In this document: positions 1 to 46,353 of the stretch, piece by piece
Layout: each line of letters starts with the position of its first letter
How positions within the stretch are numbered: position 1 is the stretch's first letter
Virus record (IMG/VR): IMGVR_UViG_3300023273_000787
Span: 1 to 46,353 of that record
Source of the DNA: a virus
DNA: 46,353 bases
Direction: 5' to 3' (one strand)
Position numbers and translations under genes: made by a program
The notes under the pieces: model-generated
The model's input: the letters and a program-made list of their open reading frames with translations, nothing else
The model's database searches: none
Told to the model about the DNA's origin: nothing

Positions 1-142
1 TGCCAGTTTGGTCCAGCAATCCCAGGTATTTGTGAACATGGATACCAGTGCCACCAATTGTATACATTTCATGTATTCGGCGGTCCATGAACTTAAAATC
101 TAATGTATGAGCACCGTCTTTCCAGAGAGATAGTCGTGGCAT
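1..142 (-). CDS. Probable virion structural protein, N-terminal part (cut by window edge)
   Basis: A minus-strand reading frame starts at ATG 142 and runs off the left edge (47 codons visible). It begins MPRLSLWKDG and contains DFKFMDRRIHEMYTIGG followed by TGIHVHKYLG. An AAGGA Shine-Dalgarno lies about 7 bases before the ATG, and an AATAAATA late-promoter-like box lies 21 bases upstream, so late expression is likely. The IGGTG...HKYLG style resembles, from memory, conserved structural proteins of the neck/tail region in marine T4-like phages, but I cannot name it. It points away from the early genes to its right and shares their intergenic region. Coding status is well supported by start, ribosome site and promoter; function is inferred. 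Confidence 0.55.
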   Translation of the reverse strand, partial: MPRLSLWKDGAHTLDFKFMDRRIHEMYTIGGTGIHVHKYLGLLDQTG

Positions 143-163
143 GTGGTAATCCTTGTTATGTAG

Positions 164-171
164 TATTTATT
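164..171 (-). promoter_or_regulatory. Late promoter box AATAAATA for the left-edge gene
   Basis: Read on the minus strand the box is AATAAATA, one base off the T4 late consensus TATAAATA, 21 bases before ATG 142 with an AAGGA ribosome site between them. Confidence 0.5.
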
Positions 172-217
172 GAATTTCCAGATAAGAAAAAAGGAGGATT
201 ATTTTCTATAGGAATGG

Positions 218-245
218 TTGACTATCTGGGTAGCCGTGCTATTAT
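218..245 (+). promoter_or_regulatory. Early sigma70-like promoter TTGACT-N16-TATTAT
   Basis: TTGACT at 218-223 and TATTAT at 240-245 with a TG one base upstream of the -10 (GTGCTATTAT). The same GTGCTATTAT core recurs in the promoters at 36388 and 36574. It is followed by the shared leader GGAAATGAGGAGCAAG at 258-273. It lies inside a longer open frame starting at 103, which argues that the real gene starts downstream, at 277. Confidence 0.75.
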
Positions 246-276
246 GAAGCATAAGTTGGAAATGAGGAGCAAGAAC

Positions 277-423
277 GTGGAAACGAACTATCTGGCACCG
301 GTTTACACTGTTACGTTTGCGGGCCGCATGAGCGCCTGTAAGTCCTGGATCGAACGGCACGGCATTGGGGAGATTTACCCCGATTATGACGGCTGCTGGC
401 AGGTCCGGGTTTACCTGTCCTAA
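277..423 (+). CDS. Small early protein, 48 residues, unknown function
   Basis: The start is GTG at 277, chosen because a promoter (218-245) and a strong ribosome site GAGGAGC (264-270) lie directly before it; the frame is open back to 103 but that part overlaps the promoter. The product contains MSACKSWIERHGIGEIYP and ends CWQVRVYLS. It looks like a short soluble alpha/beta fold without a recognisable motif. Its promoter-leader unit is shared with the genes at 36446 and 36636 and the minus-strand gene at 35941, which marks it as one of a co-regulated early set. Function unknown. Confidence 0.6.
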   Translation: METNYLAPVYTVTFAGRMSACKSWIERHGIGEIYPDYDGCWQVRVYLS

Positions 424-428
424 AACGG

Positions 429-457
429 TTGACAATGCGTAATTTAGCATATAGTAT
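429..457 (+). promoter_or_regulatory. Early sigma70-like promoter TTGACA-N17-TAGTAT
   Basis: TTGACA at 429-434 follows the upstream stop codon within 6 bases; TAGTAT lies at 452-457. It would start RNA near 464, just before the small open frame at 480 and the genes at 542 and 690. Confidence 0.65.
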
Positions 458-479
458 TGTGGAAACTTACAGGTACGTC

Positions 480-539
480 ATGCCCCGTTTGGGATGGGCT
501 CTGTTTTTCTCAACACTAATTGTATTGGCAATGAGCTAA
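480..539 (+). CDS. Possible 19-residue hydrophobic leader peptide
   Basis: ATG at 480 opens a 19-codon frame, MPRLGWALFFSTLIVLAMS: one arginine, then a hydrophobic stretch long enough to enter a membrane. AGG (471-473) stands 6 bases before the ATG, and the expected transcript start is about 16 bases upstream. The stop (537-539) lies two bases before the ATG of the next gene, so translation could be coupled. It could be a tiny membrane protein, a regulatory leader peptide, or chance. Confidence 0.3.
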   Translation: MPRLGWALFFSTLIVLAMS

Positions 540-541
540 GT

Positions 542-715
542 ATGGTTAAGATAGTAGATATTAAAACTCGAAAAGAAATCCCCATTACTGAATTTCAGCG
601 TGAATGGGTTGAGACCGTAGCTAACGAATCGGTTGACAATCTAGATATTGCTGATATAATGGGATTAATCGAAGGTATGGAGGCCTACCATGGCAATGAA
701 GACTCGCAAGCGTAA
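542..715 (+). CDS. Small acidic early protein, 57 residues
   Basis: The start is taken at ATG 542 (MVKIVDIKTRKEIPITEF); an in-frame ATG at 494 would place 16 extra residues in a region that overlaps the hydrophobic peptide at 480. The C-terminal half is acidic (DNLDIADIMGLIEGMEAYHG). No known domain. The 3' end overlaps the next gene by 26 bases, so the two are translated as a unit. Function unknown. Confidence 0.5.
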   Translation: MVKIVDIKTRKEIPITEFQREWVETVANESVDNLDIADIMGLIEGMEAYHGNEDSQA

Positions 716-1850
716 AATTGTTACCCGTACCCGTAAGACTGGGGCGGCTGCTATAAACCCTGACCGTGGATACTCAGTATTCCTCAGGAATTTCCATATG
801 GAAGTGGAGCGCAAGGATAGCTCGGCCATTGTTAAAGGACATGTGCGTAAGGCTTACGATAAAGCAACTGCCGCGGCAATTCTTAAGAACCCTGAATATA
901 TGTGGAATACACAGCCTATCGCTGCCTGGTGCTACTGGACCAGCATGTATGCTGATAAGCCCTTTGCTAAGGGAGATTTTGGTCCATGCGCCGGCGCCCT
1001 CAATGACGAGGATGCCTATAACAAGAGCACAGAATACAACAAAAATAAATTCGCAGAGCTTGCCAAGACTGGCAAGTTAATCGTACGAGAAGAAAAGAAA
1101 GAAGAAAAGAAGAAAGCTACCGTGTACACTCCTAGTATCCAGGAGCGTATGCGTGAGCAGCTTAGTGACATCATTGGTCAGTTTGAAGTATGGCTGGATG
1201 AACAGCCCAGTAAAGAACTGCCTAAGGTGTTTGAATGGCTTAAATCCAACACTGTAGCACAAGCTCATATCAGTAAGATCCGTAGCTACTATGAGCCCAT
1301 CCAGGCGGAGTTCAAGATGCTTACCAGCAAGAACTGTCCGGAAGACCTGGCAGAAGGGTACAGGCACCTTAGTAAGGCTGATATCAAGCAGTATCTTGCT
1401 TGGTTTGATGCGATTTTTGCTGACCTTGATGCGTATGCTAATCTCAAGCGAGCAACACGTAAAACCCGTGTAAAGAAGACTCCCAGCAAGGAAAAGCTGA
1501 TCAGCAAGCTCAAATACAAGAAAGATGACAGCCGCTTTAAGATTGTTAGCATTGACCCTGCTAAGATCCTGGAAGCTACTGAGCTCTGGGTGTTTAACAC
1601 TAAGACGCGGAAGCTGGGCAAGTATGTAGCAGAGCCTAACATGACATTAGGTATCAAGGGCACCACCCTACTTTGCTACAGTGAGCATGCTAGCGTACAG
1701 AAGACACTCCGTAAGCCCGAAGAGAAGCTCAAGGAGTTTAACAAGGCCGGCAAGGTTGCCCTGCGTAAGTTTCTTGAAGATATCAACGCAGTGGAAACCA
1801 AGATGACGGGTCGTCTTAATGCAGATACAGTGATTCTTAAGGCTGTGTAA
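690..1850 (+). CDS. Conserved marine T4-like phage protein, unknown function (386 aa)
   Basis: The ATG at 690 has GGAGG (678-682) 7 bases upstream; a second ATG two codons later is possible. The product is rich in lysine, with a basic N-terminus (MKTRKRKIVTRTRK), a tryptophan- and tyrosine-rich segment at about residues 70-85 (YMWNTQPIAAWCYWTSMY), a charged EEKKEEKKK linker near residue 135 and a basic region around residues 255-280. The arrangement (basic tail, helical middle, small C-terminal domain) would fit a nucleic-acid-binding protein, but no motif proves this. It is the last gene before the gp13 hairpin and belongs to the operon driven from 429-457. Confidence 0.65.
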   Translation: MAMKTRKRKIVTRTRKTGAAAINPDRGYSVFLRNFHMEVERKDSSAIVKGHVRKAYDKATAAAILKNPEYMWNTQPIAAWCYWTSMYADKPFAKGDFGPCAGALNDEDAYNKSTEYNKNKFAELAKTGKLIVREEKKEEKKKATVYTPSIQERMREQLSDIIGQFEVWLDEQPSKELPKVFEWLKSNTVAQAHISKIRSYYEPIQAEFKMLTSKNCPEDLAEGYRHLSKADIKQYLAWFDAIFADLDAYANLKRATRKTRVKKTPSKEKLISKLKYKKDDSRFKIVSIDPAKILEATELWVFNTKTRKLGKYVAEPNMTLGIKGTTLLCYSEHASVQKTLRKPEEKLKEFNKAGKVALRKFLEDINAVETKMTGRLNADTVILKAV

Positions 1851-1856
1851 CTAATA

Positions 1857-1909
1857 TGCCATAGTGTGGATTCATATAAATACACTAGCAAAGGATCCAC
1901 ACTATGGCA
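1857..1909 (+). promoter_or_regulatory. Hairpin covering the gp13 start codon with a late promoter in its loop
   Basis: Positions 1857-1871 and 1895-1909 form a perfect 15-bp inverted repeat. The 3' arm contains the gp13 ATG (1904-1906), and the ribosome site (AAAGG, 1890-1894) sits at the loop edge. The 23-base loop contains a perfect T4 late box TATAAATA at 1875-1882. RNA read through from the upstream operon would hide the start codon; RNA started at the late promoter would lack the 5' arm and be translatable. Known T4 precedents are genes e, soc and 49. It may also work as a weak terminator, but there is no T-tract. Confidence 0.8.
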
Positions 1910-2662
1910 GTTGATGTTACTACTCTCAGAAAAGATATACAGGACTACATATACCTTCGTTTAGGCGGAGATATGGTAGATGTGGAACTTGATCCAGTAC
2001 ATTATGATATGTGTGTCAATCAAGCCCTGCGTCGTTATCGTCAGAGAGCAGGCAACAGTGTAGAGAGTAGCTATCTATTTCTACCCATTGTTGCTGAACA
2101 GCAAGAGTATGTATTACCCAACGAGGTAGAGAGTGTACGGCAGGTATTTCGCCGCAGTGTAGGTAGCGGCAATTCTGATACAGGCACTAACTTTGAACCC
2201 TTTGAAGCGGCCTTTGTTAACACTTACCTGCTACAAGCAGGCCGTGTGGGCGGACAAGCCACATACGAAATGTTTTATCAGTACCAGGAACTAAGTGCTA
2301 GATTGTTTGGTGGCTTTGTTAACTTTGAGTTTAATCCTGTAACCAAAACCATTACACTGCTTCGTAAGTTTAGTGCTAGTGGCGAGCAGGTTATTCTCTG
2401 GGTTTACAATGTGAGACCTGATGTTACACTGCTACAGGACAGACACGCCCAGCCTTGGATACAGGATTATGCTCTAGCACTAGCCAAGTTTACACTAGGC
2501 GAAGCTCGTAGCAAGTTCGCTACAATAGCTGGCCCACAGGGCGGGTCAACCCTTAATGGCGATTCCCTAAAGGCAGAAGGAACGAACGAGATGCAGGTTC
2601 TAGACGAAGAACTTAAAAACTACGTAGACGGCAGTGATCCACTCAGCTTTATTATTGGCTAA
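1904..2662 (+). CDS. 13: Neck protein, gp13-like (252 aa)
   Basis: The N-terminal pattern (IQDYIYLRLGGDMVDVELD, then NQALRRYRQRAGNS at about residues 46-59, then QQEYVLPNEVESVRQVFRR) matches what I remember of gp13 neck proteins from marine T4-like phages. gp13 belongs to the connector that seals the filled head and receives the tail. Length is close to the marine family and shorter than T4 gp13 (about 309 aa). It is preceded by AAAGG and a TATAAATA late promoter within a start-codon hairpin. gp14 and gp15 are not its neighbours here, so the neck cluster is split. The assignment to gp13 rather than another neck protein is from memory of family sequences. Confidence 0.62.
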   Translation: MAVDVTTLRKDIQDYIYLRLGGDMVDVELDPVHYDMCVNQALRRYRQRAGNSVESSYLFLPIVAEQQEYVLPNEVESVRQVFRRSVGSGNSDTGTNFEPFEAAFVNTYLLQAGRVGGQATYEMFYQYQELSARLFGGFVNFEFNPVTKTITLLRKFSASGEQVILWVYNVRPDVTLLQDRHAQPWIQDYALALAKFTLGEARSKFATIAGPQGGSTLNGDSLKAEGTNEMQVLDEELKNYVDGSDPLSFIIG

Positions 2663-2683
2663 CACACATAAACTTGTTATAAT
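2655..2683 (+). promoter_or_regulatory. Extended -10 promoter that would give a leaderless kinase mRNA
   Basis: TGTTATAAT (TATAAT at 2678-2683 with a TG extension) and TTGGCT at 2655-2660, spacer 17. Only 6 bases separate the -10 box from ATG 2690, so the A of the ATG falls on the expected +1. There is no Shine-Dalgarno before the gene. Confidence 0.65.
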
Positions 2684-2689
2684 ATAAAC

Positions 2690-3307
2690 ATGATTGTAGG
2701 ATTAGTAGGACTTATTGGTTCAGGCAAAGGCACTGTGGGTGATATGCTTATCTCAGAGGGCTTTAAGCATGAGAGTTTCGCAGCACCTCTTAAAGATGCT
2801 GCTGCTAGCATATTTTATTGGAATAGAGATTCGCTAGAGGGTGACACGCCTGAAAGCAGAGCCTGGCGTGAACGAGTAGATCCTTGGTGGAGTGAGCATT
2901 TGGGCATACCCAACTTTACGCCTAGGTTAGCACTACAACTATTAGGAACAGAAGTATTCCGTAATCATTTTCATCAGGACATCTGGATCCTGAGCATGGA
3001 AGCACGATTACGAGAAGAAAAAAACAACGTTGTAGTAACTGATGCTAGGTTTCCTAACGAAATAGCAATGGTGCGCAGAGCAGGTGGCGTTATTGTTAGG
3101 GTGAAACGGGGAGACGATCCTGAATGGTTTGACTTAGCAAAAATAAATCCCGGGGCCATGACAGAAGTTTATCCGGATATCCATGCTAGCGAATACAGTT
3201 GGTGTAGCGTAACACCTAATTATGTCATTCGTAATGATGGCACGGTAGAGGAATTGGAACGAGTAGTTAAAGATCTTCTAGAAGATCTCCATGTTGCCAG
3301 CCAGTGA
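2690..3307 (+). CDS. 1: Deoxynucleoside monophosphate kinase, T4 gp1-like (205 aa)
   Basis: A P-loop GLIGSGKGT at residues 7-15 and the motif VVTDARFPNE near residues 115-124 identify the T4 gene 1 type kinase, which phosphorylates dNMPs to dNDPs for phage DNA synthesis in the cytoplasm. Length is somewhat below T4 gp1 (241 aa). It sits inside the structural block but has its own sigma70-like promoter, so it can be expressed early independently of gp13. Its 3' end overlaps the minus-strand HNH gene by 41 bases. Good confidence in the family; nucleotide specificity is unknown. Confidence 0.82.
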   Translation: MIVGLVGLIGSGKGTVGDMLISEGFKHESFAAPLKDAAASIFYWNRDSLEGDTPESRAWRERVDPWWSEHLGIPNFTPRLALQLLGTEVFRNHFHQDIWILSMEARLREEKNNVVVTDARFPNEIAMVRRAGGVIVRVKRGDDPEWFDLAKINPGAMTEVYPDIHASEYSWCSVTPNYVIRNDGTVEELERVVKDLLEDLHVASQ

Positions 3308-3608
3308 CACTCAGTTCATAGTTACAGTTCAAGCATACAGTTTTTAAGTTTTTTGCGTTTACATGCTGACTGTTTCTGTCTATCTGAAACACTGTCAGTT
3401 GCTCTAGCATTGCTGGCTTAAAGTCGCAACGCTCGCAATTGCTTTTCTTCCTGTAGCCCGCCAAATACCATCTAGGTGTTTTATGCGGTTGTTCTTTTTT
3501 TATTTTTTTACTACAGTTGTCACATTGTTTCCTATAGTAGGTTTTGTCATTGCGCTTGTAATTTACAGCCGCCGGGTTAAAATTACATATGTTACATACT
3601 GGTCTCAT
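3267..3608 (-). CDS. Putative HNH-type zinc-binding endonuclease (113 aa)
   Basis: Four CxxC pairs are visible: CNIC (residues 5-8), CDNC (29-32), CERC (near 58-61) and CLNC (near 94-97). Between the last two lies FQIDRNSQHVNAKNLKTVCLNC, where D and the later H/N resemble the HNH core of small phage endonucleases. The 3' end is antisense to the last 41 bases of the kinase gene. An AATAAATA late box stands 4 bases before its ATG with no Shine-Dalgarno, so a leaderless late mRNA is predicted. It may be a mobile (homing) endonuclease or a domesticated DNA-processing nuclease; catalytic function is not proven by the sequence. Confidence 0.65.
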   Translation of the reverse strand: MRPVCNICNFNPAAVNYKRNDKTYYRKQCDNCSKKIKKEQPHKTPRWYLAGYRKKSNCERCDFKPAMLEQLTVFQIDRNSQHVNAKNLKTVCLNCNYELSVTGWQHGDLLEDL

Positions 3609-3612
3609 AGAG

Positions 3613-3620
3613 TATTTATT
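3613..3620 (-). promoter_or_regulatory. Late promoter box 4 bases before the HNH gene
   Basis: AATAAATA on the minus strand, then CTCT, then ATG 3608. The spacing is identical to that at 15614-15621 and 44816-44823. Confidence 0.6.
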
Positions 3621-3671
3621 TGATGAACCTTTAAAGGTTGCATTGTTACAAGCCCTTTTCTAACAACCTAG

Positions 3672-3679
3672 GATAAATA
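3672..3679 (+). promoter_or_regulatory. Late promoter GATAAATA of gp18
   Basis: GATAAATA, one base off the T4 late consensus, 36 bases before the sheath ATG; an AAGGA ribosome site lies at 3704-3708. Confidence 0.65.
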
Positions 3680-3715
3680 CTATAACAAATTCTTTATAAA
3701 GAAAAGGAAATTGAC

Positions 3716-6700
3716 ATGGCATTAGTTTCACCAGGTGTAGAAGTTACAGTAATTGATGAGAGCCAATATGTTCCAGCAATTACTGGAACAGTAGCATCTA
3801 TTATCGTAGCAACTGCACAAGATAAAATAAGCGGATCAGGCTCAGGCACTGCCGCCGGAACAACAGCAGCAAATGCTGGTAAGACATATTTAATTGGAAG
3901 TCAGAGAGAACTAACAAATACATTTGGTAATCCAAGCTTCTATCAGACAGCAGCAGGCACACCAATCCACGGTTATGAAATTAACGAGTACGGATTGATG
4001 GCAGCATACAGCCTACTCGGTGTAAGCAATAGAGTTTACGTAACTCGTGCAGACATTGATCTAGCTGAACTAGCAGCAAGTGCAAGCCGTCCTACAGGAA
4101 ATCCAACAAACAACACAGTTTGGATGGATACTGGTGTTGATACACGCTGGGGTATTTTTGAATGGAATCGCAGCACAGGCGCGTTTGCAAATAAGGTCCC
4201 AACTGTTATTACAAGCACAAATGATTTAACAGGCGGCGTTCCAAAAGCTTCAATTGGTGCTATTGGTGACTACGCAGTTGTAGCTACAAATACAGCAAAC
4301 CCAACCTACTACAAAAACCGTAGTAATACCTGGGTACTTGTAGGTGGATCTAGTTGGCAGACATCACACGCAACAATCGCTGGTACAGAAGCTAGCCCAA
4401 CACTAGTAACAAGCCATTCAATTGTTATCAACGGAACAACAGTTAACCTAAGTGGTACAACAGTATCACAGCTTGCTACAGATATTAATGATGAGGCAAT
4501 CACTGGTGTAACAGCAGCAGTCGTTAACAACAAGATTGAAATTTATGCCACAAGTTCAGCAGCCAGTGATGGTTCCACAACAGATGGCAAAATTATACTA
4601 GCAAATGGCAGCGGCACAATCCTAACACTAACAGGTATGACTGCTGGCACATATGCTTGCCCACTAACACAGCAGAGCCCACACTATACAGTTCCAGAAT
4701 GGAAGAGTACTGATACAGTTTCTCGTCCAACTGGTAGCGTATGGGTTAAGACAACCTCTAGTAATTTGGGCGCACTATTTGATGTAAGCAAGTTTAGCTC
4801 AACAGATGGTAGCTTTGTTGGATCAAGTGCTCCACTTTATGAGAATGATCAAACAGCAAATAAGAATTTGGACACCACTGGCGGTAAGGCTATTACTAGT
4901 GGTAGTTTCTATGTTCAGTATGACTCAAGTGAAAATGACACAGTAACCTACAAGCTATTCCAACGCTATGCTGCTGGAGTACTAGAAGTAACAGGCACAG
5001 TAAACAGTGCTGCACCAATCACAAGTGCAAACACCTTCACAATTAGCGCAAGTGCTGCTAATAGTACAGCAATGTCAACTCCAGTTACAGTAACAACAAG
5101 CGGAACCAGTCTTGCTGACCTAGCAGCTGATATTAGCGGCGCAGGTGTAAGCAATGTTAGCGCAAGTGTTACATCAACTGGTTATCTAAAGATTACACAC
5201 AGCCTAGGTGGTATTATTATTGTAAAAGATACAAGTGGTACACCAATGGCAGATGCTGGTATTAGCACAAGCATTACTACTGGACAAGTTCGTGCAGGTA
5301 ACAGCAGTGATCTAATCCTAAGTAACTGGGTTGCTCCAACTTATACAGCAAGTGCTTCAGCACCAAGCGCAGATCCAGCTAACAACCGTTACTGGTATCA
5401 AAGTGGATTTGAAGCAGATATTATGGTCCATGATGGCAGCAGCTGGAAAGGCTATCAGAACGTAACCAGCGATGCTCGCGGGTTTGATCTAAGCCTAACA
5501 GATCCTGAGGGTGTAATTTTTGCAGCAACTGAACCAACACTACAGAGTGATGAGACTAGTCTAGTAGTTGGTGATTTGTGGATTGACACTGGTGATCTTG
5601 AAAATTACCCCATGCTCTACCGTTATGAAACAGTTGAAGGCGAAAACACCTGGGTATTAGTTGACAAGACAGACCAAACAACTGAAGATGGCATCTTGTT
5701 TGAAGATGCTCGCTTAATGGGTGATACAACAACTGACGTTGTTACAGGTACAATAGCAACTACAAAGAGCTTGCTAACAAGTAACGTAGTTGATATTGAT
5801 CGTCCAGATCCTGCAATTTATCCACGCGGTACACTATTGTTTAACACACGTCGTAGTTCATACAACGTAAAACAATTCCGTAGCAACTACTTTAGCCGCA
5901 CAAACTTCAGCGACACTACACTTTACCCAACACTTCCTACAGAGAAAGATGCCTGGGTAACAGCAAGTGGCAACAAGGCAGACGGTTCAATGTATGCAGG
6001 TCGTAAGGCTGTTCGTAACATTGTTGTAAGCAAAATGAAGTCAGCAATTGACAACAGTGTGGAATTGCGTGAAGATAACAGAGACTTTAACATTATTGCT
6101 GCTCCTGGATATCCAGAGCTTATTGCAAATATGGTAAACCTAAACAACGATCGTAGAAATACAGCATTTGTTGTAGGCGACTCTCCGATGAGATTGACAA
6201 GTAGTAGTACTGCGGTTCAGACATGGAGTACCAATAGTGCTGGTGCAGCAGACAACGGTGATGATGGACTTGTAACTTCTGATCCATACCTAGCCGTGTT
6301 CTATCCAGCTGGACTAACAACCGACCTAGGTGGTGACACAATTGCTGTTCCATCAAGCCACGCAATGCTAAGAGTAATCGCTAGAAGCGACGATCAAAGC
6401 TATCCATGGTTTGCGCCAGCTGGCACACGCCGTGGTCTAGTTGATAATGTCAACTCAATTGGTTACATTAATAGCGCAACTGGCGAGTTCATTGTAGACA
6501 ACGTTAGAGAGAGTCTGAGAGATACACTTTATGCCAATAACGTTAACCCAATCACATTCTTTACTGGCAGTGGTGTAATGAACTACGGCAACAAGACTCG
6601 TGTAAGCGGTGCAAGTGCTCTCGATCGCATTAACGTATCAAGACTAGTTGGTTACCTACGCAAGCAAATGCAGCAGATTGCTATAAGCTATGTGTTTGAG

Positions 6701-6964
6701 CCAAATGATAAGATCACACGCGACGAACTCAAGCAACAGATTGAGCAGACAATGAACGATCTTGTTGCAAAGCGTGGTATTTTCGATTACCTAGTAGTTT
6801 GTGATGAATCTAACAACACAAATGATAGAATTGATCGTAACGAGCTATATGTTGATATTGCTATTGAGCCAGTTAAGGCAGCGGAATTTATTTACATTCC
6901 AATCCGCCTCAAGAACACAGGCGAGATTGCCAGCGGCAACGTAGCAGCAGCAAACGCTGTTTAA
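3716..6964 (+). CDS. 18: Contractile tail sheath protein gp18, greatly enlarged (1082 aa)
   Basis: The N-terminus (SPGVEVTVIDESQYVPAITG) and the C-terminal domain (DRINVSRLVGYLRKQMQQIA near residue 970, then VFEPNDKITRDELKQQIEQT and AAEFIYIPIRLKNTGEI at the end) are hallmarks of T4-type sheath proteins, which form the contractile outer tail tube. T4 gp18 has 659 residues; here roughly 500 extra residues lie between about 100 and 650. This insert is rich in Ser/Thr/Ala and carries several similar short units with a conserved aromatic core (VWMDTG, VWVKTT, RYWYQSG, LWIDTG), suggesting repeated beta-sandwich decorations on the virion surface. GATAAATA and AAGGA precede it; a strong terminator follows. 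Confidence 0.93.
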   Translation: MALVSPGVEVTVIDESQYVPAITGTVASIIVATAQDKISGSGSGTAAGTTAANAGKTYLIGSQRELTNTFGNPSFYQTAAGTPIHGYEINEYGLMAAYSLLGVSNRVYVTRADIDLAELAASASRPTGNPTNNTVWMDTGVDTRWGIFEWNRSTGAFANKVPTVITSTNDLTGGVPKASIGAIGDYAVVATNTANPTYYKNRSNTWVLVGGSSWQTSHATIAGTEASPTLVTSHSIVINGTTVNLSGTTVSQLATDINDEAITGVTAAVVNNKIEIYATSSAASDGSTTDGKIILANGSGTILTLTGMTAGTYACPLTQQSPHYTVPEWKSTDTVSRPTGSVWVKTTSSNLGALFDVSKFSSTDGSFVGSSAPLYENDQTANKNLDTTGGKAITSGSFYVQYDSSENDTVTYKLFQRYAAGVLEVTGTVNSAAPITSANTFTISASAANSTAMSTPVTVTTSGTSLADLAADISGAGVSNVSASVTSTGYLKITHSLGGIIIVKDTSGTPMADAGISTSITTGQVRAGNSSDLILSNWVAPTYTASASAPSADPANNRYWYQSGFEADIMVHDGSSWKGYQNVTSDARGFDLSLTDPEGVIFAATEPTLQSDETSLVVGDLWIDTGDLENYPMLYRYETVEGENTWVLVDKTDQTTEDGILFEDARLMGDTTTDVVTGTIATTKSLLTSNVVDIDRPDPAIYPRGTLLFNTRRSSYNVKQFRSNYFSRTNFSDTTLYPTLPTEKDAWVTASGNKADGSMYAGRKAVRNIVVSKMKSAIDNSVELREDNRDFNIIAAPGYPELIANMVNLNNDRRNTAFVVGDSPMRLTSSSTAVQTWSTNSAGAADNGDDGLVTSDPYLAVFYPAGLTTDLGGDTIAVPSSHAMLRVIARSDDQSYPWFAPAGTRRGLVDNVNSIGYINSATGEFIVDNVRESLRDTLYANNVNPITFFTGSGVMNYGNKTRVSGASALDRINVSRLVGYLRKQMQQIAISYVFEPNDKITRDELKQQIEQTMNDLVAKRGIFDYLVVCDESNNTNDRIDRNELYVDIAIEPVKAAEFIYIPIRLKNTGEIASGNVAAANAV

Positions 6965-6987
6965 TAGCCCTAGAAGCAAAGAAAAAG

Positions 6988-7019
6988 TGGGGGGTATGTA
7001 AAATACCCCCCATTTTTTT
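6988..7019 (+). terminator. Intrinsic terminator after gp18
   Basis: A 10-bp perfect stem (TGGGGGGTAT / ATACCCCCCA, loop GTAAA) followed by seven T. It separates the abundant sheath transcript from gp19, which has its own late promoter. Confidence 0.9.
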
Positions 7020-7031
7020 CGTCACTAAGCA

Positions 7032-7039
7032 GATAAATA
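7032..7039 (+). promoter_or_regulatory. Late promoter GATAAATA of gp19
   Basis: GATAAATA lies just after the gp18 terminator and 33 bases before the gp19 ATG, which has AGGAG at 7060-7064. Confidence 0.65.
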
Positions 7040-7072
7040 TCTATATAAAGAGATTTAACAGGAGTTGATTAT

Positions 7073-7690
7073 ATGTCAGTTTCATCCTTAACAAAATTTA
7101 CTGTACCACTAGATAGTGATCAGTCAGCAAATGCTCAGGGCTTGCTAATGCCCAAGCTCAAGTATCGCTTTAGAGTGATGTTTGAGAACTTTGGCGTATC
7201 AACTCCTCGCACAGAACTTACAAAGCAGGTTATTGATATTACACGCCCAAGTGTAACATTCGAAGAAATGGAAGTTCCAATTTATAATAGCCGTGTTTAC
7301 CTTGCCGGTAAGCATAGTTGGGAACCAATGACTGTTAACTTCCGCGACGACGTTAACGGCAGCGTTTCAAAGTTAGTAGGCGAGCAGATCCAGAAGCAGT
7401 TCGACTTTATGGAACAAGCTGGTGCCAGCGCAGGTATTGATTATAAGTTTATTACTCGCGTTGAGACACTAGATGGTGGCAATGGCGCAAGCTCACCAAA
7501 CGTACTTGAAACATGGGAACTTTATGGTTGCTTCATTGCCAATGCTAACTACAATGATATGAACTACGCTTCAGCAGAACCAGCAACAATTGGACTTTCA
7601 ATTAGATTTGATAATGCTGTACAGACACCACTAGGTTCAGGCGTAGGTGCAACAGTAGCAAGGACACTGGGTTCAGTAGTAACCGGCTAA
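7073..7690 (+). CDS. 19: Tail tube protein gp19 (205 aa)
   Basis: The product matches T4-like tube subunits in length and pattern: LMPKLKYRFRVMFENFG near residues 24-40, then DITRPSVTFEEMEVPIYNS and VYLAGKHSWEPMTVNFRDD. It forms the inner tube through which DNA passes. It follows gp18 directly, as in T4, and has its own late promoter and AGGAG ribosome site. The C-terminus ends after a glycine/valine-rich tail. Strong assignment. Confidence 0.9.
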   Translation: MSVSSLTKFTVPLDSDQSANAQGLLMPKLKYRFRVMFENFGVSTPRTELTKQVIDITRPSVTFEEMEVPIYNSRVYLAGKHSWEPMTVNFRDDVNGSVSKLVGEQIQKQFDFMEQAGASAGIDYKFITRVETLDGGNGASSPNVLETWELYGCFIANANYNDMNYASAEPATIGLSIRFDNAVQTPLGSGVGATVARTLGSVVTG

Positions 7691-7702
7691 TAGGAGAAAT
7701 CC

Positions 7703-9154
7703 GTGAGCCTCGTTAATAGTGTTTTAAAAGCCATGGAAAGAGGCGACAATGTGCGGGACTATACCCATGCGTCCCGCACTTTTGTTGACAATAACTATGA
7801 GTTACAGCCTAGACAAAGTAACCTATTCCATGTAGTTTTTAACTTTACGCCAGATATAGCTAGAAGTATTACAAACATTCAAAAACTAGAAGTACCACTT
7901 TTAGTTAAGAGTGCTCAGTTGCCTACATATAGCATTGATATTGAAACTCACAACCAATATAACAGAAGTGTACAAAGCCAGCATAGAATAACATATAATC
8001 CTGTTAATATAACCTTTCATGATGATCAAAAAGATCTAATCAGAGGTTTATGGTACAAGTATATGAGCTTTTATTATCCTGATTCAACATACGAGTTAGG
8101 AAAAGGTAACTACTCTACAGATGACAGATATGAAAAATATCAAGCTAAAGGTCATGGTTATCAGATAGGTAAACCTAGATTTTTTAGTGATATAAGAATC
8201 TATAGTATGTTCCAGAAAAGGTTTGCCGAATATACTCTTGTAAACCCTATCATTACCAGTTTTAATCACGGTGAACACGCATACGCAGAAGGCGCATTTC
8301 TCGAACATACTATGGTTCTTAGCTATGAAACAGTAAAGTATGCTACAGGATTTGTAAACAACATTAATCCACGTGGGTTTGGAGATGTGCATTATGACAA
8401 CACGCCAAGTCCTATTGGTATATTTGGTAGAGGTCCGAGTAATAGTGTTTTCTTTGGCGGCGGGTTAATTGATGCAGCCAATGTAGTTGGCAAGGATTTA
8501 GCTAGTGGTAATATTTTAGGTGCTATAACAAAAGGTGCAATCATTTTTAACAACACCAAAGGTGCAAATCTTAAAGATGTTGTATTTAAAGACCTACAAC
8601 GAGCAGCCGGTGAAGTCATCCGCGGAAAAAATCCTTTAACTGGCATAGTCACACCACTCATTCCTAGTAATTTTACAGGTGGTATATCGAATATATTTGG
8701 TACAGGTTCGAGACAGGCACCAGCCGGCGACCCAAACAAGGTCTTTAGTAATGGTTCAAGTGTTTTTAATGCACAGTTTTTTGGAGAGGACTTTGATGAA
8801 TCAGATATTCCTGTAGGGAATAGTTCTGTGACGCCGGTTAAGAAGCAAACTGTGGCAAATATACAAAAATTAAGTGATGTCCAAATTATTCGTAGTCCCT
8901 CACTGCCTGTTAATACCAACCAAGATATAGTAAATGGTTTGAACAACAGGATTACTAGATTATCAAGTCAAATTAATAACAGTACAGGAAATACTCAGGC
9001 ACTTGAGCGAGAAAGATCAAATTTAATTACACGAGTCCAACTTGAGACAAATTCAAGAACTGTAAATACTACCTCAGGTGGGGGAAGTACTACAACTAGA
9101 AGAGTAACAAATCCTGACGGAACAATATCAGTTGTTACAACTACAGATACATAA
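7703..9154 (+). CDS. Second tail-tube-fold structural protein (483 aa)
   Basis: GTG start at 7703 with AGGAG 7 bases upstream, 13 bases after gp19. Residues 20-230 have the tube-protein character (RQSNLFHVVFNF, KLEVPLLVKSAQLPTYSIDI, YNPVNITFHDDQKDLIRGLW), resembling gp19 and tail-tube initiators such as gp54. The second half is low-complexity, Gly/Asn/Thr-rich and ends in a long threonine tract (TSGGGSTTTRRV onward). It is likely a virion protein at the tube end or baseplate, co-expressed with gp19 from the late promoter at 7032. The exact T4 counterpart is uncertain. Confidence 0.65.
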   Translation: MSLVNSVLKAMERGDNVRDYTHASRTFVDNNYELQPRQSNLFHVVFNFTPDIARSITNIQKLEVPLLVKSAQLPTYSIDIETHNQYNRSVQSQHRITYNPVNITFHDDQKDLIRGLWYKYMSFYYPDSTYELGKGNYSTDDRYEKYQAKGHGYQIGKPRFFSDIRIYSMFQKRFAEYTLVNPIITSFNHGEHAYAEGAFLEHTMVLSYETVKYATGFVNNINPRGFGDVHYDNTPSPIGIFGRGPSNSVFFGGGLIDAANVVGKDLASGNILGAITKGAIIFNNTKGANLKDVVFKDLQRAAGEVIRGKNPLTGIVTPLIPSNFTGGISNIFGTGSRQAPAGDPNKVFSNGSSVFNAQFFGEDFDESDIPVGNSSVTPVKKQTVANIQKLSDVQIIRSPSLPVNTNQDIVNGLNNRITRLSSQINNSTGNTQALERERSNLITRVQLETNSRTVNTTSGGGSTTTRRVTNPDGTISVVTTTDT

Positions 9155-9171
9155 AACTAGTAGGTAATAAG

Positions 9172-9543
9172 ATGGATAATCAAACAACAAATTTGCCAGC
9201 AGGAACTTTTGAAGATGACGTTGATGTAAAAATTAATGACTACTTTACAAACTATTACAAAATTAGTCCAAAAGTGACTGATAATGAATACGATTACGTT
9301 AAAAGTTATTTTATGGAAAGAACAGGCAATACTCAGGCAACTGCCGCTTTAACAGCAGCAGTAATTATTACAGCAAATGATTTAAACATGCCTGTTATAG
9401 AAATTGTACAAAACTTTACTAATAGTAGTTTTAAACAAAGTATACCCATGTTTTTAAACATGAGCAGAAGAGGATCTAGTTTGCTAGGTTACTTACAACA
9501 GTTACAGCCAAGCGAAAACATCAGTAGGCAAACGGTACTGTAA
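9172..9543 (+). CDS. Conserved unknown protein in tail/head block (123 aa)
   Basis: Follows the tube-like gene by 17 bases (AGGTAA upstream of ATG) and overlaps gp4 by one base (TAATG), so it is part of the late operon. The product is mostly helical, with an alanine-rich middle (TAALTAAVIITANDLNMP) and a C-terminal SRRGSSLLGYLQQLQ segment. I know of no assigned function; position suggests a structural or assembly protein. Confidence 0.55.
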   Translation: MDNQTTNLPAGTFEDDVDVKINDYFTNYYKISPKVTDNEYDYVKSYFMERTGNTQATAALTAAVIITANDLNMPVIEIVQNFTNSSFKQSIPMFLNMSRRGSSLLGYLQQLQPSENISRQTVL

Positions 9544-9977
9544 TGAATAAATGGGCCAACGGATTATACGAAGTACTAAATCCTGACAAGTATGCTGGCA
9601 ATAAAAAACCCAGATACAGAAGTAGTTGGGAACACAGTTTTATGCGATTCTGTGATAATCATCCTAGTGTAATCAGTTGGGCAAGTGAAGCAATACAGAT
9701 ACCCTATAGAAATCCGCTTACTGGCAGACAGAGTATATATGTACCTGATTTTTTTATCATGTATATGGATAAAAAAGGCAAAAAGCATGCTGAACTTATT
9801 GAAGTAAAGCCCAGTAGTCAAACACGATTAACAGAACGCACAAGTCAACGTGACAAACTTGCTATTGCAATTAACCATGCAAAATGGGAGGCCGCGGCTA
9901 AATGGTGCAGACTCAAAGGTGTACAATTTAGGATAGTAACTGAGGGAGATCTTTTCCATCAAGGTAAGAGGCGATAA
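9543..9977 (+). CDS. 4: Head completion protein gp4 (144 aa)
   Basis: Length and motifs fit T4 gp4 (about 150 aa), needed to finish DNA-filled heads. It has a PD-(D/E)xK nuclease-like pattern: W-E-H at about residue 30 (SSWEHSFMRFCD), VPDFFIMY near residue 76 and ELIEVKP near residues 92-98, followed by the basic SQRDKLAIAINHAKWEAA helix. Overlaps its upstream neighbour as TAATG and is 8 bases before gp16. The nuclease-like core is visible; whether it cuts DNA here is not shown. Confidence 0.78.
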   Translation: MNKWANGLYEVLNPDKYAGNKKPRYRSSWEHSFMRFCDNHPSVISWASEAIQIPYRNPLTGRQSIYVPDFFIMYMDKKGKKHAELIEVKPSSQTRLTERTSQRDKLAIAINHAKWEAAAKWCRLKGVQFRIVTEGDLFHQGKRR

Positions 9978-9980
9978 GTA
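9973..9980 (+). promoter_or_regulatory. Late-promoter-like box GATAAGTA before gp16
   Basis: GATAAGTA differs from TATAAATA at two positions and overlaps the gp4 stop codon; ATG 9986 is 5 bases downstream with no Shine-Dalgarno nearby. The spacing matches the leaderless late genes, but the weaker match lowers confidence. Confidence 0.35.
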
Positions 9981-9985
9981 TCACT

Positions 9986-10468
9986 ATGACAAAAAAACTA
10001 GAATCTTTATTTGATCTTTCTCCAGCTGATGAAACTCCTCAAGCAGAGCTTGCGCTACTTGAACAAGATCAAGTAGTACAGCTAGAGAAAAACCTAGAGA
10101 CAGTAGATAAGATTGATGCAGCACTGCCGCTTGTTACTGACTTGGAAGCTAACGATACTGAGATGGATGAAGTAGCTGATTCCGCTAAAAAAGCATTTGA
10201 GGATCTAATGGATCTAGCCATGAATGTAGACAGCAGGTTTAGTGGTAAGATATTTGAAACTGCTGGTCAAATGCTAGGACATGTAATTACAGCCAAAAAT
10301 TCTAAAATTGATAAAAAGTTGCGCATGATAGATCTACAGTTAAAGAAACGTAGATTGGACATTATGGAAAAGAAACAAGATCAAGGCTTGGGTGAAACTG
10401 AAGATGCTGAAGGCTTTGTAGTAGACCGCAATACCCTTTTAGCAGAAATTCTAGGCAAAAAAGCATAA
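9986..10468 (+). CDS. 16: Terminase small subunit gp16 (160 aa)
   Basis: T4 gp16 is 164 aa. The central helical hairpin (AKKAFEDLMDLAMNVDSRFS, then KIFETAGQMLGHVITAKNSK, then KKLRMIDLQLKKRRLDIMEK, about residues 67-131) is the gp16 oligomerisation core as I know it from marine T4-like phages. It recognises DNA and regulates the gp17 packaging motor. It lies next to gp4 but is separated from gp17 by about 3.6 kb, an unusual split. Assignment rests on pattern and length. Confidence 0.68.
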   Translation: MTKKLESLFDLSPADETPQAELALLEQDQVVQLEKNLETVDKIDAALPLVTDLEANDTEMDEVADSAKKAFEDLMDLAMNVDSRFSGKIFETAGQMLGHVITAKNSKIDKKLRMIDLQLKKRRLDIMEKKQDQGLGETEDAEGFVVDRNTLLAEILGKKA

Positions 10469-10471
10469 ATA
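10464..10471 (+). promoter_or_regulatory. Late promoter box CATAAATA
   Basis: CATAAATA overlaps the gp16 stop and lies 21 bases before ATG 10493, consistent with late expression of the next gene. Confidence 0.45.
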
Positions 10472-10492
10472 GAACATAGGATGAATACAACT

Positions 10493-10993
10493 ATGAAAAG
10501 TTTTAAACAGTTTTTAATTGAAAGCGAACAAGAATACGATTTCCGTATTAAGATAGCATGTGAGTGTGATAGTGATATGCTTGATAAGATGGAAACAGCA
10601 CTTGAGAAGTGGGAACTAAAAAGCCTAAGCAAGCCCAAGCGCACACCTATTCAAGAGCATCCCATGGATTTCCAGACACTTAGCAACACAGAAGTTAACA
10701 TTATGGATGCTAAGTTAAGTTATCCAGTAAGTGCCAACGAGATTTATACCTATTTAAGTGAGGTAGTTGGTATTCCAGCAAGTCATTTAGTTGTTATTAA
10801 TAAAAATCATCCAGAAGAGATTGCCCGTGAAGAGGCCATTAAAGAGCAAGGCGACGAGTATGTTACCAAGCTCGAAGATGCCGAATACAAAGATGCAGAC
10901 AGCGTAAAAGTTGAGGATCATTTTGGCGACAAATACAACGAGAATATGTTGAAAGATTTAGAAACTCGTAAGTATGAGTTTGCAAAGGAATAA
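10493..10993 (+). CDS. Unknown late protein with capsid-targeting-like N-terminus (166 aa)
   Basis: ATG 10493 is preferred over ATG 10481 because the AGG (10478-10480) directly abuts 10481. The product starts MKSFKQFLIESEQ, which resembles the capsid-targeting sequence of T4 internal head proteins (MKTYQEFI-type). The body is an acidic alpha/beta protein ending in a charged helix. It could be packaged in the prohead or be an assembly factor. Neighbours are gp16 and another acidic protein; all are in the late block. Function is inferred only from the N-terminus and position. Confidence 0.55.
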   Translation: MKSFKQFLIESEQEYDFRIKIACECDSDMLDKMETALEKWELKSLSKPKRTPIQEHPMDFQTLSNTEVNIMDAKLSYPVSANEIYTYLSEVVGIPASHLVVINKNHPEEIAREEAIKEQGDEYVTKLEDAEYKDADSVKVEDHFGDKYNENMLKDLETRKYEFAKE

Positions 10994-10997
10994 AACT

Positions 10998-12512
10998 ATG
11001 TACATGACTGACGTAATGACCAAACTTAAAGAGATCGTTGAAAGCGGTTACGAGAGCGAAGATGTTCAGCGTGGTATCAACGCCGCAGCTATACATAAGT
11101 TTGACGAGGTGCGCGGCAAGATTCACGAAAATGTAAGCGACGATATAAAATTATCAGCGCAAAAACTTGCTCAGGTCGCAGGAAACAAGACTGCGGAGTT
11201 GATGATAAAAATTGTAACAGATGCAAAAGAAAAGTTTCCCCAGTTAAAAGGCAAGGACACTCTTGTTGGCGGCGTGCCGCAGCATCAACACGAATTAGTT
11301 AGTTTCTTAGATAACCTCCGTAAAGAAGTTGATAATGCAATTGCTGAAAAATCAATTGATGGTTTTGAGCGTCGATCATATGAATACATGGGCAATCTTA
11401 AAGAGTTAGGATTAGACCTGGGTGTTTATAAACTCTTTAATCGAATCGAAGCAATGCTCGAAGAAAGCATTGCTGAAGAATTCGTTGAAGCAGCAGCAGA
11501 CGAAGTAATTGACGAAGCAGAAGTTGCTGAAGAAGAAGACGCAGTTGAAGAAGTGCATGAAGATGTAGAAGAAGACACCAGCCTAGCTGACATGCTTAAA
11601 CTAGCAGGTCGCAGCGGTGTAATGGGACTTAGCCAGAACAACATCATTGCGGAAAGCCTAGAGCTTGACGAAGAAGATGATCTAGAAGAAGCATATATTA
11701 ACACATCTAAAGATGCAATTGACACATTGGGCGAACTACGTAAAATTGGTAAGAGCATTGAAAGAGGCCAAGGCGAATACGAAGGTAATCTAGCTAACAA
11801 GTATGCTAACGATGTATATGATGTAATTAGTTGGGTTGAAAATAACCTAGACAAATATGAACCAAACTATAAAAAAGTAGAAGGTCCTGTGATTGAACTA
11901 CTCAAAAAAGCAAAAGGCATGGAGCGTCAAACAGGTTCAGGCAAAGATGCACGTTTTGGTAACGAAATTGTAAACACACTATATCCTCTAATGCAGTGGA
12001 TTGAAATGAACGCACACGGATCCGGTGTCAAAGAAGTTGAAGAAGAAGCCATTGATGAAGCAGAGATGACGTTTGGAACTAAAAGAATTCCTGGCGCTAT
12101 GAAGAAAAAAGGTATGGATAAAGTTAAGACAAAAGGTTTGAATAAAGATAAATCCTCTGCTGCATATATTGGAAAAATGAAAAAAGCAGAAGATGAACTT
12201 GATGAAGCAGAAGTTGAGGAGACTGTAGAAGTTCCTGTTTCTGCACTCAGTGAACTAATGCGTCTAGCAGGTTACGAAGACTACGAAGCAAAAATTGACG
12301 AATACGAAAACGATCCTGAAGAAGAATATATGGACGCAGAAGATCAACTAGTTGGTTTAAGTGGTGGCTTGAATGGTCCCAAGGGAATGTATCCTACAGC
12401 AGCAGGTGGCGATAATGCCATGGCTGTTAGCGCACTTAAAGTGAAAGAGGATACACTGAGCTTCGAGAGTTTTTACAAGAAGTATCAGGAATTCGTTACA
12501 GAAGAGAAGTAA
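10998..12512 (+). CDS. Large acidic, Glu-rich late protein (504 aa)
   Basis: ATG 10998 has AAAGGA upstream; an earlier in-frame ATG at 10974 overlaps the previous gene and is less likely. Residues 1-165 form a helical domain; about residues 165-225 and 340-440 are Glu/Asp/Ala/Val-rich low complexity with recurring (E)VAEEEDAVEE- and DEAEV-type units; a small helical domain lies between. The C-terminus (SFESFYKKYQEFVTEEK) is amphipathic. The style is that of prohead core or virion-associated proteins in marine T4-like phages. No enzyme motif is seen. Codon use is like the neighbours. Confidence 0.6.
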   Translation: MYMTDVMTKLKEIVESGYESEDVQRGINAAAIHKFDEVRGKIHENVSDDIKLSAQKLAQVAGNKTAELMIKIVTDAKEKFPQLKGKDTLVGGVPQHQHELVSFLDNLRKEVDNAIAEKSIDGFERRSYEYMGNLKELGLDLGVYKLFNRIEAMLEESIAEEFVEAAADEVIDEAEVAEEEDAVEEVHEDVEEDTSLADMLKLAGRSGVMGLSQNNIIAESLELDEEDDLEEAYINTSKDAIDTLGELRKIGKSIERGQGEYEGNLANKYANDVYDVISWVENNLDKYEPNYKKVEGPVIELLKKAKGMERQTGSGKDARFGNEIVNTLYPLMQWIEMNAHGSGVKEVEEEAIDEAEMTFGTKRIPGAMKKKGMDKVKTKGLNKDKSSAAYIGKMKKAEDELDEAEVEETVEVPVSALSELMRLAGYEDYEAKIDEYENDPEEEYMDAEDQLVGLSGGLNGPKGMYPTAAGGDNAMAVSALKVKEDTLSFESFYKKYQEFVTEEK

Positions 12513-12515
12513 TTC

Positions 12516-13091
12516 TTGGATATCCAACAAATAAAATCTCGTTTAGAGAGCATTTCAAATAGCTGCCCCCGAACAAGGGCAGCTAAATGCTATTGTGAGA
12601 ATCTTAAAAGTTTACAAGAAGCAGAACAAGATATAATTGCTGTCTGCAATCTTGAACACTCAGACACAGTGACAGGCACCATTCTGTTTATGCAGCGTGG
12701 TAACAGTCCTACCTTAATAAAGGGAACAATCACCGGATTACAACCTGGCAAGCATGGGTTTCACATACACGAGTATGGAGACCTGAGCAAAGGTTGTGAA
12801 TCTGCTGGTGCTCACTACAATCCTGACGGTATAGATCATGGAGATCTGGAGCAGGGCCATGTGGGGGACTTAGGCAATATTAAAGCAAACGATCAAGGAA
12901 TCGCCAACTTTAGTATTGTTTCAAAACGTGTTGATCTAACAGGTGATCGTAGCATCGTAGGGCGTGCAGCAGTAATACACGCTGATGAAGATGACCTAGG
13001 TCAAGGCGGAGATGAAGAAAGCCTCAAAACCGGTAATGCTGGGGATCGATTGGCATGCGGCGTAATAGTCCTTGCCAAAACAGATACCTAA
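12516..13091 (+). CDS. sodC: Cu/Zn superoxide dismutase (191 aa)
   Basis: Converts superoxide to hydrogen peroxide and oxygen. Motifs are canonical: GFHIHEYGD (Cu-ligand histidines, about residues 82-90), GAHYNP (about 99-104), HGDLEQGHVGDLGN with the shared His and Zn-binding Asp, and GRAAVIHADEDDLGQGG plus TGNAGDRLACGVI at the C-terminus. About 45 extra N-terminal residues contain SCPRTRAAKCYC and lack a signal-peptide profile, so the enzyme is probably cytoplasmic or virion-bound rather than secreted. TTG at 12516 is the only plausible start near the upstream stop. It lies in the late morphogenesis block, which suggests late synthesis and possibly packaging in the particle. Confidence 0.88.
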   Translation: MDIQQIKSRLESISNSCPRTRAAKCYCENLKSLQEAEQDIIAVCNLEHSDTVTGTILFMQRGNSPTLIKGTITGLQPGKHGFHIHEYGDLSKGCESAGAHYNPDGIDHGDLEQGHVGDLGNIKANDQGIANFSIVSKRVDLTGDRSIVGRAAVIHADEDDLGQGGDEESLKTGNAGDRLACGVIVLAKTDT

Positions 13092-13103
13092 GGAGATATA
13101 ACT

Positions 13104-13271
13104 ATGAAAATTGTAAATTGGGTAAAAGACCGTATCGCTGAACGTACCTCATGGGACGGCGGCGTAGTAATTGCAGTCAGCGTACTCGCTCTAATTGCTA
13201 GTCCAATCATTAAATGGGTAGCATGGGCTGGTTTAGCCTATGGTATCTGGACTATTATTAAAAAGGACTAA
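13104..13271 (+). CDS. Tiny membrane protein, 55 residues
   Basis: AAGGAG lies 8 bases before ATG 13104. The product starts with an amphipathic basic segment (MKIVNWVKDRIAERTSW) followed by a hydrophobic stretch with two possible membrane helices (VVIAVSVLALIASPII and WVAWAGLAYGIWTII) and ends KKD. It is paired with the next gene, also a small membrane protein. Candidate roles are holin/antiholin or a virion-associated membrane component; the sequence does not decide. Confidence 0.6.
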   Translation: MKIVNWVKDRIAERTSWDGGVVIAVSVLALIASPIIKWVAWAGLAYGIWTIIKKD

Positions 13272-13299
13272 ATGTCCTTAACTTAAGGAGGAGAGTACA

Positions 13300-13530
13300 A
13301 TGGACGCTCTTAAAAAAGTAAAAGGTTGGGCAGGTTCACTAACAGAAGTTGGTGTTAGCCTAATCGCACTAGGTATTGTGCTAGAAGTGTTATTCAAAGG
13401 CGCAGTACCTTTTTGGTCAGACATCAGTGTCATTGAGAATGTTACAGGCATTATCAAAGGACTATCAGCAGAAGGCCTAGTAGGTCTAGTTGCTGTTTGG
13501 GTGTTATACCACATCTACAAAAGTAAGTAA
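13300..13530 (+). CDS. Small membrane protein, 76 residues
   Basis: A strong AAGGAGGAGAG precedes ATG 13300. Two hydrophobic segments (VGVSLIALGIVLEVLF, about residues 17-32, and AEGLVGLVAVWVLYHIY, about 56-72) flank a short loop; the C-terminus is KSK. The layout (basic N-terminus, two helices, basic C-terminus) fits a small holin-like or virion membrane protein. It is the last gene before an intrinsic terminator, so the pair closes a late transcription unit. Confidence 0.65.
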   Translation: MDALKKVKGWAGSLTEVGVSLIALGIVLEVLFKGAVPFWSDISVIENVTGIIKGLSAEGLVGLVAVWVLYHIYKSK

Positions 13531-13556
13531 TAGTTTAGATATCTAGACTCTATTAG

Positions 13557-13587
13557 AGAGGGCGGCATATTTGTCGCCCTCTTTTTT
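13557..13587 (+). terminator. Intrinsic terminator after the small membrane proteins
   Basis: Stem AGAGGGCG / CGCCCTCT (8 bp, 10-base loop) followed by six T. Confidence 0.88.
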
Positions 13588-13617
13588 GTGATAAGTACAT
13601 ATATATAGGAGGCTATT

Positions 13618-14058
13618 ATGCGTGATGAATATTTTGTCCCTATGAACGAGATAGTTCTTAACACACAGACAAAGACAGGATACGAGTTGCCAGAAGATGT
13701 TACAGTTTATGTAAGTGCTCTATTAAGTAGTTTCATCGATAAGCCTGACTTCCTGCCTGAACGATCTTTTAGTGAAGCATATTATAAGTTACAACATAAG
13801 AGTAGTACGGAAGCCAAAGAATTAGGAGATACATGTTTGTTCCTTAGCGGAGTTTTTCCTGGCTATGGTAAGAGATATGGATTAAATAAAGGATATTATA
13901 AAGAAATAGGATCTAGTAGTTATTATATCGCTAGTTATAAAAAAAACAATTTAGTGTTTTCTATGCTTTCCAAAAATTTTGATTTTGTAGCAGATTTTAT
14001 AACATTGTGTACTAATAAACCCAAGTATCCAATCCTGAAAGTTAGATATGAATCGTAG
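13618..14058 (+). CDS. Conserved unknown protein upstream of gp17 (146 aa)
   Basis: AGGAGG lies 7 bases before ATG 13618. A GATAAGTA box at 13590 could be a late promoter variant. The product (RDEYFVPMNEIVLNTQTKTG at the start; GDTCLFLSGVFPGYGKRYGL near residues 76-95) has aromatic/glycine-rich central motifs but no known domain. It overlaps gp17 by 11 bases, indicating translational coupling with the terminase. Function unknown; a packaging-related role is only suggested by position. Confidence 0.6.
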   Translation: MRDEYFVPMNEIVLNTQTKTGYELPEDVTVYVSALLSSFIDKPDFLPERSFSEAYYKLQHKSSTEAKELGDTCLFLSGVFPGYGKRYGLNKGYYKEIGSSSYYIASYKKNNLVFSMLSKNFDFVADFITLCTNKPKYPILKVRYES

Positions 14059-15610
14059 TTTAGACGGAGTATTAATAAAGAAAGCACACAAGCAACAACT
14101 CTTTACCCGCGAAGAGTTGCAGGACTTCGCCGCCTGCGCTGATCCTAATACTGGTATCTATTACTTTATGGATAACTATTTTTTTATACAACATCCTACT
14201 AAAGGACAGTTATTATATCAGCCTTATGAGTATCAGGTAAAACTATTAGAAACCTATCATAATTACAGATTTAATATTAATATGTTGCCCAGGCAAACTG
14301 GTAAAACGACCACAGCGGCTGGTTATTTGTTATGGCGAGGAATGTTTGTACCTGACAGCATTATTCTTATTGCAGCGCACAAGTATAGCGGTGCCCAAGA
14401 GATTATGCAACGTATACGCTATGCCTACGAACTATGTCCAGATCACATTAGGGCAGGTGTTACCAGTTATAACAAAGGTAGCATAGAGTTTGAAAATGGC
14501 TCACGCATTATAGCACAAGCAACAACTGAAAATACTGGACGCGGTTTGAGTATTTCATTACTATACGCAGACGAGTTTGCGTTCGTAAGACCAACTATTG
14601 CTAGAGAATTCTGGACCAGTATTTCACCAACGCTAGCAACTGGTGGTCAGGCTATTATTACAAGTACCCCTAACAGCGATGAAGATCAGTTTGCTGATCT
14701 ATGGCGCATGGCAAACAAATGCTTTGATAAGTATGGTAACGAAACAGAGCTAGGCATAAATGGGTTTAAAGCTTACCGTGCTTATTGGCAGGACCATCCT
14801 GACAGAGATGAGCAATGGAAAGCTGAGGAACTAGGACGCATAGGAGAAGAGCGTTTCCGCCGGGAACATGAATGTGAGTTCATTATTAATGACGAGACAC
14901 TTATTGACAGCATATTCTTGTCAAGCATGCAAGGCAGTGATCCTGTTTTTAAACAAGGCACAATCCGCTGGTATAAGAGCATAGATCCAAAGTCCACATA
15001 CATAGTTGCCCTAGATCCTAGTTTAGGCACTGGTGGTGATCCAGCAGCAATACAAATATATGAAGTTCCCAGCATGATACAAGTGGGAGAATGGTGTCAT
15101 AACAAAACACCAATACCGCAGCAGATTAAGCTTTTATACGACATTTGTAAGTATCTTGAGGAGTATGTGGGTAGCCAAAACATATATTATAGTGTAGAGA
15201 ATAATACTATTGGAGAGGCGGCGTTAATAAGCATAGCTGATGTTGGGGAAGAAAATATCCCAGGTACATTCTTAAGTGAGCCCAGACGTGCTGGAAATGT
15301 TAGATCATTCCGTAGAGGCTTTAATACAACACAACGATCAAAACTGTCTACCTGTGCTAAGTTAAAAACGCTGGTAGAAACAGAGAAAATTAAAATTAAT
15401 AGTAAAATGCTCATAAGTGAACTAAAGAACTTTATTGCTAACGGAGGTAGCTATGCTGCTAAAGTAGGCCAAACAGACGATCTTGTGATGAGTACAATAT
15501 TAGCAGTGCGTATGGCAAATGAACTTAAAAACTATGTGCCTGAACTAGACAGTCAGATTAGAGACAGTAATGATTATGACATGCAACCCATGCCCTTTGT
15601 AATAGTGTGA
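14048..15610 (+). CDS. 17: Terminase large subunit gp17 (520 aa)
   Basis: The packaging ATPase/nuclease. The Walker A variant RQTGKTT lies at about residues 80-87 after NMLP, and Walker B is LLYADEF near 171-177. The RNase-H-like nuclease has VALDPSLGTGGDP near 320 (first Asp), YSVENNTIGEA near 380 (Glu) and TDDLVMSTILA near 480 (Asp). It is about 90 residues shorter than T4 gp17 (610 aa), typical of marine relatives. Overlaps the upstream gene by 11 bases. Confidence 0.95.
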   Translation: MNRSLDGVLIKKAHKQQLFTREELQDFAACADPNTGIYYFMDNYFFIQHPTKGQLLYQPYEYQVKLLETYHNYRFNINMLPRQTGKTTTAAGYLLWRGMFVPDSIILIAAHKYSGAQEIMQRIRYAYELCPDHIRAGVTSYNKGSIEFENGSRIIAQATTENTGRGLSISLLYADEFAFVRPTIAREFWTSISPTLATGGQAIITSTPNSDEDQFADLWRMANKCFDKYGNETELGINGFKAYRAYWQDHPDRDEQWKAEELGRIGEERFRREHECEFIINDETLIDSIFLSSMQGSDPVFKQGTIRWYKSIDPKSTYIVALDPSLGTGGDPAAIQIYEVPSMIQVGEWCHNKTPIPQQIKLLYDICKYLEEYVGSQNIYYSVENNTIGEAALISIADVGEENIPGTFLSEPRRAGNVRSFRRGFNTTQRSKLSTCAKLKTLVETEKIKINSKMLISELKNFIANGGSYAAKVGQTDDLVMSTILAVRMANELKNYVPELDSQIRDSNDYDMQPMPFVIV

Positions 15611-15613
15611 AAG

Positions 15614-15621
15614 TATAAATA
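15614..15621 (+). promoter_or_regulatory. Perfect late promoter TATAAATA, 4 bases before an ATG
   Basis: TATAAATA then CAGT then ATG 15626. T4 late RNAs start about 5-7 bases after this box, so the transcript should begin at or inside the start codon; there is no Shine-Dalgarno. Confidence 0.72.
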
Positions 15622-15625
15622 CAGT

Positions 15626-17887
15626 ATGGATTTAGTAGCGGAAGAACTTTTTGACAAAATAAGATCAAGATTCCCCTCACTCGTTTTAGGCGATAAGGAT
15701 GGAAAAGTTACCACACGCCCACAGGATGCTTACTTCTTTGAATTTAAGTATAGAGAAAACGGACATGATTTTGGTGATGTCGTTATTAGCCTATATGATA
15801 CAGGCTATCTAAAGCTATACTTTAACAAGGATATGATTAGCGAAGCCGGCGACAAGGATGGTTGGTATAGTTTCCTCAAGGATATGAGTAAGTTTGCCCA
15901 TCGTAACATGCTTAACTATGAGGCATTAAACATTGACAGGAAACGTCTTGATAAGCGAGATTTTGATTTCATCCGCAACAGAAACAAAACTGAGGAAGAA
16001 TTGACTATGGAAAGCAAACTCTACGGTAGCAAACAAAAAAGTTATCAGGATCTCAATGGTGCCAAACTAATTGTTCAGCATCATAAGACAGTTGATGAAG
16101 AGAAACACGGTGCTCGCAGTAGAAATATCCGTGCTATCTACATTGAAAACGACCAAGGAGAACGTTTCCGCTTTCCAAATAACTATCTACCAGCAGCAAG
16201 AGCCATGGCGAGGCATGTTGCAAATGAGGGGTATCCAAACGACGAGCGTGGTGCACACATTTTAGAAATCATGAAAGAGATGAGTGATCTCCGTGGTTTC
16301 GTAAGAGCAGTTCGCAAGGATGATTATGTAAATGAGGATGCTCAAGAAGTAATCGATCGTGCAACTGACCGTTACTATGGGTTAAAAAATACACTAGTGA
16401 GCATGACACGGCAACGTGGATACGCTAATTATTTTGAAAACTGGCAAGCTGACGAAATCGAAGTAGATGAGAACGACATTACAGATTTAAAAGCAAAGCT
16501 AACTCGTAGTGTATTTGATGACAGACTTGAAGATAGCCTTAAGGCAGTGGGAAAAGCAATGAAAATATCAGAGAAAAAAGAAGGCGCCGTTTTCGACTAC
16601 GGTAAATGGATGCGTATGGCAAAGAGCGCCGGCGCGGAAGTACAGGGCGATGTAAAATCTTCTGTTGCAATAAAGAATGGCAAAGAGATTGGAAGCTGGT
16701 CTCAGGATGAAGACGATCTAGAGGCAAAGTATGGCAGCGATGTTAAGGAACCCGGCTATGGTGAGATTAATATAGGCACAGGTGACCGTGCAGAGGGCGG
16801 GGAAAGAGAATACAATGTTCCTACCAGCTTGGATATGGTTCCTGGTGAAAACGTATTAAAGGCTATGCAGTTTACAAAGGCTGATAAAATTGGTCCACTA
16901 GTAGCAGTATTACGTGATATCGCAGGCCGTGCTAAGGATGATGAGACTAGTGTATTTGCTGCAGATATGGCACAACAAGTTTCAAGCATCGGAACAACAT
17001 TTGGCAAACGTATGGATGATCCTGGATTTAAAGATCAGTATATGAAAGCTATTGAGCTAGCAAAGCTATATCTAGCAGCAGTCAAGGGAAACAAGGAAAG
17101 TAAAGAACAAACACAGGAGCGTGTTGCAACAGATCCATTTAGCTCGTATGAGAAGAAGATGGACAGCATTGAAGAAGGTTTTGTAGACAGTCAAGAAGCA
17201 GCCGAACAGGTTATTGCTAGTATTGGCGGCGAAGAAAACCTTACAATGGATGACGTTTACAAAGCAGTAGAAGAATATGTGCAGATGGGCGACGGCGATG
17301 ACATGCACAAGGCTAACGTAGAGGAAATCGCAGAGATAGTTATTGATCAACTAGGCATCACAGAGGCAGCAAAGCCAGACTACATGGATTTAGACAAAGA
17401 TGGCGATAAAGAAGAATCCATGAAGCAGGCAGCAAAAGATGCTAAGAAAAAGAAAACAGAAGAGACAGCAGTAACAGAAGCAAACGGCATGGTATGCAAG
17501 GATTGCGGTTGCCACATGCATCGTCCTGATCCTAATTGCGATTGCCCACATGACTGTAATGATGAGCACGGAGCTCACTGGGTAATGGCGGAAGGACGTA
17601 TGTCAGACGTACATCAAGAGATTACACAGATGATTGACGATGGCGAAAGCGACGAAGACATTATGGCAGCATTTCCAGGTCTAGTAAGCAAACAGCAACT
17701 AAAAAGTATGAGAGCAGAAGAAATGGATAGGCCCGCTGAATATGACGAAAGTCTAGATTGGTTAAAGAAGGCAGCAGGCATAGGGTCAAGCGCACGTAGT
17801 AACTTTGGTATCAAAGAAGGTGAACAAGGATATCAAAAGAATCTAAGAGACGAGATTGGCAAGTATTTAGATAGTTTAAAGAAATAA
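15626..17887 (+). CDS. Large late protein with calcium-loop-like motif and Cys/His cluster (753 aa)
   Basis: The N-terminal 250 residues look globular (FFEFKYRENGHDFGDVVISL, RGAHILEIMKEMSDLRGF). The rest is acidic and helical with linkers. Near residues 588-597 stands DLDKDGDKEE, an EF-hand/dockerin-like calcium loop, followed by lysine-rich KDAKKKK. Near 623-647 is a compact zinc-type cluster with C-x2-C-x-C and further C/H residues (MVCKDCGCHMHRP, then NCDCPHDCNDEHGAHW). The very end (NLRDEIGKYLDSLKK) is helical. The late promoter directly before ATG and its place after gp17 suggest a virion or assembly protein. Followed by a terminator. Confidence 0.6.
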   Translation: MDLVAEELFDKIRSRFPSLVLGDKDGKVTTRPQDAYFFEFKYRENGHDFGDVVISLYDTGYLKLYFNKDMISEAGDKDGWYSFLKDMSKFAHRNMLNYEALNIDRKRLDKRDFDFIRNRNKTEEELTMESKLYGSKQKSYQDLNGAKLIVQHHKTVDEEKHGARSRNIRAIYIENDQGERFRFPNNYLPAARAMARHVANEGYPNDERGAHILEIMKEMSDLRGFVRAVRKDDYVNEDAQEVIDRATDRYYGLKNTLVSMTRQRGYANYFENWQADEIEVDENDITDLKAKLTRSVFDDRLEDSLKAVGKAMKISEKKEGAVFDYGKWMRMAKSAGAEVQGDVKSSVAIKNGKEIGSWSQDEDDLEAKYGSDVKEPGYGEINIGTGDRAEGGEREYNVPTSLDMVPGENVLKAMQFTKADKIGPLVAVLRDIAGRAKDDETSVFAADMAQQVSSIGTTFGKRMDDPGFKDQYMKAIELAKLYLAAVKGNKESKEQTQERVATDPFSSYEKKMDSIEEGFVDSQEAAEQVIASIGGEENLTMDDVYKAVEEYVQMGDGDDMHKANVEEIAEIVIDQLGITEAAKPDYMDLDKDGDKEESMKQAAKDAKKKKTEETAVTEANGMVCKDCGCHMHRPDPNCDCPHDCNDEHGAHWVMAEGRMSDVHQEITQMIDDGESDEDIMAAFPGLVSKQQLKSMRAEEMDRPAEYDESLDWLKKAAGIGSSARSNFGIKEGEQGYQKNLRDEIGKYLDSLKK

Positions 17888-17909
17888 AATATTCAAATTA
17901 TTAAAAAAG

Positions 17910-17933
17910 GAAAAGGCCCTTGAGGGCCTTTTC
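17910..17933 (+). terminator. Intrinsic terminator closing the morphogenesis block
   Basis: Stem GAAAAGGCCC / GGGCCTTTTC with loop TTGA (17920-17923). The T run is inside the 3' arm, so a symmetric, possibly bidirectional terminator. Confidence 0.75.
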
Positions 17934-18024
17934 TGTTGTTGACACCAAGAAGTATCGTAGCAAGAGAAATGCGTAAACTACAGGACATCGAACGAGGCTC
18001 AAAGTAAACCAATTTATAGGGAGG

Positions 18025-18052
18025 AAAGCAGTGCTACGGCACTGCTTTTTTT
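18025..18052 (+). terminator. Intrinsic terminator with UACG tetraloop, fused to the next promoter
   Basis: 10-bp stem AAAGCAGTGC / GCACTGCTTT with loop TACG (a stable UNCG-type tetraloop) and a seven-T tail whose last two T are the first bases of the -35 box of the following promoter. The 91 bases between this terminator and the previous one (17934-18024) hold no gene that I can support. Confidence 0.88.
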
Positions 18053-18079
18053 GACATAAATATCAAACAGTGCTATAAT
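18051..18079 (+). promoter_or_regulatory. Consensus sigma70 promoter with a late box inside the spacer
   Basis: TTGACA (18051-18056), 17-base spacer, TATAAT (18074-18079): a perfect bacterial consensus. The spacer contains CATAAATA (18055-18062), a late-promoter-like box, so the cassette may be transcribed both early and late. Confidence 0.88.
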
Positions 18080-18106
18080 CAATAAAAATTCAAAGGAAAA
18101 ACACAT

Positions 18107-19231
18107 ATGTTTTTTAACCTATCGACTAGCCGATTGGATAATTTCCCTTACCATTATACTTTGCCCAATGGACTTGTACTAAACACAGATGACGGTTGGG
18201 AATTATACACAACAGCTAGTCATACAGTTGTAATCAAAGGTTACACTAATCAGTACAATTTAAGTGATATTATTGACAATCTTATTGTACAAGATATTCC
18301 TGCATACAAAGGAAACTTCTGTGCATTTGTTGCAGATAGTGAACATGTGAAAATTTTACATGACACAAATAGAGGATTTCCTCTTTGGGCAGGTGATGAA
18401 TATGTTACAAATCTTTTTGAACATGGAGAACAACATTGGGTAGATCGTGTTATTACGGTAAACAACAAATTAAAATATAGTCAATCTTTCTTTACAGCAT
18501 ACAATAAAAATACACAACAGTTAACAGATACTGAATTAGTAGATAGTTTGCATAATACTATTTGTGAAACTTATGAACAGTTCCTTACACACAATACAAA
18601 GCCATTAAAAATGTTTTTGAGTGGCGGAATAGATACTACAACTGCTTGGGCATACTTGGATTATTTTACAAAGGATTATGAATTAGTTGACTATGAATAT
18701 ATTAAATTTACTCCATTCTGGAAAAATAATAGCCATCCAATAAAAAAACATTGGGGATATACCCAAGTACATTTATGGGATGAGAGCTGTGTATTAGTAA
18801 CAGGGGGAAATGGTGATGAGAATTTTCTTCGCGGTCCGCTGACATTGGGACTTGCATTGAAACAATATGATTTAATATTTGAAGATATTTTACAACCTGA
18901 AGATTATCATTACTATTATCTTATGATTAAAAATTATAAAAAAATTATGGAGGAGATAGATTCTATCTATCCAAAAATAAATGATATAGAAGATTATATA
19001 CTTAACAGGAATGTAAATGACTTTCAACATTGGCATATTGACAAAACTTTAACGTTTACACCATTTAAAGACATTGATATACTTTCGTTGGTGCTAACAA
19101 GTAGTAAAGAACTATTGATTAACCAAGCAAGAACTGGTATGATAAATCGAGAACTTATAAAAAAACTAGATCCATGTAAACTAGATAAAATTAGTCCTTC
19201 GAAGAATAACAACCCAAAGGGCGTGTTATGA
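18107..19231 (+). CDS. Asparagine-synthase-like ATP pyrophosphatase (374 aa)
   Basis: The PP-loop LSGGIDTTT at about residues 170-178 and GGNGDENFLRG near 243-253 place this in the asparagine synthetase B/amidotransferase-like family. These enzymes adenylate a carboxylate and transfer nitrogen. The N-terminal part has the family's DTNRGFPLWAG element (residues 87-97), but the chain begins MFFN with no Cys2, so glutaminase activity is probably absent and free ammonia or another nucleophile would be used. It overlaps the following radical SAM gene by ATGA. The region is visibly AT-richer than the gp17/gp32 blocks, in keeping with transfer. Substrate unknown. Confidence 0.75.
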   Translation: MFFNLSTSRLDNFPYHYTLPNGLVLNTDDGWELYTTASHTVVIKGYTNQYNLSDIIDNLIVQDIPAYKGNFCAFVADSEHVKILHDTNRGFPLWAGDEYVTNLFEHGEQHWVDRVITVNNKLKYSQSFFTAYNKNTQQLTDTELVDSLHNTICETYEQFLTHNTKPLKMFLSGGIDTTTAWAYLDYFTKDYELVDYEYIKFTPFWKNNSHPIKKHWGYTQVHLWDESCVLVTGGNGDENFLRGPLTLGLALKQYDLIFEDILQPEDYHYYYLMIKNYKKIMEEIDSIYPKINDIEDYILNRNVNDFQHWHIDKTLTFTPFKDIDILSLVLTSSKELLINQARTGMINRELIKKLDPCKLDKISPSKNNNPKGVL

Positions 19232-20355
19232 ATTGTAAATTTTTAAGTAATGGTTTGGCACTTAGTTATGACCATCTTGTTAAACCTTGTTGTATATTTG
19301 GCCGTAAAGACTGGGAGCATACTATAGAGAATACAGACCTTACTACCTGGTTTGATAGTGCGATAGTAAAAGATATGCAGTTAGAACTTGATTCAGGGAA
19401 GTTTCCTGAACGTTGTGTCCAATGTAAAAATATAGAAGCACAAGGCAGAGGTGATAGTATGCGCCTTAATGGTGAAAGAGCATATGATCATTATACAAAA
19501 GATGATATTACTCTAGAAATTAGGCCTGGGAATACTTGTAATTTTGCATGTCAGACATGTTGGCCAACGGCCAGTAGTAGAGTAAGTAGTTATCATAAAC
19601 AGGCCTTTGGTTCTAATGACATTGTGAGCAAACGTTACACTGATTATAGATTTTTAGATCCAATCGCTCATAGATTGCGTAATATTGTATTACTAGGTGG
19701 AGAGCCTTTTTATGATAAGAACTGTTCTAAATTTTTGGAATGGCTAGAAGATAAAAAAATAGATGCAGAACTTACTTTATTCACAAATGGTAGTATGATT
19801 GATTGGGATTTTGTAAACAATTACAAAGGCAAGCTAACGATCGTTGTAAGTTTAGATGCAATGGGAAAAGTGGCAGAATATATACGCCCTGGTGCAGAAT
19901 GGGAAACAGTTAGATCAAACTATAAGAAATTGCTTGCTACACCGCATATTAACACAAGAGTAAATATTACTGTTAGTGTATATAGTATTCCTTTTATAGG
20001 GGAACTATTAAAATGGCTGGCACGGGATTGGCCTGAAATTGTCAGTTTTGGAACAGCATCAGAAACACATTTAGATTTGAACGTTGTACCAAAAACTTTA
20101 GTTGATCCTATTGTAAAAGATTTGCGAGAAACTATTGATATTATTAACACCAGCAAAATTGTTTTACATCAAAAACAAAATACTCAAGCAGTACTTGAGG
20201 CAACAATAAACAAGTTACTTACTGAAGATTTTAACAGTGACCATCATAATCAGTTTGTTAATTATATGACTAAGTTGGATATGGTTAAGAACCTGTATGG
20301 TGAAGACTACAATCCCTACTTCAAAAAAATTAAAAGTTTTATGTTGACAAGATAA
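19228..20355 (+). CDS. Radical SAM protein, twitch/SPASM type (375 aa)
   Basis: The CNFACQTC motif (C104, C108, C111) is the CX3CX2C site that binds the [4Fe-4S] cluster and SAM; LLGGEPF near residues 153-159 is the SAM-amino-group motif. N-terminal KPCCIFGR (C21, C22) and CVQC (about 68-71) look like auxiliary cluster or zinc cysteines placed before the barrel. Marine T4-like phages often carry such proteins, with unknown substrates. The ATGA overlap with the upstream asparagine-synthase-like gene implies joint action, for example modification of a peptide or small molecule. The end of the gene contains the -35 of the gp32 promoter. Confidence 0.82.
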   Translation: MNCKFLSNGLALSYDHLVKPCCIFGRKDWEHTIENTDLTTWFDSAIVKDMQLELDSGKFPERCVQCKNIEAQGRGDSMRLNGERAYDHYTKDDITLEIRPGNTCNFACQTCWPTASSRVSSYHKQAFGSNDIVSKRYTDYRFLDPIAHRLRNIVLLGGEPFYDKNCSKFLEWLEDKKIDAELTLFTNGSMIDWDFVNNYKGKLTIVVSLDAMGKVAEYIRPGAEWETVRSNYKKLLATPHINTRVNITVSVYSIPFIGELLKWLARDWPEIVSFGTASETHLDLNVVPKTLVDPIVKDLRETIDIINTSKIVLHQKQNTQAVLEATINKLLTEDFNSDHHNQFVNYMTKLDMVKNLYGEDYNPYFKKIKSFMLTR

Positions 20356-20372
20356 ATACTTTGTCATATACT
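20344..20372 (+). promoter_or_regulatory. gp32 promoter: sigma70 TTGACA-N17-TATACT with late box GATAAATA in the spacer
   Basis: TTGACA at 20344-20349, TATACT at 20367-20372, GATAAATA at 20351-20358. Same composite layout as 18051-18079. It gives a leader of about 70 bases before ATG 20451 containing the short hairpin GTTGTTAAGCAAC (20381-20393) and two GCAACAT copies. T4 gp32 is autoregulated through its leader, so this leader deserves attention. Confidence 0.8.
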
Positions 20373-20450
20373 ATAGAAGTTGTTAAGCAACATGGTATGT
20401 GTCTTAGGCAACATTTAAGGCTAAAACATAGGCAAAGGAGAACAGGCATT

Positions 20451-21440
20451 ATGGCATCATTAGCAGAAATCCGTGCAAAACTAAAAGCACAAGAAACACG
20501 TTCAGAACGTGCAGGCGGCGGCGACAACGCAATTTATCCACATTGGAATATCCCAGAAGGCAGCACATCAGTTGTGCGATTCCTTCCTGATGGCAATCCA
20601 GACAATACCTTCTTTTGGGCAGAGCGCCTTATGATTAAACTACCCTTTGCGGGAGTTAAAGGAGACATGAATTCCAAGCCAGTACAGGTACAGGTTCCCT
20701 GTGTGGAAATGTGGAATGAAACTTGTCCGGTCCTATCAGAGGTTCGTGGTTGGTTTAAGGACAAGAGCCTTGAAGATATGGGTCGCAAGTACTGGAAGAA
20801 GCGCAGTTACATTTTCCAGGGCTTCGTAACAGAAAATCCTCTCGCAGAGGATGTTGAGCCTGAGAATCCAATTCGTAGGTTTGTAATTAGTCCAAGTATC
20901 TTTAATCTTGTTAAAGACGCACTGATGGATCCTGATATCCAGGAACTTCCAACAGACTATGATGCAGGACTTGATTTCCGCATCACAAAGACAACCAAGG
21001 GACAGTACGCTGACTATTCTACAAGTAAGTGGGCTCGTAAGGAGACTGCACTAACAGAGGCACAAAAGGCAGCTATTGATTCCTTTGGCTTGCATAACCT
21101 AAACGACTTCCTACCCAAGCGTCCTAGCGAGGTAGAACTAAACGCTATCAAGGAGATGTTTGAAGCATCAGTTGATGGCGAGGCTTATGATGTTGAGCGT
21201 TTTGGACAGTATTATCGTCCATATGGTGTTGATGCTCCAGCAGGTTCCTCTCCAACGTCTGACACTCCTGTAGCAGCACCAAAGCCAGCGCCAACACCAC
21301 AGGCCACTGAAACAGCGGCAGCACCTGAACCAGAGGCTGCACCAAAGCCTGCTCCAGTAGCAGAAGCGCCAGCAGGCGATAGTGGTGGCAAGAGTGCAGA
21401 AGACATTCTTGCAATGATCCGTTCAAGACAGAAGTCTTGA
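20451..21440 (+). CDS. 32: Single-stranded DNA-binding protein gp32 (329 aa)
   Basis: ATG 20451 has AAAGGAG upstream; the open frame extends 30 codons further, but that part is the promoter/leader. Motifs: an N-terminal helical segment (LAEIRAKLKAQE), CVEMWNETCPVL with C84 and C93 as zinc-ligand candidates, and RKYWKKRSYIFQGFVTENP, as in marine gp32 proteins. A Pro/Ala-rich linker at about residues 275-312 leads to the acidic C-terminal peptide EDILAMIRSRQKS used to recruit replication proteins. It coats ssDNA in replication and recombination, with UvsX/UvsY encoded just downstream. Confidence 0.92.
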   Translation: MASLAEIRAKLKAQETRSERAGGGDNAIYPHWNIPEGSTSVVRFLPDGNPDNTFFWAERLMIKLPFAGVKGDMNSKPVQVQVPCVEMWNETCPVLSEVRGWFKDKSLEDMGRKYWKKRSYIFQGFVTENPLAEDVEPENPIRRFVISPSIFNLVKDALMDPDIQELPTDYDAGLDFRITKTTKGQYADYSTSKWARKETALTEAQKAAIDSFGLHNLNDFLPKRPSEVELNAIKEMFEASVDGEAYDVERFGQYYRPYGVDAPAGSSPTSDTPVAAPKPAPTPQATETAAAPEPEAAPKPAPVAEAPAGDSGGKSAEDILAMIRSRQKS

Positions 21441-21450
21441 TTAAATAAGG

Positions 21451-21479
21451 GGGAGAGCGCAATGCTCTCCCTTACTTTT
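21451..21479 (+). terminator. Terminator after gp32
   Basis: Stem GGGAGAGC / GCTCTCCC, loop GCAAT, then TTACTTTTC: a stable stem with an imperfect T-tract, so probably partial termination before uvsX. Confidence 0.7.
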
Positions 21480-21497
21480 CTTATACTGGAGATATAA

Positions 21498-22577
21498 ATG
21501 GCAAAGCCTTTTGACGTAAGCAAATTCCGTAAGGATATTACAAAAAGTATTGATGGACTCAGTGTTGGGTTTCATGATCCAACTGACTGGATCAGCACAG
21601 GTAACTATGCACTAAACTATCTTATTAGTGGTGATTTCCACAAGGGTGTACCAATGGGTAAGGTTACAGTGTTTGCTGGCGAAAGTGGTGCCGGTAAAAG
21701 TTACTTTGCTAGTGCCAATATCGTTAAGAACGCACAAGAGCAAGGTATCTTTGTTGTACTAGTTGACAGTGAGAACGCTCTAGACGAAGCATGGCTACAG
21801 GCACTAGGTGTTGACACAGATGAAAGCAAACTACTCAAACTAAGCATGAGCATGATTGATGACGTTGCTAAGACTATTAGTACGTTTATGAAAGACTATC
21901 GTGCTATGGCAGAAGAAGACCGTCCAAAGGTATTGTTTGTACTAGATAGTTTGGGAATGATGCTGACACCTACAGATGTTGATCAGTTCGATAGAGGTGA
22001 TATGAAAGGTGATATGGGTCGTAAGCCCAAGGCACTAACAGCTCTTGTGCGTAACACAGTTAACATGATTGGTAGTTATAACGTTGGTATGGTGTGTACC
22101 AACCACACATATGCATCACAGGACATGTTTGACCCAGACGATAAGATCTCAGGCGGACAGGGCTTTATCTACGCATCAAGTATTGTAGTAGCAATGCGTA
22201 AGCTCAAGCTCAAAGAAGATGTAGATGGTAATAAGGTAAGTGATGTACGTGGTATTCGTGCAGCATGTAAGGTTATGAAAACACGCTACGCAAAGCCATT
22301 TGAAGGCGTACAAGTTAAGATTCCTTATGAGTCAGGAATGGATCCTTACAGCGGTTTGCTTGATATGTTTGAAAAGCAAGAGCTACTTGTTAAGCAAGGC
22401 AATCGTCTCAAGTATACTACACCAGCTGGTGAAGAGATGCTAGAGTTCCGCAAAGGCTGGACCGGTGAAAAACTTGAGATCATCATGAATGATATTACAA
22501 ACGGTTTGATAAGTAATTCTGAAGATGAACCTCTAGAAGAAGAAATTGAAGAAGAGCTAGAGGTTGTAGAGGAATAA
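21498..22577 (+). CDS. uvsX: UvsX recombinase (RecA-like, 359 aa)
   Basis: ATP-dependent strand-exchange protein that loads on ssDNA with UvsY and gp32. Walker A GESGAGKS at about residues 60-67, Walker B VLFVLDSLG near 148-156, and SGGQGFIYASSIVVAMRK near 220-237 (DNA-binding loop region). Slightly shorter than T4 UvsX (391 aa). The last 20 residues are acidic. GGAG (21488-21491) precedes the ATG. It overlaps or abuts a small acidic gene and then uvsY, giving a compact recombination operon. Confidence 0.95.
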   Translation: MAKPFDVSKFRKDITKSIDGLSVGFHDPTDWISTGNYALNYLISGDFHKGVPMGKVTVFAGESGAGKSYFASANIVKNAQEQGIFVVLVDSENALDEAWLQALGVDTDESKLLKLSMSMIDDVAKTISTFMKDYRAMAEEDRPKVLFVLDSLGMMLTPTDVDQFDRGDMKGDMGRKPKALTALVRNTVNMIGSYNVGMVCTNHTYASQDMFDPDDKISGGQGFIYASSIVVAMRKLKLKEDVDGNKVSDVRGIRAACKVMKTRYAKPFEGVQVKIPYESGMDPYSGLLDMFEKQELLVKQGNRLKYTTPAGEEMLEFRKGWTGEKLEIIMNDITNGLISNSEDEPLEEEIEEELEVVEE

Positions 22578-22578
22578 T

Positions 22579-22800
22579 ATGGATTCTGAAATTCTTGTAG
22601 ACACTTGGAATATTCTTAGCCTGTACATTAAAGACAAACAGCATGCAGCGGACCATTGGATCAATGAACTAATTGATCTGGGTATTGATGACGAGACTTT
22701 GGAAGAACTTGCTAATTCTGACAAGTACTTAGGCATAGCAGTTGATGAATTAAGTTCTACAACTGGCGATGATGACGATTTAGATTTTGATCAAGAATAA
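22579..22800 (+). CDS. Small acidic protein between uvsX and uvsY (73 aa)
   Basis: Begins one base after the uvsX stop. The product is helical (WNILSLYIKDKQHAADHWIN) with an aspartate-rich tail (GDDDDLDFDQE) that resembles DNA mimics or protein-interaction tails. Its position inside the recombination cluster suggests an accessory of UvsX or gp32, but no family is recognised. Confidence 0.6.
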   Translation: MDSEILVDTWNILSLYIKDKQHAADHWINELIDLGIDDETLEELANSDKYLGIAVDELSSTTGDDDDLDFDQE

Positions 22801-22810
22801 TACTCCAAGG

Positions 22811-22838
22811 TTGACTAAACTGACAGAAAGTGTAAAAT
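22811..22838 (+). promoter_or_regulatory. Sigma70-like promoter giving a leaderless uvsY mRNA
   Basis: TTGACT (22811-22816), 16-base spacer, TAAAAT (22833-22838), then 6 bases to ATG 22845, which falls on the predicted +1. No Shine-Dalgarno is present. Confidence 0.65.
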
Positions 22839-22844
22839 AGTAGT

Positions 22845-23306
22845 ATGTCCACTAATTGGTATACTAAAGTTGTTCAGGATATGTCTGCTATTCCTGACTT
22901 TATACACTACTATGAGTCTGAGCTAGAACAAGCTCGTAAAGAAATAGGCATACACGGACTTGTTGAGAAAAGTATCAAAGAACTACCAGCAGTAACCGAA
23001 ATACGTTTTAATCAACTACAAGAAGTTGAAGCAGTTCTTAATCATCTAAACATACAACTACGTAAAATACGTCGCAAACACTTTGTTAAGTACTTGGAAA
23101 ACTATCCTCGTGCTCTAACAAGCAGAGATGCTGAAAAGTATGTGGATGGCGAAGATGAGGTAGTTGACTTTGAAACTATCATTAATGAAGTAGCACTACT
23201 ACGAAATAAGTGGTTGGGTATCATGAAGGGTCTGGATAGCAAGCAATGGATGAGCGGTCATATTGTTCGGTTACGTACAGCTGGTATGGAAGATGTCCAA
23301 GTATAA
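22845..23306 (+). CDS. uvsY: Recombination mediator UvsY (153 aa)
   Basis: UvsY displaces gp32 and loads UvsX on ssDNA. The signature block is clear: IQLRKIRRKHFVKYLENYPR (residues 66-85), RALTSRDAEKYVDGEDEVVD and INEVALLRNKWLGIMKGLDS near 110-130. Length is close to T4 UvsY (137 aa). Its own promoter gives independent expression. The 3' end overlaps the next radical SAM gene by 14 bases. Confidence 0.9.
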   Translation: MSTNWYTKVVQDMSAIPDFIHYYESELEQARKEIGIHGLVEKSIKELPAVTEIRFNQLQEVEAVLNHLNIQLRKIRRKHFVKYLENYPRALTSRDAEKYVDGEDEVVDFETIINEVALLRNKWLGIMKGLDSKQWMSGHIVRLRTAGMEDVQV

Positions 23307-24420
23307 ATGTTACGCACCATGGGCTAGCCTGGATATAAGTCCGCAGGGAGATATAACTCCCTGCTGCAAATTTCGTACACAAGGTTATAACCGTTATAAC
23401 ATCACTAAAAACACAATAAAAGAATATACAGAAAGTGATTTCCTTAAAGGAATCAAACAGGAGTTTCTGTCTGGCAGTTTCCCTCAGGGTTGTATACGTT
23501 GTGTACAGGATGAACAGATAGGCACACCCAGTAAAAGACAACTAGATTACGAACGTTGGACTGAGCAGTATGACAACTGGCAAGAAGAGGATGGGTATAT
23601 TACTACAAGTATTGCATTTGGTAATACCTGTAACTTGAAGTGTGTAATGTGTGGTCCATACGCTAGCAGTAGATGGCGTCAAGAACAAAAAGACTTATAT
23701 AATATCGATATTAAAAGTCTTGAATATTTGAATGACAGTATTGTAGACCAGCTACACGCTAGCATGCCGAATGTTATACACATTGACATACCGGGCGGAG
23801 AGCCTTTTCTAAGTGAACCACTAAAACAACTGGACTTTCTTTCAAGATTACGAGAACGTGCCAGTAACGTAACCTTACATTACACTACTAATACCCAAGT
23901 AATGCCAGACGAACGTTGGTTAGTAGAATGGAGCAACTTTAAAGAAATAGACGTACAACTTAGTATTGATGGTGTGGGAAGCCATTATGAATATATTAGA
24001 TATCCTGGCAACTGGAATGTACTACTAAAAAACGTAGAACAATGGTTGCAGTATCAACAGGATTATGGCAATATAAGACTTAGTGTTAGTCATACAGTTG
24101 GAGCATATAACATATTCTATATGCAGGAATTTTGGGATTGGTGTAAACAAACAGGATTGCCAAAGCCTTACTTGGGAAAAGTATTTGCTCCAGATCACTT
24201 TCGTCCGGATGTGTGGATAGGTGACGCAAGAACACTAATTAAAGACAAGCTAAGTAACAGTACACAACCTGAGATCAAAACGTGGATTAATCTTTTTGAT
24301 AATCCTGTACTTGAACACACATTTAGATTGTTTGTTGACTGGATTAAAAGACATGACGCTTATCGCAGAAATAGTTTTAAGAACACATTTAAAGAGTTAG
24401 CACGATATGTCTCTGTCTAA
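23293..24420 (+). CDS. Second radical SAM protein, twitch/SPASM type (375 aa)
   Basis: ATG 23293 is preferred (GGAAG upstream) over the open frame from 23263. CNLKCVMC (C113, C117, C120) is the SAM cluster motif and GGEPF lies near residue 170. The N-terminus CYAPWASLDISPQGDITPCC, plus GCIRC near 67, is the pre-barrel cysteine set also seen in the protein at 19228; the two are related and both sit beside replication genes. It overlaps uvsY upstream and the next gene by 14 bases downstream, so it is co-translated with uvsY. Substrate unknown. Confidence 0.82.
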   Translation: MSKYKCYAPWASLDISPQGDITPCCKFRTQGYNRYNITKNTIKEYTESDFLKGIKQEFLSGSFPQGCIRCVQDEQIGTPSKRQLDYERWTEQYDNWQEEDGYITTSIAFGNTCNLKCVMCGPYASSRWRQEQKDLYNIDIKSLEYLNDSIVDQLHASMPNVIHIDIPGGEPFLSEPLKQLDFLSRLRERASNVTLHYTTNTQVMPDERWLVEWSNFKEIDVQLSIDGVGSHYEYIRYPGNWNVLLKNVEQWLQYQQDYGNIRLSVSHTVGAYNIFYMQEFWDWCKQTGLPKPYLGKVFAPDHFRPDVWIGDARTLIKDKLSNSTQPEIKTWINLFDNPVLEHTFRLFVDWIKRHDAYRRNSFKNTFKELARYVSV

Positions 24421-24730
24421 CTATAACGAAGTTTTTGAACTTATGAAACATATAGAAACAACTAAAGAAACATTTCTTGAAGAACAGCAGAAGTTTCTAA
24501 AGGCTATGCGTAACAAGAAAGTGGATAAAGATAGTTGGCGACGTTATAGAGATTGTCAGGGCCTGTTTAGTACAGCAGAAAAGTATCTTAACCAAGCTCA
24601 TAGTACTGCCTTAATTGCTGCTAACAAACCAACACAAAAAAGTATTACTGATATCAACTATAATCTCAGTTTATTTGACATTACCTGGACGCAAGCTAGA
24701 CATTATAGCTTTATTGGAGTATTATCATAA
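24407..24730 (+). CDS. Small helical protein, unknown (107 aa)
   Basis: Overlaps the radical SAM gene by 14 bases and the following methyltransferase by TAATG, so the three are a translational unit. The sequence is largely helical and charged (TKETFLEEQQKFLKAMRNKK near residues 18-37) with DITWTQARHYSFIGVLS at the end. No motif known. It could be a partner or, less likely, a substrate of the adjacent enzymes. Confidence 0.55.
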   Translation: MSLSNYNEVFELMKHIETTKETFLEEQQKFLKAMRNKKVDKDSWRRYRDCQGLFSTAEKYLNQAHSTALIAANKPTQKSITDINYNLSLFDITWTQARHYSFIGVLS

Positions 24731-25494
24731 TGTTTGAAAGTCAGGAAAAAAGTCATGAACACAGTATGGCTGTTATAAATGCTCTTAATCAATATGATGA
24801 CTTCCTAGTCAGCATTAAGGCCTTACTTGACTTAGGATGTGGTAAGGGTTATGATCTAAATACCTGGGCGAATATCAAGCTGATGGACGATGAGGGCAAC
24901 GCTACACGCCCACTTAACATTAAATGTATTGGTTTAGATCGTAAGGTTTACAAAGATACTACTGAAACTCAATCAGGAAATATCAGGTTAGTTGAACATG
25001 ACTTTAATCTACCCGGAGACTTGCCTACGCCTAGAAAGGTAGATGTTGCCTGGTGTCATGATGTATTGCAGTATAGTTATTCTCCACTAGAACTACTAGG
25101 TAAAATTAACAGGGCAATGAATAAAAATGGTATGCTATACTTGTGCGTTCCTAGTGCAGTTAATGTTAAATATAAAAAGTTTCACAACTACACTCCTAGC
25201 AATCATTACGCAACATTTACACTGACGCAACTTATCTATTTTCTTGCTTTAAATGGTTTTGATTGTAAAGATGCTTACTTTAAAAAAGAGCCCTACGTGG
25301 ATATGATTGAGGTTATCACATATAAAAACTCAGACCCATTAGAATATGATCTAAGTTGGTATGATCTGGTAGAGCGTAAGATCCTTAATGAAAATGCCAG
25401 TAACATTGTTAACAGTTTGGGCTACTTGTCAGACCAGGGATTGATTACTAAATGGATAGATGGCGTTGTATATGATTATAGGCATCATAGTTAA
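24730..25494 (+). CDS. SAM-dependent methyltransferase (254 aa)
   Basis: Class I methyltransferase motif I LLDLGCGKGYD lies at about residues 36-46, with acidic motif II after CIGLDRKV and VAWCHDVLQYSYSPLELL (motif IV/post region) near 106-123. A small-molecule or glycan methyltransferase is the most likely role, given the downstream island. The 3' end overlaps the convergent minus-strand gene by 4 bases. The acceptor is unknown. Confidence 0.72.
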   Translation: MFESQEKSHEHSMAVINALNQYDDFLVSIKALLDLGCGKGYDLNTWANIKLMDDEGNATRPLNIKCIGLDRKVYKDTTETQSGNIRLVEHDFNLPGDLPTPRKVDVAWCHDVLQYSYSPLELLGKINRAMNKNGMLYLCVPSAVNVKYKKFHNYTPSNHYATFTLTQLIYFLALNGFDCKDAYFKKEPYVDMIEVITYKNSDPLEYDLSWYDLVERKILNENASNIVNSLGYLSDQGLITKWIDGVVYDYRHHS

Positions 25495-26348
25495 AGTTTC
25501 TGTCTGATACGCTGCCATTGAACGCCTATCTCGTCAGCACGCCATTCAATATTACACATTTCTATCAGCCATTTTTCTCTGGTTACAAACCGTCTTTCTT
25601 TAAGTGTACTGCCTGCTTTCCACGCAAGACTATGAGGTGTTACCACAGCAGGAACTCCTCGTAAAATAGAAGTTATTCCTGCATTACTACTATGGCTTAC
25701 TGTTAGATAAGTCTCTCGAAGCTGATCTTCCAGGTCAAAACTGTCATAGGTTTTTTGCACATGCTTTGCAATATTCCATTCACAGTTTTGTTCCTTATAC
25801 CAATTTGGATCAGTTAATTGGAAATGTAAATTTTCTCTAAATCGTGGATGTGATCTAATCACAATTGGCTTATCATATATTTTACGAATATTAGTAACAG
25901 TTTCGCGGAAGTATGTATCCATGTCCGGCATATTAGCCCATTGCAGGCTATGAGCATGCTGACCACACACCAGTATATAGGGCTTATCCTCGAACACCCA
26001 CGGTGCTCTTTCGATACCTAATTGCTTGACCCTGTCAGGATTTACACCCACATCAAGTGCAAAGTCAGCGTCACGATTGATACCATTAATACCTAACTTC
26101 CAGGTTTCGTTACGTATCAGTCCGCCAACTTCTATTACTATAACTGGTTTACCTTGTGCTCTATAATGTTCCCATACACGTTTATTGCCGCTCATTTTAC
26201 CAAACCAGAGGACACTCCAGATAAGTGCTGCGTCAGCATCCATGTTGTTTTCCACCAGCGTGTCTGAAGACCGTATAGCATCCAGAAGTTGTGGATAAAC
26301 CATATTGTTATTACTAGGTAAGTTACTGGGAAAATGTGAAATAATCAT
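25491..26348 (-). CDS. Glycosyltransferase-like (capsule-export/KpsC style) protein (285 aa)
   Basis: The start is taken at ATG 26348; the open frame to 26447 would overlap the divergent gene. Pattern: IVIEVGGLIRNETWKLGING, DKPYILVCGQHAHSLQW, KPIVIRSHPRF near the middle, and a C-terminal HSSNAGITSILRGVPAVVTP loop that resembles the donor-binding region of GT-B-like capsule enzymes. It probably acts in phage- or host-surface glycan synthesis. It is a relative of the GT-like proteins at 28552 and 30112 in its C-terminal logic. No clear Shine-Dalgarno is visible before ATG 26348. Confidence 0.6.
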   Translation of the reverse strand: MIISHFPSNLPSNNNMVYPQLLDAIRSSDTLVENNMDADAALIWSVLWFGKMSGNKRVWEHYRAQGKPVIVIEVGGLIRNETWKLGINGINRDADFALDVGVNPDRVKQLGIERAPWVFEDKPYILVCGQHAHSLQWANMPDMDTYFRETVTNIRKIYDKPIVIRSHPRFRENLHFQLTDPNWYKEQNCEWNIAKHVQKTYDSFDLEDQLRETYLTVSHSSNAGITSILRGVPAVVTPHSLAWKAGSTLKERRFVTREKWLIEMCNIEWRADEIGVQWQRIRQKL

Positions 26349-26350
26349 TT

Positions 26351-26370
26351 TATAAATATGTGTATATAAT
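26351..26370 (+). promoter_or_regulatory. Late and -10 boxes in the 51-base divergent spacer
   Basis: TATAAATA at 26351-26358 and TATAAT at 26365-26370, both on the plus strand, about 30-40 bases before ATG 26400. The minus gene starts at 26348, so control elements for both directions share this spacer. Confidence 0.55.
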
Positions 26371-26399
26371 CGGATACTTATCAGAAAGAAATCCTTAAA

Positions 26400-27803
26400 A
26401 TGAAAAATTGGTTTACTATTCCAGGAATAGCCGAGGATGGATTGCAAACTTTAGAAAATAGGATACATGGATTGGGTTATATAAAAGATTTTTATACGAC
26501 CTATACTCATAATCATCCTGTATTTTTAGATTTGGGCAGCGCAGAAGGCCTAATAAGTGATTACGTTTTTGGTAAAGACAGTATTGTAACCTGCATTGAT
26601 GCTAATACTGATAGTATAGATATTGCTAAAAAAATTTATAAAGACCGCCCCAATTATAGTTTTCTTAATCTAGACTTAAACGAATTTAAAACCATAGACA
26701 GTCTTCAGAGGAAGTATGATTGTGTTCTTATGCTAGCAGTACTCCAAAAGTTAAAAGATCCGCTGGGTTTTTTAGACCATATAGTAAGTAGAACTCAGTC
26801 TTATATGTACTGTATACGAGTACCACAAAAGTTTTTGGATAGTTATGAAATCAAGTTTAAAAAAATTATGGAAACTCGATATGACCTTAACAGAAGAGTA
26901 ACTGGCGAACAGGACAATCAGGGTATACTATTTGTTTATGTTAGAAAAGGACATACTCTAAGAACAGCCAAACTTAATGAGAGTTATAAAAAAGTTATAG
27001 TAAAGTACAATGACCTTTTGGCCAGCGATACTGTATTGTGGAGTTTCCCTAAATCTGGCAGGACCTGGCTAAGATATTTGTTTGCTTGCTATGTGCAGCA
27101 CACAACTAGCCTAGCAAGTTTTAGTTTAGAATTTATCCCAGCGGAGGATTGGAACAAATATAGGCATCAGAGTGATTTCCCTCATATTCAGTTCACACAC
27201 AACTATTATGATCATTATCAGAATGAATTAGGCTACGACAGTATAATACATCAGGATGTTTTAGATACTAAACCAGTTATATTTCTACACCGCCACCCGC
27301 TGGATGTTATAGTAAGCTTCTATTATCAAAAAAAGCTTAGGGAAAAACAGTACTCGGGCAATTTAGAATCTTTTATTTTTGATAGCACTTATGGCATAGT
27401 AAGGCACATAAAATATATGAATACTGCGCTTGATTATCTGCAGAATAGGCAGAACGTTCTTTATGTTAGTTATGAAAAACTAAGACAAGATACAGAACGA
27501 GAAGTAAAAAGAATTTTTGATTTTATGAACTACAATTATAATAATGATGCTTTATTAAAAAGCATTTCAGATAGTGAATTTTCTCGTATGCAGGAACAAG
27601 AAATACTAGCTAGTAAAAAAAGCAAATTTGCGAAAACATCTAGACTGGGTATTAACAACTGGTCAGGCAGTTCCGACCAATTAAAAGCCAGAAAAGGTAT
27701 AGTCCATAACTACGAAAACGAATTGGGCAAACATTATTCAGAAAAACTTTTGTCTAATCCAGATATTAGTAATTTAATCCTTAGGCTTAGTTCTCTCAAC
27801 TAA
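26400..27803 (+). CDS. Methyltransferase-sulfotransferase fusion (467 aa)
   Basis: Residues 1-190 form a class I methyltransferase: VFLDLGSAEGLIS near 40-52, VTCIDANTDSIDIA near 62-75, YDCVLMLAVLQKLKDPLGFL near 105-124. Residues 205-467 form a PAPS-dependent sulfotransferase: 5'-phosphosulfate loop SFPKSGRTWLRYLF near 214-227, 3'-phosphate motif FLHRHPLDVIVSFYYQKK near 295-312, and RKGIVHNYEN near 430 in place of RKGxxGDW. It would transfer methyl and sulfate to the same acceptor, presumably a glycan. The 3' end overlaps the convergent gene by 30 bases. Sulfate donor supply may come from the APS-kinase-like protein at 42995. Confidence 0.8.
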   Translation: MKNWFTIPGIAEDGLQTLENRIHGLGYIKDFYTTYTHNHPVFLDLGSAEGLISDYVFGKDSIVTCIDANTDSIDIAKKIYKDRPNYSFLNLDLNEFKTIDSLQRKYDCVLMLAVLQKLKDPLGFLDHIVSRTQSYMYCIRVPQKFLDSYEIKFKKIMETRYDLNRRVTGEQDNQGILFVYVRKGHTLRTAKLNESYKKVIVKYNDLLASDTVLWSFPKSGRTWLRYLFACYVQHTTSLASFSLEFIPAEDWNKYRHQSDFPHIQFTHNYYDHYQNELGYDSIIHQDVLDTKPVIFLHRHPLDVIVSFYYQKKLREKQYSGNLESFIFDSTYGIVRHIKYMNTALDYLQNRQNVLYVSYEKLRQDTEREVKRIFDFMNYNYNNDALLKSISDSEFSRMQEQEILASKKSKFAKTSRLGINNWSGSSDQLKARKGIVHNYENELGKHYSEKLLSNPDISNLILRLSSLN

Positions 27804-28565
27804 TTTTTCTACTTCAGCGTAAACCTGATCGATGGATATCATACGCATTGTATCCTTGCAGTGACTACAATCAAAAAGGTTACCACAACCATATGGATAT
27901 CTATTATCTTCAACATAGATGCTTGTGTGTGACTCATAGCCAGTGGCATAAGGACTTATGAATCCTCCAAACACTACTACGGCAGGTAACCCAAATGCAG
28001 CAGCGGCATGGTGCATTCCGCCCTCATTGCCCAAATAAAATGCGGCATGACTTAAAATACCAAAAGCACTTCTTATATCATTAGTTTCAATAAATCTAAC
28101 ATTTTTTAATTTAGCTGATGCAGCAACACCGCATTGAACTACAGTTATATTTTGCTGTCTTAATTTGTTAACTATGTGCTGATATTTTTCTAAACCCCAA
28201 CTTTTGTTTTCGCCACTAACTTTGCCTTTTACATTGGGCTCTATGTATACATAATATTCTTCACTGACACTCGCTCTAGCCATACTAGATTCTTTTTCTG
28301 TCAGATAGATTTCTCCTGGTTTAAGATCAGCACGCTTAAAAATAAAACGGCTATTCTGATGATCGTGACGTTCTATATATAGTCTGGGCCTGATCTCTAG
28401 TTTTATTGGATTGTCCTGATAGCTTTTAGTTAGTATAGGATTATTATCATATACTGGACTCCAGCGGCATGCTCCCACCACACAAGGCATGACTAGCCGT
28501 CCTGGATTAGCATCAACTAAGTTCCTGGCTTGTCGTGTCACCATTATGTCATCACCCATGCCCAT
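27774..28565 (-). CDS. Heptosyltransferase-like (GT9) glycosyltransferase (263 aa)
   Basis: The C-terminal half matches ADP-heptose:LPS heptosyltransferase style GT9 enzymes: YHIVNKLRQQ-type helix, VVQCGVAAS, AFYLGNEGGMHHAAAAFGLP (residues about 177-196, the donor loop) and VVVFGGFISPYATGY. The start MGMGDDIMVTRQARN is the phage/GT9 N-terminal P-loop-like glycine segment. It overlaps the upstream gene by 14 bases in the three-gene minus operon (30065 to 27774). A four-Cys segment near the C-terminus (CGNLFDCSHC) could bind zinc. Confidence 0.7.
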   Translation of the reverse strand: MGMGDDIMVTRQARNLVDANPGRLVMPCVVGACRWSPVYDNNPILTKSYQDNPIKLEIRPRLYIERHDHQNSRFIFKRADLKPGEIYLTEKESSMARASVSEEYYVYIEPNVKGKVSGENKSWGLEKYQHIVNKLRQQNITVVQCGVAASAKLKNVRFIETNDIRSAFGILSHAAFYLGNEGGMHHAAAAFGLPAVVVFGGFISPYATGYESHTSIYVEDNRYPYGCGNLFDCSHCKDTMRMISIDQVYAEVEKLVERTKPKD

Positions 28566-29370
28566 TAACTATTCTCCATGCAGTACCATTTGATATTTCT
28601 TCTCTAGTAAACTGGCAATAGTTAATGTGCCAGAAGTGCTTTTCCTGATCATCAAGCATTGGCGTCTCTATTGTACTTATATCCGTGTTCCCCATTACAC
28701 TGGCAGCATTAATAGGATCAACAAACGCTGGTACGCCCTGTGCTATTGCTTCCCATACAGCACTGCTCTGAAAAGCTACAACTGCCCAAGCATCCTCAAG
28801 TTCTTCTGTCAAACTAAGTTTGCTTGCATCCGGTCTTTTAATATGTCCAGCGTTTATCATGTAGCCGTTTTCCCAGCCTATTTTAGTTTCCGCAGGCTTG
28901 TATCTTACATATATTGGCCTATCAGTATATTCCTTTAATCTACATATAGTGTCTTCCAACCAATTCTGTTTATTGAATATGTGGGCAAAACTTTCTGTAG
29001 GGGGGAAAATTATGATCCGCGATCCTGTTTTACGCCATGGTTTTATGTTTATAGGATTTTGAATAAACCTGTCTGATTGCCTAGGAGTAAATTTTGTGTT
29101 TTGAAGCCCGTTGTGTGTTATACGTAAATATGCCTTGTTCCCGTAATAGCAATTATCACCATAGTAAAACTCGTGGCTAGTCTCTAAACACTGTTTTAAA
29201 ATTAAATCACTACCACGCAAACAACCCCATAAGAATACTGGATCACTATCTAGCGACCGGGTCTTTATATAATCAGTATTATTGGCTAGTTTACCCTTAC
29301 TACCCTTAGCAAACATGCGTACAATTTCATCACCCTTGGCTGTTCCTTGTAGGTAGCAACTTACAGTCAT
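28552..29370 (-). CDS. Glycosyltransferase-like protein, paralogue of the 30112 gene (272 aa)
   Basis: The start is ATG 29370, which overlaps the upstream stop as TAATG; the open frame to 29436 is not used. The C-terminal half carries YTDRPIYVRYKPAETK, LTEELEDAWAVVAFQSSAVW, EAIAQGVPAFVDP and HINYCQFTREEISNGTAW, each with a counterpart in the plus-strand gene at 30112. This looks like a GT-B donor-binding half without a recognised N-terminal half. Predicted role: transfer of a sugar in the surface-glycan island; acceptor unknown. Confidence 0.62.
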   Translation of the reverse strand: MTVSCYLQGTAKGDEIVRMFAKGSKGKLANNTDYIKTRSLDSDPVFLWGCLRGSDLILKQCLETSHEFYYGDNCYYGNKAYLRITHNGLQNTKFTPRQSDRFIQNPINIKPWRKTGSRIIIFPPTESFAHIFNKQNWLEDTICRLKEYTDRPIYVRYKPAETKIGWENGYMINAGHIKRPDASKLSLTEELEDAWAVVAFQSSAVWEAIAQGVPAFVDPINAASVMGNTDISTIETPMLDDQEKHFWHINYCQFTREEISNGTAWRIVNGHG

Positions 29371-30065
29371 TACTTGGTATAAACAGTTTCTTTGTTTCTG
29401 TTTCCACGTAGTACATATCCAAACTGTGTAAGCCACGCTGTAATGGCATTTTTCTCAGCAATTTCATCTTGTGAGCGAGTTGCCAATTCCATAACAAGCA
29501 CCGGGCTCTGATTTTTTAATAACTCAGTAGCACCCTTCAGCACACCAAACTCGTGTCCTTGTACATCAATTTTAATAAAGTCAACGTCTGTAAAATTAAA
29601 ACTGTCAAGAGTCCTAACTTCAACGTCAATAGATTTAATGTTATCCATATCAGGCTTGCCAACAGTAGGGCCCTGTAATACTCCATTAAGATTTAAACTT
29701 ATATTTCCGCAACTAGTATCATGTATGTAAAGTGGGAAAGTTCCTGGTGTTTCGCTTAGGGCATAGGGATATAAGGTAACATTAGTTACGCCGTCTAGGT
29801 TTCGCTTATAGCAGTCACGATTTTCAGGATGAGGTTCAAACGCATGTACTTCAGCAAATTGCTCACTGAAGGGTTTACTCCAGGTACCTACGTTACCGCC
29901 AACATCAATTACTTTGCCAAAGTTCTTTACGAAGCTCAAAGCAAAATCACGTTGATTCTTCTGATAGGGGCAAGGGCGTTCAGTGATAGTTTTAGCAAAC
30001 GTATCAAAGTATTGTTGAAAATGTTGTTCCCATTCAGGAAACCACCAGCCATATACTTGTTTCAT
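29370..30065 (-). CDS. FkbM-family methyltransferase (231 aa)
   Basis: Motifs of the FkbM family are clear: VIDVGGNVGTWSKPF (about residues 53-67), VHAFEPHPENRDCYKRN, then VRTLDSFNFTDVDFIKIDVQ followed by GHEFGVLKGA. FkbM enzymes methylate sugar hydroxyls or similar groups. AAGGAG precedes ATG 30065, and a TATAAATA late box lies on the minus strand at 30087-30094, so this gene leads a late minus-strand operon with the two glycosyltransferases. Confidence 0.85.
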   Translation of the reverse strand: MKQVYGWWFPEWEQHFQQYFDTFAKTITERPCPYQKNQRDFALSFVKNFGKVIDVGGNVGTWSKPFSEQFAEVHAFEPHPENRDCYKRNLDGVTNVTLYPYALSETPGTFPLYIHDTSCGNISLNLNGVLQGPTVGKPDMDNIKSIDVEVRTLDSFNFTDVDFIKIDVQGHEFGVLKGATELLKNQSPVLVMELATRSQDEIAEKNAITAWLTQFGYVLRGNRNKETVYTK

Positions 30066-30076
30066 AACTACTCCTT

Positions 30077-30106
30077 TTGATAACTATATTTATATACGCA
30101 TATAAT
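30077..30106 (+). promoter_or_regulatory. Divergent promoter pair: leaderless plus-strand promoter and minus-strand late box
   Basis: On the plus strand TTGATA (30077-30082), 18-base spacer, TATAAT (30101-30106), then only 5 bases to ATG 30112. On the minus strand TATAAATA (30087-30094) serves the FkbM gene. Both lie within a 46-base spacer. Confidence 0.65.
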
Positions 30107-30111
30107 ATGTT

Positions 30112-30933
30112 ATGACTTTAAATTTATACTATAATACAAAAAGCGAAGGCAGCAAGTGTAACTGGGTAATGAACAGTTTACTAGCAGGTTGGCCCGACAG
30201 TCAGCCTGTTAGCAAACGAGCATATACTGGAGAGCCAGCCGCGTTCTGGGGATTTATTCAAAATAACTGGCCCATTATTGAACAACACGAAAAAAATAAT
30301 ACTGAATGGTGGTTCTGGGATATGCCGTTCTGGGGACGCTGGAGTAAAAATAGTAGCCAGGAACACTACTGGCATGCTGCAAAAAATAACATATATCCTA
30401 CTGTGGTTAAACCTATGCCAGCTGATAGATTTAGCAAGTGGCAGTGTAATGTTATAGAATATAAACGATCTGGTAAACATATTTTAATATGTCCTAGTAG
30501 TGATACTATGACACAATGGATAACGGGTAAGACGAGAGATGAGTGGACTTCTGATACTATACTAGAACTAAAAAAATATACAGATAGACCTATACATGTG
30601 AGATATAAACCTAGGGTACGTGGAATAAGTGGTCCAGACGCTGAGCCTTTGACTGGTCATTACAGTGTTCAACAAGAATTAGAAGACTGCTGGTGTGTAA
30701 TTACTACTGTAAGTTTAGTGGCGGTCGAAGCACAACTTCAGGGTGTACCTACCTTTTGTGATCCAAGAAGTTTTGCTGCTTCGGTAAGCCAGACAGATTT
30801 AAGTAGGATTGAAAATCCTATGTATGCTGACAGACATCCTTGGCTTTATTGGTTAGCATACAATCAGTTTACTGAAGCTGAAATAAAAAGTGGTCTGGCC
30901 TATAATATATTAACTAACTTGTATAAAGATTAA
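30112..30933 (+). CDS. Glycosyltransferase-like protein, paralogue of the 28552 gene (273 aa)
   Basis: No Shine-Dalgarno; ATG 30112 is 5 bases after TATAAT. Tryptophan-rich N-terminal half (NTEWWFWDMPFWGRW). The C-terminal half has YTDRPIHVRYKPRVRG, QQELEDCWCVITTVSLVAVE, AQLQGVPTFCDP and LAYNQFTEAEIKSGLAYN, parallel to the minus-strand gene at 28552-29370. Likely a glycosyltransferase of the same family with another sugar or acceptor. Its 3' end overlaps the convergent gene by 20 bases. Confidence 0.62.
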   Translation: MTLNLYYNTKSEGSKCNWVMNSLLAGWPDSQPVSKRAYTGEPAAFWGFIQNNWPIIEQHEKNNTEWWFWDMPFWGRWSKNSSQEHYWHAAKNNIYPTVVKPMPADRFSKWQCNVIEYKRSGKHILICPSSDTMTQWITGKTRDEWTSDTILELKKYTDRPIHVRYKPRVRGISGPDAEPLTGHYSVQQELEDCWCVITTVSLVAVEAQLQGVPTFCDPRSFAASVSQTDLSRIENPMYADRHPWLYWLAYNQFTEAEIKSGLAYNILTNLYKD

Positions 30934-31600
30934 TTAGTTCGCGTTTCCAAACCAAATCATACTCACAATGACGTGTTTGCTCGAACCATGGCCCGCCTTC
31001 TGTAAAGTGAAGAATTTTGGGTGTCCCGCTCTCAGGTTCAGTATGCCAGCCAACCAACCAGTTATAGTCATTAGGTAAACTGCCTATCTCGGTATCATCC
31101 AACCAGCCAAATCTGTGTAGGTATTTGGGAGTTTCAGTATTAACAATATCTGTAGTTAACTGTCTGTTTTTTGGATGAGCGCAGTTCCATAATATTACAC
31201 TACTCCAGTTTTTGCGTGGGTAGGGTAACTGTGCCTTGTCATCCATCTTAACACCAGCCTGATTATCATAATCATGTTTAACAACCATAACAGCGTACTG
31301 GTCGTTAGCTAACTCAAATAGTTCAGTAGGATCTATAAGCCATACAGTATCACAATCACAGAACACCGCCCAGCCAGTATAGTTGTTCAAGTGTGGTACT
31401 AAAAATCTGGTTATAGTAAACTCAGTACTTCCAAGTTTATCTACGTCACGCCAGTAGACCTGTTGCTCACGTAGTTCTGTCTGTTTAAGAGGCTTTACAC
31501 GAATGTCTGAGTTTTTAGATCTGCGTAAGATACTATGTTCGGCTACCTGGTAGGCAATATCTTCCCTGCTATCCCATCCAATATATATATTGCGTTTCAT
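30914..31600 (-). CDS. GT-A glycosyltransferase (GT8-like, 228 aa)
   Basis: Starts MKRNIYIGWDSREDIAYQVA, typical of GT8-like enzymes, and has the metal/donor-binding DxD in VFCDCDTVWL near residues 79-88. WSSVILWNCAHP near 132-143 and HFTEGGPWFEQ near 203-213 fit the acceptor side and C-terminal His motif. GGGA lies before the ATG, and TATAAATA on the minus strand (31625-31632) provides a late promoter. It probably adds a sugar in the surface island. Confidence 0.72.
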   Translation of the reverse strand: MKRNIYIGWDSREDIAYQVAEHSILRRSKNSDIRVKPLKQTELREQQVYWRDVDKLGSTEFTITRFLVPHLNNYTGWAVFCDCDTVWLIDPTELFELANDQYAVMVVKHDYDNQAGVKMDDKAQLPYPRKNWSSVILWNCAHPKNRQLTTDIVNTETPKYLHRFGWLDDTEIGSLPNDYNWLVGWHTEPESGTPKILHFTEGGPWFEQTRHCEYDLVWKRELINLYTS

Positions 31601-31612
31601 AAAATAATCCCA

Positions 31613-31632
31613 TATAATAGTATTTATTTATA
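31613..31632. promoter_or_regulatory. Divergent promoter region
   Basis: Plus-strand TATAAT at 31613-31618 for the gene at 31643, and minus-strand TATAAATA at 31625-31632 (plus an overlapping AATAAATA at 31621-31628) for the gene at 31600, all in a 42-base spacer. Confidence 0.6.
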
Positions 31633-31642
31633 GGCAAAACTC

Positions 31643-32434
31643 ATGGAAAAACACGATCATAAAACAGTATTAGTAACCGGCGGTTTTGACCCATTACATA
31701 GTGGACACATAAAATATCTGGAAGCTGCAAAGAGTCTTGGAGATAAACTTATTGTAGGATTAAACAGTGACTATTGGCTTAAAAATAAAAAAGGCCGGCA
31801 TTTTATGCCCTGGGAGGAACGGAGAACAATTTTAGAGTCACTAAAGATGGTTGACCATGTTCTAGAATTTAATGACAATGATGGAACAGCCTGTAACGCT
31901 ATTGAACAAGTATTAGATATATTTGGCTCTGTTATATTTGCAAATGGCGGTGATAGAACTTTTACAAATATTCCAGAAATGGACAAGTTTGACACAGATG
32001 CTAGAGTACGGTTCCAGTTTGGAGTAGGTGGCGAAGATAAGGCAAATAGTTCACGCTGGATATTAGAGGAATGGCGAGCTCCTAAAACTGAGCGTCAATG
32101 GGGATATTATCGTGTCTTACATGAAGTTGATAATCATGTTACACTTAAAGAGCTTACTGTTGACCCAGGTAAGAGTTTAAGCATGCAGAGACACAAAGAT
32201 CGTGCAGAGTTTTGGTTTGTAGGAGAAGGTGAAGCAACAGTATATACACTCAGCATAAGCAGTGATGCTGAACTAGTAGGGAAATATACGCAACATCAAT
32301 CTCTCCACATAAGTAAAAGACATTGGCATATGCTGGTTAACGAAACAGATATGCCTCTTAAAATCATAGAAATTCAATACGGAGAGAACTGTATTGAATC
32401 TGACATCGAAAGGAAATACTATGAGCAATCATGA
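31643..32434 (+). CDS. Cytidylyltransferase-cupin fusion (263 aa)
   Basis: Residues 8-130 are a nucleotidyltransferase of the RfaE/TagD type: VTGGFDPLHSGHIKYLEAAK carries the HSGH catalytic motif, followed by LIVGLNSDYWLKNKKGR. Residues 165-255 are a cupin like the one at the end of mannose-1-phosphate guanylyltransferases/isomerases (LTVDPGKSLSMQRHKDRAEF, WFVGEGEATVY, HISKRHWHMLVN). A single protein could thus activate a sugar phosphate and modify or sense the sugar. It leads a plus-strand run of five overlapping genes. Confidence 0.78.
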   Translation: MEKHDHKTVLVTGGFDPLHSGHIKYLEAAKSLGDKLIVGLNSDYWLKNKKGRHFMPWEERRTILESLKMVDHVLEFNDNDGTACNAIEQVLDIFGSVIFANGGDRTFTNIPEMDKFDTDARVRFQFGVGGEDKANSSRWILEEWRAPKTERQWGYYRVLHEVDNHVTLKELTVDPGKSLSMQRHKDRAEFWFVGEGEATVYTLSISSDAELVGKYTQHQSLHISKRHWHMLVNETDMPLKIIEIQYGENCIESDIERKYYEQS

Positions 32435-32597
32435 CGATATCGTTGCACAATTTGAGGTATATCTCAAGGAGGCCGAGGCATTTGAAACTAAAGGCGTTAA
32501 GGCAGCAGCAGCCCGTGCACGTAAAGCACTAGGTGAACTAGGCAAGCTAGCCAAGGCACGCCGTGCTGAGATTCAGGAAAAAAAGAACGCAATGTAA
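32421..32597 (+). CDS. Histone H1-like Hc1-type small DNA-binding protein (58 aa)
   Basis: ATG 32421 has AAAGGA upstream and overlaps the end of the cytidylyltransferase gene by 14 bases. The core FETKGVKAAAARARKALGEL plus GKLAKARRAEIQEKKNAM matches the Hc1-like family common in marine T4-like phages: a helical, Lys/Arg/Ala-rich protein expected to bind DNA. It may help compact or organise the phage or host nucleoid. Confidence 0.72.
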   Translation: MSNHDDIVAQFEVYLKEAEAFETKGVKAAAARARKALGELGKLAKARRAEIQEKKNAM

Positions 32598-32806
32598 TGA
32601 CTGGTCAACGACAATGGCTCCGTTTGTGGGCTAGAACAGTTGGCATGCCTATAGGCATTACAGACGATGATAAGCCAGAGTTCCTTCCTATATCTCAAAG
32701 AGGTGTAAGGCAGGCTCTGGCTTTCAGAACATTTTGGATAGCACTACATATTATTACATGTTTTGCTATTATCATAGGCAATGGAAGAACGTTAGGATTG
32801 TGGTAA
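32597..32806 (+). CDS. Small membrane protein, unknown (69 aa)
   Basis: Overlaps both neighbours by one base (TAATG on each side). The N-terminus is basic and aromatic (RQWLRLWARTVGMPIG); residues 43-62 are a hydrophobic helix (TFWIALHIITCFAIIIG). The pattern, with a single C-terminal membrane helix, is familiar from marine T4-like phage genomes but has no assigned function. Confidence 0.62.
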   Translation: MTGQRQWLRLWARTVGMPIGITDDDKPEFLPISQRGVRQALAFRTFWIALHIITCFAIIIGNGRTLGLW

Positions 32807-33180
32807 TGCTTCAAGGAAAAATATGGGGAACTACAGAAAGCCTGTTAGTAACTCCTATGATTGAGTTACATCGTATTTTTGTCAACCCTGATATGAAATG
32901 CAGTGAACACAAGCACGAATTTAAGTGGAACGCATTCTATTGCGTTTCAGGATCAATTGAAATACATGTCAGAAAAAATGATTATGATCTGACAGATGTT
33001 ACAGTATTAAGTCCGGGAGATTTTACTACAGTTGCCCCGAACGAATTTCATTGGTTCGAAACAATCAAAGACTCTGCACAAGTTTTAGAAATTTATTACG
33101 TAGAGCCTATTAGCAGTGACATTATAAGACGCACCGTGGGCGGCCCTAGCAATAATAAAAAGCCATTAATGGAAGCATGA
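32806..33180 (+). CDS. Cupin-domain protein (124 aa)
   Basis: The start is ATG 32806 (TAATG overlap); the open frame upstream of it lies inside the previous gene. The cupin core is clear: CSEHKHEFKWNAFYCVSGSI near residues 32-51 (metal-ligand histidines) and LSPGDFTTVAPNEFHWFETI near 67-86. Single-domain cupins of this kind are often sugar-nucleotide epimerases/isomerases or binding proteins. The 3' end overlaps the glycosyltransferase gene by ATGA. Confidence 0.72.
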   Translation: MLQGKIWGTTESLLVTPMIELHRIFVNPDMKCSEHKHEFKWNAFYCVSGSIEIHVRKNDYDLTDVTVLSPGDFTTVAPNEFHWFETIKDSAQVLEIYYVEPISSDIIRRTVGGPSNNKKPLMEA

Positions 33181-33932
33181 TAGACGTTGCTTGCGTTTGT
33201 GTGGGAGATGAGTATAAACCAGAGCTGTATGTTAATCAGCTCTGGTTATCTTTACATAAGCATCTGTCAGGACCGTTTAGGTTAACTGTATTAACAGACA
33301 ACCCAGATCATCCTTACTATCATGATAGGCCTATCAGACGGATACTGATACCTAGCTGGCCCAATGTATCAAAAGCCTGGTGGTATAAAATGTATTTGTT
33401 TAGTCCTGCTATGGGATTCACAAACACAGTATTATACTTTGATCTAGACGTTGTAATCCTAAACAACATAGATAAATTTTTAAACACATCCCAGGATAAG
33501 TTTTGTATATTACAGGACTTTAATCGAAAGTGGATTCGTGATTATCCTGTGAGCAACAGTAGCATAATGCGCTGGCAACCAGAGAAGTATTATTGTATCT
33601 GGGATGACTTCAGATTAAATCGTGCCAACATATTAAAAAAGTATCGTGGCGATCAAGATTATCTAACAAACTTTTTTAAGCAGCGTGATGATTGCATCTG
33701 GTGGCCAGCTCAATGGGCCATGAGTTTTAAATGGGAAATATACAGGGGCGGCCTTATACAGTCTGGTACTGGCTTAGATACGAAAGGCAACTGGCCTGCT
33801 GAACCTGAAAAGTATCAGGATAAAATCAATCCCTGGGTAATCCCAGCTGACTGTAGTGTTGTAGTTTTTCATGGAAAGCCTAATCCATATGATACAGATT
33901 TTGGCAAGCAGCATTTAATTCCAGATATTTAA
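33177..33932 (+). CDS. GT-A glycosyltransferase (GT8-like, 251 aa)
   Basis: Rossmann-type start (MIDVACVCVGDEYKPELYVN), donor motif with DxD in TVLYFDLDVVILNNIDKFL near residues 83-101 and C-terminal VVFHGKPNP near 229-237, all like GT8-type enzymes. It is the end of the plus-strand cupin/GT run, and its 3' end overlaps the convergent gene by 18 bases. Donor and acceptor unknown. Confidence 0.7.
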   Translation: MIDVACVCVGDEYKPELYVNQLWLSLHKHLSGPFRLTVLTDNPDHPYYHDRPIRRILIPSWPNVSKAWWYKMYLFSPAMGFTNTVLYFDLDVVILNNIDKFLNTSQDKFCILQDFNRKWIRDYPVSNSSIMRWQPEKYYCIWDDFRLNRANILKKYRGDQDYLTNFFKQRDDCIWWPAQWAMSFKWEIYRGGLIQSGTGLDTKGNWPAEPEKYQDKINPWVIPADCSVVVFHGKPNPYDTDFGKQHLIPDI

Positions 33933-34907
33933 AAGTTGCGTTCTAAACCAGTCCAACTGAGTAGGACCAAACTCGTCAAAGAACCAGTTGCGGTTGTAGT
34001 CCACAATATCGGCACAATCAAAATAAACATCACGCATTTCACTGGCTGACAGTTTACGCTCAAACCAATCCAAGTTTTCAAATATCATATCGTCTATGCG
34101 GTCCTGATTGCTACTATGCTGGTATTTTTCCCCAAAGATTTTATTGTATGTTTGAAACCCGTAACTGGATAAGTTATCCAGTGCATGTCTATGACCCACT
34201 ATCATAAGTGGATGCCCTGCTACAATAGCATTAAATGACTTTTCTGTTATGATGCCAAACTCTTCAGCATACTGACTTTCTGTAACCACACTAAACAGAC
34301 TTGTGTTATAATTTTCGCTTAGGCTAAGTAGATTGTTTAGGTTATTATATTGTTTGTCGTAGTCGTTAAAGCTTAGTCCGGGATATTTGAGCTCTATACC
34401 GGCGGCTTGTAAGCTACAGTTGCCTGTGTTAAAACTACTTAACCTGCCATGGGTAATTTTTCTATGTGGCTTGGCAATGCGGTTCATGCAAACAAAGTTA
34501 TCCTCAAAACGCTTGTTGTCATCCGCAAATGCTGCTCTAATGTAATCTTCATTATGATTATAACACAGCCAAGTCTCATACTGATGTGTGCTGAACTCAA
34601 CAACATGGAAGCTATCCAGCCAGGTCTCAGCTAATCCAATGGGCCAGGTTACAACTATGATACGATCCAGTGGTGCCCAGCCTTTATAAAAGTCGTGTAT
34701 GACCTTTAGCTCATAGGGCATCTGTCCCCAGCCGCCTGTGAGCATGTCCTGTAAGTTTAGGATTAACCAAAAATCCTTTTGTTCAAACCTACATTCATCC
34801 TTGCCGGGCATGTCAATGTTCCAGCCTGCTGGCGTTATAGGATATTTTAACGCCGCGTCTTGTATAATGCTATTTGGAAAAAATTGTCTTATAGTTTGTA
34901 TGAACAT
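33915..34907 (-). CDS. Fucosyltransferase-like glycosyltransferase (330 aa)
   Basis: The C-terminal half (SLFSVVTESQYAEEFGIITE, then KSFNAIVAGHPLMIVGHRHA, then LSSYGFQTYNKIF) resembles the donor-binding half of fucosyltransferase-like (GT10-type) enzymes seen in marine phages. The N-terminal half has the tryptophan-rich KGWAPLDRIIVVTWPIG. The 5' end is preceded by a hairpin (34912-34940) that contains the likely AGGG ribosome site. No clear promoter lies between the gene and the upstream early operon. Confidence 0.6.
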   Translation of the reverse strand: MFIQTIRQFFPNSIIQDAALKYPITPAGWNIDMPGKDECRFEQKDFWLILNLQDMLTGGWGQMPYELKVIHDFYKGWAPLDRIIVVTWPIGLAETWLDSFHVVEFSTHQYETWLCYNHNEDYIRAAFADDNKRFEDNFVCMNRIAKPHRKITHGRLSSFNTGNCSLQAAGIELKYPGLSFNDYDKQYNNLNNLLSLSENYNTSLFSVVTESQYAEEFGIITEKSFNAIVAGHPLMIVGHRHALDNLSSYGFQTYNKIFGEKYQHSSNQDRIDDMIFENLDWFERKLSASEMRDVYFDCADIVDYNRNWFFDEFGPTQLDWFRTQLLNIWN

Positions 34908-34911
34908 GAAT

Positions 34912-34940
34912 AAACCCTGCCAACATACTTAGCAGGGTTT
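34912..34940 (-). terminator. Terminator-like hairpin before the 34907 gene
   Basis: Stem AAACCCTGC / GCAGGGTTT with an 11-base loop, followed on the minus strand by ATTC and ATG 34907. Weak T-tract. The 3' arm contains AGGG, the only Shine-Dalgarno candidate for that gene. Confidence 0.6.
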
Positions 34941-34944
34941 GAAT

Positions 34945-35115
34945 TCAGTGTCCGTATTTTCTTAGCAGGCTGTTAATAACACATTGCCAATAGTTCATGG
35001 CCCACTTATCATTTACACGACTACTATTCTCGTAGGCTTTGCGGGCGTTATCAATGAGACGCATTCCATTATCTGTCATTTTTTTATAGCCACCGTAATT
35101 TTTATCTAAACCCAT
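34945..35115 (-). CDS. Small protein, 56 residues, unknown
   Basis: ATG 35115 with AGGA 5 bases upstream; the previous gene's TAG stop is part of that ribosome site. The product (MGLDKNYGGYKKMTDNGMRL, DKWAMNYWQCVINSLLRKYG near the end) is helical and basic. It lies at the end of the minus-strand early operon starting at 35941 and just before the hairpin at 34912. No function known. Confidence 0.5.
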   Translation of the reverse strand: MGLDKNYGGYKKMTDNGMRLIDNARKAYENSSRVNDKWAMNYWQCVINSLLRKYGH

Positions 35116-35121
35116 GTTTTC

Positions 35122-35271
35122 CTAGCTTATAAAATAATAGGCTAGAGCAGCAATGGCAACCACGTGCCAAAATTTCCAGCCTATTCTCAAAAGGGCACCT
35201 ACTGTCATAAAAAACGCACCCACTACTACACCGACGAGTACAGCATTGAGTAGTATGTCTAAATTATCCAT
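35122..35271 (-). CDS. Small two-helix membrane protein (49 aa)
   Basis: The frame starts at ATG 35271. Two hydrophobic helices (ILLNAVLVGVVVGAFFMTVG near residues 6-25 and FWHVVAIAALAYYFIS near 34-49) are joined by LLRIGWK. GGAG stands 13 bases upstream, rather far, so translation may depend on coupling to the preceding gene. It is part of the early minus-strand operon; membrane role unknown. Confidence 0.5.
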   Translation of the reverse strand: MDNLDILLNAVLVGVVVGAFFMTVGALLRIGWKFWHVVAIAALAYYFIS

Positions 35272-35279
35272 AAAAATAC

Positions 35280-35564
35280 TTATGCTCCAATCGCTTTGTA
35301 GTAGCCATCAGCCTTGACTTCCATCATGCACTGACCCAAATCCTTAACCTGCCAGAGCTTGCTACCAGTGAAAAACTCGCAGGCCTCGATCATCAGGTTC
35401 CACTCACTGGTATGGATGCTAGTGTGAATGGGCATCTTCCAGTTGTCCAGATTCTCAGTCAGCTTGTCAAAAGCTTTTGAAAGTTCGCTGCGGGTAAAAC
35501 CCTTGGTGCTAACAACCATGTCATCCATGTCCAGGATGTCTGCTACGTTCACTTCCTTAGTCAT
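35280..35564 (-). CDS. Conserved early protein, unknown (94 aa)
   Basis: Overlaps the upstream gene by one base (TAATG). Product: MTKEVNVADILDMDDMVVST, then KGFTRSELSKAFDKLTENLD and MMEVKADGYYKAIG at the end; an acidic alpha/beta protein without known motif. Second gene of the early operon driven by the promoter at 35970-35997. Confidence 0.6.
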   Translation of the reverse strand: MTKEVNVADILDMDDMVVSTKGFTRSELSKAFDKLTENLDNWKMPIHTSIHTSEWNLMIEACEFFTGSKLWQVKDLGQCMMEVKADGYYKAIGA

Positions 35565-35941
35565 TACGCAATCTCCATGTTCAGTTCGTCCACTGTATCA
35601 AAACCAAAACTAGCAACCATGTGGTACATGCCGTCCTGGTCCAGCACCACGTCACCAACGCTCAGGCTATGCATGGGAGCAAAACGCTCAATGTTCTCTT
35701 CAGGACCCATGTTACCAACGTGGAAAACACCTTCTAGGCTGTCAGCGGTAATGTTGCTAACATGCTCGTAGTAGCCTTTCTCAAAGGCTTCCTTAACCAG
35801 ATGCCCTACAGGCTTACCAAACGACATCTCAATCTTCATACGCAGCACGTTTTTGGGAACAGCGCCGTGATCGCCACTAGCGTTAATGGTATCAATCTCT
35901 TCATCAGTGAGATTAATCTGGAAAACCTTATAAACTGTCAT
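35564..35941 (-). CDS. Conserved early protein, unknown (125 aa)
   Basis: ATG 35941 is chosen because the shared leader GGAAATGAGGAGCAAG (35945-35960, minus) puts GAGGAGC 6 bases before it; an upstream in-frame ATG at 35956 lies within that leader. The product is an acidic protein with SLSVGDVVLDQDGMYHMVAS near residues 93-112, a small beta-barrel-like segment. First gene of an early minus-strand operon. Confidence 0.65.
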   Translation of the reverse strand: MTVYKVFQINLTDEEIDTINASGDHGAVPKNVLRMKIEMSFGKPVGHLVKEAFEKGYYEHVSNITADSLEGVFHVGNMGPEENIERFAPMHSLSVGDVVLDQDGMYHMVASFGFDTVDELNMEIA

Positions 35942-35969
35942 TTGCTTGCTCCTCATTTCCTATATATAC

Positions 35970-35997
35970 ATATTAGCACATATAGGGCATCTGTCTA
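35970..35997 (-). promoter_or_regulatory. Early promoter TAGACA-N16-TAATAT with shared leader
   Basis: On the minus strand TAGACA (35997-35992), 16-base spacer, TAATAT (35975-35970), then the leader GGAAATGAGGAGCAAG, which is identical to those at 258-273 and 36615-36630. Confidence 0.65.
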
Positions 35998-36061
35998 CCA
36001 TTTCTAACCAAAAAAGTGAAAAAAGTGATATTTTTTTTCATATTTTTTTGTGGCATAACGG

Positions 36062-36089
36062 TTGACGTTCCCTATATCCGTGTTACTAT
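36062..36089 (+). promoter_or_regulatory. Early promoter TTGACG-N16-TACTAT
   Basis: TTGACG at 36062-36067 and TACTAT at 36084-36089, preceded by T-rich tracts (36031-36049). ATCCGTG before the -10 matches the promoter at 36388. It drives the gene at 36121. Confidence 0.65.
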
Positions 36090-36120
36090 ATGTATAGTTA
36101 AACAACACGGAGCGGCTAGC

Positions 36121-36378
36121 ATGGCACGTTATACCCACACTGTTAACCCAAATGGACGTTTTACGGAGCAGGACACGGGCAATGTGTTTGAATTTTCCGC
36201 AAATGACCAGCCCTTTTTTGAAGGTTTTAACGACAAGGTGTGGGTGTTAGACGGTTTTCGCCACGCTAAGGTGCTGAAGACTAGGGCTCATATAGTTGTA
36301 GACGAGGATGAGTTTGGTAATCCAGTGGTTGAAACCTGGCATTTTCGACAAAACAGTCGAGTAAATTGGGTAGATTGA
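36121..36378 (+). CDS. Small early protein, unknown (85 aa)
   Basis: The frame is open from 36016, but the promoter at 36062-36089 lies inside that stretch, so ATG 36121 with CGGAGCGG upstream is the start. The product (MARYTHTVNPNGRFTEQDTG, VWVLDGFRHAKVLKTRAHIV) looks like a small beta-rich domain. Followed by another early promoter 10 bases after its stop. Function unknown. Confidence 0.6.
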   Translation: MARYTHTVNPNGRFTEQDTGNVFEFSANDQPFFEGFNDKVWVLDGFRHAKVLKTRAHIVVDEDEFGNPVVETWHFRQNSRVNWVD

Positions 36379-36387
36379 TAGAAACGG

Positions 36388-36415
36388 TTGACTGGAATAG
36401 CATCCGTGCTATTAT
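36388..36415 (+). promoter_or_regulatory. Early promoter TTGACT-N16-TATTAT
   Basis: TTGACT 36388-36393, TATTAT 36410-36415, core CCGTGCTATTAT identical to that at 235-245. The leader continues with GAAATTGAGGAGCAAC (36428-36443). Confidence 0.72.
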
Positions 36416-36445
36416 ACATTATAAGTTGAAATTGAGGAGCAACAG

Positions 36446-36577
36446 ATGACGGAAAAGAAAGCAAAGGCTTGGATTGAAGAAGTAACCATGGACTTTATGG
36501 AGATTGGTTACACCTACAACGCCGCAAACTCTCTTGCTTGGGCGAAGTTCTTCGAATTCGCTCCCAAAAAAGGTTGA
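36446..36577 (+). CDS. Tiny early protein, 43 residues
   Basis: ATG 36446 follows GAGGAGC (36434-36440). The product starts MTEKKAKAWIEEVTMDFMEI and ends FFEFAPKKG; it is helical with aromatic residues. Its TGA stop (36575-36577) lies inside the -35 box of the next promoter, so gene and promoter are as tightly packed as possible. Function unknown; the expression signals are the main support. Confidence 0.55.
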   Translation: MTEKKAKAWIEEVTMDFMEIGYTYNAANSLAWAKFFEFAPKKG

Positions 36578-36601
36578 CGCATCTGTATAAGGTGCTATTA
36601 T
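36574..36601 (+). promoter_or_regulatory. Early promoter TTGACG-N16-TATTAT of the AAA ATPase
   Basis: TTGACG 36574-36579 and TATTAT 36596-36601 with GTGC before the -10. The leader GGAAATGAGGAGCAAG (36615-36630) precedes ATG 36636. Confidence 0.72.
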
Positions 36602-36635
36602 TAGTGTGTAAGTTGGAAATGAGGAGCAAGACACA

Positions 36636-37688
36636 ATGTCTTACGTTTTGATCAAAGAAGGTACGTACCGCAACAATCCTGTACAAAACACCGTTTTTCC
36701 GGTTGTTAAGGATTTTACTGAAGGTGCTAAGGGTACCTACATTACGGTAGACGCTAGCAAGATTATTGCTGGGCGTGATACCATCCGCATCAACGTTGCT
36801 AGCAAGGACGATGCAGTGTTCGTAGAAGCCGATGCGTTTGAGGCGCAGCAGGGTGCAAAGGTTGCTACTGCTGAAGTCGCTCGTAAGAAAGGCGAACGTG
36901 AATATACTGCTGAAGAAGATGAACAGCGTATGAACGAGATTGAGGAGCGTTTTGAGATCCTCAATGAAATGACTGGCGCTCTTAAGAGCGGCGACATTCG
37001 TGCAATGATTGTGTCGGGCCCTCCGGGTGTTGGCAAGAGCTACGGTGTTACGCAGACTCTAGAAGAGCAGAGCATCTTCGAGGATATTGGCGGAAAGCGC
37101 CGTAAGTTTGAGGTTGTAAAGGGTGCGATGACTGCACTAGGCTTGTATGCTAAACTCTACGAGTACAGCGACAAAGGTAGCGTGGTTGTGTTCGACGACT
37201 GCGATAGTGTGCTTATGGATGATCTCGCACTGAACATTCTTAAGGCTGCACTTGATAGTGGCAAGAAGCGCAAGATCTTCTGGAACGCAGATAGTGCTAA
37301 GTTGCGTAACGAGGGCATTCCTAACAATTTTGAGTTCAAGGGTACTGCTTGCTTTATTACGAACATCAAGTTTGAGAATATCAAGAGCAAGCGTCTGCAG
37401 GATCACCTGGAAGCCCTGCAGAGCCGTTGCCACTATCTGGATCTCACGCTGGATACAATGCGCGACAAGTACCTGCGTATCCGGCAGATTGCACGTACTG
37501 GTACGCTTTGGGGCAGTGAATACGGTTTCTCAAAAGAAGAAGAGCAGGAGATCCTGGACTTCATGTACGAGAATCGTAACAAGCTACGTGAAATGAGCCT
37601 GCGTATGGCACTGAAGATTGCAGATCTCAAGAAGATCTCAGAAAAGTGGCGCATGCTTGCAGAAAGTACTTGCATGCGGCGCGTATAA
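36636..37688 (+). CDS. AAA-family ATPase (350 aa)
   Basis: Walker A SGPPGVGKS at about residues 126-134 and Walker B SVVVFDDCDS near 182-191, with an arginine-finger-like region after QSRCHYLDLTLD. The N-terminal 120 residues are a small beta domain and a charged helix (EEDEQRMNEIEERFEILNEM). It is not gp44: the clamp-loader motifs differ. Such single-copy AAA proteins are common in marine T4-like phages, with unknown roles (protein or nucleic-acid remodelling). It has an early promoter and GAGGAGC leader; a promoter and hairpin follow its stop. Confidence 0.75.
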   Translation: MSYVLIKEGTYRNNPVQNTVFPVVKDFTEGAKGTYITVDASKIIAGRDTIRINVASKDDAVFVEADAFEAQQGAKVATAEVARKKGEREYTAEEDEQRMNEIEERFEILNEMTGALKSGDIRAMIVSGPPGVGKSYGVTQTLEEQSIFEDIGGKRRKFEVVKGAMTALGLYAKLYEYSDKGSVVVFDDCDSVLMDDLALNILKAALDSGKKRKIFWNADSAKLRNEGIPNNFEFKGTACFITNIKFENIKSKRLQDHLEALQSRCHYLDLTLDTMRDKYLRIRQIARTGTLWGSEYGFSKEEEQEILDFMYENRNKLREMSLRMALKIADLKKISEKWRMLAESTCMRRV

Positions 37689-37698
37689 TTAGTATAAT
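37670..37698 (+). promoter_or_regulatory. Promoter of the candidate small RNA
   Basis: TTGCAT (37670-37675), 17-base spacer, TATAAT (37693-37698). The expected start near 37705 is exactly the first base of the 37705-37747 hairpin. A second TATAAT (37684-37689) overlaps the ATPase stop. Confidence 0.62.
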
Positions 37699-37704
37699 AA
37701 GAAT

Positions 37705-37788
37705 ATAACTGCACCACGCTCCTCCTCCTCCTCAGAGGTGCAGTTATTGGGACGGTGGGTCTAGAATATAGACCCGCCGTTTCCTTTT
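37705..37788 (+). ncRNA. Candidate small RNA with anti-Shine-Dalgarno loop
   Basis: Two stem-loops. The first has an 11-bp perfect stem (37705-37715 with 37737-37747) and a 21-base loop whose core is GCTCCTCCTCCTCCTC. The second is the terminator at 37752-37787. GCTCCTC in the loop is the exact complement of GAGGAGC, the ribosome site in the early leaders at 258-273, 35945-35960 (minus), 36428-36443 and 36615-36630. Known analogues of the C-rich-loop logic are RsaE-type and CCUCC-motif sRNAs. The RNA could also be a 3' UTR product of the ATPase mRNA. No protein is encoded in it. Confidence 0.6.
37752..37787 (+). terminator. Intrinsic terminator of the candidate small RNA
   Basis: 12-bp stem ACGGTGGGTCTA / TAGACCCGCCGT (one G-U pair), loop GAATA, tail TTCCTTTT. 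Confidence 0.82.
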
Positions 37789-37797
37789 GTGTATAAT
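37769..37797 (+). promoter_or_regulatory. Promoter giving a leaderless SGNH-hydrolase mRNA
   Basis: TATAAT at 37792-37797, TAGACC at 37769-37774 (spacer 17) inside the terminator stem; 6 bases to ATG 37804, at the expected +1. No Shine-Dalgarno. Confidence 0.6.
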
Positions 37798-37803
37798 ACT
37801 AAT

Positions 37804-38328
37804 ATGCTTTTATATACAGTCGGTGATAGTTTTACAGCAGGTGTAGAGCTAGAGGATACATTACTAGCATGGCCCTATCTAGTAGCACAAGAGCTAGGCT
37901 ATACTGTAGACAATCTAGCATGGCCTGGTGCTAGCAATGACTACATTGTAAGAACTACAGTAGAGTACCTAGATCACTCACAGCCTGACCTATGCATCAT
38001 CGCATGGACTACACCCGATAGAATAGAGCTATCACACAAGCATTGCACACCTAATACAAGCCCTGAAATATTTAGGTCATGGGATAGTGATTGGGCTAGA
38101 AGTAAATACAGTGCCCAGGTTAAACTGTTAGATAGATACGTTCGTGTGCCCAAAGTATTTTGTACAACCTGGGACGAGCCTATAGCAACAGATTGTTATG
38201 CAGGTAGACTAGTGGAGTGGGCTTATGGAGCACCACAAGGACCAAATGGACACCCACTTGAACAAGGTCACAAACAGATAGCGGAAAACATTGTTAGATA
38301 TATCAAAGATCATCAGCTTACATTGTGA
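37804..38328 (+). CDS. SGNH/GDSL hydrolase-like protein (174 aa)
   Basis: Block I is YTVGDSFTAGVELE (Ser in GDSFT, residues 7-11); NLAWPGASNDYI near 37-48 holds the Gly/Asn blocks; NGHPLEQGHKQI near 149-160 supplies the terminal His block. Such enzymes deacylate sugars or esters. The ATG follows a -10 box by 6 bases; GTG 37789 would start inside the promoter. First gene of the long operon to 44450. Confidence 0.72.
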   Translation: MLLYTVGDSFTAGVELEDTLLAWPYLVAQELGYTVDNLAWPGASNDYIVRTTVEYLDHSQPDLCIIAWTTPDRIELSHKHCTPNTSPEIFRSWDSDWARSKYSAQVKLLDRYVRVPKVFCTTWDEPIATDCYAGRLVEWAYGAPQGPNGHPLEQGHKQIAENIVRYIKDHQLTL

Positions 38329-39193
38329 AATAACAACACACTGCAATGCTCGTTGCCCACAATGTCCACGCAACTTCTGTGGTTGGAATCAGCCTGTAAA
38401 CGTAGAACTAAAGCACATGAAGCCTTTAGAATTACGTAAGATCACAGATCAGTTGCCGCCTGTTTATGCATTATTCTGTGGTAACCATGGCGACCCTATG
38501 ATGCATCCGGACCCAATGGGACTTGCATACCAGTTCAAACATGTTACTATCAACACAAATGGTAGCATGGGCGCACTGAAGACCTATCGCCAGCTGGCAG
38601 AGAACGGTGTCGACATTTGGTTTAGTATAGACGGGCTAGAGGATACCAATCACATTTATAGGCAGGATGTAGTTTGGAATAACATAATGGAACGTGTGGA
38701 TGCATTTATTAGTGCAGGCGGCTGTGCCACGTGGAAGTTCGTTGTGTTTAGACATAACATGCATCAGATAGATCGTGCTAGAGAACTAAGTGCGGAGTTG
38801 GGATTTAGTAATTTTCATTTGGTACGAGCTGGTAGAGACTGGGGACCTATATTAAATAACACGGGTGAGGAAATAGGTTGGTTGCTACCTGCTGATAGGG
38901 ATGTACAACCCTACGAGTATGATAGAGATTTTGAGATAGAACTGCGTACTAATCCTATTAACTTGCATAATGATCGCAGTAATGCTATAATAGATTGTGA
39001 GATGTTAAGAGACGGTACCATTTATGTAGATGTAGACTGTAACATCTTACCTTGTTGCTACCACGGTGTTAACACTCACATACAAGCACAAGGCAACACA
39101 CTACAAGAACAGCTCAATAGTTTTGCTTTCCTGCAAGACAACTGGGGCAAAAAGGACTGCGATGAAACCTGCTATTCTGCATGTAAAAGATGA
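38291..39193 (+). CDS. Third radical SAM protein with SPASM-like C-terminus (300 aa)
   Basis: CEITTHCNARCPQC contains the CX3CX2C cluster site (C18, C22, C25). The C-terminus has DGTIYVDVDCNILPCCYHG near 235-253 and CDETCYSACKR at the end, consistent with auxiliary cluster cysteines. The start is taken as TTG 38291 (AGCGGA upstream), overlapping the SGNH gene by 38 bases. It overlaps uvsW by 32 bases. Substrate unknown; it differs from the other two radical SAM proteins, whose extra cysteines are N-terminal. Confidence 0.78.
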   Translation: MLDISKIISLHCEITTHCNARCPQCPRNFCGWNQPVNVELKHMKPLELRKITDQLPPVYALFCGNHGDPMMHPDPMGLAYQFKHVTINTNGSMGALKTYRQLAENGVDIWFSIDGLEDTNHIYRQDVVWNNIMERVDAFISAGGCATWKFVVFRHNMHQIDRARELSAELGFSNFHLVRAGRDWGPILNNTGEEIGWLLPADRDVQPYEYDRDFEIELRTNPINLHNDRSNAIIDCEMLRDGTIYVDVDCNILPCCYHGVNTHIQAQGNTLQEQLNSFAFLQDNWGKKDCDETCYSACKR

Positions 39194-40619
39194 AGTAAAT
39201 GTAAAGATTGAAGGCTTGGAACTTGATACTCGTCGCAAGCTGAGTAACAAGTTTAAGTTTGAAATCCCTGGTGCACGTTACATGCCAGCAGTCAGACTAG
39301 GACGTTGGGATGGTAAGATGGCATTCTTTCAGATTGGTGGTAGCACATATATTAATCTACTGCCGGAGATCCTGCCCATACTAGCCAGCGATGGTTACGA
39401 TGTGACACTAAATGATACACGTGACTACGAAATGGACTACCCACTAGAGCCTGTAACAGAAGACAGTTACAGTGAATGGACATGGCCCGATAAGCATCCA
39501 GCAGCGGGTCAGCCTATTGTACTGCGTGACTATCAGGTAGAAGTTATCAATAACTTCCTCGCTAACCCACAGAGCCTACAGGAAGTAGCAACTGGTGCAG
39601 GCAAGACACTTATAACAGCCGTATTAAGTCATAGATGCGAAGCACATGGGCGTACTATTGTCATTGTACCTAACAAGAGTTTGGTTACACAGACAGAGGC
39701 GGACTACATCAATATGGGACTTGATGTTGGTGTGTTCTATGGTGACCGTAAAGAGTTTGGACATACACATACTATTTGTACGTGGCAGAGCTTGAATATA
39801 CTATTAAAGAACACTAAGAACCAAGTAGCACCTATTACTATACAGGAGTTCCTAGAGGGTGTCGTGTGTATTATGGTAGACGAAGTACACATGGCTAAAG
39901 CAGATGCTCTAAAGACACTACTAACAGGAGTTATGAGTCAGATACCTATACGTTGGGGACTAACAGGCACGGTACCCAAAGAGGACTTTGAGAAGTTCAG
40001 TTTGCTGTGCAGTCTGGGACCAGTTACTAATCAGATTAGCGCAAGTGACTTACAGGCCAAAGGAGTTCTTGCACAATGCGAAGTGAATGTGTTACAATTA
40101 ATCGACTTAAAAGAATACTCTAACTATCAGAGTGAGCTTAAATATCTATTAGAGCAAACTGATAGACTAGATTATATTGCTGGATTAATTAACAACATTA
40201 AAGATTCCGGCAATACACTTATCTTGGTAGACAGGATTAATGCAGGAAAAGAATTACAAGCGAGGATTCCGGGCGCCGTTTTTGTTAGCGGTGGAACGAA
40301 AGCACAAGAACGTAAGGACCATTATGATGAGGTGGCTGATGCAACTGACAAGGTTATTATTGCTACTTATGGCGTTGCCAGTGTTGGTATTAATATCCCT
40401 AGGATATTCAATTTGGTACTTTTGGAACCAGGTAAAAGTTTTGTTAGGGTTATCCAAAGCATCGGAAGAGGAATCAGAAAAGCAGAAGACAAAGACTTTG
40501 TCCAGATATGGGATATTACATCAACATGTAAATTCGCGAAACGGCATCTTACCAAACGTAAAACGTACTACAAAGAAGCGAATTACCCGTTCCAGATACA
40601 GAAAGTAGATTGGCAATGA
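39162..40619 (+). CDS. uvsW: UvsW helicase (485 aa)
   Basis: SF2 RNA/DNA helicase that unwinds R-loops and branched DNA and shifts T4 from origin- to recombination-dependent replication. ATG 39162 with AAAGGA upstream gives an N-terminus like the family (VKDEVNVKIEGLELDTRRKL). Walker A EVATGAGKTLI near 141-151, DEVH (residues about 241-244), GLTGTVPKED near 266-275 and QSIGRGIRK near 435-443 (motif VI) are intact. About 100 residues shorter than T4 UvsW (587 aa). Confidence 0.9.
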   Translation: MKPAILHVKDEVNVKIEGLELDTRRKLSNKFKFEIPGARYMPAVRLGRWDGKMAFFQIGGSTYINLLPEILPILASDGYDVTLNDTRDYEMDYPLEPVTEDSYSEWTWPDKHPAAGQPIVLRDYQVEVINNFLANPQSLQEVATGAGKTLITAVLSHRCEAHGRTIVIVPNKSLVTQTEADYINMGLDVGVFYGDRKEFGHTHTICTWQSLNILLKNTKNQVAPITIQEFLEGVVCIMVDEVHMAKADALKTLLTGVMSQIPIRWGLTGTVPKEDFEKFSLLCSLGPVTNQISASDLQAKGVLAQCEVNVLQLIDLKEYSNYQSELKYLLEQTDRLDYIAGLINNIKDSGNTLILVDRINAGKELQARIPGAVFVSGGTKAQERKDHYDEVADATDKVIIATYGVASVGINIPRIFNLVLLEPGKSFVRVIQSIGRGIRKAEDKDFVQIWDITSTCKFAKRHLTKRKTYYKEANYPFQIQKVDWQ

Positions 40620-41116
40620 GAATACTAACACTAGAAGATACCGCATTTGAAATGAACGAATTGCCTGATGAGGTAGACGAACTAAGGTTTGCTATATTAG
40701 ACAACAGTGATCCTCGCAATCCAGATTACTTTTTTATTCCTTTGATTTTTCTGGAAAGTTTTAATAGCCCAGCACTTGTTCTAGATATAGCAGGTAATTT
40801 AATCCGTATGCCAGTTGATTGGAAGATCCTAATCGGTGAAAAAGAGATTGGCGATCTGGAGATGATCAACATGAGCAGTCTCAACGATAGAGGATTTAGT
40901 GCATTTACTTTTAACCCTATTAGTAGTTATAGAGCCGACTATCTACCAATTAACATTGTAGATTTATACAGCGATGTTAAATGGTTTTTTCCAAAACTAA
41001 AACAGGGTCAGATCCTGGCTATCCCTATAGAGACTGGAGAAGGTCCACGCTGTGTATATTGTGCAAAAGAGATTAACAAACAAAACGAAATTGTAGACAT
41101 TACAAAGGCTTGGTAA
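40616..41116 (+). CDS. Conserved unknown protein after uvsW (166 aa)
   Basis: ATGA overlap with uvsW; the start is ATG 40616, not the upstream TTG. The chain (LVLDIAGNLIRMPVDWKILI, GFSAFTFNPISSYRADYLPI) is beta-rich, and the C-terminus has a CVYC pair (GPRCVYCAKEI) that could be half of a metal site. Its next neighbour overlaps as TAATG. The location between uvsW and a clamp-loader gene hints at replication or late-transcription control, without direct evidence. Confidence 0.6.
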   Translation: MRILTLEDTAFEMNELPDEVDELRFAILDNSDPRNPDYFFIPLIFLESFNSPALVLDIAGNLIRMPVDWKILIGEKEIGDLEMINMSSLNDRGFSAFTFNPISSYRADYLPINIVDLYSDVKWFFPKLKQGQILAIPIETGEGPRCVYCAKEINKQNEIVDITKAW

Positions 41117-41424
41117 TGAATTACGATGAATGGGACGGTCCACACAGTAGTAGAATTATTGTAAGGCGTGACTACAGACATTTTGAGTATATGATCACTC
41201 CTAACTCACACAGTCATAGGAACATGATTGCTCGAACTCATCCTCTAGTAGAAGCATATTTTCAAGGTAGAGATGTAGAGGTATCACGCAATACAGAAAC
41301 TAGGAATAACGGACGATGGTATGTTATAATGTTTAGTAGGCTGGATGAGGCTCAGATGTTTTATCTAGCACTAGCAGAGCATATAGACACACTAGGAGTT
41401 ACCTTTGAGCGATTTAAAACTTAA
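41116..41424 (+). CDS. Unknown protein in replication operon (102 aa)
   Basis: TAATG overlap; ATG 41116. The product (SSRIIVRRDYRHFEYMITPN, RWYVIMFSRLDEAQMFYLAL near 67-86) looks like a small alpha/beta protein. It overlaps the gp62-like gene by 20 bases. No motif recognised. Confidence 0.55.
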   Translation: MNYDEWDGPHSSRIIVRRDYRHFEYMITPNSHSHRNMIARTHPLVEAYFQGRDVEVSRNTETRNNGRWYVIMFSRLDEAQMFYLALAEHIDTLGVTFERFKT

Positions 41425-41845
41425 TACTATTCTTGCCGCCCTAGATCGCAAGGATATGAAATTCTGGGATAAGTGTACACCCGAGCAGCAAAAAAAAATT
41501 ACGCCTTTCCTGCTCAACAGGTATATGAGCATAGTCAAGGGCAGTAACGATCTTCACGCATATTATCTCATGGCAACCAACCAGCGTGTGAACGTAAACT
41601 ACTTTGCACTTAGCAAGCATCCTAAACTAGTTTGGCAGTTGCTATGTACAGTAAGTCCGGGTATGGGCAATCAGTTTCATCAGTGGATTGGACATAAAAA
41701 GAAAGCTGGCGGCAGCAAGTCAAATGAGATCCGCAAAAAACTGGCAGAACTATATCCTCTATATAAAGAGGATGAACTGGACTTGTTAGCCAGTATCACT
41801 ACAAAACAGGAACTCAAAGAGCTTGCTGAGGCCAGTGGCGAATGA
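41405..41845 (+). CDS. 62: Clamp-loader small subunit, gp62-like (146 aa)
   Basis: TTG start at 41405 with AGGAG (41394-41398) 6 bases upstream. The middle (KKITPFLLNRYMSIVKGSND, residues about 29-48, then HAYYLMATNQRVNVNYF and HKKKAGGSKSNEIRKKLAEL) follows the gp62 pattern of marine T4-like phages. gp62 with gp44 loads the sliding clamp. gp44 and gp45 are not in this window, so the usual 44-62 pair is split or lies elsewhere. The ATGA overlap ties it to the zinc-finger gene. Confidence 0.62.
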   Translation: MSDLKLNTILAALDRKDMKFWDKCTPEQQKKITPFLLNRYMSIVKGSNDLHAYYLMATNQRVNVNYFALSKHPKLVWQLLCTVSPGMGNQFHQWIGHKKKAGGSKSNEIRKKLAELYPLYKEDELDLLASITTKQELKELAEASGE

Positions 41846-42573
41846 ATGACTTGCGTGACATCATTGCAGATGCTATAATTAATCATAGTATGGAAACTAA
41901 AGATTATGTGTGCAAGTATTGCGGCAAAGGATATCGCAAGGAAAGCACACTAACAGCGCATCTGTGTGAACCCAAGCGTAGAGCACAACAGGAAAAGGAG
42001 GCCGGCGTACAGATTGGTATGCAAGCCTATCTGCGTTTCTATGAACTAACGCAGGGCAGTGCTAAACTAAAAACATATGCAGACTTTGCAGAGTCGCCAT
42101 ACTACAATGCGTTTGTGAAGTTTGGTAGGTACTGTCAAAACATACGTGCAATAAACATACGTGGCTTTATAGATCATGTAATTAAAGAAAACAAGAAGCT
42201 AGATCACTGGTGTAAAGATGTTATATATCAGGACTTTCTGTTTGAACACCTAAAGCGTGAGAGTGTGCAGGATGCACTTGAGCGTAGCATGGAAACAATG
42301 CTAGAGTGGGCTGAGGAAAAAGAGAGTGTGTACAATCACTACTTCTTATACGCTAACACCAATCGTATTGTAAGTGATATCACAAAAGGCCGTATAAGTA
42401 GTTGGGTAATTTATAACTGTTCAACAGGTGTAGAGATGCTAGACAAACTCAACCCAGAGCAAATTGAAATTGCGTTCCCATACATCGAGCCTGACTTTTG
42501 GAAGCGTAAGTTTCACGACTACGTTGCTGATACAGAATGGGTTAAGCATATACTAAGTGAGGCAAAATTATAA
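41842..42573 (+). CDS. Zinc-finger protein, conserved in marine T4-like phages (243 aa)
   Basis: A single C2H2-like finger, VCKYCGKGYRKESTLTAHLC (residues about 23-42), is followed by EPKRR. The rest is helical with recognisable conserved blocks (LTQGSAKLKTYADFAESPYY, FVKFGRYCQNIRAINIRGFI, ITKGRISSWVIYNCSTG). A nucleic-acid-binding role in replication or transcription is plausible. It overlaps both neighbours (ATGA and TAATG). Confidence 0.68.
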   Translation: MNDLRDIIADAIINHSMETKDYVCKYCGKGYRKESTLTAHLCEPKRRAQQEKEAGVQIGMQAYLRFYELTQGSAKLKTYADFAESPYYNAFVKFGRYCQNIRAINIRGFIDHVIKENKKLDHWCKDVIYQDFLFEHLKRESVQDALERSMETMLEWAEEKESVYNHYFLYANTNRIVSDITKGRISSWVIYNCSTGVEMLDKLNPEQIEIAFPYIEPDFWKRKFHDYVADTEWVKHILSEAKL

Positions 42574-42998
42574 TGGCATATGAACCAGAGATCGATTGGA
42601 GTAAGAATACTGGCATGATGTTAGGACGTTTCCAACCCTGGAACGCAGGCCATCGTGCTATGTTTGAACAGATTGCTAGCTTGCCTTATAGCAATCATAG
42701 AGATCCAAAGAAGACAACCCCTCGACAAGTTGTTATTATGGTGCGTCATCAGGGCGATGGTAAGTATACATTTAATGAAATTAAACAGCAAATCATCGAC
42801 GATTTAGAACCCAATTATCACGGACGCTATACTATAATGCTTGTACCTAACATTACTAATGTGTTTATGGGAAGGCAAGTAGGCTTTGATGTTGAACGTA
42901 TTGATCTTACGTCAGATATGGAGCCAGTAGATAATAAACTAATAACCAGTGCAGAACGTCAGCATTGGGATCGATCATTTTGGAAAGATAGACAATGA
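42573..42998 (+). CDS. Nucleotidyltransferase, HxGH-type (141 aa)
   Basis: GRFQPWNAGHRAMFEQIA (residues 18-35) carries the N/H-x-G-H catalytic motif of cytidylyl/adenylyltransferases; VVIMVRHQGDG and IMLVPNITNVFMGRQVG fit the Rossmann core. The usual SxTxIR motif is degenerate here (ITSAERQHW), so activity or substrate may differ. It overlaps the next gene by ATGA. It forms a three-gene module with a kinase and a second nucleotidyltransferase. Confidence 0.72.
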   Translation: MAYEPEIDWSKNTGMMLGRFQPWNAGHRAMFEQIASLPYSNHRDPKKTTPRQVVIMVRHQGDGKYTFNEIKQQIIDDLEPNYHGRYTIMLVPNITNVFMGRQVGFDVERIDLTSDMEPVDNKLITSAERQHWDRSFWKDRQ

Positions 42999-43417
42999 AA
43001 ATTTTAATTATGGGACTGCCAGGCGCTGGTAAGACATACCTTGCTGAACGACTAGTCAAGTTAATTGGCGATTGTGCTTGGTTTAATGCAGATGTTATTA
43101 GAGGTGCTGCTAATGACTGGGATTTCTCACCCGAGGGTAGAGTTCGTCAAGCACAGCGTATGAAAACATTTGCTGACTTTGAGTGTAGCCATGGACGCAA
43201 TGTTATTTGTGACTTTGTTGCTCCTACTAAAGCAGCCAGAGATCAGTTTGCTGCTGATATTGTAATCTGGTTAAATACAATTACAGCCGGTAGATTTGCT
43301 GATACAAACGCTATGTTTGAACCACCCAGCAGAGTTGACTTTACGATTAATACACATTATAATGATGAACAAATAGAAGACTTGGCGAAACAGATTATAA
43401 ACAAACTGAGGAAGTAG
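42995..43417 (+). CDS. APS-kinase-like P-loop kinase (140 aa)
   Basis: P-loop MGLPGAGKTYLAERL (residues 6-20), FNADVIRGAANDWDFSPEGR near 31-50, RQAQRMKTFADFECSHGRNV and ICDFVAPTKAARDQF near 72-86 follow adenylylsulfate kinase (CysC) closely, although the chain is about 60 residues shorter than bacterial CysC. It would make PAPS from APS and ATP. The two HxGH nucleotidyltransferases on either side could supply APS or another nucleotide adduct. Alternative: a kinase for a different small substrate. Confidence 0.72.
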   Translation: MKILIMGLPGAGKTYLAERLVKLIGDCAWFNADVIRGAANDWDFSPEGRVRQAQRMKTFADFECSHGRNVICDFVAPTKAARDQFAADIVIWLNTITAGRFADTNAMFEPPSRVDFTINTHYNDEQIEDLAKQIINKLRK

Positions 43418-43419
43418 AA

Positions 43420-43890
43420 ATGTTTGATTGGAAGAAACCCACAGTAGAAATGCTAGGACGCTGGCAACCCTGGCACAGTGGACACACAGCACTATTCGAA
43501 AAGTGTATAGACATCACAGGGCAGGTAGCTATTATGGTTAGAGACGTTGGCGGCGTAATGGGCACTGACGCAGGTGCCGGCCGAACTGACACCATACAAA
43601 CAGATAATCCTTTTGATTTTGATACAGTGTGCAAGAATATTGAAGGTCCACTTTTTCTAAGAGGTTGGGTACACGATGAGCACTATATTATTATGCGTGT
43701 GCCAAACATTGTAGACATTAGTTATGGTCGTGGCGTAGGATATAGCTTTACAGAACACGATCTAGGTGCTACAGTACATAGTGTAAGTGCAACAAAGATT
43801 CGTGCTGAAATGCGTGAACGAGGCGAACTTACTGAGATAGATGATGCTAGCATAGATCATGTAGCAGTAGTTGGCGGCGCAACTGACTAA
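43420..43890 (+). CDS. Second HxGH nucleotidyltransferase (156 aa)
   Basis: GRWQPWHSGHTALFEKCIDI (residues 12-31) is the HxGH motif; QVAIMVRDVGGVMGTDAG and NPFDFDTVCKNIEG fit the core; HSVSATKIRAEMRERGEL near 125-142 is the ISxTxIR signature of cytidylyltransferase-like enzymes. More complete than its partner at 42573. Two bases after the kinase stop; TAATG overlap with the next gene. Substrate unknown. Confidence 0.75.
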   Translation: MFDWKKPTVEMLGRWQPWHSGHTALFEKCIDITGQVAIMVRDVGGVMGTDAGAGRTDTIQTDNPFDFDTVCKNIEGPLFLRGWVHDEHYIIMRVPNIVDISYGRGVGYSFTEHDLGATVHSVSATKIRAEMRERGELTEIDDASIDHVAVVGGATD

Positions 43891-44450
43891 TGGTTGATTT
43901 GCCGGACATTGACATTGACTTTGCTGATCGTACAAGTGTATTACGCCATATTGGTTATACACCAGCACGATTGGAGACCGGCAAGCAACATAACACAGGT
44001 GTATATTTTACAGATATTCCCAGAGCATCTGATGGTCTTGCGACTATAGATCACAAGCATGCAGAGCAGTTGGGTTACTTTAAACTAGATTTACTGAATG
44101 TGGGTGTATACGCAGGTGTGCGAGACGAGGTACATCTAGTAGAACTAATGACTACTGAACCGGCCTGGCACAGGCTGTGGGAAGATAGAGATTTTTGCGA
44201 GCAGATTGTACACATTGGCAATCATTATGATCTCGTAAACAGTATGAGACCAGATAGTATTCCTCGTATGGCTATGTTCCTAGCAGTCATGAGACCGGGA
44301 AAGGCACATCTACGAAATAAACCCTGGGCTGAGATTAACAAAACGGTATGGGATCGCAATGTTGATGGATATACATTCAGACGCAGCCACGCAGTTGCAT
44401 ACGCACATCTAGTAGTCGTACACGTTAATCTACTTAACTCGCTTAACTAA
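43890..44450 (+). CDS. Mini DnaE-like (C-family DNA polymerase palm) protein (186 aa)
   Basis: LPDIDIDFADR (residues 4-14) matches the PDxDxDF catalytic motif of bacterial DNA polymerase III alpha; KQHNTGVYFTDIP (32-44) matches the RHAGGVVIAP block; GYFKLDLLNV (62-71, D67) matches KFDFLGL with the third catalytic Asp; VMRPGKAHL (133-141) matches RPGP; YTFRRSHAVAYAHLV (161-175) matches FNKSHSAAYAL. So the conserved polymerase-core motifs appear in order in one-sixth of the usual length, without PHP, thumb or beta-binding parts. Its role is unknown: polymerase, nucleotidyltransferase or regulator. Its 3' end overlaps the convergent gene by 21 bases. Confidence 0.72.
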   Translation: MVDLPDIDIDFADRTSVLRHIGYTPARLETGKQHNTGVYFTDIPRASDGLATIDHKHAEQLGYFKLDLLNVGVYAGVRDEVHLVELMTTEPAWHRLWEDRDFCEQIVHIGNHYDLVNSMRPDSIPRMAMFLAVMRPGKAHLRNKPWAEINKTVWDRNVDGYTFRRSHAVAYAHLVVVHVNLLNSLN

Positions 44451-44807
44451 CTGAATATTACGACGCTTGCTACGCTTTTTAGCGAGTTCCTGAATACTAA
44501 CGCTAGGGCCGTGTTTTATCTCACAATCTTTAACATTTAGATTTACTAGCGTATTATTAAACACGTCCCATTCTTGCTTTAAGAAAAGATTAATGGGAAT
44601 CATACGATTTGATTCCCACCACCAAACTTCACCTAGCTGTAAAAATACCTCTTTGTGATCTAGAACACGGATACGGCTGTAATCGTATATACTCAGAACT
44701 GTGTCATCATAGTTTTGAATAATCCCTACGTATTCTTGTCCGCCGTATACTACGAGACTTAGGAATGGATATTCTTGGAATGTTTCTTGTGCTTGTTTAT
44801 TAATCAT
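44430..44807 (-). CDS. Conserved unknown protein (125 aa)
   Basis: Start at ATG 44807 (GGA upstream), since the open frame to 44837 crosses the divergent late promoter. Pattern FLSLVVYGGQEYVGIIQNYD (residues about 14-33) followed by LGEVWWWESNRMIPINLFL near 59-77 and a basic C-terminus KKRSKRRNIQLVKRVK. I remember this VWWWESNRxIPI pattern as a conserved marine T4-like phage family with no function. It begins with an Sm-like small beta-barrel look and ends in a basic tail, so RNA or DNA binding is possible. Confidence 0.65.
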   Translation of the reverse strand: MINKQAQETFQEYPFLSLVVYGGQEYVGIIQNYDDTVLSIYDYSRIRVLDHKEVFLQLGEVWWWESNRMIPINLFLKQEWDVFNNTLVNLNVKDCEIKHGPSVSIQELAKKRSKRRNIQLVKRVK

Positions 44808-44815
44808 GAAAATCC

Positions 44816-44823
44816 AATAAATA
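44816..44823 (+). promoter_or_regulatory. Late promoter AATAAATA, 4 bases before an ATG
   Basis: AATAAATA, CTGT, ATG 44828. No Shine-Dalgarno; same architecture as 15614-15621 and the minus-strand 3613-3620. Confidence 0.62.
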
Positions 44824-44827
44824 CTGT

Positions 44828-45586
44828 ATGACAGCAATTACAGCCTATTTATATCAACAAAAAGTTGACGTTATCACAGTAAATCCTGTAGTGAGAAATA
44901 CCATGACTATGTTTTATACTCCTAATATTAAAGTATACCGAGGTATAGATAATACTTTCCGCGTTCAGTTTAAAAACAGAGATCAAAAACCTGTTAGTAT
45001 TACTGATAAAACAGTAACTTTTATACTTATCGATAAAGAAACTGGCACTTCATATCTTGAACGCACAGTTGAGAATGTTAATGCTCCGCAGGGCGTAGGT
45101 AAGGTTTCCATAAGTGAGACTGATCTACTTAACTTTGATGCTAAGTTCTATACATACAGTTTTAAGGTTGTAAACGGAGAAGGTGAAACACAGGTAGGAT
45201 ATGCTGACGATAACTATGGCGCGGCAGGCGTATTAGAAGTAGCTGATGGCGTTTATCCTACATTCGTTGCTAGCACTGATGAAGACTTTGATACTGGTGA
45301 TACTGGTAGCGTAATTTACATTGATCCTTACATTAATCGTAATACCGCTCAACATACTGCACAGGTTTTCTTTAGTAGTGCGTTTACTGGTACACTAACA
45401 GTAGAAGCAAGTTTAAGTCCAGCAGTACAAGGCTTAAACAATGATGACTTCGTAACCATTAGCACACAATCATACACGGATCAGTCTAACCCAGTTATGA
45501 TTAACTGGAATGGTATATACAGTGCAGTACGGTTTACTCGTAGTACTACGACTGGAACCCTGAGCAATGTGCTGTATAGGCCCTAA
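44828..45586 (+). CDS. Virion structural protein (252 aa)
   Basis: MTAITAYLYQQKVDV and IKVYRGIDNTFRVQFKNRDQ followed by KPVSITDKTVTFIL resemble tail/baseplate-associated structural proteins of marine T4-like phages, with an N-terminal beta-sandwich followed by GVYPTFVASTDEDF and a C-terminal domain that ends WNGIYSAVRFTRSTTTG. The N-terminal match supports the ATG directly behind the late promoter as the true start. TAATG overlap with the next gene. Exact position in the particle unknown. Confidence 0.68.
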   Translation: MTAITAYLYQQKVDVITVNPVVRNTMTMFYTPNIKVYRGIDNTFRVQFKNRDQKPVSITDKTVTFILIDKETGTSYLERTVENVNAPQGVGKVSISETDLLNFDAKFYTYSFKVVNGEGETQVGYADDNYGAAGVLEVADGVYPTFVASTDEDFDTGDTGSVIYIDPYINRNTAQHTAQVFFSSAFTGTLTVEASLSPAVQGLNNDDFVTISTQSYTDQSNPVMINWNGIYSAVRFTRSTTTGTLSNVLYRP

Positions 45587-46254
45587 TGAAACTTGTAGGA
45601 TTTGGTTGTAGCTTTACATACGGCAGTGAATTATTAGATCCCGAATTAGCTAACTCGTGGGATCGCCACCATGAAAATACTCCATACAGAGAAAAGCACA
45701 GTTGGTTAGGTAGACTAGCTGAAAAGTTGAACGTTAGTTTTAATAATCTTGCTGAACCTGCTTGCAGTAATTACTGTGTACAAGAAAAATTTGCCGATTA
45801 CATTCAAAAAAATGATTGCTCAGATACTAGTATCTGCGTCGCATGGACCAATCATCTACGCAACAGTTGGTGGAGCGATGATAAACAGTGTTGGATACAT
45901 GACGGCTTTATTAGAAATGAAAACGAAACACTGTTTGGAGCAAGTTTTAAAGAATGGTTAACACACAGTCATAAACGCTGTGAACAGGCTACACTAAATG
46001 CTAAACTATTTGTTAACAGTGTATGTGAGGCAAAAGGTATTAAAATAATGCAGTTTGATGCAATTGCCAATGTTAATAGCCCGCATTATTCTAACTACCA
46101 TATGCAGGGTAGATCCATGCAGGATGTTCTAATTGCAGAAGGTAAGATGTTAGGTCGAGAGTTTTTAGCCAGTGGTGGCCACCCTAATGAAGCTGGACAT
46201 CAACACTATGTGAATTTGATGTATACTTGGATAAAGGCTAAAAACATTGTATAA
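45586..46254 (+). CDS. SGNH-hydrolase-like protein (222 aa)
   Basis: MKLVGFGCSFTYGSELLD has Ser in GCSFT (GDS replaced by GCS); LAEPACSNYCVQEKFADYI supplies the Gly/Asn-type block; ASGGHPNEAGHQHYV near 195-209 gives the terminal Asp-less His block. It could be a sugar esterase or a binding-only relative. TAATG overlap upstream ties it to the late structural gene. Related in logic to the proteins at 37804 and 46247. Confidence 0.7.
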   Translation: MKLVGFGCSFTYGSELLDPELANSWDRHHENTPYREKHSWLGRLAEKLNVSFNNLAEPACSNYCVQEKFADYIQKNDCSDTSICVAWTNHLRNSWWSDDKQCWIHDGFIRNENETLFGASFKEWLTHSHKRCEQATLNAKLFVNSVCEAKGIKIMQFDAIANVNSPHYSNYHMQGRSMQDVLIAEGKMLGREFLASGGHPNEAGHQHYVNLMYTWIKAKNIV

Positions 46255-46353
46255 TAGATTTTTTGCATTTGGTTGTAGCTTTACACATTACAAGTGGCCA
46301 ACATGGGCCGACTATTTGTATGCAGGTGGTATTGCAGATTCATATGAAAACTG
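46247..46353 (+). CDS. SGNH-like protein, N-terminal part (cut by window edge)
   Basis: TTG 46247 opens a frame of 35 codons to the edge: YNRFFAFGCSFTHYKWPTW followed by ADYLYAGGIADSYEN. FGCSFT is the same block I as in the preceding gene. The frame overlaps the previous stop by 8 bases. TATAAT at 46249-46254 also lies here, so an independent promoter and a different start downstream cannot be excluded. Confidence 0.55.
   Translation, partial: MYNRFFAFGCSFTHYKWPTWADYLYAGGIADSYEN

Follow-up and report, generated by a model that had tools for sequence, protein, structure and literature searches.

A candidate anti-leader RNA encoded at the 3′ end of an NrdC.10-like ATPase gene in aquatic T4-like phages

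The window, which is the whole stretch of 46,353 nucleotides analyzed here (IMG/VR record IMGVR_UViG_3300023273_000787), is a contig of a T4-like aquatic phage with genes for a tail sheath, a T4-type terminase, and a UvsW-like helicase. An AAA ATPase gene at 36636–37688, whose counterpart in T4 is nrdC.10, hosts an RNA element at its 3′ end. The protein family (phrog_1250) is labeled as of unknown function in PHROGs. A search of PDB sequences with the ATPase found no match, PADLOC found nothing, and megablast of the 35–40 kb region against phages found no match. Elsewhere in the window, an ORF at 26400–27803 fuses a methyltransferase domain and a sulfotransferase domain. The features of the ATPase locus and of the related leaders are as follows.

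264..273, plus strand: second GAGGAGCAAG leader; GTG start codon at 277 (48 aa)
35945..35954, minus strand: third GAGGAGCAAG leader; ATG start codon at 35941 (125 aa)
36434..36442, plus strand: fourth leader, containing GAGGAGCAA; ATG start codon at 36446 (43 aa)
36574..36601, plus strand: promoter of early type for the ATPase, TTGACG-N16-TATTAT, its -10 preceded by GTGC (evidence: sequence)
36614..36635, plus strand: ATPase leader with GAGGAGCAAG at 36621-36630, the conserved pairing target (evidence: sequence; covariation with the 3′ segment in 101 lineages)
36636..37688, plus strand: AAA ATPase, T4 NrdC.10 family, phrog_1250 (evidence: PHROGs, E value 2.9e-83; T4 and KVP40 annotation)
37670..37698, plus strand: TTGCAT-N17-TATAAT, a promoter-like site that overlaps the 3′ end of the ATPase gene and is found in only part of the clade (evidence: sequence)
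37705..37747, plus strand: hairpin of 11 bp with the anti-leader loop GCTCCTCCTCCTCCTC at 37718-37733 (evidence: fold; relatives, with a rewritten stem and the loop function kept)
37749..37783, plus strand: terminator-like hairpin of 15 bp, then a T-rich stretch (evidence: fold; similar in the relatives folded)

A sequence-only reading of this DNA had proposed a strong terminator preceded by a promoter-like site and by a hairpin of 11 bp whose loop is rich in C and U, and all three are present at these positions. TTGCAT (37670–37675) and TATAAT (37693–37698) are separated by a spacer of 17 nt and would place the transcription start at about 37705; the TTGCAT hexamer, as a -35, shares bases with Cys-Met codons conserved in the ATPase. 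The predicted minimum free energy of 37705–37790 is -40.6 kcal/mol. The exact match between the loop and the leader is only 7 nt long in the window and is worth about -14 to -18 kcal/mol.

The four leaders with GAGGAGC that had been claimed, one of them on the minus strand, were all found ahead of start codons. On the plus strand, the motif occurs at 264, 36434, and 36621, and on the minus strand it occupies 35948–35954; in each case a start codon follows 1–13 nt downstream. All four leaders are preceded by a promoter-like TTGAC / TATTAT (or TAATAT), and the GTGCTATTAT arrangement of the ATPase promoter recurs before those at 264 and 36434, while the minus-strand leader at 35954 has it in the form GTGCTAATAT. 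Each of the four early regions (213–300, 36384–36460, 36561–36650, and the minus strand near 35954) reads as TTGAC with a GTGCTATTAT or GTGCTAATAT promoter followed by a GGAAATGAGGAGCAA-like leader. An additional GAGGAGC at 36942, absent from the earlier reading, lies within the ATPase gene. Across both strands of the 46-kb window, six copies of the 7-mer were found and about five to six are expected by chance, so the raw match is unremarkable; the unusual points are that, outside the element, four of five copies stand exactly at early leaders and that the pairing is kept in related phages. A further fit had been claimed for the gene at 13300, where AGGAGGAG is indeed found, yet this site is outside the conserved system and would fit any CUCC repeat rather than the shared leader. 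Because the window alone allows no strong claim, relatives were used for the test.

A scan of IMG/VR with the ATPase yielded 27 loci, and wider scans yielded 304 loci that were dereplicated to 101 lineages. A scan of viral contigs with CTTGCTCCTCCTCC was too unspecific for use. Close relatives have a hairpin after the ATPase gene with another stem and a CU-rich loop; this loop often reads CUUGCUCCUC, which exactly complements all 10 nt of the leader GAGGAGCAAG. Distant relatives have another segment that matches their own, differing leader. Leader and segment have changed jointly in pairs such as GGAGGAGCAA/UUGCUCCUCC, GAGCUAGACA/UGUCUAGCUC, AGGAGCAUUC/GAAUGCUCCU, UAACGGAGUAUC/GAUACUCCGUUA, and GAGGGCA/UGCCCUC.

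We scored the longest exact complement between each lineage's own leader (22 nt) and its own 3′ region (125 nt) and compared it with permuted, swapped pairs. Among 55 dereplicated loci, the mean complement was 7.20 nt for own pairs versus 5.92 nt for swapped pairs, and none of 100,000 permutations reached the observed mean. Across the 101 lineages, the means were 7.21 nt and 5.84 nt (z of 11.9; 0 of 100,000 permutations), in tests that are conservative owing to swaps between related lineages, that use no explicit tree, and in which start codons were assigned by rule. A complement of at least 8 nt is present in 41 of 101 lineages, compared with 11 expected by permutation (permutation maximum of 24). 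Scoring of the match outside the GGAG/CTCC core only, meant to exclude a trivial effect of Shine-Dalgarno (SD) and anti-SD sequences, gave 4.02 nt versus 1.73 nt for swapped pairs, again with 0 of 100,000 permutations. The pattern is also nearly specific to the gene: among 1183 genes in 18 contigs, a complement of at least 10 nt links the leader and the 3′ region of one and the same gene in only seven cases, five of which are the NrdC.10-like ATPase. The exact match in L007/L008 is only 6 nt, and some lineages are without any match. This covariation lends good support to the core reading, in which the element would encode an anti-leader RNA and the upstream ATPase would be among its targets.

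Features of the element are shared across the loci that were folded. The segment lies 0–80 nt past the stop codon of the ATPase gene and is followed by a terminator-like hairpin. It is predicted to be mostly in a hairpin loop and, in L033, L052, and L109, to be single-stranded right after the stop codon. In the wider clade of the window, all but one of 14 hairpins have stems of 8–12 bp, and the nine loop-proximal stem pairs show three to five standard pair types per position, indicating that the stem is kept as a structure and not as a sequence. A stem conserved among relatives on which the loop is not had been named by the sequence-only reading as evidence against its proposal, and the opposite was found: stems are rewritten by compensatory pairs and the complementarity of loop to leader is retained. 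The window and at least seven relatives have the promoter-like site intact, and others lack it; because it is complete in only part of the window's own clade, it is not a general feature. Two loci (L015 after 3762 and L025 after 654) have two consecutive hairpins past the ATPase gene that differ in their stems, have CU-rich loops, and each have their own terminator-like hairpin. In L491, three consecutive tRNA genes (401–649) are upstream of the ATPase gene. A search of Rfam found no family for the element, and a search for tRNA and tmRNA found none.

The target that is constant in all clades is the leader of the element's own host gene, and in G014, G020, G022, and G023 it is the sole clear target. 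Other clades have more candidates. In the GAGGGC clade, GCCCTC is present in the 3′ region of all 23 dereplicated lineages examined, in one to four copies each and in more than one copy in 20 of them, and 42 of 55 copies are mostly unpaired in the predicted fold. This clade includes L110 and L478–L516 as well as contigs G024, G025, G026, G029, and G030. In five contigs of the clade, GAGGGC is found directly before 6–18 start codons, a few of which are antisense or start-codon artifacts, mostly near the ATPase gene and often with a predicted promoter. Neighboring early genes share the ATPase leader in the GGAGAGAG clade and in the GAGGAGC clade of the window as well. Across 22 contigs, leaders other than that of the ATPase gene fit their own element better than swapped ones (k=8: 0.057 vs. 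0.033; 204 of 50,000 permutations), an excess driven by the GAGGGC clade and the window. Self-targeting is thus predicted to be general and a shared early regulon to be clade-dependent. The earlier claim that the RNA targets early genes is upheld for the upstream ATPase, whose leader is complementary, and needs narrowing otherwise, as several early-gene targets are found in some clades only.

We consider it probable that an anti-leader RNA encoded in the 3′ UTR represses its host ATPase gene and, in certain clades, also an early regulon. In this view, a short unpaired segment followed by a terminator would be encoded where the NrdC.10-like ATPase gene ends; by pairing with the SD region on the mRNA of the ATPase itself, the segment would block ribosome binding. 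The ATPase would thereby limit its own synthesis, either as negative feedback or as an early shut-off. In some lineages, a trans-acting small RNA (sRNA), produced from its own promoter in the clade of the window or released from the 3′ end of the mRNA, probably represses early genes that share the same leader. The sequences themselves show the complementarity and its covariation, its near-specificity for this gene, a segment whose exposure is conserved, and, in some clades, shared leaders; we infer the existence of the transcript, repression by pairing, and trans action. Translational repression is the likeliest effect because the segment is complementary to the ribosome-binding site, has an exposed seed, and is followed by a terminator. 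Repeated loops, shared leaders, and a clade-specific promoter favor trans action as likely, at least in some clades. In the GAGGGC clade it is likely because hairpins repeat the same loop and 6–18 clustered early genes share the target, but it is not expected to be general because several clades have no evident second target.

If true, an RNA-based feedback loop would operate across a very large group of aquatic T4-like phages and could be recognized in sequence alone, owing to the joint rewriting of seed and target. Coevolution between an sRNA seed and its target could be studied in a clean system, and the post-transcriptional shut-off of early genes in phages would gain a candidate mechanism. 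For the NrdC.10 family, which has no assigned function and is named in one paper of the literature searched, it would provide a first point of entry into regulation.

Action could instead be strictly in cis: as in icaR, the 3′ UTR would fold onto the 5′ leader within one mRNA molecule, and no free sRNA would take part. That the constant target is the element's own mRNA is in keeping with this, as are L033, L052, and L109, in which the segment begins a few nucleotides past the stop codon and leaves no space for a separate promoter downstream of the gene. Arguing against strict cis action are the GAGGGC clade, in which identical loops are repeated and many genes share the target, and the clade of the window, in which leaders are shared and a separate promoter-like site is present; moreover, the seed in the 3′ UTR of OppZ acts against its own leader as a free sRNA (PMC7398697). 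We regard an exclusively cis mechanism as unlikely but as deserving some weight. It is highly improbable that the RNA serves as a generic anti-SD decoy or imitates the 16S 3′ end so as to titrate ribosomes or mRNAs in general. Rich in CUCC, the loop in the window would match many SD sequences, that before 13300 among them, but segments such as UGUCUAGCUC, GAAUGCUCCU, and GAUACUCCGUUA are unlike the 16S 3′ end. The mimicry suggested by the sequence-only reading also finds no support in the pairing, which reaches past the SD core and covaries in bases outside it.

A GGAG-specific nuclease such as T4 RegB is known from T4-like phages, and pairing covers GGAG in most lineages, so protection or activation of the mRNA, by shielding of its 5′ end or against such a nuclease, can be envisaged. 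Yet a leader that is paired over its own SD cannot bind a ribosome, and the known pairings of a 3′ UTR with an SD in OppZ, CarZ, and icaR repress (PMC7398697, PMC3868564); we see little prospect for a protective role. Least plausible of all, and scarcely credible, is that the element is an ordinary pair of terminator hairpins, or a site for a C/U-specific protein such as Rho, and that the match to the leader is incidental. The CU-rich loops in the clade of the window suit such a protein and a terminator follows them, but segments in L042, L069, and L052 are not CU-rich and still match their own leader, and neither protein binding nor termination predicts covariation with a leader. An anti-leader RNA that represses translation remains our preferred reading.

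Cultured phages may allow experiments. No convincing element was found in T4, KVP40, Ackermannviridae, or the other enterobacterial or Vibrio isolates examined. In Roseobacter phage RDJL Phi 2, which infects R. denitrificans OCh114, GUCGCUGGU in the 3′ UTR is complementary over 9 nt to the leader ACCAGCGAC (predicted duplex of -18.4 kcal/mol) and a terminator is directly behind it. The phage is a good candidate carrier of the element, which makes an experiment possible. Pseudomonas aeruginosa phages of the PA5oct/Paride group are weaker candidates: after 2034 in Paride (L244), 8 nt plus G-U pairs match the ATPase's own leader, and one arm of the 3′ hairpin has the leader's AGTAGC and the other arm its complement. 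In G012 (L284), the 3′ region of the gene at 109118 has TCTCCTTTA, which is complementary to its own leader and to that of the close next gene; this site is possibly a local SD-sequestering hairpin.

Mechanistic precedents are known in bacteria; in the literature searched, which left most subscription journals outside its coverage, nothing was found on this element and no phage element with coevolving seed and target was found. The αr14 or cuckoo RNAs, such as NfeR1, expose the same anti-SD motif, CCUCCUCCC, in each of several hairpins, the stems of which diverge (PMC10746234; Rfam RF02344). The multi-hairpin GCCCUC clade resembles them in its repeated loops on diverging stems. The window scored 26.9 bits against RF02344, below the gathering cut-off of 58.8, the family was not found in relatives L003, L009, and L478, and the loop motif varies by lineage instead of conserving CCUCCUCCC, all of which argue against membership. 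Whereas αr14 RNAs are bacterial and use one ultraconserved generic motif, the phage motif is lineage-specific and matches the leader of its own gene.

In the icaR mRNA of Staphylococcus aureus (PLoS Genet 2013), UCCCCUG in the 3′ UTR pairs with the mRNA's own SD and blocks initiation (PMC3868564). The phage 3′ UTR likewise contains a motif that complements the SD of its own mRNA. However, icaR is a single bacterial mRNA that acts with RNase III and has been called a singular example (PMC3868564), whereas the element described here belongs to a large family of phage genes and, in some clades, other early genes are likely targets. OppZ and CarZ of Vibrio cholerae (eLife 2020) are autoregulatory sRNAs derived from 3′ UTRs whose seeds act against the translation start region of the same mRNA in negative feedback (PMC7398697). 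They depend on Hfq and are released by RNase E at the stop codon, and OppZ is 52 nt long (PMC7398697). The phage element, too, is in the 3′ UTR of its target and ends at a terminator, and its seed is complementary to its own translation start region (z of 11.9), also outside the SD core. It differs from OppZ and CarZ in that the gene is of a phage, the segment is usually in a hairpin loop, and seed and target have been rewritten together between lineages.
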